Source: Bryum argenteum
Lineage: Eukaryota > Streptophyta > Bryopsida > Bryales > Bryaceae
DNA: 64,000 nucleotides
Assembly (NCBI GenBank): GCA_037043015.1
Contig: CM073322.1
Coordinates: 5,033,601 to 5,097,600, forward strand
Direction: 5' to 3'
Shown: piece after piece, positions 1 through 64,000 of the stretch
Layout of the letters: every line of letters begins with the position of its first letter
Position numbering within the stretch: position 1 is the stretch's first letter
Program-made: the position numbers and the translations under genes
Notes under the pieces: model-generated
What the model was told of the DNA's origin: nothing
The model's database searches: none
Seen by the model: only the letters and a program-made list of their open reading frames with translations

Positions 1-799
1 AAGTGGAGAACTATGTTGATATTCTAGATTTGACATCACACACAAGAAGGCCACAACAAATGCAGAGTTGAAACTCTGTAATATGATCTTTGGTAAGTCA
101 TGAGATACTTCGATTCCATTTCAAACCTAGACCAAATTCTCAGTCCAAGAACTCAACTAAATTCCTTACAAAGAATACTTTCACATGACCTCCTCAAGTC
201 CACACTACATAGAAGCCTTGCCACAAAGCTAATGGATTTAAGAGGTGAAGGTGGAAATCATCACCTTCCCATGCCTGGAGTTGGTCCATCAGACCAAATT
301 TCCACTCCATGCGACTCAAAGAAAGTAAATCTACAGAAATCTCATAATAATACTGCACATAAGGCAGCAGAGATTTGAACGACTGGAAACTACTGCATAA
401 TCATTTAAGTTACAAGGATTGCTACCTAACTACCTCAAGACTGAACTAGTACCAAAACCTTGTACTTGGTAAAACTGCCAGTGGAGTACAAAATCGGGTA
501 TCTGCAGAACAGCGTCCATACTCTACACCTGAAGTAATCTCATGAGTAACCACACGTTCAAGCATGCAAGCAGGAGTAAGAATGTGAATAAGTAAGCACC
601 GGTAGCCAATTCCGCTTTTGAAGATACTCGAAGTTGACGTGAACTTTCCATTCCTCAAAGTCATATTCTTGTATAACTCAGTCTTAGAAGTCGGTGACCA
701 CCTCAGGGTGCTTCCAAACGAGGACGGGATTCCGAAAGAGCTATTAATTTCGGCGCCTCCCGTCGGCTTTCACCGCCGAACGATATTTCTCCTCCTAAA
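1..799. other. 3' flank of the PAP29-like gene, no gene seen
   Basis: I see no convincing coding region, RNA gene or repeat here. The open frames are short and resemble no family. The part just below position 800 is downstream of the stop codon of the minus-strand phosphatase gene, so it probably holds that gene's 3' UTR; no clear polyadenylation signal was assigned. Confidence 0.5.
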
Positions 800-3700
800 C
801 TAGCGGGTTCCAGAAACGTCATTTGATTCAACAGATGATGCACCTTCAATGGGCGAATAAGTGACAGTCCTTTTCCGTTTTTGAAACTTGCGGACCAGAT
901 AATTGATGAAAAAGGATGATGCAGCCAAGGCAGTGAGCATCAACATAAGGGTTAAACTAGGGATCCAGTTGTCGCCAGTTCTTCTTCTGAAAGAAAGACT
1001 TCTGCCGAAAATGGGAGTAGTGAACCACTCCTCAGCAAATCCGTTGTACAGAACTTGAATGTCTGCTTTACTCAACTCCTCATCATCCAACAGTTTCCAC
1101 GTCTTAAACTCCCGAAGCACTTTCCAATCGCTTGTAGGACCCCTCCCAAGCGAGGCTTGCACCACCCGTGCCCGTCTTGCCCACCCCGCCCTCCTGAACG
1201 CACAAACCACAAGCCGAAACTTGGTAAGTCTAACTTAAAAAGCCTCATTAATGTGAAGAAAGAAAGCACTGAAGGAGTTCCAATTTCAGCTAGAATGTGC
1301 AGAAAGAAAGCAACGCAACTAGCTCCATCAGAACAGAAAACACAACTGGCAGTGTCTGAACCCCCTGAATGCTCGAACATAAGATGACAGGATCAGCTCT
1401 AAGACATCACAGTAGACAACGTGCGCTGCTTCAATACATTATTGCAATCAACAAGTTTGAGGCATTCTATTGTCTTCATAGATACATTACATGCTCCACT
1501 ATACTCTTTCTTCATGAAATATGATTGAAGTAGAGAAAGTGAACTTTCCAAATTTTTCATCGTCTGTCTATGTTTTAAAGAAGTACATCAAGTAATCATG
1601 AAGCACGAGGTCAATGAAGAACAAGCACGGCTAGTGTACGTCTTGCGTAAACGTTCGAGCTGAGAGGCCCCACATAGTCACCGGCAATAACAATATCTTT
1701 CAAACTAAATCAAGAACATTCAAGCGTGATTATGGCTCTAGACTATCCATCGTCTTCAGACTGAAACGCAGAACGGGGCAACAGAGGAGAGGGGAAGGAT
1801 TTAAAGCAGTAAAGACGCACCCATAAGTATGGTAGCCAATGCCACCCCCATAACATAACTGGATGCCAAGAAGGTCGCCGCAGTAGTCATTGACATGATC
1901 GTGACCAACAAAGATGGCCTTCACATCCCCTGCTTCAACAAGGGACGTGAACAATCCAGAATTGACAGACGCAGAGCATATTGTTTCCTGTTTCTCACCC
2001 ATGGTGGAAGAGGGACTCAGAAATGCTGCATCGTATTCGGGAATGGGGATGTGGAAGTAAGCCAGGGCTGGAGTGATGGGTGGAGGCATTTTACTGGAAG
2101 TGCTAGTTTTAGCTTCCGCGGCCTGCATACGAAACACCCAATCATGCGTTAGCAACAGTTCCAGAACTCAAGTGCCCCTTCACCAACGTGATCTCTGCCA
2201 ATTTTTAAGACCAACCTTGAGATAGAGCGGATAAAAAACATGCGTGAAGATAGCACCTCACGAACTCTTGAACAAATTCGTGAAGATGTATTCTGCAATA
2301 GTGTACAATCCCCTCCGAACAGCATTTAAACGTTAACCTCGAGTATTTACCCTAAGATGTGCCGCAAGCGTTTCGAACCATAGTAACTGGCTGGCTCGAA
2401 CCCAGTCATAGCCACCTACAGTATCAAACTTGGAGTAATCCCCGGAGTCGAGAAAATACAAGTTGAGAAGGCTTGTGTTGGCAGACTCTGAGCCCAAGGC
2501 ACCAAACACCTGCAGATAATAGTTTCCATATCCATGAACCTCAATTGGAGATTTACGGTCAACACGTTTCCCTAAAAGATCCTCCATACGAGGGTTCAAG
2601 ATTTCAGACACAGAGTACTCCATCTTTGTCAGATAATCCATCACTTGTGCTCGAGGTAGGTTCGACTCTTGATCATGGTTTCCCAATACTGCAGCCCAAG
2701 GAATTTTTGCCGCTATTACTGGAGCAAAAGCTTGGTCCATTGATTTCATGGCATTCGGGGTGGTACCGCCATCAATATTGTCCCCTGCGTCAAAATGCAC
2801 GTAAATCCTAACATGACAAGATTGCTAATATACTGCAGAACACCAATTGCATCCCCAACAAGCATTTTCTACTATGATAGTTCCTTGGGCTAAAACCATC
2901 AATCGATCAAACAGTATAATATAAATATCAAGACATAACAGCTTCATTTGATGACAAACTGGTTGTAAATTAACGAGCATCAGGCAAGCAGTAAGGAAGT
3001 TACTTGCATACGTGTAGTAAGAGGTAGGTGTACAATTTACGTTTTACAGAGACGAAAAATCTGCAATAATCAAACAATGCTGGGAATGAATGATAGCATA
3101 CCCGTAAAGACTACTAAATCAGGCTTCTCAGCAGCCAGCAGCCGCTCTACAAAGGAGGTAGTATTCAAGTCGGAGCAATGATGTGATGTGGAAACATCAA
3201 AACATTCCGATTCAGCACCTTGCGCAAAATGCATGTCAGCAACCTGCGCAGAAAAGTACGTGATAAGGACGATGTCAGATACCAGATATGATACAGCCTG
3301 ATTCCAATGAAACTTCCACACACTTTCTGCTGAATACGAAGCCCTGGCCGCCATCCTCGCACTTATTAAAAAATCGTCTCCGGTCGTATACGGTAATCGT
3401 AGAAAAGACTGGAAGAAATTTGACTCGCTGATCCGGAAACTGAAGACACTTTTAATTTTCAAACAATAACTGAAGCCCGGCTGAACGTCAAAGTCATGCC
3501 TCTCCTACATATGCAGCTCAAGGATCAGCAAGCCACCATCTGAGCACATAAACTTTCTGGTTTTTTGGAAGCTCTCGGCACTTCTAGGCACTGAATATTC
3601 AGAGCATTGAACACTTGAATGTTACAATTTGCACGATCTACTGTTCCAGCGAAAGCATTCATGAACATTGTCCAGGATGTTCCAGAAGAACAACAACAGT

Positions 3701-4101
3701 ACTTACTGACAAACAACGTCAATGACTGTCCTCGTTACATTTTGATTACTGTAAATGACACCCTTCAAGATATGCTCAGGGGTTTATACACTACAAGCCG
3801 CACCAAGTATGAACTTTCAGTCATTTTCCAGATAACACGCGATTCAGAGCTAAGTATAAATCTGACATATTTAATATCAAAAACACGAGTGCTCGCCGCA
3901 CTATTTCTATCTGATAGCTGAAACATGACAATGGCGCGAATCAATAACCTGTAGAATTTTGAACGTCCCCTCGCTGTTGAACCTCAACACAGGACGCACA
4001 TGATCTCCAACCACTACTTGCGCCACAAAACACGTCCAAAACCCCAGCACTGCGCCAACACACCATGAATTCATCGCTGCCGCTCTGGTATTTGAACTCA
4101 T
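800..4101 (-). CDS. PAP29: PAP29-like purple acid phosphatase / metallophosphoesterase, 5 exons, intact
   Basis: Calcineurin-like metallophosphoesterase of the plant PAP14/16/28/29 group, predicted to hydrolyse phosphate esters in the secretory route or outside the cell. Exons on the minus strand are 4101-3949, 3243-3102, 2784-2351, 2122-1821 and 1193-800. All introns are GT-AG and all phases join, giving 474 codons. Metal-site motifs in order are VADMH (start of exon 2), TGDN across the exon 2/3 junction, GNHDQES (exon 3) and GHDHVND (exon 4). Exon 4 also has the family segment FHIPIPEY, and exon 5 the segment AGWARRARVV. The ATG at 4101 is followed by a hydrophobic stretch at about residues 12-32, probably a signal peptide; the frame is open further upstream without an ATG. 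The tail beyond the usual family end has a hydrophobic segment (IPSLTLMLMLTALAASSFF) and then a basic stretch, predicted to span the membrane. Assignment to PAP29 rather than PAP28, PAP14 or PAP16 is from memory of family sequences. No frameshift or stop was found. Confidence 0.9.
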
Positions 4102-4838
4102 CGCCCCTCCACACAGGCTGACTACTGCTACTGTCGTCAAAATTGCCTGCACCTAGCTGAGTCCTGGAAAAAGGAAGTCAATCGTCAACACGATCCATCA
4201 ATGCACAAAGCCTGAATCTGACGACATTGCTCATTCAAAGAAAGATCGAGAGGAAAGCTCTCTTCGAATTACTCACTCAAGATACCAAACGCGGTGTGAG
4301 TTCATCGTGATAAATTAGCAAATGACCACAAAACGACACTTCCAAACGGCCAAGACGCAAGCATACACCTCTCAAGAATTCTGGCATAAGCTCGTCTGGA
4401 AATGCCTTCAATTGACAGTATACAATTACCAGGAATGTTATCATGGAGAATCTGCCCGATGATTGCCAAAACCCTAGAGTAAACATCACCTTCGATGCGG
4501 GCGAAACAGCTTGCTCATTGAGCAGAAGGAAAGAGTTCAAAATCGAACACGGGATGAAATTCATTCTTTTGCAAAACATGTTGCGTTGGGCTGCTTGAAG
4601 AGACCTGCTCTGTGCACTGATTACGCAATTAGCTGAAGTAATCGACCCGAAGATCGCAAATAATTGCATTGTGATGTAACCGAGTGAGGTAAGCAAACAG
4701 CAGAATCTGAAGCATTTTCCAATGATGCTGTGAAGATCGTCGATCTTCTCGCTTTCACTCTGAGCATTCCGAGAGTCCAATTCTTTGCTCGGGCATGGCA
4801 AAGTGCTCCTTTCACAAAGACAACGAATGAATGTGGAG
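4102..4838. other. 5' region of the PAP29-like gene
   Basis: Upstream of the phosphatase start on the minus strand. It should hold the 5' UTR and promoter, but I could not pick out a convincing TATA box or transcription start. The longer minus-strand open frames at 4277-4900 look like no known protein and begin at the hairpin, so I do not call them genes. Confidence 0.4.
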
Positions 4839-4912
4839 CATGAAGGACGGATGCTTCTGAAAGGATGAATATTTGTATACTTAGTATGGAGAAGAAGCAT
4901 CCGTCCTTCATG
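4839..4912. repeat. Perfect 20-bp inverted repeat, 34-nt loop
   Basis: Positions 4839-4858 (CATGAAGGACGGATGCTTCT) are the exact reverse complement of 4893-4912, with 34 nt between. A perfect 20-bp stem is far beyond chance at this distance. It lies about 740 bp upstream of the phosphatase ATG. It could be a tiny foldback repeat, the end of a small transposon, or an inverted-duplication scar. Confidence 0.85.
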
Positions 4913-6599
4913 TAATGTTGCCGCACCTACATAAATACTTTAACCATGTCCCGTCCTTGTTCCCATCTTAGAAATTTACATGGTTATAGGTCAAGTATCT
5001 CTAAACAATGAGATTTACATGGTTACATATCAACTTGATTACATAGATGGAAAATAATAAAAGAATTTTTTTTGGGGTAGCAATCATCAACCCCCATTTA
5101 GACTATGTATACCAAGCAAAGCTCAAAAAAATTTCTAGTCAACTTTGAACGTTATGATCTTATAGTTGGTAAAGATTCAAGAGTTAAACTTATACTTAGC
5201 ATATTAAGTGCAAGTTATGATCTTATGGTCGGTAAAGATTCAACAGTTGATTTTATACTTAGTATTAGTGCAAATAGTAAGGTTTAAGATCTTACGGTTG
5301 AAGATACAAAGAAAGTAAATTTAACTTGAATCATGCCAAAATTTGTACAAGGTGGTCAAAAATTGCAGATTTTGGTTTTGGAAGTCCAAGAAATGCTTGG
5401 ACCTTTAGTGGTTAAGTATATGGATATGTTCAATCTAATTTTGATGTACGCTTGCAAGTTAATAGACAATGTGTGATTATTAACAACTCTATATGTAAAT
5501 AACAACACCATCATCGCCCTTTGCCCAAATCCATGGTCGTGAAGACTCTATATTACAAGTCATTTAGAACTTTATATACCAACCTTATATCCCAACCTAT
5601 TTCCGAGTAAAGAACCTATTTTCTGAACAAGTATCATAGATAAAAATGAAGATGAGCTATTTAGATCTTGGTCGCAGAATCTTGTGTTAGGGTTATTGTA
5701 GGTCATGTGAACCAAGTTTGAATCATGGAGTCTCAGAGATTGTGAGATCATAGCATATAAGTACGTAAAACCGACTACCAAAGTTCATCATTTCACTTAG
5801 GAGTGAAACTTCTATCAACAAATTTATTGCAATGAAGAAATCTCCAACTAGAAAGTTCTTCACACACCTTCATCTCATACTACTCTTGTTCCAGAATAAC
5901 TAACAAAAAAAATTTCTTGGCTCAAAAAATAGCCTTGCAATGGTGAAAATGCCATATAGTTTACAACAAGAAAATAGTCTTAAACTAGCCCTTTGACACC
6001 CATGTCTACGCCTCATTCACAGAAAGTCTTTGATTTTTTCATCATTTCTACTACCAAGACAAGTCTGAAAGTAGAATCCATCTCAAAAAATCATCTCAAA
6101 ATCTAACAATGGATGAAGGAGTTATAGCTCTTCAAAAACCATCCAACTCACCAAGTTTTTCATTGTAGAAACATCATTGCATATCTAATAGCAAAAGTAT
6201 TTGTATCAAAAAGATTCCAACTAGAAATTTATTAAATTTCATCTTCAAAACATGATTGTCTAAGGAAGATTCATGGTAAACAATTTTCGTTTCTAATAAA
6301 ATGGCTTGCAACGTTAAGACATGACTCATGTTTGAAAACCCAAAACCAAAAGCTGTCATCTCTAAAATGCATGTCAATGATTTATACCTCATTATAATGA
6401 TTTAAAGTTTCTATTACACAAACTAGACTTGATCTGGGACCCAAGCAAAGTAATTTTGTCCGAATCGAAGTTTAGAAAAACGAGATTAGGGGCGTTCAGG
6501 GGTTAAGATTTGGTGCCTTCCTACAATGAAGCACTTCCATTGATGCTCACGCTTACTTTCCATAACTAGTTCACAAATTTGAAATTGTAAGTAAGTTAG
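4913..6599. other. AT-rich intergenic DNA with a short internal duplication
   Basis: No gene is recognised. Around 5135-5300 a motif reading roughly TTATGATCTTATxGTxGGTAAAGATTCAA recurs about every 75 bp. Similar sequence occurs in minus orientation at about 42240-42310 and 22820-22880. It may be the internal part of a MITE-like family whose ends read AACCCCTAAA. A possible right end of such an element, GGGGCGTTCAGGGGTTAAG, lies near 6488-6506. Confidence 0.4.
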
Positions 6600-7320
6600 A
6601 ATAGACAAATTAATTTACCAACTTCCGATGCAAACTTAAGACATATTATGTGCAAAGTTGATAAAGAACTTATTTGTTAAGCAAATAACGAGAGCTCATA
6701 ATCAAGTGAACTTCTAATATTTTGTGCACTTGAAGTGGTTGCAAGGGTTCAATAAGTCCTTTTGTTCCCCCAAGTATATTTGAAAAACTGTGTATTTAAT
6801 TTCAACTACTCGTAGTTTCGTTTAATCAACACATGCTATTATTTCAATCGGAAGTTCTACAATAAGAGCTCTTGATATAAATATGCCTAACAAAGTTAAA
6901 TTATATTGTTTTAATTATAGATCTTTGAATGATCATATCGTAAGATATGCCAATTTTTTAAACCAAACGAGTACAGTAATTCATTCAATGATTATACAAG
7001 TTGTCTTGACACTTTGAAAGGTTTAATTCTATGTATATTCTTCTTATGCATACCTTCGGTAGTTAACTATATACATTGAATGAGGTCTAAATATTTATGT
7101 TTGTTATTGTAATATGCAATATTTACCTATGTATATGTCCAATTATTATATTATTTCTCTCATTGCTTGCACTAATTTTTCCATATGATACCTGGTGAGA
7201 TATTCTCAAGTGCATTTGTTCACATCTTTATTTCAAATTTTATGCGTAATTGATCGAATTGAGATTGAGATTCAAAGAAAATAACTTAAATATAACATAG
7301 TATGACGCAAAAATTTGTAA
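6600..7320 (+). repeat. Dispersed repeat, copy 1 (second copy at 42.84-43.79 kb)
   Basis: This stretch aligns collinearly with 42840-43790. Shared landmarks are AGCTCATAATCAAGTGAA, ATATTTTGTGCACTTGA, and GAGATATTCTCAAGTGCATT. The second copy differs mainly by a 435-bp MITE (43021-43455) that is absent here near 6830. No coding capacity is seen and the family is unknown. Confidence 0.7.
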
Positions 7321-7419
7321 ATATTGTATGATGAGTATTTAATCGTTTATTTGTCTTAAATTAAAAAACCCATACTGAAAAAAAAATCAGACATTTACTC
7401 GCTTTAATATTCCCAAATA

Positions 7420-7521
7420 CTCCCTCTGTCCCATTATAATTGTCTAGTAGGTTCTCTCAAATCTACCTTGAGAGGGAGATTTCATTAAACCTACTAGACA
7501 ATTATAATGGGACAAAGGGAG
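7420..7521. mobile_element. Stowaway-type MITE (Tc1/mariner), 102 bp, TA duplication
   Basis: The element runs from CTCCCTCTGTCCC to GGGACAAAGGGAG, flanked by TA at 7418-7419 and 7522-7523. The two halves are nearly perfect reverse complements for about 34 bp, and a smaller internal pair (CTCTCAA/TTGAGAG) sits in the centre. CTCCCTC-GTCCC ends and TA target sites are typical of plant Stowaway MITEs. There is no coding capacity; it would depend on a mariner-like transposase elsewhere. The near-perfect arms suggest a fairly recent copy. Confidence 0.92.
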
Positions 7522-7523
7522 TA

Positions 7524-8144
7524 TCATATAGTGCACTTCTGAGGAAACAAAATAAGGGACGCTTTGCATGGGGAGTCAAGCGAAGCATGTGCCCAAAGAA
7601 GGGCGAGAATTCTTTCAATTCGATTGGTTCATTATTTGTAATTCAAGAGATGTAATTCATAATTTGACTACTAAAGGCCCAAGGGGTTTGACAAAAACAC
7701 TTAGATGTGTCATAAACCTGATAAAATGTGGACTCTGTAACTCTTGTGATGTAGCGCTCCAAAGATAGTATAAAGGCCTTAAACCTTGAATGAGATATAT
7801 ACAATTTGATTCCCAAAATAGAAAACATGTGTCTCTAAATGAATAAAAAAGACTAAAAGTATGAGAATAAATATAAAGTGTACTTTCTATTCTTAGTTAT
7901 TGGAAATTGATACAAGTGGCTAAAATCAAACTTTATACTATGAAATGAAAAGATGCCATCAATAACCTAAGAGGAACCTCATTAGTTTTACTAAATAGTA
8001 AGTATTCATACACTAAGAAAACCTTGCCATCTTTGTGTTTGAAAGCTTATTCTCAACAATCTATAACTCCAAACAAGGCTTGGTAAATTGGATGTGATTC
8101 CCAACCCACTAAACTTCTAGAAAGTAATAAATTTAAGAAAAAAC
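7524..8144. other. AT-rich flank between MITE and Harbinger element
   Basis: No gene, RNA or repeat is recognised. Short open frames at 7568-7768 show no family resemblance. Position 8145-8147 (TTA) is the left target duplication of the Harbinger element. Confidence 0.5.
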
Positions 8145-8147
8145 TTA

Positions 8148-8172
8148 AGCTCCGTTCGCACCTGGCCTTATG
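8148..8172 (+). repeat. Harbinger left terminal inverted repeat
   Basis: Pairs with 19009-19033. The inner 16 positions (GTTCGCACCTGGCCTTATG region) match perfectly and the outer 6 carry four mismatches. It abuts the TTA duplication. Confidence 0.93.
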
Positions 8173-9053
8173 CGGAGATAGGACCCCCGGTGTTAGGAGT
8201 ATAAATGGGAGCATGTTCACACCATCGTGAGTAAGTAAACGCCGAACCTATGTGGCAGACGAGGTGGCAGCAGGATAAGAACGGGTCTAGCCGAAAAGCA
8301 GTTTTTAGCTTTTAGAAAATTCCGCCACTATGTTCAGCTTTTACGTAATTGCAAATCCTCAATTTCCATAGATTCTGAGAGGAAATTTGCGGTGCTACAT
8401 ACTTGTCAGTACCAGGGCACATTACAAAAGATCGTGCCCATCCTGAGCCCTTGTATGTAGGCAAATTAATAGTACGTCCCCTCAGAATCGCATGCACAGA
8501 GATTATGACCTTGAGGATGGGGTTTGATATCAATTGAACTCACGCACAATACAAAAGAGTGGGATGATTGTGTACGTATACACTTGTATCTTCACCCTCT
8601 TCAGGTTCGACACTTCACCTTCACAGTTGTAACTGCATTGTCGATTCAATATTGTGTTTTCTTTTCTAGTTGTGTAAATGCTTTTTTTATATATAATTTT
8701 TTTTTTTCTCTTCTCGGCTTGGAGATTTCTTGGTTCACTGTCAATAGTCGTAGGATTTATTTGCTACTACAGCAGGATTTGACGAAGATGACTTGTAGGT
8801 ACACATCCGATACTCATATGGATACTGAAATGAACGGTACTCCCATACGACCGCAGGCGCGTTCTGCTGAAGGTACGTTGATACATAATCTTGAATTTTG
8901 CATTCGAAGAATGTCAGCTCTGAAATGATAGTCTCCACTGCGTACAGTGTACCTGCACATCACAAGAAAACCCTCCGATGCCGAAATGAGAATGCAAATA
9001 TTGATAGTATTATTATAACATGACAAAGTTTGTTTGCTTGTCCATTGCTGCAA
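8173..9053. other. Harbinger left subterminal region
   Basis: Non-coding or 5' leader DNA of the element, upstream of the Myb/SANT gene. Short open frames such as 8524-8928 have no family resemblance. A promoter for the Myb/SANT gene is expected here but no clear element was assigned. Confidence 0.5.
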
Positions 9054-11052
9054 CCGAATGTCTCACAAACTCGGCCGATTAGTCGAGGTCCAGGTCCATC
9101 AGCGTTACCTCGTGGGGGTCCTCCAAATGCTCACGCTGTCAGTAGGCCAAGTCCTCCGAAGCGAGCCAGAAAGGATCGAGGGCCCAATTGAACTCCTCAA
9201 GAGATCGCAACACTGATCGCGGCCAAACGCGATATGTATTTGCAGGAACTCGACACAGTCGACGGTCGTGACCTTATGACCCCCGAAACAAGCAAATGGC
9301 TTCGGGTTTCGCATGCGGTGAACTCTGCAGGATTTTCTCCGATTTTCCGTGACGGCCCCGCTTGTAAAACGAAGTGGAACCAGATCGTGCCAGATTACAA
9401 ACGAATTGCAGACTATTTAAGTAGAACTGGACGCAATGTACCGGACTATTGGGATATGAATCCAGCCGAGAGAAAGGCAGAGGGACTTCCTCGGGTTTTT
9501 GCTCAGGACGTTTACGATTCCATCCACGAATGGTATGGGAACCGGCCCATGATTCAACCCTCTCATGTGAGGGACTTGTTAGCCCCGCAAGACGCCAATT
9601 ACAGAGCTCCTCTATCAACGGCACAAAATGACTATGACGGAGAGAGCGAACCTAGGACAGACGACCCTTCCGACTTCCCACCTGACAGTACACACTGCAC
9701 TGAAGACAGTACTCCACCGCGTTCGCCCCGCATGGCTTCATCGACCCCATCTCGTACTGTTGCTCCATGCGAGGCTACTGTTACTCCACGGTCACGACTC
9801 TTCGGTGGAGTTCCAGCAGGGATCACACCACATGTGATCAGTTCCTCGGAGACATCAAACTCTGCCGCACAACGTAGGCTCGGGAATACTGGTGTGAGGC
9901 GCAAGAATGTTTCAGGACATTCGATTGTGGCCGAAGCGACCAAGGCTACGAGTACTCTTATGGCTCAGCAGATGCAAGACATAGCGGAAGCATCCAGAGA
10001 ATTGGAGCGTTCGAAAATAGAAGTTCAATTGAAAATTTTTAGCGAGCAGATGGCATACCAACGTGAGAAGGATAGACGTTTGTATGAAAATGCGACTGTG
10101 GCCAACGACAATGCCCGACTGAGTATACTGAAGCAAGGCGAGATGGTTTCATGCTTGTCCACTCTTTCCACAATTCTTAGCAATTCGTTCAAAGTGAGTA
10201 CAAAGGGAGGATATTCCAGCATGCCACAAGCGGTACCTCGAGGCTACACCGAAGGTGCTACTGCATTCCATGGAGTGTTTACTAAGACAGGGCATCACGG
10301 TGGAATACGTGGCCTGCCGAAAGGGACGATGGGTCGGCACAGTGAAAGCTCCGATTTTCAACGACCACATGCGACCAATCTCAGTGGCATCAACTGCCTC
10401 CAACCTCAATTCCGTTAAAATGGCACAATTCCTTGTGCCATATTGCCAAAGCCATGTTGTGCCAATTTGGTCGCGTTTCTGAAACGTGCCATTTTACCGG
10501 CATATTTTTGAACTCAAAATCTCAAAGATTTATGCTTGCAAAATGGCACGTTTTTTAATATCACCCACATCTTCCATTATATCAACAAATTTCTGTAATA
10601 TCATCAAAAATTCCATAATATCACACTATTTGATGAATTTTGACCTTCAAATTCTGTCGAAGGGCAGTTTTTTCTCAACGGCCGCTCATAAATATCTCTG
10701 GTTTTGAGCGGCCGCTCAGAAAAATTTGCTCTATTATGTCAAAAAAATGACAAAAACGAGTGTTGTTTTTTTCATTTTTTCCACCTTAAATCGTGCCATT
10801 TTACCAGAATATTGCCAAATTAACGGAATTGAGGTTCTCCATAGTAGCGATTTTGGCATGCCGGCAACAATACTTGCACATGGAGCAAGCGGAAGGGATG
10901 CCACCGGCATCGGCCAGCTCTTTGGTACCAGGGAAGGGAACAGAGGAGACGAACAGAATCAAGCACCCGAAGGAACTTCTACGGACATTAAAGATACAAT
11001 CAACGCTACTCAGGTAAATTCAACAAAAGAAACTACGAACTGTATGCTGTAG
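9054..11052 (+). pseudogene. Harbinger Myb/SANT-like DNA-binding protein, interrupted
   Basis: In PIF/Harbinger elements this second protein binds the element ends and helps the transposase into the nucleus. The frame opens upstream of 9054 (start codon not identified) and reaches a TGA at 9189-9191, exactly where the Myb/SANT fold needs its first tryptophan (context ...GPN-stop-TPQEI). This looks like a TGG to TGA nonsense change. From the ATG at 9234 the frame runs on with KWLRVSHAVN, CKTKWNQIVPDYKRI, a Ser/Pro/Thr-rich linker and a charged helix (about codons 225-285). At 10402 a 435-bp MITE interrupts it. Removing the MITE and one CTCC copy joins INCL to HSSDFGMPA in frame, and the protein then ends at 11052. 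It converges on the transposase gene. Confidence 0.8.
10402..10836 (+). mobile_element. 435-bp MITE, 4-bp duplication CTCC, inside the Myb/SANT gene
   Basis: Ends read AACCTCAATTCCGTTAA and TTAACGGAATTGAGGTT, flanked by CTCC at 10398-10401 and 10837-10840. The boundaries are confirmed because excision of 439 bp restores the host reading frame. Inside are several copies of the motif GTGCCATTTTA / TGGCAC, and a pair of CGGCCGCTCA / TGAGCGGCCG inverted repeats at about 10675-10735. Related copies lie at 25717-25971, 26109-26345 and 43021-43455. The first 25 bp match the end of the 51.5-62.4 kb element at 17 positions without gaps, so it may be mobilised by that element's proteins. Confidence 0.85.
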
Positions 11053-11222
11053 TTCTCTATTTCTATGGAACTGCTATGGACTAGGTACGTACTAGTGGAT
11101 GTTGACGGTGGTCATCCTCTATTGTAAGTGTACCTCGCACCTGCGGTAGGAAAACAATGGTAGGGATTAAAACATCTACTGCAGTGATAGCAGAGCAATA
11201 CTGTAATGGATATCCGAATTGG

Positions 11223-11248
11223 AAAAAAAAAAAAAAAAAAAAAAAAAA
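11223..11248 (+). repeat. Poly(A) tract (26 A)
   Basis: A run of 26 A residues lies between the ends of the two convergent Harbinger genes. It may be a simple-sequence tract or the remains of a retroposed tail; no retroelement body or target duplication is visible next to it. Confidence 0.9.
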
Positions 11249-11756
11249 CCATTACATAATGAAACTGAGTTCAAGAGAGTGTGCACTGCGTACCGTTCGG
11301 GTGATGTTCTTAAGGGTTGTGGTTCCTCTGCATTGAGAGGTAGAGGCCGAGATCTCGACGGACATCACTGCCCTCGGAAATTACTGCACCATTTGCAGGT
11401 GCGACACCATCGTCTTCCGGTCCCTCCTCCTCGTCGTCAACTTCTCCGTTGAGACCTTCGCCACGGAGCACTTGTAACAACTGTTCCACCTCTTCGTGAC
11501 TTTGTCCGAGTAGGACATTGTGTAATATCGCACAACAGAGAATCACATCGGGGAGAAACGTAACATGTAAGGAGGACTTAATTAGTAGCTCCCGAAAGGT
11601 TTGCTTTAAGATTCCGAAAGCATTTTCAACTACACACCTCCCCCTCCGTAACCGCCGAATGAAAAGCTCTTCAGCAACGCTCAGGTGCCCGGGTCCTCGA
11701 TGAGGGACCATCAACCAAGGCAATAGGGGATACCCAGAGTCCCCTAGAAGATACGG

Positions 11757-12244
11757 TGAAACGGGACTGAATTCTCTCTTTGGTCACAACTCAAACACTG
11801 CTAACCTAACAAGATCTGAGAAAACCGGACTAAACAAGACCGAATAGACTTGAACAGAACAGAACAAAGCAGAACTAAAGAAGCAAAGTACAAACCAAAC
11901 TTTACTGAGAGAGAGGGACTAAGGCGTACCTGACCGAATGCCTCCAAATGGCCCCGGCCAGTTCTATTTATACTCTGCCTAACCGCCCTTGGAACTTTCT
12001 AGAATGTTCCAATGGCGGGCCCCACCATGGAACTTTCCGGAAGGTCCTAGAGGTGGGCCCCACCTAGATAACCGCCCTTCTAGAAGACTCTAGAGGTGGG
12101 CCCCACCTTCTTGAAGCTTCTATGGTGGGTCCCACATAGGCCATCTACCTCAAATTCTAAAATTTTCTAAAAACTCCTAAAATGGTTTCAACTATCTATC
12201 TACTTTTCTAAAGAAACACAAAAATCTAGTTCTTGCCTGTTACA
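11757..12244 (-). repeat. 3' LTR of the chromovirus
   Basis: 488 bp, starting TGTAACAGG and ending CCGTTTCA on the minus strand. The adjacent upstream purine-rich run GCGGAGGATTAATTG (12245-12259 region) is the likely polypurine tract. Differences from the 5' LTR cluster in the outer parts, while the central 230 bp or so look identical. Confidence 0.93.
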
Positions 12245-12256
12245 ATTAATCCTCCG

Positions 12257-13660
12257 CTAATGCGGAACGTCCTCGTTTCGCTCCTGATGATATCTCCAAA
12301 TGGTTTCTTGACAATGGGTAAGGTTGTCAACGGGCTCCCATGTTGCATCGTGGATGGGATAACCTTTCCATCGGACTTTGTATTGTAGTTGCGGACGTCC
12401 ATTGCCACGACGAAGATAGCGGTGTTCCAAAATGCAGTCCACTTCATATTCCTCCTGGTCTTCAATCACTACCGGTGGCGGCGGAGGGCGATGTCGGCCT
12501 GAAAAGCGCTCCGATTCGATGTAAATTCTTTTTGAGTCATGCGAGACATGAAAAAACTGGATGGATGTGGATATGTGGCGGAAGCTCGAGGCGGTATGCA
12601 ACATCGAGATATGACCGTAGAGATTCGGAAAGGTCCAATCCACCGGGGTGCAAGTTTACGGACTTGAGTCGATGTAGCTAACGGAAGGTTGGCGTTTGAG
12701 AGCGAGAACCAAGTCACCTTCTCGAAAGGTCTTATGTTGCGGTGGTTATCTGCATATTGTTTTTGTCGATTACTGTGCGATGAGGAGCATTGTCGAGCCT
12801 CTTGCAACGCCGATGTTAGTCGTTGTATAAACTCCTCCGTTGTAGGGTTGTTGGTATTGATGGGGCGGTGGAGCGTTGCGGCGTGTCGGTCTTGACCCAG
12901 CGTTAAGAAAGAATGGTGAATGACCCGTGCTTTGCTTGGAACTATCATTATAGGCGAACTCAAAGGGGTCGATCTCATCCTGTCGTTTGTGGTGAATTGC
13001 AAACAACGCCCGCAAACATATCCTCCAAGGTCCGGTTAGCACGCTCTGTCTCATCCATCGATCCCGAGGATGAAAGGTCATGGACATAGCAAGTCGTGTG
13101 CGAGAAGCTTGAATAGTGCTTGCCGAAACTCCCTGTGAAGCGCGGATCCCGATCTGAGATAATGACACGAGGCAATCCATGATGACGGAAGACAGTGTCG
13201 AAGAAGACTCGTGCAAGTGTTGGGGCATCAATATCGGAGCGTACCGCAGCCAAATGAATTTGCTTCGAAAGGCGGTCCACAAAGACAAAGAACCGCAGAT
13301 GTGATTACGATGCGTCGCAGGCAAACAAGTAATGAGATCCATGGTTACTTGTTCCCATCGCATCACCGTAGGTAGTGGAATCGGCTGCAGCAGTCCAAGA
13401 GGTGCAGTATTGCGTGCCTTGTTCCGTTGGCATAGCTCACAAGAACGCACAAAAGCTCGAACATCACGATCCAAGCCCACCCAAAACCATGTTCTAGAAA
13501 TCCGTTCTAAGGTCTTCTCACGTCCGAGATGTCCAGAGATAGGAATGTCATGCCCTTCTTGAAGTATGCGGGTTCGAAGTTTAGCATCGTTAGGTACATA
13601 AACCCGCTTCTTAAAATAGAGGAGGCCAAACGAGGTTGTAATCTTGATATTGCACATCAC
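12257..13660 (-). pseudogene. Chromovirus integrase with C-terminal chromodomain, frameshifted
   Basis: Inserts the cDNA into the genome. In coding order, the region at about 13590-13420 has the HHCC zinc-binding part (GHLGREKTLERISR... CELCQRNK). The catalytic core follows, with MDLI and the segment ISDRDPRF in different frames. The chromodomain (12470-12270) contains YKVRWKGYP and ATWEPVDNL, as in Tekay- or CRM-like chromoviruses, where it can steer insertion to marked chromatin. At least three frame changes separate the parts, so no active integrase can be made. Confidence 0.88.
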
Positions 13661-15737
13661 CTACCTCTACTCGATCAGTCACCATTGTGAAGTAAGCATC
13701 CTGGTAGGTGGCTTCCTTCCATTCTCTCCCTCTGGTTAGATCCGGAACAATACTACTAATGGTAGCAATCTCCCTCGTGTCCTCTGATTCAGATTTCAGA
13801 TCTGGTCTCCGAGATAAAGCGTCTGGCACAATATGTTGTCGCCCTTGCTTGTACTGAAGTTGAATATCAAACAATTTGAATCGTTTTTCTTCCTGATGGT
13901 GTCTCAATTTCATATTTTCTAAATGCAGATCATGTAGTAAGGGCCGATGATCAGTCCGAATTGTCACAGGTTTCCCCAATAGATAGTGCCGCCATACTTT
14001 GGTAGCATGTACAATTGCTAGTTGTTCCCGATCACGTGCAGAATAGTTGCGCTCTGCCCTCTTAAGTTTGCGTGACTCATATGCCACCGGTTGAAGGCCC
14101 CTACCGAAGTCTTGTTGGAGGACCGCGCCTATAGCAAAGTCGGAGGCGTCAATGTCAACCGTACACGGAAGGTCAGGATCATATGGTTGCAAAATTGGAG
14201 CAGTAGTGAGTGTCTCCTTCAAATTATTGAAAGCGCCTTGTTGTTGTAGTTTCCACTCAAATGGAGCGCCCTTCTCCAATAGATTTGTCAGAGGAGCAAA
14301 GAATGTGCGCAAACCGCCGAACAAAACGACGATAGTATCCGCGAGGCCTAAGAAAGAACGAACTTGAAACATCCTTGGGAGTTGGCCCCTTCCTTCACCG
14401 CATTCACCTTAGCTTGTTCCATGTACACACCCTCGAATGATACTACATGCCCCAAAAAGGTGACCTCGGACTTCCAAAGTTCACACTTTGATTGCTTGCA
14501 ATAGAAGTGACTATCCCGTAACCAACGTAGCACCTCCCGTAGATGTTGGTCATGCTCTTCCGGGGTTTTACTATAGATCAAAATGTCGTCAATGAAAACA
14601 ACTACACACTTGTCCAAAAGGTCCCGAACAACCTGTTCATGTGACCCATGAAGGAAGTCAGGGCATTGGTGAGACCAAAAGGCGAACGAGCCACTCAAAA
14701 TGTCCATAGCGCGCATTTAAATCTTTGTCTTTTCAATATCCTCTTTTTGCAATTGGTATCACATCACAAGATCCACTTCGAAGATCTAGCTTGCTAAAAA
14801 TGGTTGCGCCTCGAAGTTGATCAAGAAGGTCATCCACACGTGGGAGTGGATAAGCATTTTTGATGGTCTGCTTATTAAGGCCCCGATAATCGATGCATAG
14901 CCGCAATCCACCATCCTTTTTGGGTGCAAAAAGGACAGGTGCTCCCCATGGCGATGTGCTTTCTCGAATGAGGCCCTTCTCCAAAAGCTCGTCCAACGTC
15001 TTCCTCAGCTCCTCAAGCTCGTTTGGTGCTAGGCGATAAATTGGCCGATTTGCTGGTTTAGCTTCTGGCATTAAGTCTATGTGGAAGGGAGCACCTCGAT
15101 CAGGTGGTAAACCACTAGGTAAGTCGGCGGGAAAGACATCTCGGAACTCGCTGATAAGTTGCTCAACTCGTTCTGCTCCTTCGGCTCTCTTCTCTACCCT
15201 TGAAGCAATATTTGGAACCACCACATACACCGCCGCTTTCACGATCATCTGTTTCTTCATGAAGGCCATCCCCACCAATATGCCTTTAGTTGTGCATCGT
15301 TTCTTCAATCCACTTGATGTTGATGCATGAAGAATTATCTTGCGCCCACCTTCGTTAAAAGAGATGGTTCTTGCCAGCCAGTCAATCTGCTTATTTCCCG
15401 CCTCTAACCACGGCATTCCCAGGATAACATCATATCTGAGCTTCGTTACCTTAAATTTTCCTCGTAGTGCATAGGCATCACACAATCTCAAGGTCTCTTC
15501 TTCACATGTCTCACTTAAATCATTTTCCGATCGTCTGCATGGGTATATAGTCCCTCCGGTGATCACCTTAGTCTTGATCCCAAGTCGGTTGGCAATTGCG
15601 GTCGAGATGCAATTCTCCGTAGAACCGCAATCCACTAGTACTCGACACGGTTGTCTTCTAAGTCGACCTGTGAGACATATCACCGACCTTTTTGAGTGTT
15701 GCCCGAGGCCATCTTTGTTTGACTCGAGAGACAACAA
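13611..15737 (-). pseudogene. Chromovirus protease, reverse transcriptase and RNase H, frameshifted
   Basis: The aspartic protease has [13 protein letters not shown] (about 15645-15605). The reverse transcriptase includes [21 protein letters not shown] and [10 protein letters not shown] (about 15055-14780). After a frame change the catalytic motif FIDDILIYSK (YVDD-box variant) appears near 14600-14570. RNase H contains DIDASDFAIGAVLQQ (about 14160-14115), followed by TDHRPL. The frame changes near 14780, 14720 and 14360 disrupt it. Confidence 0.88.
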
Positions 15738-15765
15738 CTATCCCCGATATTGGTCCCCGGTGCCC

Positions 15766-16495
15766 TTATCGGGAGCCCCGTTCCCCTCGCTTCATTCCTT
15801 CATCATCTTGGTCACCTCGAGGTTGTGGATCCGCCTTGGTTTGTTGGCACTGACTCGACGTTTTGGACACTCTCAATCGATGGCCCGACTCCCGACAATG
15901 AAAGCACAATCCCTTCCGTGCCAATAATTGTCGTCTCTGTGGCGTCAATGGTCCTTGTAGGGCGTCAATCTCCATTGGCGTCGGTTGTTGGGCTACCATA
16001 GTAGGTGGTGGCGTAGGGTTCCATCTTTGCAGTCGTACTCCACGATTTCTAAAGTTTATGGCATCAACTCTTTCTCGCAATCCTAACCGCCTCCTCAAAT
16101 GTTTGAGGGTCTCTTAATTCCACTTCTCGTTGAACGATCGGCTTCAATCCTCGAACAAATCGATCCATCATCTCTCCTCCGAAACATTGGGTATTTGGAG
16201 GCATATGGATTTGAACCGGGTGACATACTCTTGCACCGACCTTAGTGTGTCAAGGTGGCCAAATGAATCGCGCTAACTTCTCCGCATTGATGGTGGCTGG
16301 GTTTGTGAGCTCGGTCTCAAATTCCTCCCAATTTTGAAATCCGCCTTGAGCTCCATAGTTTTGAGCTCGAAGTCGCCACCAAATGGTCACTGCACCCCTC
16401 AAATAGTCGGCCGCATATATAATTCCGTCGGTTGAGTTCGCCCCAGACGATTGGAGATATTGTCGCATCTTTGAAAAGTCATTGAGATACATCAT
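15766..16495 (-). pseudogene. Chromovirus gag with CCHC zinc knuckle, frameshifted
   Basis: The structural gag protein forms the particle. A retrotransposon-gag segment (DYLRGAVTIWWRLRAQN) lies at about 16410-16360, and the zinc knuckle CFHCRESGH at about 15915-15885. The final cysteine of the knuckle seems lost to a frame change. The gag start is not clear; sequence between 16495 and the primer site has further broken frames. Confidence 0.8.
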
Positions 16496-16830
16496 CTTGT
16501 CTTGAAGTTCCCGAATATGTTTCGGGCTTGCTCAACTTCACCTCGCATTGTCAATTCTCTAGCTCTAGAAGCGTCCGCTTGTCCTTATGTCTGACAATCT
16601 GGTCTAGTAGGTCTTGAATCGAGTCTCCATATGAGTAGGTTCCGCCATTTCTCCCATGATGCAATTCTTCCGACGACCTGCCTCTCTACGTGACGCCTTC
16701 TCTCGTTTCTAGCCAAATCCTTGAAAGTAACTCCAAGTAGATCCAAGGACAAGACTTGATGAAACCACAATGACTGACTCTCAAGTAGACTCTTGCTAAT
16801 AGCACCTAACGTAAGGATAGACTGACACTC

Positions 16831-16842
16831 GCTCTGATACCA
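16831..16842 (-). other. Primer binding site for initiator-Met tRNA
   Basis: On the minus strand TGGTATCAGAGC lies one base after the 5' LTR. It matches the primer site complementary to the 3' end of plant initiator tRNA-Met, the standard primer of many plant LTR retrotransposons. Confidence 0.95.
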
Positions 16843-16843
16843 A

Positions 16844-17332
16844 TGAAACGGGACTGAATTCTCTCTTTGGTCACAACTCAAACACTGCTAACCTAACAAG
16901 ATCTCGAAAAAACCGGACTAAACAAGACCGAATAGACTTGAATGTAATGCAAAAAAGCGAGAACTAAAGAAGAAAGTACAAACCAAACTTTACCGAGAGA
17001 GAGAGGGACTAAGGCGTGCACGACCGAATGCCTCCAAATGGCCCCGCCGATTCTATTTATACTCGCCTAACCGCCCTTGGAACTTTCTAGAATGTTCCAA
17101 TGGCGGGCCCCACCATGGAACTTTCCGGAAGGTCCTAGAGGTGGGCCCCACCTAGATAACCGCCCTTCTAGAAGACTCTAGAGGTGGGCCCCACCTTCTT
17201 GAAGCTTCTATGGTGGGTCCCACATAGGCCATCTACCTCAAATTCTAAAATTTTCTAAAAACTCCTAAAATGGTTTCAACTATCTATCTACTTTTCTAGC
17301 AAACACAAAAATCTAGTTCTTGCCCTGTTACA
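16844..17332 (-). repeat. 5' LTR of the chromovirus
   Basis: 489 bp, with the same ends as the 3' LTR. It should carry the promoter; on the minus strand a TATAAATAG sequence (about 17052-17060, reverse of CTATTTATA) is a good TATA-box candidate and is shared with the other LTR. Confidence 0.93.
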
Positions 17333-18285
17333 TACGGTGAGAAGCCGTCCACAACTTGTTGCCCGTCAAACAGATTGTTGTGTGTGGCCACGTGATGCAA
17401 TGACGACCTCCGCAGTATCCTTGCGTCATTCGTAGAGCCAGACATACCGAGAGACAAATCCAAAAATCGCTTCTCACTATCTACCACTGCCTGACAATTC
17501 ATTGAGTATCCACCTGATTTAAAGTAGTAATAATCTGCTGGTACATATTGCGGTTTGGAGATAGCAATATGTGTACCGTCTATGGCACCCACTACAGCAG
17601 GTAGACCGCAGAGGCGCTTGAAATCAGTCTGATTATCTCGCAACCGATTGCCCGTGGGCCAACTTATTTCATGCCGCAGACAATCGTTGATAGTGTGGAC
17701 CACATCACGAACTATTATAGAAACCGTACTCTTCCCTACTGCGAACATTTCGCTACAGATTAACATACTGGCACCGTGTGTCAGCTTGAACAATGTGCAT
17801 GCTACGCGTATCAACACAGGAATAGCTAATCGGTATTTCGTGTCTTGACGTTGGATTGCAGGCGTCAACAACTCAAACAAGGCGATTACAGATCTCTTGG
17901 ACATCCGAAACATTTGGACCCAGCGCTGGTCGTCATATTGATCTAACAAAAACCTATTGAACCACGTCGTTGAGCGTGGCCTAACCCAGAACCCTACATC
18001 GTCATCAAACATTGTGAAGGAGGTACAGAACCTGTAAGTACGCAGACTCGTACTCAACAATGCATTTGGATCGTCGATTGGACTGCTGAAATTGCTCAAA
18101 ACATCCGCCATTGGATCGTTCAATCCATTCTTGATATCCTCTCCCCTGGGGTGCACGTAATTGTAATGGGGATCTTGTAGCAGCTGTAGCAATAACCAGG
18201 CCGTGAAAGCATACAGGGACTCGGGTGTGTGTTGGGATCCATTGCAAATCAAGGTCCGTTTCTTAAGGAAAATAACGCGACACAC

Positions 18286-19008
18286 AGTCAGAATTCTTTG
18301 ATAATTTGGAAGCTGTAACTGCGATTAGGTTCACCGTCAACTCCACACTGAATTCCTCAACAAGAACACCTTTGTAAAGCACCAATAAATCACACCGCAC
18401 GCAAATAGAAGAGAGGGGTTGGAAGACACCTCGGCACAATCCCCGGTGGTTGACGCATAATTATATGGAGTGGCAAACCTTTTAGCAGATGAAAATGTGT
18501 GGGCTGTCGCCCGAGTCGGCGGTCATTCTTCGGCGAGAACACAGACACCCACAGAAATCTCCCATTACAAAGTCATCTGAATCGATTCCGCTCAAGTATA
18601 AACGCCCTCAAAAAACTCTACTCCCAACCTCGAAATTCCACGCTCCCAACCACAGCAAAAACACCGAGAGACAAAGACAAATGCAGAGGACGTTCTGGTA
18701 TGCAAGATGTTTGAGGGGGAAAATTAAACTGTGAGAGAAGAAGACGACCTGTGTGGATTGACAGGCTGAACACGGAGAAGACAACCTGAGCACTACGTAC
18801 CATCGCCAACCAGGTGTGACCCCTCATCTAAAAACTCACCTCCACTAGCTAACGTGGCAGTCATCATTACATAACGTCGACCAATACTGAACACCAAATA
18901 CGTACGACCACCACATATATACGAGAACCACTACAGGAAAAGGCCTCCGTGTGAACAGAACCACCCTTTGCTTAATAACCCGGTCTTATCCCTTTCGTTA
19001 TTCCATTT
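18286..19008. other. Harbinger right subterminal region / transposase 5' region
   Basis: Lies between the transposase start (minus) and the right terminal repeat, so it should carry the transposase leader and promoter. The plus-strand open frames at 18489-18734 show no family resemblance. The subterminal words GTTCACAC and TTCACACC recur near both ends of the element, as expected of transposase-binding sites. Confidence 0.5.
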
Positions 19009-19033
19009 CATAAGGCCAGGTGCGAACCAACCT
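19009..19033 (-). repeat. Harbinger right terminal inverted repeat
   Basis: Reverse-complement partner of 8148-8172, abutting the TTA duplication at 19034-19036. Confidence 0.93.
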
Positions 19034-19169
19034 TTATTTTATCTAGGTAAATCCAAAAAATTAGGCATTTCTCAGAATCTCCTCAAAACTCGGGATGGAC
19101 AATATAATTAGGCGCTTTGAGGCGTTAACTTAATTAAAACCACACAAGAGGAAAGACACTGAGTTGGAT

Positions 19170-19430
19170 GAATTGAATTGGTTCAAATGAGCAAGTGGTT
19201 GCTATATGAGAGGGAGTATGGGGAGTGGCAACAATGACATGGAACAACTTTTTAACTTTGGATTTTGCTTTGGATAATGCTTTGGGATATACATGACAAT
19301 AAAGTGACGTGACAATGGCATAATAAATGTATACTATAATTACCAGGAAATAGTGCTTAGAAGCTCACATTGGAAAAAGAAAAACAAGGAAAAGGAAGGC
19401 AAAGTGCCAGGTTGGACCTACCGTGTGGTT
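19170..19430 (+). repeat. Tail-type repeat R, copy 1
   Basis: Aligns with 35915-36170. Shared landmarks are ATGAGCAAGTGGTTGC, GTGACATGG/ATGACATGG, CAACTTTTTA and GCTTTGGAT. Here R precedes the 3.2-kb repeat A, whereas the other copy of R follows repeat B. This order suggests a former tandem array of units. Confidence 0.7.
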
Positions 19431-19924
19431 TGGGCCTGAGGTCGGATCAATTCTGCAATTTGGGCGGGAGAGAGCAGGAAGGGCGGGAGCGGACGAGGTT
19501 ATCCTGAATGTAGTTCAATGACTCACACGCGGATAGTCTATACACATATCTGGAAATATCTAACCGTCCAGAATATCGATGGTGGAGATGCAGCATCCAG
19601 AAGCTTCCGTGGGACCTACAGGCGCGTCACGGCCTCACGGGTTCACAAGCAATGGATCTTGAAGCGGTGCGATGCGGATCTAAGGTACGGCTATTAAGGA
19701 ACGACGCGGGAATAGGATCGTCTCTCTCTATAGGCCGTTTCTTTGTATACCCCACCATCCTTCCGACTTCTCCTCCTCCACTCCATTTTCTTGCTTGTAA
19801 AAGCACTTCTCCTTCTGAGTTGATCACATCGTTTTCGGGACGTAGCGAGTTGTCCTCTCTGGTGACCTCTTTGTAGTTCGATTGCGTTGCTGCAGTGCCG
19901 ACGGTACACGTTGGCGTGGGACGC

Positions 19925-20086
19925 ATGAGTAGCAGTATTGAGCAACCGCCTTGTTTCGAAGAGATGGAGGAGCGGCCTTTGAAGAGCGGAGTCAACGAAG
20001 TCGTCAACGGGCGCTTGTTTCATGGTTCTTCTAGGAGGCCTTTTCGATGGAGTTATCTTCTCTCGTGTGAAGGAGACGGCGGATGA
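19925..20086 (+). CDS. Possible 53-codon small ORF, conserved between repeats A and B
   Basis: ATG to TGA with identical length in both copies (B: 32776-32937) and no indel between them. Comparing codons by eye gives about 16 amino-acid-changing and 8 silent codon differences, which is only slightly below neutral expectation. The ending RPFRWSYLLSCExDGG is the best-conserved part. It may be an exon rather than a complete gene. I do not recognise it. Confidence 0.25.
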   Translation: MSSSIEQPPCFEEMEERPLKSGVNEVVNGRLFHGSSRRPFRWSYLLSCEGDGG

Positions 20087-22539
20087 CATGGAGCGGTGTA
20101 CGATGCTCCGGTTTGCAGCCACGGGCGCTTTTGAGAGGTCTTCTTCTTGGAGAGTGTTATGGTTCTACAACATCTTTACGGTGAGCCTCATTTATATTCG
20201 TCTCACATATATAATGCTACCGTTTGAGTTTTTTCATTGTGTTTTCGTTGTTTTTTTATCTTCTGAAAAGTTATAGTTGTTTTTGCCTTTGACGCACTAG
20301 GCGGAACCTTACAGTATCTCTCGTGTGTGCCAGGTTTCAAGGAACCGGGATGTTTGTGTTCGAGATATTGCTTAGTGTGCGTCGCTTTGTACGGGGAGCG
20401 TATGGAAAGCTTGGACAAGTTTCTTCGGTTTTGAAGAGTTGACGGCCGCAGTCTAGCCATGGTTGAACTGGAAAGTTACCAGGCAGATTGTTGAGTCGCG
20501 AGACCTTGCCCTTATGGGTGCGCTTACGGGGCGGGTCTCACTCTTAATAAAAAAAGTATTACGTGGTGTAGGGAGGATTGATCCTCCCGCTGGTGTTGTC
20601 TTGGTCGCGCATGGTGTTCGTGTCGTTAACGTTTCTTGGGTGCGTTGGTCTCCCTTCTACACGACGTGAATATGTGTTAGCATGTCGACGGCTCTTATGA
20701 TGCGAGGCGCATAGTGCATTCAGAATACTGGTGGTGGAAGTGGAGGCAGCATGTGAAGAACAATTGGTTTGTGGAGTACACGTATGTTTGTAGGACATGC
20801 ACGAATCACATGCTGTTGGAGCGCAAGCACATGATCGTGTTCCTATCACATGGCGATCGTTTCTGGGCACACACTTGCAGTACGACTTGCCAATCGAAGA
20901 GTGACCACACTTTCACATATCTTTCACATCAGTCCGATGCCTTAACTGAATTACACGAAAAGAGGTGCACCTGCGCTTGGCATCACTGACAGTTCCCAAG
21001 TTGCACATGTCGACACACCCTCACCGACCACTAAGGTAGCGTCTTGATCCTCACTTCCACTCTGCACTTAGTTAATTAATATCCAATGAATCAATTGTTT
21101 GCTGTACAGTTTCGTTGATTGTGGCTATCCTGTCCTGAGCATACAGTTCAGCAATTCCTCATTTAGTCTCTAAGTACTTGCAGTTTTAACTCTTTCATCG
21201 TCACCGACCTATCTACTCTACTCCTCTTTTTGAATCTTTCTTGGCTCGTTTCTGGATCCCTCAAGTGATTGTAATATTACAAACACATGATTGTTCCCTA
21301 TTTGTTTACTGAGGTCCAGATGTTCTTTGCAATTATCCATCACGAAGTTCTATTTATTCATGATTTATTATAAATGATACATTGCCTTGATGTATCATCT
21401 ACTTTACTTAGTCCACTTACATTGGTAGAATGTAGTCAGATTTGTAGAACTGCAATTAGATGAGGATGGTGCACTGCTTGCATTTCAAGCTTGCATTAAG
21501 CTTGGTTAGAGAGAAACATTGGAATAGTTGCCCTCGACTATTTTCACAGGAAATTTAGTTTGTTGCGGAAGGAGGATATTTTCAGTAGGTGTGCAGTCGA
21601 GGACGAGGAGCCTTCGTGGAGCAGCAGTGGTAAAAGAATTTCTTGGTACAGCAACGTTGTTGGACTTGCTTGTTTTTTTCCTTCAGGGGCGGACATTCAT
21701 TTGATCATCTGTACTGAAGGTTATCTAGACAGAACGTTCTCTGTACAGACATCTCCTCCAGCGATGTCGTTGATCGAATCACGCGAACAGTTCTATTTGT
21801 ATATTTAGAATTGTGTATCACATCAATTCCCTGTGTTATTATTTCTCTCTTGTTGTACAATTAGTGAGCTTCAATATATCATTGCATGCTCTTTGGTACA
21901 AGTGGATCTATTATCTCTGCTGCTCTAAGGACTGTATTCAGCTGTATTTTATTAGAGTGAGACGGGGAAGAAACCGTTTCTAGAGGCTGATGTTCCAAAC
22001 TTCAACCCATATTTCAGAATTTTGCATATTGTGATTGAGTAGCTCCTTTCATTTTTTATTGCAGGATCGTCTGTAGTTAAATGTTAGAATAGAAATAATG
22101 AATATTCACTGCACAAATTGATTTGCATGATGGTATGATTCTGCGAAGGTAGGCGAAGATGTTTCCCAGAGTTGGGTTCCGTGGAGGTAACATATATTAC
22201 TGTCTGCAGGGTGGAGTGTGAGCAGGCTTCCGTTGGGCATGAGTCCATAATGATGGATGTTGAATGTGAGTCGTCAATGTGCACAAGTTAGATCAGGGGC
22301 TGTGAAGACATGGTGGGCGTCTCAACCTACTCTAACTGCTGTATCGGGTGCGAATTCTTCAGCTTCTTCTCCGCTGAACAAGACGGGCAGCGTTGTTTCC
22401 GATGAGACGTTTTTGTTGTGTCCAATGCCCACTACGGAGTACCCACCATGGTAAGGAGGTGCATGATCATGAGAGTTTTTTTATTATGGTCCTGGAACGA
22501 AATGTATGAGCTTGCTTCTGACGAAAACATTCCTGTCGT

Positions 22540-22600
22540 CTGGCGACAGTGATCACTTCACTTTTGAAGTGGTCACAAGGGTTCGACTCCTTTGGAATGA
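22540..22600 (+). other. tRNA-like segment with B box, repeat A
   Basis: GGTTCGACTCC at 22580-22590 fits the RNA polymerase III B box. Just before it TGATCACTTC/GAAGTGGTCA forms a 10-bp hairpin like an anticodon arm, and AAGGG/CCTTT closes a T-arm-like loop. No complete cloverleaf or clear A box was found, so it is not a functional tRNA; it may be a tRNA-derived (SINE-like) remnant. Confidence 0.35.
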
Positions 22601-22707
22601 TTATATTTTGTTGGCTTTGGGAAATTCATTGTGCACGGGTCCAACTCCCCTTGAATGGTTCTGGGTGTACAGCCAGTACTAAGATGCTATTAGATCCCCG
22701 TATTATT

Positions 22708-23373
22708 AACCCCGACAGTCGAAAGCTCCCAATACTGCGAACTAAAAACCACCCTCTTTCAATGCAGGATGAAAATTTTCAATTTGCAATCCCAAGTATG
22801 TAATAGTAAAATCCCAAATTTTTGTACCAAAACTGAGTTTCAAATTCCTTACCAATTGGGAGATTGTAACATTCAAAGTTGCAAAAAAAGTTTTTTCCTT
22901 GTAGAATGGAGTTAAGTTTTTTGTAAGACCAAAGAACCAATTTGAAGAGTAGATTTGAACCACGGCCCTTTAAACTCTTGTGAGTTTGTAACAAGTGTAT
23001 GCAATTTTTACTCTCATGCGTATGGAATTGGTAGCAACTTTGTTGCATGATTATTGTAATGCATGGCTTTTGAGTAGATTATTGCAATGCATGGCTCTTA
23101 AGTAGATTATTGCAATGCATGGCTTTTAAGTAGATTATTGCAATGCATGGCTTTAACTCTTAAAAGTCCCTTGGGGATAGTATGTAAGCTATCGTATAAT
23201 TAGGATTTGATACCAACAAGAAACTCTAAACTGGAATTGTAATAGCTCACTAGAACCGCATTAATTCAAATGTCAACTTCTTCTTTGAACTCAAACCCAT
23301 TAGAGGTGTGCATTCACTCCAAATACAACCAAAATACACAGTATTCTACTGGTCGCCAAATTATTTAGGGGTT
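22708..23373. mobile_element. Possible MITE-like element with AACCCC...GGGGTT ends
   Basis: The left end AACCCCGACAG and the right end TTATTTAGGGGTT resemble the ends of 42097-42360. The interior (minus) contains CAACTTTGAATGTTACAATC, similar to internal sequence near 5140 and 42290. No target duplication could be confirmed. Includes the 28-bp tandem array at 23049-23155. Confidence 0.35.
23049..23155 (+). repeat. 28-bp tandem repeat, about 3.8 copies
   Basis: Units begin at 23049, 23077, 23105 and 23133 with consensus GATTATTGCAATGCATGGCT followed by TTTAAGTA. The copies are almost identical, so the array is young. Confidence 0.95.
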
Positions 23374-23677
23374 AAGCAAGTGCCGGCAAATCTAAGCATA
23401 CAGGAGAGGGTTGTGACAACTTGGGTTTTTTTATCAAAACCTGGTTGAATCAAAGGTCAAAGGTCTGCTTAGTATAAGATTGACCTCTCAAGAAGTCTCT
23501 TAGTTGTGTAGTGTCGCGAACACAAATCTACTTAAAAGTTCATTAGATGGCCTCCAATTGTTGTCATGGAGAGTATACACAGGAATTTCAGAATCTGCTT
23601 TACATATGGTACGTACTTGGAGCAGTTCATGGATCTCACAAACCCATCACTGCACTCCCGGTCCATGCTGCTGACTA

Positions 23678-23903
23678 AGGTAGGAGTGGCTAAAACCGTC
23701 CAGCCCCAAAAACCGCACAGTAGGGTTCAAATATTCATAGGAAATTATAGGATAACTCAAAAAATGTCTTTATTTTTGGGATGGATTTGCACTAGCTTTG
23801 CATACTATCGAAAAATAATTAATATTTTACACCACTATTCCAAGTATGCAAAGCTGAAATTCAGACGTATTTTGGGGCTGGACAGATTTAGCCACTCCTA
23901 CCT
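23678..23903. mobile_element. 226-bp MITE with TA duplication
   Basis: Ends read AGGTAGGAGTGGCTAAA and TTTAGCCACTCCTACCT, with inverted repeats continuing for about 34 bp (through GTCCAGCCCCAAAA). TA flanks both sides (23676-23677, 23904-23905). TA target sites suggest a Tc1/mariner-type MITE; a TAA/TTA site cannot be excluded because the flanking bases are palindromic. No coding capacity. Confidence 0.85.
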
Positions 23904-24210
23904 TACCACAACTGCAAAAGATTTCATTCAATTCTTTTGTAAGGTGAGGTGTCAAGGAAACACCCGTTTTGGGATTTTGACGGCGTAGTGTGGGCATGAT
24001 CACTGCATGATGCCACTCAATGAGGAAGGACAGATTTTGGACAATTTGTGATGGGGAAAGCTCTCGCCATATGCTTTGCTTGGAGATGCGGCATACTTGT
24101 GTCGTCGGAGGACAAAGGGCACAAAGATGGCTTGCCGAAAGAGTTGTATCATTGGAACTTTGTGCAGAGCTTAAAACATTTGGATTTGGATTTGGCGAGC
24201 ATTTGGCTTG

Positions 24211-24266
24211 CTCAAGGGTAGATGGCGGATTCTCCTTATGCTCAAGGGTAGATGGCGGATTCTCCT
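24211..24266 (+). repeat. 30-bp direct repeat, two copies
   Basis: CTCAAGGGTAGATGGCGGAT plus TCTCCT starts at 24211 and again at 24241 without mismatch. A simple recent duplication. Confidence 0.93.
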
Positions 24267-25212
24267 AAAAAGCATTTACATGCACAAAGATTGGTGAGCA
24301 CATGCCTCGCTTTGCATAACATTTGCATTCGGCGCAATGTACAATTATGACAAAGATTCTTTTGATACCCATCTCTTCAAGCTACATGTGACATTAAATT
24401 CTACACCCAATCCTCTTGGCTCATTAGTTGGATGTGACCCTTGAGGGTTGAAACTTTGCTTGCGAGATGCTTGGCCGGTAGGTGTAAGAGTTATGTGCAA
24501 AGATCTTTTTGAACACCAATGGAATCCGTCTTGTTAAGCGTGACGTTTAAAGGTAGGGTCTTTACTTAGATGTTAAGTGTTTTCTAAAATTACTCCATCC
24601 GGTTGGTAATGTAACAAATGTTCAAGAATTAGTACCAAGGTTGAGAAACATGGTGCGTCATCTCTCTAACTATGAAGCAACTATGCCGGTAAGATATCAC
24701 CTTCTCTCAAACCTTACGACATATCACTCCAAGTATTGAGACCGAACAAGGTTTGATCCGATATTTGCTTGTGGATGACTACAGCGTTCTCAGTTTGATA
24801 CGAACAAACTCCTGCTCGTGCGGATTAGTGAAGGAGCGGCAACGAGAGTTTGAGAGCTAGACTCACTAGCTAAGTAGCGGGGATCTGATAGAGTGAAGGC
24901 AGTAGGTACAACGTGACTGGGCGGGACGCACGGCCGGGTTGCGTCGCCAATGAATGAGTGGCAGGGCATGCAAGCGGCAGGTAATACCCACGCACACTCG
25001 CCTTCCCTTTCACTTGATGACCACCGTGCTACTAGCAAGAGAGCTCCCATCGCAATTACGCAGTTGATTTAGCAGGCGGTGCAAAGCAATGAGCTCCTGC
25101 CAGTAATATTTTTTTTACAACGTATAATCTTCCCCACCCCCCTACGGAATTAAGCATTTTGTTCGGGCTATTTGACGCGCTTCCTGATGGTTTTAAATAT
25201 TGTGAGTTAGAT
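24267..25212. other. No gene recognised
   Basis: Unique-looking DNA without a convincing ORF, RNA gene or repeat. A short minus-strand frame at 24790-25050 shows no family resemblance. Confidence 0.5.
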
Positions 25213-25450
25213 GGGTTTCCAACTAGTGTTCAATGTTGTGAGAATCGTGCATTTTCTACTAGTGTTCTAATGATATGAGCTTGACGTGTTTCCAACTAGT
25301 GTTTAACGTTGAGAGATTGGCTTTTTTTCTACTAATGTTTTTTGCTAGTATTCAAACATTGACATTATGATCTTGACACATTCTTGACTCCTATTCAAAT
25401 GTTACCTACTAGTGTTCCAACATTACGTACTAGTTTTCTAACGTTACAAT
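25213..25450 (+). repeat. Degenerate tandem repeat of about 37 bp
   Basis: The core ACTAGTGTTCxAAxGTT recurs at about 25222, 25258, 25298, 25335, 25411 and 25430. Units are diverged and unevenly spaced, as in an old minisatellite. Confidence 0.6.
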
Positions 25451-25716
25451 TTCACAAACATTGAGGACTTCGACTTTATAATTTGGAATATATATGAATA
25501 TATTCACAAAAGTTTAGTGTAAGCACTATATCCTATAGTTATTTACTTCAAAATACTTGGTGAATGAAAATTTTTACCTTGCATAGAAAGAAAATTGATT
25601 GATGCGGCCCTGCCCCTAACTTTCTCCCTTCCCACTTACAAGCATATATTACTGAAAGTCTTGTGCATCACAAACAAACTGTGTGACATTTTTTGCTTCC
25701 AAGGAGAGTTACATTC

Positions 25717-25971
25717 AACCCCAATTCTTTTAAAATAATATTATCCCGGTAAAATGGCCCACGTCAACTTTCTGAACTGCAATTCAAAAATCATTTGATA
25801 TAACAGAAATTTAAGGTGATATTAGGGAAAATGAGTGACAATGTCTATAAAGAAGTGATATTACAACAAAAAATGATATTACAGAATACACCATTTTATA
25901 TGAGCACAAATGTAAAATTTAGTGTGACAAAATGGCACATGGCATAGTGCCATTTTATCAGAATTGGGCTT
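25717..25971. mobile_element. 255-bp MITE, 4-bp duplication ATTC
   Basis: The left end reads AACCCCAATTCTTTTAAAA, and the right end is TTTTATCAGAATTGGGCTT. ATTC flanks both sides (25713-25716, 25972-25975). Internal words TGGCAC, GTGCCATTTTA and TGATATTA are shared with the 10402-10836 copy. The same 4-bp duplication length in two copies supports the assigned boundaries. Confidence 0.8.
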
Positions 25972-26108
25972 ATTCGTATCTTTTGATTTGGTAACACCTA
26001 ATTATACTTATATAGATCAGCCGATTAATCACCATAAAAGAACATAAGCAAAACAAAGAACGACCAATTTGAAATATGTACTAACATGATCTTTACACAT
26101 GTGGTATT

Positions 26109-26345
26109 AACCTCAATTCTATTAAAATGGTGGTATTCTATGTGACAAACCCCGGATGTGCCATTTTGGTCGTATTCCAAAACGTGCCATTTTATAGGTA
26201 AATTTTTAAAACTCAAATTTAAAATTTTTCTGCTAGGAGAATGACATGTGTTCATAGTACGTAATATCACCAAAAATTTCATAAAATTAGACTATTTTAT
26301 GGTTTTTGACCCCTAAACGTGCTAAAAAGCCAATATTTATGAACT
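26109..26345 (+). mobile_element. MITE of the same family, right end missing
   Basis: Begins AACCTCAATTCTATTAAAATGG and follows the 10402 copy through GTGCCATTTTGGTCG and AACGTGCCATTTTA and a region near TTTTTGACCCCTAAA. No matching right terminal repeat is visible after 26345, so it is probably truncated. Confidence 0.65.
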
Positions 26346-27215
26346 GCATTGTACAAATTATATTGTTACCGAACGACCGCTTAGAAATACTTTTGAACTT
26401 GGTAACTATGGTAACTACGTCGTACGTGTGACTGCAGATCAATGAAGAGACATGTTATTCTCGACTAAGGAGTTCCCCAACTTAGGGTCACATAACTGCA
26501 AATCCTGTGTGCACAAGTTAGAGAGCTCGCAGGCACAAAATTTGCGGGGGTGTAGCATATGGTCACATGCTGCAATCGCCTCCAAAATCGAAGCCTATGA
26601 ATACGCCTCGTGCACATGATGGCAACGGATCCAATACAAGTTCTCCACAGGAGTACTTCTGGCCAATGAATCTCTATCCTAGGCAACCCGATGCACAAGA
26701 CTCGTCGTCAAATGAAGTCGCAAACATACAGTCTATGACATTTGGTCGCAAAGGTGCACCACATGTTGTTGGAGTTGAGAAGGTTTCCATGTCCCAGCCA
26801 GCCCGTCGACTTGTGGAGTTCAAACTCTTCAACGTGGAAATCTTTCCATATGAGCAATTCACCCGGTCGGTGGAAAGCCCTAGAAGTTGGCCGGTTGAGA
26901 GTGTGAACCCTAACCTCCAAGCAATGGACTCCTACTAGAATACGCTAATGATCATGCATACAATGAATATTCAATCTCATACAATCATAAGAAAACTCAA
27001 AACATGCAATCAAAATCACAACTGCGGAGAAAGGAAGAATACAACCGGTGTCCAACCGGCGGCTGGACCCCTGTCCACCAAAATGGCCGTCAGTCCTTCG
27101 TCCTTGCTCCTCTTGGAGCAAGCTAGGACTTCCTAGAAAGCTAACTTAATGAAGCACTTGATTCTCAAAACTCGTCCCGTGGTTCTGTTTAGATCTCGAG
27201 TTATGCCGCTCCAAA
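26346..27215. other. No gene recognised
   Basis: Contains an open frame of 123 codons at 26567-26938 (plus) that I cannot assign; it is rich in Ser, Pro and Asn and its reverse strand is also open, so it is weak evidence for a gene. Nothing else stands out. Confidence 0.4.
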
Positions 27216-27590
27216 GTTGAGCCTTTCAACTACCGCCATAGCCAACACACCTCCACAAAAGCGACCGCCACTCCTCCGTCCGTGATCCGCTGAAGATGAG
27301 CCTAGGCTTCTTAGAAAGCCAGCCCAACGACGCTTCTTCTCTACGAAAGATCTTGTCTAGACGCTTCTCCAAACGTTCGCAATCCCCTTCCAAAGTTAAC
27401 AGCCTCCAACTGCCGCCACTGTCAACACCTCTCCACAAAAGCGACCGCCACTCCTCCGTCCTTGATCCGCTGAAGGTGAGCCTAGGCTTCTTAGAAAGCC
27501 AGTTCAACGACGCTTCTTCTCCACCAAAGATCATGTCCAGACTCCTCTCCAAGCGCTCGCAATCTCCCTCCAAAGTCAGCAGCTTTCAAC
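27216..27590 (+). repeat. 180-bp direct tandem duplication
   Basis: GCGACCGCCACTCCTCCGTC starts at 27261 and again at 27441, with TGAGCCTAGGCTTCTTAGAA and CAACGACGCTTCTTCTC following in each copy. The period is 180 bp, or 60 codons, so both strands keep open frames (27296-27598 plus, 27226-27573 minus) across both units. The reading frames may be only a by-product of the duplication. Confidence 0.9.
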
Positions 27591-27599
27591 CTTTGTGAA

Positions 27600-28234
27600 G
27601 ACATCCTCACTCTTCCATTTCTTCTTCAACCTACACAACTTTTCTTCACCACACACCTTCCTACACACTAATAGACATCACCCTTGGTCTATACCTACTC
27701 TCCTATCAATCACAAACCCTAAGTCTTTCAACCACACACACACTACACACACACTACACACAAGAGGGAGAGAGAGAGGAAAAGCATCAAACCCTAGCTA
27801 AAAGAGAGAGACAAGTAAAAAGAAATGAGAAAGAAAGAAAAGATAAAGGGGAGAGGGGAAGCATGAGGGAGAAATCCTACTCCCTCACCTTCCTTCTTAC
27901 CTTTCTACTTTCTAAATTGTCTATCTACCTCTAACTCTAATACTACCTCACATCAAATATTCTTCAATTCTAACAATTTAGTTATCCTTCCTAACATACA
28001 ATCATGTAATTGTCACTAAATTGCCATACTCAATGCTTTTCATAATCATTCTAATGACTTTCGAGCCTATTTCTATAAATTCCAATTTAATGCATTTAGT
28101 CTATAGGAACCACACAAACTAATATAATCAAATGTATTTTGTATCTAGATATTCAATAACTAATACGTGAGCCATTTGGATGGCTCACATTCCACCAGAG
28201 CCTTCATCACACCTCTTGCACCTTCATCGTTAAA
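27600..28234. other. Low-complexity and AT-rich DNA
   Basis: Pyrimidine-rich at 27600-27720 (with CACACACTACACACACACTAC), purine-rich at 27760-27870 (GAGAGAGAGAGGAAA, AAGAAAGAAAAG), then AT-rich. No gene seen. Confidence 0.6.
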
Positions 28235-28385
28235 CTAGTTGAGAACGTTGCTTATTTTCTTGAGAACTTTGCTCATTTTCTTGAGAACTTTGCTCATCCA
28301 AGTTCCAAAACGTTGTTAGACTTGACCAACTTTTTCACAAAAGCAACGTCTGTAACGTTTCAAACCCCGTTCTTTTCTAGTAGTG
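28235..28385 (+). mobile_element. CACTA-type MITE fragment (right part)
   Basis: The stretch from ACTAGTTGAGAACGTTGCTTA to TTCTAGTAGTG matches the right half of the 269-bp MITEs at 45807-46075 and 49318-49586. TTTTCTTGAGAACTTTGCTCAT occurs twice in a row inside. The left end is missing. Confidence 0.75.
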
Positions 28386-29600
28386 AAATTTTACATTGCA
28401 ATTGGTTTCTTGGTCAAATCTCCACACTAAAATTTCACAAAACATCAATAAAAGATACATATTCCTTCCAAATTGAACAACTGATCGACCTCATAATTGT
28501 AAACTAGACACCAGTTTGTTCATAATTCAATACTCACTGAGTGAATGATTTAGTGACACTCAAACGACAGGCCATGGGGCAGGAGAGGGGGAGTCAATGC
28601 AGGGTTGCATCAAACCAGGTACTGTTCACAGCCGCTGTCAACACGCAAATTAATAAGGCCCGCCCCGCTGTGGTCGATGGAGGGCCGGACAGACCTGCAG
28701 GCCACGATCAAAATAAAATCCTACCTCGATCTGCGTTTCTCTGGCAACTTCATCACACCTCATGGCCTAGCCACACCGGGCCCCAGCAGAGGCCAAATCC
28801 CAGGATCTCTGTATTTCAGTGCTACGAGCGTTTCTAGGAGCCCCCATCAGCCAATGGGATTTTTGCTTCAAAATTACTGGAATTTTCTATTTGGACCCCC
28901 CCATGGTCGATTTTGATAATTTTGAATTCAAATTTGAGGTCTGCGACCCCAAATTACCTTAGAAAGCCTTCTCCATGGAATTTGTAGCCTATACATCAAA
29001 GAATTAGGGGGCAATTTACCCATCTCCTTTCTGGCTACCGAAAAACGCTCGTAGGACTAAAATACATGTTGCGTTTACACAGCCGGCTGGTCCAGCTGGG
29101 CCTGCCACGCCTGCTGGGGCCAGCGGCTGTGTGTGTTTACACTGTGTAAATCCAAACACAGCAGGAGCGTCTTTTGCGCAAGGAAAACAGAGCCTTATAA
29201 GCCAAACATACAGAAATCGGCTGAGTAATCTCCACAGATTGTTGAAGAATCTCAGCAATATGGCAAAGTAAATCCGAGGTGTTTACTAGACAGGTCGGAG
29301 GCGCTAAAAGATACCGCAATTAAAGATCTTGGACTATCTGGGAGTCTGCTGCCTCTGCTGCCGCAGCGCAGCAGCTCCCAGAGACTTGGCTACCTGCCAG
29401 ACACGAATTTCGATCTCATGGACTCAAGCTTGTTTTAGAAACTGCTGGCAGCCATAGCAGGCAGTGTAAACGCTGCAACAGAGATCCCAAATCCCAGCCA
29501 GGGGCTTGCGCCGAAGCATCAGAGGGCCCTTTTCCTGCTGCTCAGGTGATGGTTGCAAGCGGGGTGGCTTGCATCCAGCTGGAGCCCCCACCGACAGGTC
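28386..29600. other. No gene recognised; CAGC-rich patches
   Basis: Contains GC-richer patches such as 29070-29130 with inverted words CAGCCGGCTGG and CCAGCGGCTG, and paired GTTTACAC/GTGTAAA words. They may be remains of a small transposon but no bounded element with target duplication could be defined. Confidence 0.4.
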
Positions 29601-29604
29601 GGGC

Positions 29605-29812
29605 ACCTTTATTTTATTTATTTATTTATTTACTTTTTGTCCTTTTCTTTTTTATATATGTTCGTGTTTATGTATGTTTTGTTTTTATATATGTATGTGT
29701 TTATATATGTTTTGTTTTTATATATTTGCGTGTTTTGTTTTTATATATGTATGTGTTTTTATATGTTTTGTATTTATATATTTTCGTGTTTTGTTTTTTT
29801 TTTTTTTTAAAA
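29605..29812 (+). repeat. T-rich simple repeat (TTTATATATGT / TTTTGTTT type)
   Basis: Starts with (TTTA)n and continues with an irregular repetition of TATATATGTATGTGTTT and TTTTGTTTTTATATAT. All forward frames are open only because the sequence lacks stops in Phe/Tyr/Val codons. Confidence 0.9.
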
Positions 29813-30260
29813 ATTAATACATAATCCAATAAACATAAAAGAATGTAGGTACGTAGGTTGGTATGTTGGTACGTTGGTGGGTAGGAAGGAAAACCGTACA
29901 ATATTTTATTTTAGAAGAAGACAAGGACTCTCAACTCCCACCATTATGCAAATGCCAATGAGGTAGGAATAGTTTATATTGGCACTATGACGTGAGTTAG
30001 TGAGGTATAGTGTATTTAAGAATGGAAGTTAACAAATTGTTATCCCACATAAATCAAATGTAACAAATAGACCATACCAAAGTCTAATCTAATAAACCAC
30101 AAGATATATTCCATATCCCCCAATTCCTTAAACAATATTATGTTTATTATTTTTATGTATGCATGTGTTTATTTATTTCTTCATATTCATAGTCCCTAAA
30201 ACATACAAAGAAGGTAGGTAGATAGGTAGGTTGGTGGGTAGGAAGGATCGCCGTACGGAA
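29813..30260 (+). repeat. Duplicated GGTAGG-rich segment
   Basis: GGTTGGTGGGTAGGAAGGA occurs near 29874-29891 (as ACGTTGGTGGGTAGGAAGGA) and at 30229-30247, each followed by a CCGTAC word. Both copies lie after an ATGTATGTG/ATGCATGTG plus TTTATTT stretch, so a segment of about 350 bp was probably duplicated. Confidence 0.6.
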
Positions 30261-31932
30261 TTTTTCAATAAATAATAGAACAAAATTTGAATTTTTTTTA
30301 AGGGGGCTGGCTGCCCTTTTAAGTCGCAGCCCTAGCTGGACCGGCTTGTTGGCTCAAGGTCACACCGGCCAGCAGAATTCTAAGCCCGCCAGCCTATGCT
30401 AGCTGGCTCGACTAGGCTCTCCCCATCCGGTGTGCCCAGGCCATCAATTGCATCCAATTGCTGCTCCTAATTCTCTTGCTTGGACTGCAAGGTAGCGCCT
30501 CTTCTCCGACTCTTCCCTCACTCTTGCGGCTTTTTTTTACTTGGTGAAGAAGAACGCTGCTGGCGGCCGATAGGATGCCAAAGCTCTACCCTTGCTGCTG
30601 GTGGAGGCAAAGTCTTGGGTGCTACTCGCATAGTGCGCTGCTCTTGGCCGTTCCAAGAAGACTACTCCATTGGCTCGACTGCATGGAAGTGAAGTCATTT
30701 GGCTGGAATCGGTGGTTGAAATTTGGGCCAAAGACGGTTAAAAAGATACGGAAAGAAAGAAAGTCGTCATGTAGTGACGTTAGAATAGACATGGTGTTCT
30801 GCCATGGGTCACTAGGAGAGTTGAGAAGGTCATCCTCGTTGGTGGTCGGACTAGAGTTGGTGGAGTAAAATACTCAGAGGTGAGCAACACCATGTCCAGA
30901 TTGTCCGCTAGTGTTGTTGGAGCCGGGTTGGTCTGCTTTGTCGGTGGTGCAGACTAATAATATAGGGGTTGTTGCTCCGCATGAAGAGTTTGTTGTCCAC
31001 CTAGCAGGTTGTGCTGGCGTTTGTCATAGTCAGGTTGGTAGTTTCCTATATGTCAAGTCCCTGGTCTTGTTGGCGGCCTTCGTCGCCTAGTTGGTCATTG
31101 CTCTCCTCTTTGTTACTGTTGATCACTAAGTTTTGTAACAATATCAGGTCTATCCCCTAATCTTCTTCTTCTTCGTCTAAGTTGGAAACGACGATGTGCA
31201 CGTATAACTTCCGGTTGGCGTCGAGGTAGCGGTTGTAACGGATGGAATGTCGTGCGTTGAAGTTTATTCTGTTGTTGAGGAGTTGTATCCTCTCTCGCAA
31301 TTGTTCGCGAAGGGTGTCCTTTTACCTTTGAAGTTGAGCCAACATACTGTCACGTCGGTCGGAGTACGTTATTCTACCATTTGGAGTATCTTAAATCATA
31401 ACTTGTTGTCTCGATTTTCACCCAGATATGCCTTCTCCATTCCTTACGAGAGCAAATCCGGATTACAAAGTCTCCGTTACTTGGGATTCTATGAAGTACA
31501 AAGCAAAGTCCAATTCGATCGGTAAAAGAAATCACACCCTTTTCGAGCCAAAACTGGGTTTGACTCTCCTCCCTTCTATCTGGGTAACGAGATCTAGTTC
31601 TTAGTCGGACCCGGTTTCTCATCCGTGAAAAATGTTGCTTTAGTTTGACCTCTATATACACCTGAGAGGGATTTTCCTATGTTTATGAAGTATTCTAGAT
31701 TAATGCACCGAGTTCACCCTTTGATTTATGTAACCAAAAGTGTCACCTATTCCCTCTTCTTCTTTTCCTCTCACCCGGTTAGGTGATCTCAATTTCTGAC
31801 GGAGTCTTGAGAGCCTCGCTTCGGTAGGAGGTGAAGATTAGTGCAGTGGAATTTTGGCGCCAACAATCATCATTAATGACTTTGCCACCGGCATTTTCAA
31901 ACTAGAAGGCGTGGTAGTTTCTTAGGGCGCAT
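30261..31932. other. No gene recognised
   Basis: Includes a GC-rich patch with GCTGGCTGCC and CCAGCCTATGCTAGCTGG (30300-30420), reminiscent of the GC-rich block at 57170-57365. Open frames at 30575-30868 and 31247-31525 have no family resemblance. Confidence 0.4.
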
Positions 31933-31935
31933 TTA

Positions 31936-32237
31936 GAGCATCCGCGCCCCTACTCGCCCAGGGTCTAACACACGCAATAAGTGGATGAAAAATGCTCATG
32001 GCTCTTCAAAAATGCCTCTTGACTCTCTACTTTGGCGTGTCAAGAAATGGCCCTCCAAATCTAAGTTTAGTTGACCAAATCTGACATTCTACTTGCTATT
32101 GGTGCATTGACTATTTCACATGCACTTTTGGTGCTTGAGGGACCTTTAACGGTGGGGGAGTGTGATTTCAAGGGCTCTTCAAATATAGATGAGCATTTTT
32201 AGCGAGTCAACTTCAGCGAGTAGGGGTGGAGATGCTC
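31936..32237. mobile_element. Tourist-type MITE (PIF/Harbinger), 302 bp, TTA duplication
   Basis: Ends read GAGCATCCGCGCCCCTACTCGC and GCGAGTAGGGGTGGAGATGCTC, flanked by TTA at 31933-31935 and 32238-32240. GAGCATC-type ends with a TTA target are typical of Tourist MITEs. Its ends differ from those of the large Harbinger element at 8148-19033, so it belongs to another family. Confidence 0.85.
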
Positions 32238-32775
32238 TTATAATGATAAGTCATCCTACCTTCTTCCGTGTGATAACGAGGCCTTGGCAGAGACCATACA
32301 CACGCCTTCACATGCTTCTCATGAGGCATGGCCCCTAGGTAGGACCCATTCCGTCTGTAACTGGGGCGGGAAAGAGCAGGACGGAAGCCGTGGCACGCAC
32401 GCGGATAGTCTGTACAAATGTCTGCAAATATCTAACCGTCCAGAATATCGACGGTGCCGATGCAGATCTAGAAGCTTCCTCGGGGGCCTAAAGGCGCGTC
32501 ACGGCCTCACGGGTTTGCAAGCATGGCATTTTGAAGCGGTGCGATGCGGATCTACGGCTTTCAAGGAACGACACGGGAATAGGGTCGTCTCCTACTATAG
32601 GCCGTTTCTTTGCTGACTACTCCCTCTTTCCGTCTTCTCCTGCTCCACGCCATGTTCGTGCCTGTTAAAGCAACCCCTGCTTTTATTCCATCTTCGGGAT
32701 GTAGCGAGGTGTCCTTTCTAATGACCTCTTTGTGCTGGTGTAGAAGCGCCGACGGTACGCGTTTACGTGCGACGC

Positions 32776-32937
32776 ATGGGTAGCAGTATTGAGCAACCGC
32801 TTTGTATTGGAGAGATGGAGGAGCGACTTCTGGAGTGCGGCCTCAACGAACTCGTTTACGGGCGTTTGTTCCACGTTGCTGCATGGAGGCCTTTTCGATG
32901 GAGTTATCTTCTGTCGTGTGAAGAAGATGGCGGATGA
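32776..32937 (+). CDS. Possible 53-codon small ORF in repeat B
   Basis: Counterpart of 19925-20086; begins MGSSIEQPLC and ends YLLSCEEDGG. Length and stop are the same. See the copy in repeat A for the substitution pattern. Function unknown. Confidence 0.25.
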   Translation: MGSSIEQPLCIGEMEERLLECGLNELVYGRLFHVAAWRPFRWSYLLSCEEDGG

Positions 32938-35309
32938 CATGGAGCGGTGTACGCTGTTCCGGATTACAACCATGGGTGCTTCTGAGAGTTCCTCCTCTGG
33001 AAGATTGTTGTGGTCTCATAACATTGTTACGGTGAGGTTCTCTTTCATTCGTTTTATCTTTGTGATGCTATTTCTTCGGTTACTTCATTGTGGTTCATGT
33101 CCTAAAAGGTCGATGGCATTCCTGCTTTGGTAGCATAAGGCGGAACCTTATGATATATCTTGTGTGTGCCAGGTTTCAAGGAACCGGGACGTTTGTGTTC
33201 GAGGCATCTTTTTAGTGTGCGTCGCTTTTTATGGGGAGCGTATGGAAAGTTCGGACAAGTTTTTCTGGTTTTAAAGAGTTGACGGCCGCAGTCTAGCCAT
33301 GGTTGAACTGGAAAGTTACCAGGCAGATTGTTGAGTCGCGAGACCTTGCCCTTATGGGTGCGCTTACGGGGCAGGTCTCACTCTTAATAAAAAAAAGTAT
33401 TACGTGGTGTAGGGGGGATTGATCCTCCCGCTGGTGTTGTCTTGGTCGCGCATGGTGTTCGTGTCGTTAACGTTTCTTGGATGCATTCGTCTCCTTACTA
33501 CACGACGTGAATGTGTTAGCGTGTCGAAGGCTCTTTTGATGCGAGGCGTTATGACCAGAGTATTGGTGGTGGAAGTGGAGGCAGCATGTGAAGAATTATT
33601 CTGTTTGTGGAGTACATATGTGTTTGTAGGAACTGCACGTCTTCACATGCTGTTGGAGCACAAGCACATGATCGTGTTCCTGTCACTAGGCGATCATTTC
33701 TGGGCACATACACGCAGTACGACTTGGCACCCGAAGACTGACCACACCTCCACATTCTTGTCACATCAGTTTGATGCTCTTTTAACCGATCACTCGTAAA
33801 GAGGTGCACCTGCCCTGACATCCCTGAATGTTCTGAAGTTGCACCATGTCGACATACCCTCACCGACCACTGAGGTAGCGTCTCGATCCTCACTTGCATT
33901 CTGCACTCATTTGAATAAGCATCCAATGAATCAGAGTTTGCAGTATCACTCGTTGATTGTGGCAATCCTGTCCCGAGCACACAGTTGAGCAACACGTCAT
34001 CTTGATTGCTAGTAGTTGATTCTTTTACAATCTTCCATCTCCATCGACTGCTCTTTTCCCTCTATTCGTTCATTCTGTGACCTCCTGGGTCGTTTCTCAA
34101 GTGATTGTAATTTTACAAACACATGATTGCTCCCCATTTATTTTGAAGTTCATATGTCCTTCAGTGAGGCAGCGCTGAAGTTTTATTTTTGCATGTCTTG
34201 TTATAAACGATACATCTCCTCGATGGATTATATATTTTTACTTGGTTCACATAGAGATTCTTTGGTAGGATGTAGACAGGTGTGTAGAACTGTAGTCAGT
34301 CGAGGATGGTGCGCTGCTTGCAGTTCAAGCTTGCATCAGGCTTTGGTAGTGAGACATTCAGAATAGACTTAAATCAATTTGCATAGGAAGCTTAATTTGT
34401 TGCTGAAGGAGGATATCTTTGGAACCTGTACAGTCGAAGGTCGAACGGCGTTCGTGGAGCAGTAATGATAAAGCGACTTCTTGGTTAAGCAGCACAGCTT
34501 ATTTTGTATTGATAGAGGTGTTCATTTGTTTGATCATTTGTACTGAAGGACATCTGGACGAAGGATGCACTCAGTCTAGGTACAGACATTTTCTGTAGCG
34601 GTTTCGGCGATTCAAGCATGCGATTTCTTCAACACATGCATACAGAATTATGTTTTACGTCAATTCCTTGTGTTACATCGAGCTTGTAGCGAGCTTTGAA
34701 TACATCATCGTATGCTCTCTTATACAGAAGTCGCAGATGTTTCTGCACATCATGGTTTAGTAGCTCTTTCAATTCCGCTGCAGATGTTCCTTCCCAACAT
34801 GGATTAGTAGCTTTTGACTTTTCAAGGTTAGGATTTTTTTTTTTGAGGAATATTTACTGCATGAATAGATATGCGCAGTGGTACTCTATCCAAAGACAGG
34901 CGAAGTTTTTTTCGATTTTCTAATGAAGAGTCCTGTGGTGGTGAGTTTATGTTTCCGTATGCAGGGTGGAGTGTGAGCAGGCTCTGGACGGGGTCTAAGC
35001 ATCGTCATGATGGATGTTGAATGTTTAGCATCGGTTTTGCACGATTTAGATCAGGGGCTATGAAGACATGGTGGGCGTCTGAACGCTGCTCTACACGATG
35101 TTGACGGTGGAGCAGGTCTCTCAGCTTGGTAGACGCAGAGCTAGACGGGCAGTGCTGTTTCCGCAGAGACGTCATTGCTCTACCTCAGGCAGTACTTCAT
35201 GCTTTCTGTGAAGTAGCCACCCCCGTCAGGAAGTGCATTATCTTGAAGCTGTCATTTAGATGCTCCTCGAACGAAATGTATGAGCTTGTACATGACGAAA
35301 ACATTCCTG

Positions 35310-35375
35310 TCGGCTGGCGGCAGTGATCACTTCACTTTTGGAGTGGTCACAAGGGTTCGACTCCTTTGGAATGAT
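35310..35375 (+). other. tRNA-like segment with B box, repeat B
   Basis: GGTTCGACTCC at 35354-35364 and the preceding TGATCACTTC/GAGTGGTCA hairpin are retained, as in repeat A. This is one of the best-conserved parts of the 3.2-kb repeat. Confidence 0.35.
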
Positions 35376-35914
35376 TATAGTTTGTTGGCCTTACCAACTG
35401 CTTTGTACATCTGAATTCAAATGCTGTTGAACTTCTACACTTGAATTATTCTGGGTGTACGCCAGTAGAAACATAAAATTACATCTTTATGTTTTTGAGC
35501 ATTGCGCATCCATATGTCGAATTTTCAGTAGATTGTTCAACACGTATCATTCCGCAATCTGTGAAGTTGAAGTCATCATCAGTTGCAATCAAGGATTACA
35601 ATTTGGCATAACGTTGCAGAAGTAGGAGTTGTGTTCTTGTCAAAACAGTCGTAACCAAAAGAAACCGAAATTGTACTACAGCACCGAGGAAAGTGATGAT
35701 TGCGAGGTGCTTCTGGTGTACAGTGCATCTTGCGCAGATTGGTATCCTTGAATCTGGTATGTATCGTGTCCCTCGCCTGAATGAGTACCCCTTGTTAACC
35801 TTTCGGTCCCCTGAAACTGTAGCGGTTGCATCCACCGTGGAGGCGGCAGTGTCCAAGGAGCTTCTAAGGGCCATACCACATGGGAGGAAAGGCAGTGAGA
35901 TGGAAGTTTCGTAT

Positions 35915-36170
35915 TGGTTCTAATGAGCAAGTGGTTGCCACATGAGAGGAAGAAGGAAGAGTGGCAAGAGTGACATGGAGCAACTTTTTAGCTTTGGATT
36001 TGCTTTGGTTGTTGCTTCGGGATCTACATGGCAATGACATGGCACATGGGAGGCACTTGAAAACTACCAGGCACTAGTGCCTGGAAGTCGACCTGCAGTG
36101 GAGAAAATTCAGGGGAAAAGAGGATAATCGTTGCTACAGCGGCAGCAGGCAGGGGCGGCCTGCCGATGGT
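35915..36170 (+). repeat. Tail-type repeat R, copy 2
   Basis: Direct partner of 19170-19430, here downstream of repeat B. Confidence 0.7.
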
Positions 36171-36323
36171 GTGGCAAATGCCTAAGTTAGTTATGATGTT
36201 GATGCACGGGTTGATTATGTGTCTCAGAATTTCTCATTCTGGGGACGGTTTATAGGTTACAGCTCGCCTAGACTCTTCACCATAGCTCTAATATAGTTTG
36301 AGTAATTTAGTGAGGTACACCAT

Positions 36324-36405
36324 CATCATGGTGTTCGAGTGTATCCTACGGGTGTCCCCTACCTCATCATGGTGTTCGAGTGTATCCTACGGGTGTCCCC
36401 TACCT
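36324..36405 (+). repeat. Perfect 41-bp tandem duplication
   Basis: CATCATGGTGTTCGAGTGTA plus 21 bp starts at 36324 and is repeated exactly at 36365. Lack of any mismatch indicates a recent event, or a possible assembly duplication. Confidence 0.95.
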
Positions 36406-38599
36406 CGTGATCAGTTTTGACATAAATTAACTCAAACCAAGAATGTTGAATGTTTTGGAAAATTGGGATTTATTGTAATTGTCGAAATTATGAAGCCTTA
36501 TTGCTTTATGTAAAAAAAATATACTTGTTGTTTGAAATGGCAAAAATTCAAAACTGAAGTAGGAAAATTTAAAATTTGAGATATAGAAATAAAATTGCTT
36601 TAAATTAAAAATACAACTCATACTTAAACCAAAATAAAAAGTTTTTATCTGAAATCAATACTTATAATATGATAATGGTAAATACTACATCATTGAGAGA
36701 CTCTAGACTCACTTCTCTCTACCTAGATTTGCACAAAGAAATTAGTCAGATTTGCTTCAATGTTTTACAATTGTACCTCCTTGCTCTCTTACGCACAACA
36801 CATACAAAGTCAAGAGCTCCGCTCAACTTCCAAAGGGTATGTGCATTAGTCTATTTGACAACCAACGCGAGAGCAGATGCTACGAGACGAGAAGAAGACT
36901 GTTGTGAAGTGTTCCTCAGTCGAGGAGGAGTGTTGTGATGAGCGACCTCGGAACCTTCTAGAACCTCTTACTTAGATCTTACTCTCTGGTTAGTTCAAGT
37001 TAAGTTAAAGTATATAGTAAAAGTATCGCTCTTGCTTTTTGGTGCTAGACTTTGAATTTAGGGTTATTTTTTCTTTGTTTTTTGCTCGTGATGTCTTAAT
37101 CTCGTTGCTTTTGTTAGATCTCTTTGTTTACTCATGTGTTTCCAGATCCACCGTCGACGTTGCTCATAACCTCCTACTTGATTCTTCACGTTCTTCTGTC
37201 ATTAAAGAAGATCCTTTCTTTGTTCTAATTTAAATTGCTTTCGATTGTTTCGAGCGCTCTTTGTTTTTCAGTTAAAACCCTCGTTCTGATCACCCCTTTT
37301 GACCTATTACAACAAAGACAACCCACCCCAAACAACAAACATGGACAATGATCATTCTTCAAAGTTTTTTATTTTTTATTTTTTATTTTTTATTTTTTTT
37401 TTATTTATAAATTTTTTAAATCCCGGTTAACTCACTGTAGCGCATGTGATGGAGCGTATTTCTCGTCGCTCTCGATATGGTGACCTTTCGAGCGTGTCCT
37501 CACCATTAGTATGACCCCAGAAAACGCTGAAAGGACAAAATAAACATGTTGGTCTAGTTCAAAAATTGTGGTGATTAAATATTGAATCTGTGAACTAATT
37601 TTCAGTGGCAAAGACAAGTGACTTTCACGAAGAAGATGGAGTATGAGATTCATCACACTAAGTATGTAGATTAGTGATAGATGAAGAATAGTGTTAATTG
37701 CAACACTTACCCCAAACACTCATTATCAACATGAATTACTATTAGTGTTGGATTGGGTTTTGTATTAGGGTTAAGGCTGCCTCTAAAGTTTAACATTTTT
37801 CATGTAGATTTGACAGTGAAACTTGCAACATGGATTTGAGAATTAAGGCATGTTCTCTTGTTTCTATTGTGAACATATACTTATACTTTTGAGAGGGATT
37901 TGTAGACTTGATCGTTTTGTGCTCTTGAATGGTTCATTCTTACCGTAGAAGAGGTGGAGGTGGCCACCTTGAGCAAAACTAAGAGCATCGCTTATGGTCT
38001 TCCCCTAAACCTCCCTCCAATCCGATAAGCAAGAGCAACTTCAAATAACCATAACCACCACCTGAAATAACCAAATTCCATGAAACTAAGACCAAAGTGG
38101 CAAAGTGTCTCAAATATTGTAAATGTTGTAAAACTATCTCTTTCATCCTATCCAAGTAGTACAAAAAAATCCATGCACAATGATTGCACTTGAAAATGTA
38201 AATGCAACTTTTTCAATAAGAGACCATGTCAAGGCTTCTTACGCCAACTCAATTCAATGAATTTGTGCCCACATCTATTTAAAGGGCATCAAAAGAGGTT
38301 TTGAAATAAATATTAAGAATCTTGCTTAACAAACCTTATCATGTGAAGGTCTCCATAAGAGCTAAATGTCGATATAGAAAAGTAAGTATAAAGATGCTAG
38401 AGTTAAAAAATAAATTTACACTATTTTTGGGAATTTTTTATGTATTGGTATAGAAAGTGCAGGGCCTTTCTTACATCATAATTTGCAACTTGGATAGATT
38501 ATACAAACCTAGTGGTTATTTGAAAATAGAAGGGAAATTATATCTTATGGCTCTAAACGAAAAGTTTTTAGAGGGCATTGTATATTTCTATATATATAA
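36406..38599. other. AT-rich DNA, no gene recognised
   Basis: Contains a TTTTTATT simple repeat at 37360-37405. The plus-strand stretch 36670-37235 has modest open frames without family resemblance. No bounded element found. Confidence 0.5.
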
Positions 38600-39960
38600 A
38601 AGAACACGATTACCTGCTAGCGATCCTTTGCAGGTTGCCCAACCTGATGCAACCGGTTTTCTTTGTTTGCCCTTGGTGATCCTTCCCGGTAGTAGGGTGG
38701 TTTGCCCATGAGAGTATACACGGTATGAAGAGTTTTGAAGATTTTGAAGGATTTCCGTAGGTGGTACTTGATTGTTATTAAGAATTTATTAAATCTCATT
38801 AACATAACAAGAGTCGAAGGGACAAGGAATGTGGAACATGTAAAATGGAGCAAAGTAAGGAGTAAAGAGGAGATCAAGGGAACATGGAACAAGAACTAGG
38901 AATTGGGCACGGAGAATGGGAACAAAAACAAATAATGAGAACCATGAATGTATGATAGGAACTGGGAACAAATTATGGAAATCGGGAACAAATGATGAAA
39001 CCAAGAAGGGAAATTGGGGGATGGCCGGACGGGGGAGCCGGAATCGGGAAGAAAGGATGGAAACCACGAATGGGAAATTAGAGGTTGGGAGTGATTAGTA
39101 AAATTAAAGTGAATGGGGAACCAGAATAGAACAGAGCAGCTGGGAAGTAGGGATCCATGGAATGAAGGATTTCATAAAATTCTCATAAAGCAAGGAGATA
39201 CAATCAACGAGAGAATCAAGGATGGGGGTCAGTTCTTGAGGAGCACCAAATAAAAAGCTCATTCATCGGGATGAGGGGGAGAAATTAATCAAAGACATGC
39301 ATGGTCATGGCCATTATCAGTTGGTCATGTATACACAACATGAAGAGTAACTGTTCTAAAGATTTTGAAGAGTTCTCTAAATGGTATGTGGTTGTTATTA
39401 AGAGTTTATTAGATCCCAATAATAAAAATACAAGGAGTTAAAGAGACAAGGAATATGGAACATAAAAATGGGAGCAAAGAAAGAGTCACTTGAGGGGAGA
39501 TCAAGGGAACATCGGAGGGGAACCAGGAATCGAGATTAAAGGATAAGAATTACGAAAGGAGGATGAGAACTACTAACAAATAATGAGAACCAAGAACGAA
39601 TGATGGGAACTACATACAAATGATGGAAACTAGGAACAAATGACGGAAACCAAAAAGGAAAGTTGTTGAAACACAAAAGAAATGATGAGAACGGGGAACG
39701 GGCCAAAGCATGGGTAACCTAGAAAAAGGGAACGTAGGACATGCTATAAATCTTTAAAAGTAGAAAGACCATGGACTAGGACATCAAAAGGGCCGATCAA
39801 TTTTTTTTTAAAACATGTAAAAAACTAAAAATTTAAACTCAGGTATAAAAAGAAATACGTAGTTGGAGGATTCTCAATAGGGTATAATTATTTTTTATAC
39901 CTAGGTCTGGATTTTTTACATGTTTTCATAAATTTCAATCTTACCTTTTTGATGTCCGTG
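38600..39960 (+). repeat. Minisatellite-bearing repeat family, two direct copies
   Basis: Copy 1 is about 38690-39110 and copy 2 about 39330-39770. Each has TGAAGAGxxTTTxxAAGATTTTGAAG, then GGTTGTTATTAAGA-TTTATTA, then a purine-rich part built from degenerate 20-bp units like GGGAACCAAGAACAAATGAT. A tail with CGTAGTTGGAGGATTCTCAATAGGGTATAAT lies at 39855-39890 and again near 63950-63985. The same family forms the inverted pair at 62525-63727. No protein is encoded; I do not recognise the family. Confidence 0.75.
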
Positions 39961-41000
39961 TCCGGAGGACACGGGTTAGGACTTGTATTGAATAAATGAG
40001 CCCACCTTATGGCTTCCCTTTTATTGAGAAGGAGATACGCTTCACATTTGATAATCTTAACATGACCAATATGAGGTTTTAAGAGGTGCACCTTTTCATC
40101 GCCCAAGATATCGACTAATGAACCCTAAACTAACCCTAAACCCTAAACTTTGAAGTATGAATAAACGGCATGGATTTTAGTGAAGGTAGCTTTTCTTTTT
40201 GGGTTTTCAAGCATGGGGCAGGTTTTACCATTGTAAAGCAATTATGAGAAATCAAAAACAATATTTTATGAACTTTTTTTTTACATAAGGATGATCTTAA
40301 GATGAAATTTAACAAACTTTGTATCTGGAAGATTTTTGATTCAACTACTTTTGATATCGGATTTTCAATGATATTTCTACAATGAAAAAAGTGAAAAGTG
40401 CATATTTTTTAAGGAGCTATAGCTCCTTCATCCAATTTTGGATTTCAACTTTGTTTTTTGGAGTAGGTTCCAAATAGAGTCTAGTTTGATTGAGAAAAAC
40501 TTTGGCCAAATCAAAGGTGTTTTGAAGAGAAGGCAAGAATTTGAATGCAAGGGGTAAGTTTTAGATTTGGACTCTTCTTCCTTCGTAAATAATTTGGCAG
40601 TTTACCCTTGCAAGGCTAATATTTGTGCCAAGTTTTTTTTTTTTGTGAATCATGTTTGTCCAAGAATGTTTCTGAAATGAGGTTGGACAACTTTGTAGTT
40701 GGTGAATTTTTCATTGCAATATGTTTGTTAATAGCATTTTCACTTTAAAGTCAGAATGTTGAAATTTCGTGTTTTTTTTTAGTACTAATGTGTTATTATC
40801 TTGCAATCTATTAGGCCTCATGGCTCCAAATTTTATCCACATGACCTGCAACAAGTATACAATAAGCTTGTACGATTGAGATTTAGGTAGTTTACCTTCA
40901 ATTTTATCTATGATGCTTTGCAAAAAACTATGTTCCTAGGCTCTGGAGCCCCCTTGGGCGTTTAAAGGTTATCTACAAGACTACAAAGTAGTAGACGGCT
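39961..41000. other. AT-rich DNA, no gene recognised
   Basis: Apart from the short telomere-like patch at 40121-40148 nothing can be assigned. Confidence 0.5.
40121..40148 (-). repeat. Short interstitial telomere-like repeat (TTTAGGG type)
   Basis: AACCCTAAACTAACCCTAAA continues with CCCTAAAC: four units of the plant telomere motif, one imperfect. Such patches can mark repaired breaks or regulatory telo boxes; here no gene is adjacent. Confidence 0.8.
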
Positions 41001-41980
41001 TGGGATCACCTCTTAATGTACAGTGGGATACACTTTGCTTACGGATTCCTCCTGATTGGGAGTATTTGTGAAAAGTTTGAAAGTTGATTGTGAGCTCAAA
41101 AATGATCAGAATTGAAATTCGTAAAGTGGGTGGGAATCACATCAGAGTGTACTACAATACTATGATCAAATATAAATTCTTCTTTGTAATGCAATTTATC
41201 ACATTACGATTACTTTATACACCATCCACCATTGACTGCTTCTACTTTTTGTTTTTTGTTTGATATACATTTCAATTGCAAGTTTAAAACTAGCTTTGGA
41301 AGTTGTTCTTAAGTACTTAGGCACATACTTAAATATTAAAAGGAATATCCTCTCTTGACTTTTTTTGGTGATGAAGTGGTTTCTTATGAGTCTCTAATAA
41401 AAACTCAAAATGGAAATTGAATCTTCTTTTGAACTTGGCAAGAGTAATATAAGAATGTAATTTAGGCATGAGAGTTATTACTCTAATAGCCTCTAACCAT
41501 CCTCCAAGGATATTTGTTGGTCTTTCAAAAACATATGTAATTGTGTAAAAGGCTTTCATATGTTTTGGGTAAAGTTTACTGGTTAGTAGGACTTACTAAG
41601 AAATTTCTCCAAGTGAATATAAAATAAGAGGTATATCAATGATACCACAAATATGTGCCTAAGTACCTCAGGAACAACTTCTGAAGCTAGTTTCAAACTT
41701 GCAATTAAATTGTATATTTTAATAAAACAAAAAGTAGGAGTAGTCTATGGTAGATGATGTATGAAGTAATAGTAATATGGTAAATGAAATTACAAGGAAA
41801 AATTGATATTTTTCATAATATTTTAGTACACTTTGATGTGATTTCAACCGACTTTACAGATTTCAATTCCGATCTTTTTTGAGCTCACAATGAATTGTCA
41901 AACTATTCACAAATACTCCCACTGGGGAGGAATTCGTAAGCAAACTGTACCCCACTGTACAAGTAGACGTGATGTTCCTA
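41001..41980. repeat. Foldback element with inverted arms of about 327 bp
   Basis: The arm 41001-41327 matches the reverse complement of 41652-41980 at an estimated 80-85%. Anchors include TTTGCTTACGxATTCCTCC, GGGAGTATTTGTGAA, TTGTGAGCTCAAAAA, CTACTTTTTGTTTT and GTACTTAGGCACATA. The 324-bp centre has a minus-strand open frame (41559-41329, 76 codons) without recognisable domain. It could be a foldback or long-TIR DNA transposon; target duplications were not identified. Confidence 0.85.
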
Positions 41981-42096
41981 ATTACTTACAAGATTGTTAC
42001 AAGAATTGCAAATACTTACATCAACTTCTAATTGCGCAATCAAAATATTTTTCATAATTATTGTCCATCAATCCATTCTTAGGGACTGCCTAAATT

Positions 42097-42360
42097 AACC
42101 CCTAAAGATCCACAATGTTTTGGGAGCTTGAAATCCCAACATCGACCACTATGTACCAATGCGGGTACGTCCAATATTTTGGAAATTTTTGATAACTTCA
42201 ACCGTAGGATCTTGAAGTAGACTACCATAGGTAGTAGTGTGAAAATTTTCAACCGTTGGATCATCACTCGATGTGAGATCATAACATTTGAAGTTGACTG
42301 TAAATTTTTTTTGGCCTTGACTGTAAAAGCCGAATCGGTGGCCGTGGTCGTTTAGGGGTT
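42097..42360. mobile_element. MITE-like element with AACCCCTAAA ends
   Basis: The left end AACCCCTAAAGATCCAC is the imperfect inverse of the right end GTGGTCGTTTAGGGGTT. The interior is related in minus orientation to sequence near 5140. No clear target duplication was seen. Confidence 0.5.
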
Positions 42361-42839
42361 GAAAACAATATAACAAAAATCAACATTTGCTTTAAATATA
42401 CTAGTATGTCGTCACGGCTTTGCCACACCTATTGAAATACTTTGACCATGCCCCTCTTGTATCTCTGCTAGATTTAAAATTACATTATTTTGTAATTTCT
42501 AGTAATTTGGGAGCTCTAATTACTTGGAGATTCAATATCTTGGGATTCGTCGACTCTATTCGATCGTTGGCTGCACTTCTATAGAAAACTTACTTTTAAC
42601 AATAGCTCATGGGCCCCGGTTTCTAAGATCATAATGTCACTCACGCACTGACTAACAAAACAAACTATCTCCCTCATACAATGAATGTAGTTTTTCAAAT
42701 TGCTCTTCTATAATAAAAAGCAACTTTTGACTCGAACCAAAAAAATAATCTTATAGGATTTATTTGAAGTTAAGCACAGTAAAAAGTACTCACCATTTTA
42801 TTTTTTTATTAGAGGCCTCCCCTTGCAAAAACATCCTAT

Positions 42840-43790
42840 GTGATGCGAAGTGGGAAAAGAGATTGTATGCTTAGTAAATTAGTAAAAGCTCACAATCAAG
42901 TGAATTTCTTATATTTTGTGCAATTGATTTGGTTGCAAAGCTCTAAATAATCCTTTTATTGCATTAGAATTACTTGAAAAAATGTATATTTGTTTTCAAC
43001 TACTTATTATTTTGTCTATCAATCCTCGATTCTGGTAACATAGCGTTATTCCGGTTTTTGGGTGTTTAAACATGGGTTTTAGTGGATTTTGGAATTTAAG
43101 GGAAAGTATTTCTAAATTACCATGTCTTTTGACGATATTTTTTGAATGGCCGTTCCAAAACAACAATGTTTTTGAAGTGTAGTTGAGAAATATTGCGGTT
43201 TGACTACATTCAAAGGTCAAAATCCATAAAAGTGTGATTTGATGGAATTTTTGGTGATAATACAAAAACCGATTGATATTTTTGGAGAACATGCGTAATG
43301 TTAAAAAACGCTTCATTTTGTAAGTATAAATATTTCGGGACTCTAGTTCAGAAGTACGCTTACAAAATGGCATGTTTTAACACGGGACCAATATCGCACA
43401 TTAAGGCTTTGGGAGAATGGCACAAAGAATACCCCCATTTTAACGGAAATGGGTTGTAGATTAATTTTATCCAAGCATGGTATTGATTTTCATGACATTC
43501 AGCGGAATTGATTTCTATGTAACTTCTTCCTATGTATACCATTGCTCGTTCGATATATATACTGAATGAAGTCTACATATATAGTGTTTGTTGTTGTCAT
43601 GTGTAGTATTTACCTATACATAATCCAATTAATACACTATTCTATGATTGCTTGCATCATATTTTTAATATATTATGTGGTGACATATTCTCAAGTGCAT
43701 TCATTCACTTCTTTATTCCAAATTGTTGCATAGAATTGATTAAAAAACTTACCTTCCAAAAAAATGAATCTAATGCAAAAAATTGGAGAC
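42840..43790 (+). repeat. Dispersed repeat, copy 2, carrying a MITE
   Basis: Partner of 6600-7320. The alignment breaks at 43021-43455, which is the inserted MITE, and resumes with AAGCATGGTATTGATTTT, matching CACATGCTATTATTTC in copy 1. Confidence 0.7.
43021..43455 (-). mobile_element. 435-bp MITE, same family as 10402-10836
   Basis: On the minus strand it begins AACCCATTTCCGTTAAAATGG and ends CCAGAATCGAGGATT. The length is 435 bp, identical to the 10402 copy, and the interior has the same ATGCCATTTTGTAAGC-type words. No 4-bp duplication is visible (TATC left, GTAG right), so the flanks have mutated or my boundaries are off by a few bases. Confidence 0.75.
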
Positions 43791-44790
43791 TACTTTACGA
43801 GAAGTATATAAGTATACAATACCCACTTCCAACAACACCTCATGCGACCCGATGCGATGGTGGTTTCACTAATATAATTTCACAAAAGAAAAAAAAAAAA
43901 CACATGCCTTAAATAATAAAGAAGACGTCCCTACTAACCGTAAAGAGTCGACTCTATGGTTTTAAATTTTTTTCCCAAAGCTCTACAATGCCACTAAGAC
44001 ATGTGAGTGTTCAACTTGGAGCAACTTCACCCATACATTGAAAAAGCAAGATTGGACCTTTGGTAGCTTATGAGTATTTACTACCCGACCTTCGGCCCTA
44101 GGCATATAAAAAGTTGATAGCTCTGACAAAATCACTCTTGAACCAAATTATGTTGTCCCCTTTTTTTCACTAATTAAAGAACCGCAAGAATTTTCCTTCT
44201 TACCTTCAACTGAAAACTTACCACTTTATGCACCTTTGGAGCTACATTCACAATTTGGAAGTTTTAAGTAACATACTATTTATGATGATGTGTATGACTA
44301 AAGCTTGGAAGGTTCCAAGAGGAAACGGTAGGTTCACTTACGTTTTAGAGCTTATTTCTATTTATAATCCTTAAAGAGCACTTTCCACTATATGGGTGCA
44401 AAATATTCTCAACTATTGTCTTATTAGTTACTGCAAAACTACATCAAGTGGATCATGTCTTTTGTAATTGGTGGGTCAACAAATAAATTATTGAAGCGTC
44501 AGGGTGTTACTTGGACTTCCAAGTTAGGGTGTACAATCTATCAATCTCTTGTGATACCGTTGTGATAATTTATTTTCTTGCTTTTTTTTTATTGTTGTCT
44601 TGTGTCTTGATTGCAAATTGCACGTCTATTCTTAAACCTTTCAAGTTTCATACAAGTTTAAAAATTAGGTTCCTTTTCATCCTTGTGTGATCTATGTTAT
44701 GTTGAATTCTAAATATGATTTCTTGTTAATTGATTTGATTGCATACTTCACATGTTACAGTAAGCATTTTTTTCTCTTTCTTTTTCGTGT
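43791..44790. other. No gene recognised
   Basis: AT-rich. A pyrimidine-rich stretch ending in CATGTTACAG near 44740-44760 could be an acceptor in front of the decayed gene at 44795. Confidence 0.4.
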
Positions 44791-45474
44791 AACAATGATG
44801 GCGACCAATCCACAATCTGCTAAACCACAAGCGCACAAGAGGTGGCTTGAGTTGGACGAGAAAGATAGAAAGTGGAAGAAGTTGTAGTGCAATCAAGTGA
44901 AAATGTGTGCTTACTACGAGAGTTTAGCAATCGAGGTGAATGAAGTTTGGTGTGCGGAATTGTTTCAATTGCAATTGAACACGTTAATCATACTAGCTCA
45001 CGTGACATCGTAGGTGTAGTCAATGGCAACGAGATCCCATTTTGTAGCGAGCATCTGGAGGAGATGATGCATTATATCATGGACGACATTACCGAAGTTG
45101 AAGAAAGCCTCTGTCCACGCCCTGATTTTGGATCGTCCTTTGAAGTTGATCGAGACGAGAAGGAAATGTTTGATCTTGATGTGATCTCCGAGCTGAGGCC
45201 TATGTAGGGTGTCCGCATTCGAGGTTTGTTTTCCAGCATGTGGTTTTTCACAAAGGTGAAGTTTGTTTCCAAGAGAAAGCTTGAACTTGTGAAGAAAGCT
45301 TGAACTCATCATGCGTGCGGATGCAGGAGAGATTGTGTATTGGGCTCTTATTCTGAAAGTTTCGTTCAAGAAAGTCTTCTAGAATCTGATGAATGATCCA
45401 TGTGCATGTGATAGTGCAATTGGGCCATTTCTTACGAGCTACTCAAAGGAAGAGAAGAGATCTCTCGATTAATT

Positions 45475-46415
45475 GTGAAGAAGAAGTCTCGCCCGGTTGT
45501 GAGGAAGAAATCTCGCTCAGTTGTGGAGGATGACCCTTCCTTGCTTTTGGGGATACCTCTCGCCCGCTTTTGGAAGATACTCCTTCCGCGGCTACGGAGA
45601 ATATCCCTCGCCTTAGTATGGAGGAGATCTCACTTTAGTATGGCGGATACCGTTTGCCCGGATACATAGGAGAATTTTTGCTTCTGTATGAAGGATACTC
45701 TTCGCCCTGTTTTGAAAGATATTTTTTGCCTTGTTGTGGTTCATTACTCTTGCCCCGTTGTGAAGGATAATCTTTGTGCCGCTATAGAGGACACCCCTCG
45801 TGTCGTTACTACTACAATTTGAGGGGGTTTGCAACGTTTTCTTCTCAAACATTGCTAAAGTTCAGCAACGTTTTGGAACTTACTTGAGCAATGTTCTCAA
45901 AAAAATAAGCAACGTTATCTAATCACCAAGCAACGATATTTACAATCTAGTTGAGAACGTTTCTTATTTTCTTGAGAATGTTGCTCAAGCAAGTTCTAAA
46001 ACATTGCTAAACCTGAGCAATGTTTACTCAAAATCAATGTTTGTGGCGTTGCAAACCCCCTCCTTTTTAGTAGTATATAGAGTACACCCGTCGTACCTTT
46101 GACCTTTCTAGAGTACACCCCTCGCACAGCTATGGAGAATACCCCTTGTGCGGCTATAGAAGATATCCCTCGCGTGGGTATAGAGTACACCTCTTGTGCG
46201 GTTGTAGAAAACATCTCTTGTGTGGTTATTAAGGATTCCCCTTATAGAATCCTTGGACTTTTGCGAGATATCCCTCACCATGTTATGGAGGATAATTCTT
46301 GCCTCATTCAAGAGGATACCCTTTGCCCCATTGTAGAGGATAAACCTCACTCCGTTTTGGAGGATAATGCTTGCTTGGTTGTGGAGGATAAATCTTACCG
46401 AGTTGTCGAGATGAG
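45475..46415 (+). repeat. 24-bp coding minisatellite (8 codons per unit)
   Basis: About 14 units at 45475-45806 and about 13 at 46076-46415, on either side of a MITE. The consensus is close to GGATACCCCTCGCCCCGTTG followed by TGGA. Units differ mostly by substitutions while length is nearly always 24, so the frame was kept for long; that suggests former selection as a protein repeat. Confidence 0.8.
45807..46075. mobile_element. CACTA-type MITE, 269 bp, inside the 24-bp repeat array
   Basis: Ends TACTACTACAATTTGAGGGGG and CCCCCTCCTTTTTAGTAGTA; the interior is rich in GCAACGTT/AACATTGC words. It has exactly the length of the copy at 49318-49586. The terminal C/G of CACTA seem changed to T/A, and the 3-bp duplication is not clear. 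Confidence 0.8.
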
Positions 46416-47385
46416 AGCTATTGAGCTAGAGAAACAACAAGACGCCGGGAACGACAAAAGAAACAACAAAATGGTGAGGGGACTCTAGGAAAACGACAAC
46501 GCACTCTTGATGATGTTGGAGTTATTCCCACATGTACAGATGCAAATTCCGAGATTCTTGATGTGGTGGAGAAGTTATTGAAAATCACGGATTGCCGGGT
46601 CCAAAATTAAGCCAATCGTATTATAGTATTGAAAGGCTTGTTGAAAGCAAAAGATAAGGATGATAATGGAGTTAGTTCTAATCGAGAGTACAAAAAGAGT
46701 TGAATGAGAAGAGCCTTGAGATTGCTTACTTGCGTAAGCAATTGGGTGACGTGCGGAACTAGTTGGTAAAGTATTCCAAGCAAAGTGCAATGTACAAGTT
46801 TAAGTCAGAGATATCTTAGGCAAGGGTGAAAAATGTTGAGGTAAGTCTCGAATTTATAAAGGCTGAAAATAAGAAACTAATGAATTTCATGGATCAATCT
46901 ATAAAGACCAATGAGGAAGATGTCCCTCGTATTTAATTAGCACATGATCTAGTTGGTAGTGGTCCTCCGATGAAAATGGATGTAAACGAAGGGACATCAC
47001 ACGAGGAACGCTAAAGACAATCATTTTAAGTTGTATACATATACCCTTTCATGAGTAGTTTGGGAAGATTTTGTACTTAAGTATCATGTTGATTTCTTGT
47101 TGTTGCCAAATAATTTAGATGCCTTGTAATTGTTGTTAAATCTTTCTCAAGTTTATGTTGCATATTGATTATTCAATATATTGTTGGTCATTCAATCTGT
47201 TTATTTGTAATGAGCTTCATAAAAAAACATATCACAATCAAAGTGCTTAACAGTCAGATGGCGGGGACATTACTTATCAATAATAATGAATCAACACAAC
47301 ACTAACTCAAAAAAGCAGTTCACATTTGCAAAACACGAATAGTCAAGTCCCACTCTTCAAAAGTAAAATTAAAAACATGTAATTG

Positions 47386-47833
47386 GTGTAATGTGTGTGC
47401 TGGTGGAAGAGAAGAATCTATTCTTCACCGCTTCTCGGAGTGTGTTTCTGCGAGACGTGCTTGGCAGTGGGCGGTTCATATTATGCACGTTCTGATCAAT
47501 GGTAGGACTGCTGCGGGACCTTGGCAAATGATGTCATGGAAACAAGGTATTTTCTCGGATGCCATCCCTAGGAAGTTTAACCAGGTGAAGCGGGTATGGA
47601 TGGAACTGCGCACCGTTGTGTTGTGGGTGCTTTGGATAGAAAGAAACGATAAGATTTTTAATGGCACTAGCTGGACGCCAGAGGTGGTGTGGTCTGGCAT
47701 CATCGATTACGGAAGAGTAGAGTGGAGCAAGGTCAAACAGAGGAGGATCTCCCATCCTGATCAAGCAGCGAGAGACTTTGACCAATTAGAGATAGAAGGG
47801 GTAGAGGCAAAGTTTTTGCCACCTTCAGGCTAG
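47386..47833 (+). CDS. C-terminal fragment of LINE reverse transcriptase (zf-RVT region)
   Basis: The frame is open across the left junction and reads CNVC-AGGREESILHRFSEC. This is the zinc-binding C-x2-C ... H-x4-C motif found after the reverse transcriptase domain in plant L1 proteins, followed by the usual Trp-rich segment (ARRAWQW, VLWVLWIERNDKIFNG). The stop is at 47831-47833. It has no start, palm or endonuclease domain, so it is a dead fragment of a protein that would have been about 1200 residues, though the remaining part has no mutation. Confidence 0.85.
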
Positions 47834-48090
47834 ACTTGCCGAAGTGGCATGTTAGAGGTCCGGATGAAGGTTTTGTTCTGAATATGTCTTGATCTGTTTG
47901 GGGAGGATAGAGGGAGGGGTTGTGGGGTGGGCAAGCGATGACAATGCTTGGTAGCTTGGGGCGCAAGTCTTACTGCTCCCTGTGTTGTCCTTGCTTGGGG
48001 AGTTTTTCTCTGTTTTTTAGACCCAGGTCACATGTGACTGGGTTTTGTAAGTTGGTTCCTTTTGCAATGAAATGTACGAGTTTCATTTGT

Positions 48091-48126
<36 letters not shown>
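47386..48126 (+). mobile_element. 5'-truncated L1-type LINE with poly(A) and 15-bp duplication
   Basis: The 741-bp insertion ends in a poly(A) run from 48093. AAAAACATGTAATTG occurs at 47371-47385 and again at 48127-48141, a perfect target-site duplication produced by target-primed reverse transcription. Only the 3' end of ORF2 and the 3' UTR remain. The perfect duplication and long A tail point to recent insertion. Confidence 0.95.
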
Positions 48127-48132
<6 letters not shown>

Positions 48133-48141
48133 ATGTAATTG

Positions 48142-48645
48142 AGTGATGCAAACATATCATGGAGAATATGAGTGATTTGAAATGAAGTGTTTCCAATACC
48201 ATCAAAAGTCCACAATTTCAGAATCAAACATTTGTTTACCAGTAATCTACAAACGTATTCCTTTCATACTCCTTCTGCTACCCAAGAGTGAACATCAACC
48301 ACATTGCGGCAATGCTTGGAAATGCAATTGTTCATAAGATTATTTATTACACTTTAAACCTTGAACGAAATCAAACGTGTTGATGAAGATGATATATCTC
48401 GCACAATACACCTCTAAGTAGACACAAGAAAGAGATTATCTGACGCTGCTATGCATTCTTCAATAAAGCCATCTGAGGTTAAGGCACTTACGAAGTTAAT
48501 CCTCAATATGATGAACATTGAAAGCATTCTTTAGTTGGTCAGAGTTGAAAGTTGTCTGGCATCTACAGTTGCTCATGACTTGAGCTCTAGTCTTCCTAGA
48601 ATCCAACTCATGGTACGATTGATTAGTATCATCGACACAGTTCTT
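48142..48645. other. No gene recognised
   Basis: Unique-looking DNA between the LINE and the next MITE-like element; nothing assigned. Confidence 0.5.
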
Positions 48646-49010
48646 AACCCTTAAACGCCTAGCTATACGGATTTGGGCACCCCAGTATTGGATCAGAGCA
48701 TCTTTTGCACTTGGGCATCATGAATAGTGCACTTTTTGAACTTGGGCATCATGAATGATCCAATCAATGATGAGCTTGCAACCTCCTACAAGTATTGTAC
48801 AACCCCTACCTACCTACCACAATCCTTTCAAACCACAAAATCACTCATACAAATTGTGATTTGAATTCTAAAATTTCTCTTTTTGAATGCATCAGAAGAA
48901 GGTGACCAGTTTGACATCAAAATATAAGTGAAAAGTGGAGTTCATTGAGAGCTACAGAGGAGATTCTGTTGGAAACGGCCCCCTGGGGGCCGCTCAGACG
49001 TTTAAGGGTT
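48646..49010. mobile_element. MITE-like element with AACCCTTAAACG ends
   Basis: The left end AACCCTTAAACGCCT and the right end AGACGTTTAAGGGTT are inverted repeats that match at 14 of 15 positions. The interior has two copies of ACTTGGGCATCATGAAT. No target duplication is clear. It lies just downstream of the last beta-xylosidase exon. Confidence 0.55.
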
Positions 49011-49317
49011 AAGAATGGAGTACATAAGAGGGGTGCTTACAATGGTCAGCTTGTGGTGGACATCTCCGACCATGAGTATATGCACACCCAGAGGCATAGT
49101 TCGATGCCCAGATCTTCACATGGGTTCACTTAGAACACCACTTCTTCTTCCGTCCCTGGTTCCCAGTGCACTCGCTCAAAGTTCACTAGCTGCTTCAATG
49201 GCTCCTGTCCACGCCGCTTGATGGAGACTTTGCGAATAGCCACTGAGTGGCCAGTGGACCCTCGTTTCGTACCGATACCCTCGCATGCCCTACAATGCAA
49301 TTGGATACACAAACAAT

Positions 49318-49586
49318 CACTACTAGAACGGAGGGGGTTTGCACGCCACAAACGTTGCTTTTTAGTAAGCGTTGCTCCAAGTCTAGCAACAGTTTAAAAC
49401 TTGCTTGAGCAATGTTCTCATGAAAATAAGCAAAGTTCTTTACCAGATTATAAATAACTTGGCTTGGTGATCGGAAAACGTTGCTTATTTTTTTGAGACC
49501 GTTGCTCAAGCCAGTTCCAAAATGTTGCTAAAACTAAGAAATGTTTGAGAAAAAAACATTGCAAACCCCCTCAAATTGTAGTAGTG
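49318..49586. mobile_element. CACTA-type MITE, 269 bp, AAT duplication
   Basis: Ends are CACTACTAGAACGGAGGGGG and CCCCCTCAAATTGTAGTAGTG, flanked by AAT on both sides (49315-49317, 49587-49589). CACTA ends with a 3-bp duplication are diagnostic of the CACTA/EnSpm superfamily. It lies in the last intron of the BXL relic, 28 bp upstream of the splice acceptor. Confidence 0.93.
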
Positions 49587-49589
49587 AAT

Positions 49590-50202
49590 ATGAAAGTTAA
49601 CGACTATAATTTTAATTATAAGATCCAATGTTACTTATAATGTGATTGTAGCATCATGAACAGTGAAAATGAGAATAGTTGGGTAGTATAGTTGAAATGA
49701 ATCTTCTTCTTCACTAATCAAACAACAAGTGAATCACTGTTTCTTCTACTATTTAGATAGACCTGTGCAGGTATCAAGGAGAAGCACACCCAAAAAGTAC
49801 TAAGATTATGTTCAACAGGAACTCGTAATCTTGTCTTCATGATTGCTAACCACGTTATGTGCTTCTCCTTGACAATTCCTTCCTGTGACATTGTCTGCTA
49901 TAGAAAAATGTAGGTATGCAAGATTCAACAGTCTTCGATGTGTTCGTGTCCGATCCCATCCTACACAGATTTTTTACCAAGTACCTTTCTCGATACCACC
50001 TAGAAATGAACAGTTCACACTTAAATGTCATCGACACTTGTTAAACTCAGCAGTCCCCTATTCTTAGTAATCTACTTGTGTGCTATTCGCAAGCTTAACA
50101 ACCACCACGTGGAAGTGTACAGATTCAAGTGAAACCGAGGGTAAGATCATAAGGCTTTGATCATAAGAAGGGATTTGATAGAAGTATCAAGATGTATCAC
50201 CT
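49590..50202 (-). other. Rest of the last intron of the BXL relic
   Basis: No coding sequence, RNA gene or other repeat was recognised here. Confidence 0.5.
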
Positions 50203-50943
50203 TTCTCTTCATCGAGGCACTTGAGACCGGATTTCCTGACGGCCCTGTCAGAGTTACAAAGCTGTTGCCGTAAAGGAGGAGCCATGAGCGACTTGGGTGC
50301 TGTGAATCTGGAATACGAGAATTCAGAGTAGCTCAAACCATTCCCAAACTCCCAGATGGGAGTGTCGGTGAAAAAACGGTATTTTCGGTCTGGATAGCCC
50401 GCAGTCTTGTTGGGCTGCACTTTCATGTTGGACATGTCGATGTTGGTGTAGTTTTCGTGGTACCATTGCTGTGTTAAAGGAACTCCTGCCAATTCTAACA
50501 AACTAAACAGGTCAATTCTAGCACACACAAAAGCAGAAAAGCTATTAAAAAAACTGGCAGGATAAATCGATACCTGGGTTGACGGCTCCGAAGATGACAT
50601 CGGCGATGGCTTGGCACCAAACATGCCAGGATACCCTGTCCACAGAATGCTATGAACCCGAGGGTCTTCATTAGCAAAAGAGACATCCAATGGCCCTCCG
50701 GAGAGAACCACAAGCACCACAGGGCGACCAGAAGCGGTCTCAGCCACAGTCTCCGCCAATTGTTGCTGATATCCTGGTAGGAGCAAAGTCAGTCGATAGC
50801 TTGCCTCCTTTTCTTGTAGTTGGCTTATTTCTACCACCAACACGACCGCATCTGGCTCTTTAGCGGCGCTGTCGGCTGCGGATATCAAATAGGAGGTATT
50901 GCACACCACATCGACACACCCTGGCTCGTAAACAATCTTTGCT

Positions 50944-51467
50944 GAGTGGTCTGAAAGCGCGATGATAGCTCCTGTAGAGGCGATATGAATTTGCAGCCAA
51001 GGAATTCGTGCACTCACCAACAATCCTCCTCTTGTACATTTTGCCACAACAACATCAGCTGGAGTGATTAGTAACACATTCCTTTTTGATGGTCTACTGG
51101 CCCGATTCCATATGCTTAAAAGCTTTAAGCAAGTCCCATTCCTCAAACAATAATCTTACATCTAGATAATAATCCACTAATAGTTCTATCAGTGGTATTC
51201 TTAGTTTTTTAATCAGTAGTTCACAGTAGCCCAGATACACAGCAATGGCACATACGAAGCCTCAAACTGGTAGTACACAATACCAGTAATCCAATCTAAA
51301 TTCGTACATCCACTCTCTTTGTATTTTCAGATATATCATATCATGCGCATGTTAGGAAACAAAATAAACATGAACACTCTTGTGAAACAATTTCTTGATA
51401 AGTTTCCAAAGTGGATGTTATTTTATTCAATACATGTGTCCTTCAGACACAAAAATAAAATAAAATA
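50944..51467. other. Flank between BXL relic and the 11-kb element
   Basis: An open minus-strand frame extends up to 51146 without resemblance to the GH3 barrel, so it is probably intron. Nothing else is recognised. Confidence 0.45.
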
Positions 51468-51471
51468 GTAT

Positions 51472-51595
51472 AACACCGAATTCGTTAATTTTGCACCCAA
51501 GAAGTGCAATGTACATTTGCAATCGGTTTTGACCAAAATCCCTAATTTTTTCAAATTGGTATACCAAACCAGTATCAATGTAGGTATCCTATCTT
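51472..51595 (+). repeat. Left long terminal inverted repeat of the 11-kb element
   Basis: Aligns with the reverse complement of 62302-62428 at about 65-70% by eye, with few gaps. The last clear block is GGTATCCTATCTT (left) against CGTATCCTATTTT (right). Confidence 0.72.
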
Positions 51596-51853
51596 CGTCA
51601 TGACAACGTACACTTAATAAATGTCATTGCAGCAAGCAAAACTTTTATACAAGAATTTTTAAAACGCTCATGAAATTTTATCAACATTTTGGTAAGAATC
51701 GTTCATATGAGAACATGCAATTATTGCGATTTCAAACTCAAATACATCATGACGAAAGAAAGCTTTCATTACTTTACTCCAAAAAAAACATTACATGCTT
51801 TCAGGTCACAAATCAAATATATATTTGACACCATCCAAATATATTAAAACCTA

Positions 51854-54800
51854 TCAATGCAAGTCTGGAGGAGTTTTCGCTATTAACTCGACACTTTCAG
51901 ATTGCGGTCGTTCCTCTCTGATGACAGGTGTAACTCCTCGCCCTTCACGTGGCCGCATCTCCCATGGAATCGAGGGGTCCGCATAATCCATTGCCCCTTC
52001 CGCCACCATAGCATCTATCACTCCAGATGGCACTCGTTCCAACCCTGAATTTTCCTCCAAAATAGACGATGCCTCCACAAAAGTATGGTTGCCTTCTTCA
52101 CCAATGCGGCGAAACCTCACCCCCTCTGGATTGAAGTAGAAACCCTCATTCCCTGGGATCATTGCGTGCTCGGTGTTTGCCCATTCAAAAGGTGACTGCG
52201 AAGACGTTGTCTCTACTGGTAGCGGTAAATCCCTTGTAACCGGTTCTTGATGTGCTCTATGAATTGGACTATTACCAACAGCTTCTCCAATAATGCCCTC
52301 CCCCTCTACCAACTGACTTCTAGGTACCGCATCAAGTGGTCTCGGAGTTTCTTCTGCCCCTCCATCATTGGTACTTGCCGTCCTCATCCTTGATGCGTTC
52401 GTTGTTCTTGGTTGGGTATCATCATCTACTATTGCCGATTGTACAACCGTCTTCCGTCTTCTCTCCAATGGCTCCAAAGATTCTCGACTACGTGTAATCA
52501 TCGGAAACATGATCATCACTATCATCTTCATCGGTTGTAATGAACCTTTCTTCTTCGATTCTTCTTCGAATCTCTTTCATCTCCTCTTCAATTTCATCTT
52601 CGATCCTCCTCTCGCATGTATTTGTTGAAGGTCCTCGCTCGTCCTCGCCAAATTTTGTGGTGGTGATTGTCTCATGAAGCCCTTGAATTCTTGTACTAGG
52701 GTATTGTACAAAAATATTGTTCGGGCTTGAGATTGATCAAGACAAAATTTGTTGCCCTTCGAATCCACCACAAGATCTCCGGAATGGATGTCGTAATCCC
52801 AAATGCCACCAACGTCCATTTAGGATGCAAATACGATTGAACAAGTCTACGCAATTCCATAGGATCTCTCTCTAGCTTGTCAACGCTTGAGGCACCCTTC
52901 CAAATTTGTCCAAGAGTCCGAAAAAGGGTTGGGAGTACATCTTTTTCTTCGGCAAATTCTTGATAGCTCAGTATCAACCGGGTGTTCCATCAACACTACA
53001 ATATTTCCAAGCGCTTGTACTTTGCGTCAAACCCCGCCGCCCTCCTAAAATTCTTTTTGTAATCTTTTAACGGTGTCTCGATTGGAACGCCCAAATCCCT
53101 CTCACGCACGTCATTCCTTCTATGTCACCCGCAACATCCCGCATCTCGTCGCCATAGGTTTCTCCCGGTGGAAATAAAAGACTATAGTCCACCTTAAAAT
53201 CTTACTCATCCACTTTCGTGCCTTACGGCACGCTTTTGTATTCTCCTCTTGTCCAAGCTTTGTCCCGCCATCCATACTCCCCTTCGACAATCGAATACCC
53301 ACAAACAAGGCATTTGCATTTCATGGTATTCATCACTAAAGAATCTGGAACTGCCTCTGATTGGAATCGTTCCCACACTATGGTCTTCATCTCCTTGCTT
53401 GACATCAACTCTCCAATCCCATCGGAAATTTCCTCTTGATCTCCCTCTTATTCCCAAACCTTCGTAACCTCTACCACCAACATTCACGTCTTGAAAATGT
53501 TGTTTCACATGGGCGTTGATTTTCTCTCCAAATTTAACCAAACTCCCCATGGTTTTCACGGATGGCATTGACCAAGTATTCTTCATGTCTTTGTCTATTT
53601 CTCTGCAAGCGCTTGAAAACTGTCTTGCCTTCTCTCCGCTGCATCACACAAACATCTATGTTGTAAAAATCTTCCATGGATGTTGGGTGCTCCATTCCTT
53701 TAGATACTATCAACCACCGCAATGCATTTTGAACTGCGCGTCGACGTTGTAGTCGATCTACTATCCATTCGAGAGTTTGTTTTTCCATAAAACCCCTATG
53801 AGCCCTATTGAAATAGAACTTCTTAAAATTCCTCTTTCCATTTACAATAGGTTTAGCTACCATCTCCTTAGCCAATTGTAGGTACTCCTCAGGTGGTACC
53901 CTTGTTAAAGGCCTCAACCATGTTTTCTCCATCTTTGGTCTTTTTGGTCTTAGATCCCTCGTACTATCCAACCCCTTCCCCTTAGCATACTTCTTCCACT
54001 TTTTCTCATCTGCTTTACTATACCATAAACAACCATCTTCGTAGTCTTTGCACACCTCCAAAATAGCTTTGTAGCATTCTTCATTCTCGTTCCACGCATG
54101 CCTAGTCCAATCCAACATCCGTTTTGCCACTAGTCCCAAAGGCTCCCGTGAAGTCATTTGTACGCTAAGATGCAGCGCACTAGCTGCCATAGCTATTGCT
54201 TTGGCCCGGTTGGCGTCGTGAGCTCTCACCTCCGCATTGGGTTTCCTACAAGACTCCCAGATCTGCCTGAGCTTCACCAATTGGTCTTGTAGTGACATGT
54301 AAAATTTTCTCTCAAACTGCTTTGCATTGATCCGCACAGAGGCCTCAATGTAAAACTGAGGGTTGTTGTATACAACAAATTTTGCTGCCCGTTCTGCAAA
54401 TATACTTGCATATTCTTCTTGAGAGAGTCTTTGGGCCGCCAATTGTTGTTTTGCAAACTTGCATGCTTCTATAATGTGTTGCCCATCCACCGGTTCCCAT
54501 ATTATTGCATTTCGTAACCATTCCGTCTTTAAAATGCCCATTGTATTGTCTTGTTGCCTTTGATACTTCTCAAATACGGTTTTGAAATGGTCCACTGTAT
54601 CCTCCTTCCTGAATGGAACCTCTTTTTCTACTATATTGCCATCACCATCCACTCTCTTTTCAAGAAATGCAACTGGCCGAAGTGTAATGGGGGACACGAG
54701 GTCCTCATCATCTCCTCGTAGACGTTCATATATCTCAGCCATACGCTTCTTTGACAATGCCCGATGGTTGGTTTACTTATCGCACGCCGTACATTCTCCG

Positions 54801-56056
54801 TGCGAATCTTAAACACCGCCTCCATCCCCACACATATCCACTTTAAATTCCTCCTCTGTTGGGAATGCAAATCAGAGGGCCTTTAGTACTTTTCTCCACT
54901 TCTCTTGGTTCTTCCTCATCGGAAGAAGGGTTGTCCAAATCTTCTGATCCCCCGCCCTCTTGCTCTGCTCTGGGAATTTCTGTTAGTATTGTGTTTTGTT
55001 GTACAACACGTGCTTGCCTTCTAGCAGCAGGTGTTTGAGTTTGTGGAGCTCTTGATGTGGGTGATCGTCTTCCACGTCCTCTAGTTGATTCGCTGCCAGT
55101 CTGAGTTGGTGCTACTGATGTAGCTAGTCTTGCACTCCTTGAAATATTAATACTCGTAGGAGTAGTAATATTATGAGCGCTTCGAACTTCTGCTGTAATT
55201 GGAGCTCCACTATGTGTACCTGTTTCAGAACTTTCAGGTCGTCCTCGTGATATTCCTCCTCCACTTGAATTGTTTCCCCTCGATACCGCAACATTTGGCA
55301 CACGTGATGTTGATGCTGGACTTTGAGTAGAAGCACGTGCTGCACTTCTTGCCCTCCTCACGCTAGAAGACGGACCCACTTCTGTAGCCTTCTGTGTTGG
55401 TGTTGGTCTCGTGGCACTTGGAGGTTGTGTTTGTGAAGAAGGTGCCTCTACTGGCTCTGTTTGTAGCATTGGATGTGTGACATGCCCTGGTTGTGATAGA
55501 ATATCATTCCTTACTCTATTTCTAACCACATCTGCATACGATCGATCAGGACTAGTGTGAGGTCCATGTGATGCCGCTCCTGACACTACGAAATCTGGTA
55601 CGTTAGGTCGTTCTTGCTGCTCGATTAAATCCCTTCTTTGCTGAATATACTGATTTCTCAGTTCCAATATCTCCTCAGGATTGCACTGCCTAGCTTTCAC
55701 AATGGCAGCAGTACGTTCCATTCTCACGTCTTCAGTCAAACCTTTCCAAAATGATGCTAAAGAGCGCAATGTTCGGAGCGGTTTTGCGACTTTCAAACAA
55801 CAAATTAGGAATTTCGCGCAAAGATATTCCCTTCTCAATCTTGTATAGGGTCACTACATGCGCACGAGTTCGGACTTTCACTTGAACCAACCCCTCCGGA
55901 ATCGCTACAATTTTCTCAATTTGCCCGACGTCCTTGCCGAGTTGCACAAATCTCGACCACGTACCAACGGGTAGTCCAAATCCATAATCGAGCTTGGTCC
56001 TTGTTTGGAGCCAATACCATCCACCCGCGCTCACTCCATTGACTTTGAGGTGCCAT
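51854..56056 (-). pseudogene. Large unknown transposon protein with ParB/DGQHR-like VDGQH motif
   Basis: A minus-strand gene that can be followed through several single-base frame changes. A likely start is ATG at 56056 (MAPQSQWSERG). Parts in order are: a basic region with GLPVGTWSRFVQLG; MERTAAIVKARQCNPEEILE; a long Ser/Thr/Pro-rich low-complexity linker (about 55650-54950); and FKIRTENVRRAISKPTIG, then SPITLRPVAF and WEPVDGQHIIEA. The last group fits the layout of ParB-like/DGQHR domains (arginine helix, PITL strand, DGQH). The VDGQH codons are 54490-54476. Next come a Trp-rich helical part, a Cys cluster CKCLVCGYSI (about 53320-53290), and an acidic Pro-rich tail ending at 51854. Original length was perhaps 1300 residues. 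No function is established; a DNA-binding or nuclease partner of the transposase is a guess. Confidence 0.6.
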
Positions 56057-56800
56057 GTTTACTGTGTAGATATATCTAATAAACAAACGATAATCAGTAT
56101 ATATATAAAAAATAAAGTTCTTAAGTACTAAATTATCATGTGATAATTTACATTTATCAATGTAATATATTTATAAATATTTATTATTTTAAAAGTGGGT
56201 AAAATGAAAAAAAATAAAAGTTTGTACTTTTACATTGGTTTTTGTAAAAGTAATTTTATTTGTTTATTTTCTAGAAGTTTGAAAGATAGAATTTAACAAT
56301 GTTGTAAGAAATAATGATTTCACAAACACATATAACTTTTGAGTTGACTGAATTTTTCTCGTAGGTTTTGGAAAATCAAATATGAAAACTAAAAAAATCT
56401 AAAAAGATCTATACCCACAAAAATCCACAAATTAAAAAACCTCAAGGCTACAAACCATCACAAGTAAATTCAAAGAATGATTTTGCAATGAAAGTCATGA
56501 GTTACATAAAGCTTTGATTTAATAGAAAATTTAAAACTTGAAAGAAACTTCAAAGCTCAAAATACAACAATTAATACCAAAACCACAAAAACCCACAATC
56601 AAACAAAAAACATAGAACTTGAAAATATTCTTGAAATGAAATTCTAAAATTGCTAAAAAAGAAAAACTACAAAAATAGCAAAAAGTCCAAAAACTACAAA
56701 CGACACAAAATCCCATAACCACATAAAAGCATTGCAATAAAATCCTAAAATTCCAAAATAAACCACAAAAATCTATAAAACCACAACAATATGGAAGAAG

Positions 56801-56835
<35 letters not shown>

Positions 56836-57150
56836 AACTATGGAAATTCTTAAAGCTCCAAAATAAATTTGCAATGAAACCCTAGTATCTCATGAAAAAT
56901 TTATATAAACACAAAAAACAATGAAACAACCAAAAAAATAAAATAAAATACAAAACCCTAAAATTACAAACCCTAACATTGTAAAAGAAAACTTACATGA
57001 ACTTGAAAAAACATGTAAAATTTAGATTCTTAATCATGAAACCCTAATTTGTTTGGTATAAAAGGTTGAAATGGTGGTTAGTTCTTGTTGTTTCAAAAAA
57101 ATCTCACCTCCAAGGTATTTGCAAATTTTCAACTGATGAAAATAAAATGT

Positions 57151-57365
57151 GGGGAGGGGTACTTATACCCTCCCCATGCCTGCTAGCTTGCCCGGGCGGG
57201 CGGCGGCTAGGCGGCGGCTAGCCTGCCCCGGCGGGCGGCGGCTAGGCAGCCAGCCTGCCCGGCAGCCAGGCGGCAAGGCAGCCAGCCAGCCTGCTGCGGC
57301 AGCCTGCCTGCTGCCGGCCAGCACCCCTCCGCGCGTGCGGAGGTCTGCGCTGCCGCAGGGCGGCA
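57151..57365 (+). repeat. GC-rich (CAGC/GGC) repeat block with hairpin
   Basis: A sharply GC-rich island in AT-rich surroundings, made of overlapping GGGCGGCGGCTAGGC, GCAGCCAGCCTGCC and GGCAGCC units. It is bordered by the hairpin at 57151-57175 on the left and TTTTTTAAAATTTT runs on the right. All frames are open only through Ala/Gly/Pro/Arg codons. Its place between divergent genes suggests a promoter-like or structural role, but it may be an inserted minisatellite. Confidence 0.8.
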
Positions 57366-57974
57366 GGTTTTTTTAAAATTTTTTTTAAAATTTTTTTAAA
57401 ATTTTTTTTTTTCATTTTTTTTAATTTTTTTTTTTCATTTTTTTTTTTTTTTTTTTTTTCATTTCTGTATAGTAATTGATCTTGTTTTCTTATTTTTATT
57501 TGATTTTTTATTTTGATTTTTTTCTAGTTTTTGTTCTTTTCTTTTCCTTTTCTATTTTCTATTACTTTCTATGGTTTGCTCTAATATTTGCATTGGGAAG
57601 TTGCATCTTCATGTTATTTAGTATGGATAAATAACATGCATGTAGTATTCTCATAAAATATTTCAAGCAACCGTTTATTTCAAATTTTAGTTTACTTTTG
57701 TGTTGTGAGATTCCCAAGTCTGTATGGCTCTAATTTACTCAAATTTGATGATATTGACTTGAAATTTTTTGGGAGCGCCGGTGGCACTATATTAATAGCA
57801 CCTTCGACGATTTTCGATTTTTTAGAAATAAAATAGAATTTCCATAAATATGACATTTTATAGTGAATTAAAATCATGTAGACAACCTCGTATTATAATC
57901 TACTCTCATTTGTATTATCAAACCAAAATATACATTTTTACATTACCAAAAATTAAAAGGGGAATCTCTACGTT

Positions 57975-58188
57975 TTTTTGTCAAACGCTACGCAAGTAAA
58001 GGAATGTCCTAGGTCTTGCTTTAGTAATGTTCCTACAAAATTAAGTAAAGTTATTATATTGATGAAAAACTTTGTTTACTATTTTAAGTATTTAAAATTG
58101 GAAAAATTGCTAGAGCAAGTACCAAGATGTTGTTTTGCTTGGACAACATTTCCAAAAACCTTGCAAATCCCTAGTAGTGTTCTAGTAG
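57975..58188 (+). mobile_element. Diverged CACTA-type MITE
   Basis: Resembles the 269-bp MITEs loosely: AAACGCTACGCAAGT, TTGCTxTAGTAATGTTC, TTGCTAGAGCAAGTACCAA, ACCTTGCAAATCCCTAGTAG and a final TTCTAGTAG. The left end is lost. Its age would set a minimum for the host element. Confidence 0.45.
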
Positions 58189-58941
58189 TTTTCTTTATAA
58201 ATTTCCATACGTGATTACAAGCTTTGAGGTACAAGGGGCATGCACATATTATACTAATAATAATTTATGCTTAGAATCAAAGATCTTGACAAATATGTAA
58301 TTTTGTCTCTTACGACATAATGACATTTCCATATGCGAGACATATAGAGTGTATGTCATACACTATACAAAATTTACTAGTTTTATTTTTAAAGATTGTG
58401 GCATGTGTAACACCCTTATCGGGTATTTGGAATTTAATTGGCTTGAGTTGTAAACATACCTCACGTTTTAAGTCTCTCAAAATAGAGCTACCTTCATATA
58501 TTGCATGCTATACGTTCATATGGTCTTCTTCAACTTTGTAACTTGTAGCAAAAAACCTACACGTGATTTGGAGTTCAACCTAATCCAAATCTCCCAATAT
58601 TGAATGCTATCAATAAGTTTCGGGTCTCTTAATGAATTTGAGCTTGTCATCCAAAGTGTCCAACTAGGATCTCATAGGTATTACATCAATTTGTGGTTCA
58701 AAATCAAGTGAACCTGATGATTTGGACATTATTAGTAGAGTTTGAAAAACAATGCTTACCTTGAGATTTCTAAGCTTCACATTATGAATGACATAGTGTT
58801 TGTGGGTTTCTTGTTGGTAGATAAAGATGGAGAATTTGGGTTTTGGAAGTCCGATTGTTGGGTATCAAAATGTAGCACCTCCCACAACAAGAACAAATAC
58901 GGTGGGTAGAAGACTTGTCGTAGTCTTGCAAATGACTTTGA

Positions 58942-61900
58942 CAGACACAAACTCTTGGAGAGCAACGGAACTTGAGTACGCCAGATGGAGTTGTAGAGCT
59001 TCTTATAGAGGACGACGTATTGGTAGGGCAAGGATTCGTAGATCAAACCTACAAACCAGGGATGGAATTACATTATTTGAAATTAACCCCGGACGAGGTT
59101 GCAGTGTGTGTAACGGAAGTCTTTCAAGGTTCACTTTGGGTTGGTGAAGTTGTTGGAGAACGCCTTGAACAATGTGTAGGTTTGGTCATTCGTTGGAAGG
59201 CGTCAAACTTGCGAAAAAAATGTGGATTGCCACAGAGAAACATTGGTTTAGAGGAAAGGCAATCATTTACGTTTCAAAATGTGGGAACATCTGCGTTTGA
59301 TTTCGACGATGAAGTTAATCATGGAATGCCGATTCGGATGTCTGAAAGCAACCTAGTGGGCAGCAGTGTCGGGGAACGATCATTACCAGTGACACCGGAG
59401 TCACAATCTAGTGTTGGAGGTGTATTTGAAGTGGAAGGACTGGTGGAAGGTAGACCTCGGAGAAAATATTCGATGCAAAACCGGAGGAGTCGACCAACAA
59501 GAGTACGGGAGAAGGGGGAATCAGCGCAAACAAAAGTGACAATTGAAAGCGTACGGGCAGCAAAGGTCACAGGAGGTTGTACATTAAATTGTTTGAAGCA
59601 TGTGAACGAGAGAGTAATTTTGGACAATCGGTACATGGCATGGGCACAAAAGTATGAGAGCAGAGCTACATGGATCATGCAAATGCTGAATTCATTTTAC
59701 ACACGAACAAATACCAAACGGAAGGAAAAGTTTGACACCAAGCTTGATGGTCATCGTGTATGCAACGCATGCTATGCTCGAGCATTAGGATACTCCCAAA
59801 GGCGTTTCAAACAACTCAAGCAAGCACGATCATTTGTATGGAAAGGTAGTCATGCGTACATGGGAATAATGGTAAGCGAAGGAGCGAGGAAGATATCTGC
59901 GCAGACGAAAAGTTTTGCGGTGTTTGTCAATGAAGTGCGGTGTACCCAACGCATCGACAAGTGAAGAGAAGATCGACGATGCAATATTGCCGTTGATACT
60001 ATTGCCAATGAATACGACAAAAACTGATGTCTTTCATTATGTGAATGAGGAGGTGAAGAAGCTAGTTGATGGACATCCAATATCAATAAGTTCGTTTCAC
60101 AAAATGTGGAGGACTGACTTTCCCCACGTGCAAATTCCACCATTCTCAAGGTTTTCAAAGTGCTTTCATTGCTGGGAGTACAAATGTGGCATGGAATCCA
60201 CAACGAATGAGGCGGCCAAGGCAGAAATCAAAAAATTGTTTTTGGTACACATTAACCGTCAAATGGAAGAGCGTGGAGATTATTGGATTTTCAAAAGGCC
60301 AGCTATCATAACTCCAGATCTTTTCATGAGCATAATCGTAGATGGGATGGACCAAAATACAACAATGGTGCCAAAGATGAAGCAAACAGTGAAAAACATT
60401 GAATGGCGGTTCGTGAAGACACACCTATGCGGAGTGCTTGTGCACGGGATTGGCCTCTATGCAGATGTATGGCTCGATGCACACCACAAGCACGATAGCA
60501 ATCAAGTTGTTACCTCGTTGATGCATGTTATTACGGATGTGAAGAGAAGGAAAGGAATGTTGCCACCAACTTTACGAATTCAAGCGGATAATACGACGCG
60601 GGAGAACAAGAACATATACATGTTCGCCTTGTGTGCTGCACTAGTGGGTATGGGGTTTTTTCAAGAGGTGGGGCTATGTTTTCTATTGGTTGGGCACACA
60701 CACGAAGATATAGACCAACGTTTTAGTACCATTTCAAATACGTTAAAGAGGAGCGACATTGATTCTATGAAGGAGTTACTATCACTAGTCGAGAGAGGAA
60801 CCTCGTATCTGCGAAGCGTATGTGAGTGCGAGGCATTTAGAGAATGTGAGGGATTGGAAGTCTTTCATCACTCCTCATTTGCTCAGAGGTGGCGATACTT
60901 TGACCGGCATAACGTTCCCACATCACATGCGATTTTACATGGTGGGTGGAATGCCTCGAAAGTCGATCTAAGACTTTCGATAAAGATGCTTGGGTTCCAA
61001 TGAGATGGGCATCCATGTTTGAGATCAATGCCTACTAGAGCCGCGAAGCCAATGCTAGCCGAGGTATTTGGGGTGATCTGCAAGGAACTAAGGGCATTAG
61101 AAGATTTTGTGGCCTACAAGGAGAAGTGTGAGAACGATTCCAAAACGTGGAGAAGAACTTGGAAGCCATTGATCAAGCAAAGTGGTTGGCAGATTATTTG
61201 GAACACTTTCCTGAACAAGATAGGAGCACGGCAACAAATGCCCCTTTTTGGCCAGAAGACAATCAAAGCCCAAACAGAGCAACCGTAAATGCACCTGCAA
61301 CTTCTATCGAAAATCAAGATGGAACGTTGGACACGAGCACGGTGGATCTTATAATGAGAACAATGCCTGATCCAGAACGAAGGCAATATTTTGGTCCTCG
61401 TAGGAGAGACCATCGAAGAGGGCTGCGACAAGAGCACCAACAAGACGTAGAACTTCAATACTAGAGTCGCATGTACTAATTACACCAGAGAACGGAGAAG
61501 CTCCGTTTACCCATTTTTGTCCAGATGATGATGTGAAGGTTGGACACTTTGTAGCGCTGACGGTGGATCCCACGGAAGTTCAAGCAGGTGTACCGTTTTA
61601 TATTGGAAAAGTTTTGGAATTTGGTCATGGAAGGTGGGCAACAAAAATGAAGTAGTGTGGTACTGGCCGCAATGGAGGGGATCCCAAGAAATATCATCGG
61701 TTCTTGATAGACAACGGTATTCGAATTGCATGGAGTCAAAGTGGGAGCCATCGGGTGAAAGACATGGATGGGTGGAGAAAGAAGCATCGATTTATTCATG
61801 GGTGGATGAAACACAACATGCAAGAACCAAAGAACCGCAACAACTTTGTATTCCAATACACGTGTGTTTCAACGGAGCGAAGCATCAAAATTCCAATTTT

Positions 61901-61988
61901 TGCAAAACCACACCTTCTAGCATACATTGCAATGCAAGTTGAATACATAGATAACGAACGCCTTCAAAATGATATAGACCGTTATTAG
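58942..61988 (+). pseudogene. DUF7869 protein (putative transposase of the 11-kb element), frameshifted
   Basis: A plus-strand gene read in several frames. The first long frame (58942-59964) has a Ser-rich linker and a Cys-containing region (HRVCNACYARALGYSQRRFK). The next frame (to 61003) holds the conserved core: FHCWEYKCGM, then IVDGMDQNT (60335-60360), QADNTTRENKN (60581-60613) and LLVGHTHEDIDQRFS (60680-60730). These are the signature segments of DUF7869, seen in many plant, algal and animal genes of unknown role. Spaced acidic residues (DGMD, ADN..EN, HEDID) would suit an RNase-H-like DDE nuclease; that is inference. The C-terminal part (61147-61988, three frames) has YLEHFPEQDR, PFYIGKVLEFGHGRW and VVWYWPQW. 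Frame breaks occur near 59945, 61000, 61140 and 61655. The 5' end is probably on an upstream exon. Confidence 0.75.
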
Positions 61989-62301
61989 TATAGAGATTAG
62001 GGAGAAATAAATATTTAGAGAAGAGAATGTGTACTTTTAGCAGTGTAAGTTTATTTTAGTGGTAATCATAAATTATGGTTGCTAACTAAAGGAGTTTTAG
62101 AAGTATTAGATTTCTTATACATTACATGTCTTTTTTGTTACAAAGATGCGATAAAGTTTTGGATAACATGGCCATTTATACCACTTGAAGGGGTCTAAAC
62201 TCTGGGAAATGAATGCTACACATGAAAATTTTCAAGATACATTGCATCCAATCATGAGGTTCAATAATTACCAGAAATGAATGTTTCTTTAGAATTTTGA
62301 T

Positions 62302-62428
62302 ATTAAAATAGGATACGACATTCAAGGATGAAATGGTACACCTAATTTCACTAAATGTGATTTTTTGAACCATCCATTTGCAAGTGCATGATTCTACCCC
62401 CAAGTGCAAAAATTCCTAATTCTGTGTT
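62302..62428 (-). repeat. Right long terminal inverted repeat of the 11-kb element
   Basis: Partner of 51472-51595; ends TTCTGTGTT next to GTAT at 62429-62432. Confidence 0.72.
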
Positions 62429-62524
62429 GTATATGATTAATTTGTGAGTAAGGTCCCTTTGTCCCGACGGGTGAGCTCTTCATTTGGTGGTATTCAAAAA
62501 CTAACCCTTATGCTTGGGTTCCCT

Positions 62525-63727
62525 CATTGATGGTTCCTTTGCTTTTTAATATTTATAGCATGTACTTTGTTCCCTTATTCTCCGCTCCTCATGCTTTTGA
62601 AGTATTTTAGCATCTTCTATGTTCCCTTGTTCCTTGTCCCTAATTCCATGTCTTCAATTTTGGTTTCCCATTCTCTATTTTTTGGTTACTGGTTCCGTGC
62701 CTCCAAACTTCCGTCCCCAATTCCCATCCTTTGTTTCTAGTTCCCCCTCCTACAACTTCCCTTTTTGGTTTTCATCATCCGGTTCTCATCATTTTTTCCT
62801 AGTTCCCATCATTCGTTCTCATCCTTTTTCATTCTCAATATTCTCCGTTACAAGTTCCTGTCCTTTGTTCCTATTTCCTAATTCCCCTCCGATGTTCCGT
62901 TGATCTCGTGTTTACTCATTCTTTGCTCCTAAGTATATTGATGTTTCATATTCCTTATTCCCTTGACTCCTTGTTATATTATTGGGATCTAATAAAGCTT
63001 TGATAACAATCAAAAACTGCTTACGAAAACTCTTCAAAATATATATAAAAGTCTTCATGCCATATGTACAAGACCAAATGATGATGGCCATAACCATGCA
63101 TGTATGGATCGCCAATAAGAGATTTCTCTATGTATAAAAGAACACGGTTAGGGTTAGGGTTTTGTTTGTATGTCCTTGGCGATCCTTCCCGGTGGTAAGG
63201 CGGTTGCCGGTGAGAGTCTGGTTTGTTTATTCGTACACGGTATGAAGGGTTTTAAAGATTTTGAAGGATTTCTGTAGGTGGTATTTGATTGTTATTAAGA
63301 ATTTATTAGATCCCATCAATATAACAAGGAGTTGTAGAGACAAGGAACATGAAATGGGAGCAAAGAAAGAGTGAAGGGGAGATTAAGAGAACATCAGAGG
63401 AGAAATAGGAATTGGGATTAAATGATAAGGATTAGGAAATGATGATGGGAACCACTAACAAATAATGGAAACCAAGAACATATTATGGGAAATACAAACA
63501 AATGATGAGAACCAGGGACAAATGACGGAAACCAAAAAGGAAAGTTGTAGGAACTTAGAAGAAATGATGGGAACCGGAGACAAATGACGGAAAACCAAAA
63601 AGGAAAGTTGTAGGAATTTAGAAGAAATGATGGGAACGGGGAATGGGAAACATGCCAAAGCATAGATAACCGAGAAAAAAGAAACGGAGGACATGCTATA
63701 AATTTTTAAAAGTAGGAGAACCATCTA
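62525..63727. repeat. Inverted pair of the minisatellite-bearing repeat family
   Basis: The left arm 62525-63062 is the reverse complement of 63236-63727. Anchors are CTCCTTGTTATATT / AATATAACAAGGAG, GGGATCTAATAAA / TTTATTAGATCCC, and TTTATAGCATGT / ACATGCTATAAAT. The right arm contains degenerate GGAACCAxxxACAAATGATG units, the left arm the reverse. Family members also lie at 38600-39960 in direct orientation. The spacer holds GGTTAGGGTTAGGG (63147-63161). Confidence 0.75.
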
Positions 63728-64000
63728 CGCGAGAACCGAGGATAGAGGTTAGTTTTTGAAGAACATCAAATAAAGACCTTACTCACAAATTAAATAAATA
63801 TTATTTTTATTTTATTTTTGTGAAGGGACATCGGTATATAGAAGTCCTAATATGTATCCTTTCGACTCGGACATCTAAAAGATCATATCAAAAATTTTAA
63901 AAAAACATGTAAAAAATCCCAGCGTAGGTGTTAAAAAAAAAAAAAAAAACGTAGTTGGAGGACTCTCAATAGGGTATAATTTTTTTTATACCTAGGTATG
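63728..64000 (+). repeat. Tail of the same repeat family, cut by the window end
   Basis: 63880-64000 aligns with 39785-39912: AACATGTAAAAAA, ACGTAGTTGGAGGA, CTCAATAGGGTATAAT and TATACCTAGG. The order (minisatellite part, then this tail) is the same in both places, so the family unit is about 1.3 kb. Confidence 0.7.

Follow-up and report, generated by a model that had tools for sequence, protein, structure and literature searches.

In a 64,000-nucleotide stretch of the Bryum argenteum genome (hereafter, the window), two large divergent genes lie between inverted repeats. This raises the questions of whether both genes travel in one transposon, which of the two proteins moves it and whether the element is of a new kind. 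A preliminary description had read the locus as a possibly undescribed DNA transposon, with a DUF7869 protein as transposase and a divergent ParB/DGQHR-like protein as its accessory.

Ends, copies and an unoccupied site

One DNA transposon of 10,957 bp spans positions 51472-62428 of the window. It starts at 51472 with AACACCGAATTCG..., directly after the GTAT at 51468-51471, and stops at 62428 with ...TTCTGTGTT, directly before the GTAT at 62429-62432. When the outer 125 bp of both ends were aligned, 82 identities were found over 128 columns (64%), with a score of 24 (highest of 1000 shuffles, 0), and bases 31-125 aligned alone scored 12 (shuffle maximum -2, n = 1000). Under strict scoring the alignment was limited to the first 25 bp, with a score of 25 that is also reached by 400-bp shuffles (maximum 30, n = 200), and a repeat finder run on the window did not have the inverted repeat of the element ends among the 25 longest of the 55 repeats listed. 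The length of about 125 bp initially given for the terminal inverted repeats (TIRs) is thus correct and their similarity holds against 1000 shuffles, yet the repeats are imperfect.

The GTAT direct repeat reported at the ends is a target duplication, as the 4-bp duplication is perfect in 20 of the 21 full copies read (all except copy C11:5443548) and in 10/10 further end pairs outside these copies. Over the 30 perfect duplications A+T reaches 87.5%, the targets being AT-rich and the element ends of the AACAC type. The coordinates of all features are collected in Table 1.

Table 1. Position of the element, its parts and a related unoccupied site in the window.
Feature	Position	Strand	Remarks
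Unoccupied site related to the target of a further copy (C7:7796237-7807250)	48734..49012	+	Junction unbroken, single AATA
Left target-site duplication GTAT	51468..51471		Duplication seen in full copies
Left TIR, ~125 bp, imperfect; strongest in the first 25 bp	51472..51596	+	Alignment of ends
Partner (accessory) gene	51854..56056	-	Disrupted in this copy; intact length ~1,400 aa; start and stop placed against P0016 and L047
Intergenic region between the divergent genes	56057..58826		GC-rich tandem repeats (57185-57322) and A/T runs
Candidate transposase gene	58827..61988	+	Broken here by 15 small indels; intact copy L048:2014-5175 of 1053 aa
First conserved acid pair, two D of VDGMDQ (D505, D508 of P0001)	60341..60352	+	Near-invariant in alignments of 61 and 27 sequences
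DUF7869 (PF25273) match	60410..60832	+	ORF 59915-61003, residues 166-306 of the ORF, E = 4.9e-46
Second conserved acid, D of QADN (D587 of P0001)	60587..60589	+	Near-invariant in 61 sequences, invariant in 27
Third conserved acidic site, GHTHEDID (D627, D629 of P0001)	60692..60715	+	Near-invariant in 61 sequences; D629 invariant in 27
Right TIR	62304..62428	-	Alignment of ends
Right target-site duplication GTAT	62429..62432		Copy comparison

Further copies with matching ends were found throughout the genome, where 26 left/right end pairs were detected. With the left 201 bp, 40 matches were scored out of 94 candidates and 8 were perfect; with the right 201 bp, 40 were scored out of 98 and 12 were perfect. 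The window copy is among the perfect matches in both cases. A scan for the end motif produced 268 ends versus none for the backward-pattern control. The 21 full copies could be aligned end to end across both genes, and the copies read had a length of 10.8-13 kb with two large genes each. In addition, the window itself holds a site without an insertion that is related to the target of a further copy and has a single AATA. This site and the end-to-end copies show that a single insertion, and not two, holds both genes, as had been proposed. The element is therefore a class II TIR DNA transposon with many copies in the genome, and its insertion is shown.

The DUF7869 gene as candidate transposase

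The presence of a DUF7869 gene in the window was confirmed by the PF25273 match of its ORF (Table 1); in the intact copy, to which the window gene is 95% identical, the match has an E value of 4.3e-50. Shared changes were distributed as 26/27/74 over the codon positions, with the third position highest. Transposon ends flank 37 of the 51 DUF7869 places tested, compared to a mean of 0.48 and a maximum of 3 in 1000 random placements, and the other 14 have no exact transposon end nearby. The title of the family in Pfam assigns no role to it.

Relatives of this protein could be aligned from 61 sequences, which include molluscs, echinoderms and a nemertean. Its near-invariant acids fit a DDD triad, with D505/D508, D587 and D627/D629 as candidate catalytic residues. 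The acidic centre had previously been placed in DGMD, ADN-EN and HEDID; DGMD, ADN and HEDID are indeed near-invariant, but E592 (the E of ADN-EN), like E626, is missing from the 90% conservation lists of both alignments, so the triad would be DDD. The order strand-D, strand-D, helix-D, as read by eye, is that of a domain which may adopt an RNase-H fold. Against this reading, searches of the PDB returned either no relatives or a single unrelated chain (E 4.4). Association with the ends and conservation of the acids thus support DUF7869 as the best candidate for the transposase, in agreement with the preliminary description. In this way an orphan Pfam domain, which the host shares with several animals, gains a testable role as the part of a DNA transposase that carries out catalysis, by which 'uncharacterized' DUF7869 genes would become recognisable as transposons.

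Probable affinity with Sola and proposed mechanism

The features of the element were compared with those described for Sola, whose founding paper is reportedly Bao et al. 2009, and for other known systems. KDZ and Zisupton elements produce 8-bp target duplications, compared to 4 bp here, and Academ elements carry an Academ transposase along with helicase/nuclease genes. The target of piggyBac is TTAA (PMC7351741), which was found in 1 of the 30 listed duplications. Ginger1 resembles the element in its 4-bp duplication and in the length range of its TIRs (~40-270 bp), but is described with GC-rich, CCGG-type targets and TGTNR ends (PMC2836005), instead of AT-rich targets and AACAC ends.

The agreement with Sola is broader. 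Sola elements have a DDD transposase and a 4-bp target duplication (PMC10741241), AT-rich in Sola2 (PMC3627910), and Physcomitrella carries Sola1 (PMC9033089). For the host, a GH3 ORF is a weak sign of a plant or moss. The Sola1 group shares with the element the 4-bp duplication and, putatively, the reported DDD transposase, and it is described with TIRs that vary widely in length, with elements that in some cases exceed 15 kb and with a moss among its hosts (PMC10741241, PMC9033089). Reported Sola sizes are mostly 2-9 kb, whereas the copies here are longer and have two large genes. Sola1-1_Ec32 from Ectocarpus is, like the element, a giant DNA transposon in which a further gene, opposite to the transposase, encodes a ParB-like product, but it measures 21.5 kb versus ~11 kb, and its partner protein is 1104 aa long and includes an N4/N6 methyltransferase domain, versus ~1,400 aa in which such a domain was not found (PMC12477816). 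The Sola2 elements of dictyostelids are also large, with AT-rich 4-bp duplications and extra genes, but their TIRs are short (12-21 bp) and the extra gene is Fanzor1 (PMC3627910).

Likened by these described features, the family probably belongs to the Sola superfamily and is Sola1-like. The claim that the transposon is undescribed is consequently doubtful, because the 4-bp AT-rich duplications, the DDD acids and the ParB-like opposite-strand gene already published for a brown-algal Sola1 (PMC12477816) point to Sola. The novelty would then lie in the role for DUF7869 rather than in a new kind of element.

The joint reading that we consider likely is a cut-and-paste DDD transposon with a DUF7869 transposase and a family-specific partner, most likely a Sola. 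The plus-strand DUF7869 protein would act as the transposase through an RNase-H-fold catalytic domain with the DDD triad, binding the terminal repeats (AACAC...AATT...TGCAC), excising the element and inserting it with a 4-bp stagger at an AT-rich target, which would generate the 4-bp duplications; excision, i.e. cut-and-paste rather than copying, is what we infer here. The partner, family-specific, maintained by selection and probably DNA-binding (ParB-like), would help in end recognition, assembly or evasion of silencing, and broken copies, that of the window included, would probably be mobilised in trans.

A tentative alternative keeps the same transposon and the same role for DUF7869 but assigns them to a superfamily of their own, with DUF7869 as its defining transposase. 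DUF7869 would then be a widespread eukaryotic superfamily (host, molluscs, echinoderms and a nemertean) with DDD acids, 4-bp AT-rich duplications and AACAC ends, and the partner of the host lineage a new family needed for transposition or escape from silencing. It is favoured by the fact that the likeness to Sola is drawn from descriptions of these elements, and by several negative results: no RNase-H or transposase family appeared when 27 DUF7869 proteins were matched to Pfam (E up to 10), strict conserved-motif scans of prokaryote genomes and viral contigs gave no confirmed DUF7869 match, no mention of the term DUF7869 was found in the literature searched, and the partner has no detectable methyltransferase. 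However, the testable features coincide with the Sola descriptions (PMC3627910, PMC10741241, PMC9033089), and a ParB-like opposite-strand gene is already on record for a Sola1 (PMC12477816), so that a separate superfamily appears possible but rather improbable.

The partner gene and the state of the copies

Partner genes stand head to head with a transposase gene in 24 of 30 cases, the other 6 having no partner transposase, and none of the 30 has a same-strand transposase gene within 22 kb. Shared changes in the partner gene were 63/57/121 over 986 codons, again with the third position highest, and the protein has been maintained by selection. Of the ParB/DGQHR-like partner previously announced, the gene and its WEPVDGQH motif (inside ORF 53534-54757) were found, but 17 members gave no match to ParB or DGQHR profiles in Pfam, PHROGs, NCBIfam or PADLOC. 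The motif of DGQHR proteins ends in an R that is missing here; a ParB-like nature, resting on the single motif DGQH[IV], is doubtful. P1 ParB is of another ParB type. No relatives of the partner were confirmed in viral contigs by a strict conserved-motif scan, and in a tblastn search of phages one of two partner proteins gave no match and the other three records at E 2.

The partner could also be a degenerate fusion of ParB with an N6/N4 DNA methyltransferase that marks the DNA of the element, as proposed for Sola1-1_Ec32, which would be compatible with the Sola-type reading preferred above. This was first suggested by the Ectocarpus paper, in which the gene is likewise on the opposite strand (PMC12477816), and by the C-terminal order WVIDCRRGG ... 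FLLPPG ... ELSRLV..YLP..WGLV, which by eye recalls the methyltransferase family; the WEPVDGQH motif is also in its favour. On testing, it was not supported: hhalign against 6 methyltransferases (E. coli YhdJ and five from phages) gave a probability of 0.2% (unrelated pairs, 0.1-0.2%), hmmsearch with 19 partner proteins reached a best E of 0.51 versus 0.25 for reversed sequences, and PF01555 had no match in 17 members. A whole-genome search for PF01555 yielded 32 short matches, two of them at or just over the cut-off and none at the listed partner gene places. Such a fusion is hence judged unlikely.

Much less probable still is that the partner is the transposase or a nuclease and DUF7869 the accessory. 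Both genes occur paired and with codon-position bias, and the partner is the larger protein; nevertheless, D931 is the sole acid among its 31 invariant columns (E529, D532 and D621 being near-invariant); in DUF7869, by contrast, near-invariant D form a spaced set across distant animals. Moreover, identity between two families is 29% for the partner, versus ~70% for the DUF7869 region, a contrast that is rough because the spans differ. With DUF7869 as the candidate transposase, a large partner travelling head to head with it opens roles such as end recognition and anti-silencing to experiment. Finally, that the two genes are separate insertions, or the inverted repeats a product of chance, had no supporting point and is refuted by the end-to-end copies, the ends, the duplications and the unoccupied site.

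Both genes are broken in the window copy, and among the 21 copies read the transposase was in one frame in 1, the partner was whole in none and no copy had both genes whole. Of 84 single-base deletions in the transposase region of these copies, 47 (56%) fell in length-1 runs (background 51.5%) and 15 (18%) in runs of 3 (background 11.5%). Assembly errors in homopolymers cannot by themselves account for the frameshifts; random read errors in repeats may be a source of them. In the sister copy C5:21304871-21317821, with ends of the same kind, both genes are open (1402 and 1125 codons) and the TIR is perfect over 28 bp, while the target duplication is imperfect (TAAA/AAAA). With open genes and perfect ends, this copy is a natural starting point for experiments.

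Ends, copies and an unoccupied target site

The host genome comprises 258.8 Mb in 25 contigs, with the window located on contig C2. As proposed in the preliminary description, the window carries a transposon, which terminates in AACACCGAATTCG (left) and AATTCTGTGTT (right) and is bordered by GTAT on both sides. The inverted repeats of about 125 bp claimed for it were also recovered, as inverted alignment of the left and right 125 bp gave 82 identities in 128 columns with a score of 24, compared to a mean of -24.9 and a maximum of 0 in 1000 shuffles, and bases 31-125 alone scored above 1000 of 1000 shuffles. Under strict scoring, the alignment was limited to the first 25 bp, with a score inside the range from 400-bp shuffles; thus, support for a long repeat comes from the gapped alignment together with the copies.

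Features in and around the element, in window positions
Feature	Position	Strand	Remark
Dispersed repeat	48675-49012		unoccupied; its relative on contig C7 is occupied by an element copy
ORF, glycosyl hydrolase family 3 C-terminal domain (GH3)	50187-51146		E 2e-15; a short distance to the left of the element
Element	51472-62428		flanked by GTAT
Partner gene	51854-56056	-	opposite the transposase gene
GC-rich tandem repeats, ~35-bp units	57185-57322		within the AT-rich intergenic region between both genes
Transposase gene	58827-61988	+	15 small indels in the window copy
Nested inverted repeat, outer arms	62848-62929/63357-63438		imperfect, 73-76%
Nested inverted repeat, inner arms	62944-63048/63250-63354		imperfect, 73-76%
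Tandem repeats, 63-bp unit	63500-63637		beside the nested inverted repeats

Genome searches with the terminal 201 bp yielded 40 scored matches of 94 candidates for the left end and 40 of 98 for the right, with 8 and 12 perfect ones, respectively, among the matches listed, window included. Ends were paired by eye into 26 pairs spaced 10.8-25.3 kb apart; the window and 20 others (10.8-12.0 kb) were compared, five pairs of 11.8-25.3 kb being left out. All 21 copies could be aligned end to end, with pairwise identities over aligned bases from 87.4% (most distant) to 98.3% (closest). Compared to one reference copy, 500-bp blocks were 76-100% identical, with the minimum in the middle, except for three blocks of copy C9:6522525 (51, 44 and 64%). 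A perfect 4-bp duplication flanked 20 of the 21, 18 detected by script and two (TAAG, TATT) by eye, where a chance AACAC in the flank had been mistaken for the end; the flanks of copy C11:5443548 (AGTC/TAAA) showed no matching duplication.

When the flanks of copy C7:7796237-7807250 were joined by one AATA, they matched window positions 48734-49012 with an unbroken junction, so the window holds an unoccupied relative of another copy's target. This site shows insertion with a 4-bp duplication, and speaks to insertion, not excision. Together with the 21 end-to-end copies, it bears out the view that a single insertion encloses both genes.

A pattern built from the window's right end and the ends of a sister, AACACNNAATTNNNNANTTNTGCACTT, occurred at 268 exact places in the genome, compared to 0 for the backward control; 100 of these were listed, covering contig C1 to C4:13.2 Mb. 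Perfect 4-bp duplications flanked 10 of 10 further end pairs. Three were sister-family pairs of 13-17 kb, each around one DUF7869 place and with 28-bp inverted repeats of at most one mismatch, and seven were short forms (3.8-6.0 kb) with window-family ends, known from their ends alone. Across the 30 perfect duplications, A+T was 87.5%. By eye, several families showed TGCACTTG and GTGCA motifs a short way in from their ends, in inverted or repeated arrangement, including the ends at 51472 and 62428 and those of the sister copy C5:21304871-21317821; these motifs are possible candidates for transposase binding sites.

DUF7869 as the putative transposase

The association between DUF7869 and transposon ends was assayed at 51 places on C1-C3 and C4 to 13.2 Mb, the range of the listed ends, leaving out three secondary fragments. 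With limits of 5 kb on the downstream side and 14 kb on the upstream side, 37 places had a correctly oriented end (28 downstream, 11 upstream), whereas random placement gave a mean of 0.48 and a maximum of 3 in 1000 runs. At the other 14, the ends may have diverged, only the exact pattern being used, or be of another type.

DUF7869 homologues were found in overlapping sets of 15 and 67 proteins in two successive searches, among them proteins from Mytilus, Mercenaria, Strongylocentrotus, Lytechinus, Diadema and Tubulanus. Residues near-invariant over 61 sequences include D505, D508, D587, N588, N593, K594, N595, G622, H623, T624, H625, D627, I628 and D629 (P0001 numbering). In 27 divergent sequences, D587 and D629 were invariant and D505, D508 and D627 near-invariant. 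By eye, a strand leading to D505 (IVDGMDQ) is followed by strands HLCGVLVHG and LYADVWID, a helix and a strand to D587 (LRIQADN); next come another helix and strand, then a further helix that HEDID opens. We take this to be the RNase-H order with DDD. This suggests an RNase-H-like arrangement with a DDD triad, although Pfam and PDB searches returned no RNase-H-type fold for DUF7869. Thus, the proposal that DUF7869 is the transposase appears well supported by association and conservation, rather than by fold or experiment.

A strict motif scan of prokaryote genomes and viral contigs gave no confirmed relative, so DUF7869 looks eukaryotic. The term DUF7869 was not found in the literature searched.

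The partner and the state of both genes

The 52 partner places merged into 30 genes. A divergent transposase lay within 22 kb of 24 of them and a same-strand one near none (0/30); for six, no transposase was found within that distance. The 17 database relatives share 28-51% identity, with a near-invariant WEP.DGQH. This motif, on which the earlier ParB/DGQHR-like assignment depends, is reminiscent of ParB/DGQHR, but the R of DGQHR is missing from it, and none of the profile libraries searched gave a supporting match. A methyltransferase reading was also tested, with background pairs run as comparison, and the domain was not found.

A single-frame transposase (1053 aa) was present in one of the 21 copies, C4:6035253, and a single-frame whole partner in none, so that no wholly intact copy was seen among them; the open partner frame of copy C4:11638442 had 986 codons. 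Three copies had no frame of at least 250 codons but kept intact ends, and broken copies would thus likely have moved in trans. The C5 sister copy has open frames of 1402 (-, partner) and 1125 (+) codons, identical 28-bp ends and TAAA/AAAA flanks, an imperfect duplication. Among 40 scored matches in a DNA search with its transposase, the next best reached 85% identity, yet both genes are open.

Counted by codon position (1/2/3), changes common to at least four copies numbered 26/27/74 for the transposase (chi-square p 2e-8) and 63/57/121 for 986 partner codons (p 2e-7), and all variable columns 128/136/187 (p 0.001) and 228/231/281 (p 0.03). These p values are rough, given the common history of the copies and a comparison confined to coding sequence. 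This bias points to past purifying selection on both genes and present decay. Across the 21 copies, the transposase region shows many single-base indels despite near-identical ends, with 47 of 84 single-base deletions in runs of length 1; these indels could be either real decay or unpolished read errors. The GC-rich tandem repeats in the intergenic region might serve in regulation or be bound by the partner.

Relation to Sola elements

In the passages cited, Sola elements are described as having a DDD transposase, 4-bp duplications, TIRs of 11-1124 bp and sizes mainly of 2-9 kb, some above 15 kb, with Physcomitrella among the hosts (PMC10741241, PMC9033089); AT-rich duplications are described for Sola2 (PMC3627910), and a ParB-like methyltransferase gene on the opposite strand for Sola1-1_Ec32 (PMC12477816). 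By this analogy, the window element would work like a Sola-type cut-and-paste element and is quite probably a Sola member, judged from published descriptions of Sola. The suggestion that it is undescribed is probably wrong at superfamily level, since a putative DDD triad, AT-rich 4-bp duplications and the opposite-strand ParB-like gene of Sola1-1_Ec32 point to Sola; what remains useful is the tie between an orphan domain, DUF7869, and a transposon, and the conserved partner. A bivalve survey reports Sola1, Sola2 and Sola3 in the part cited (PMC10294476), and bivalves also have DUF7869, a co-occurrence rather than a demonstrated link.

To the right of the element, at 62848-63438, two nested imperfect inverted repeats were observed.
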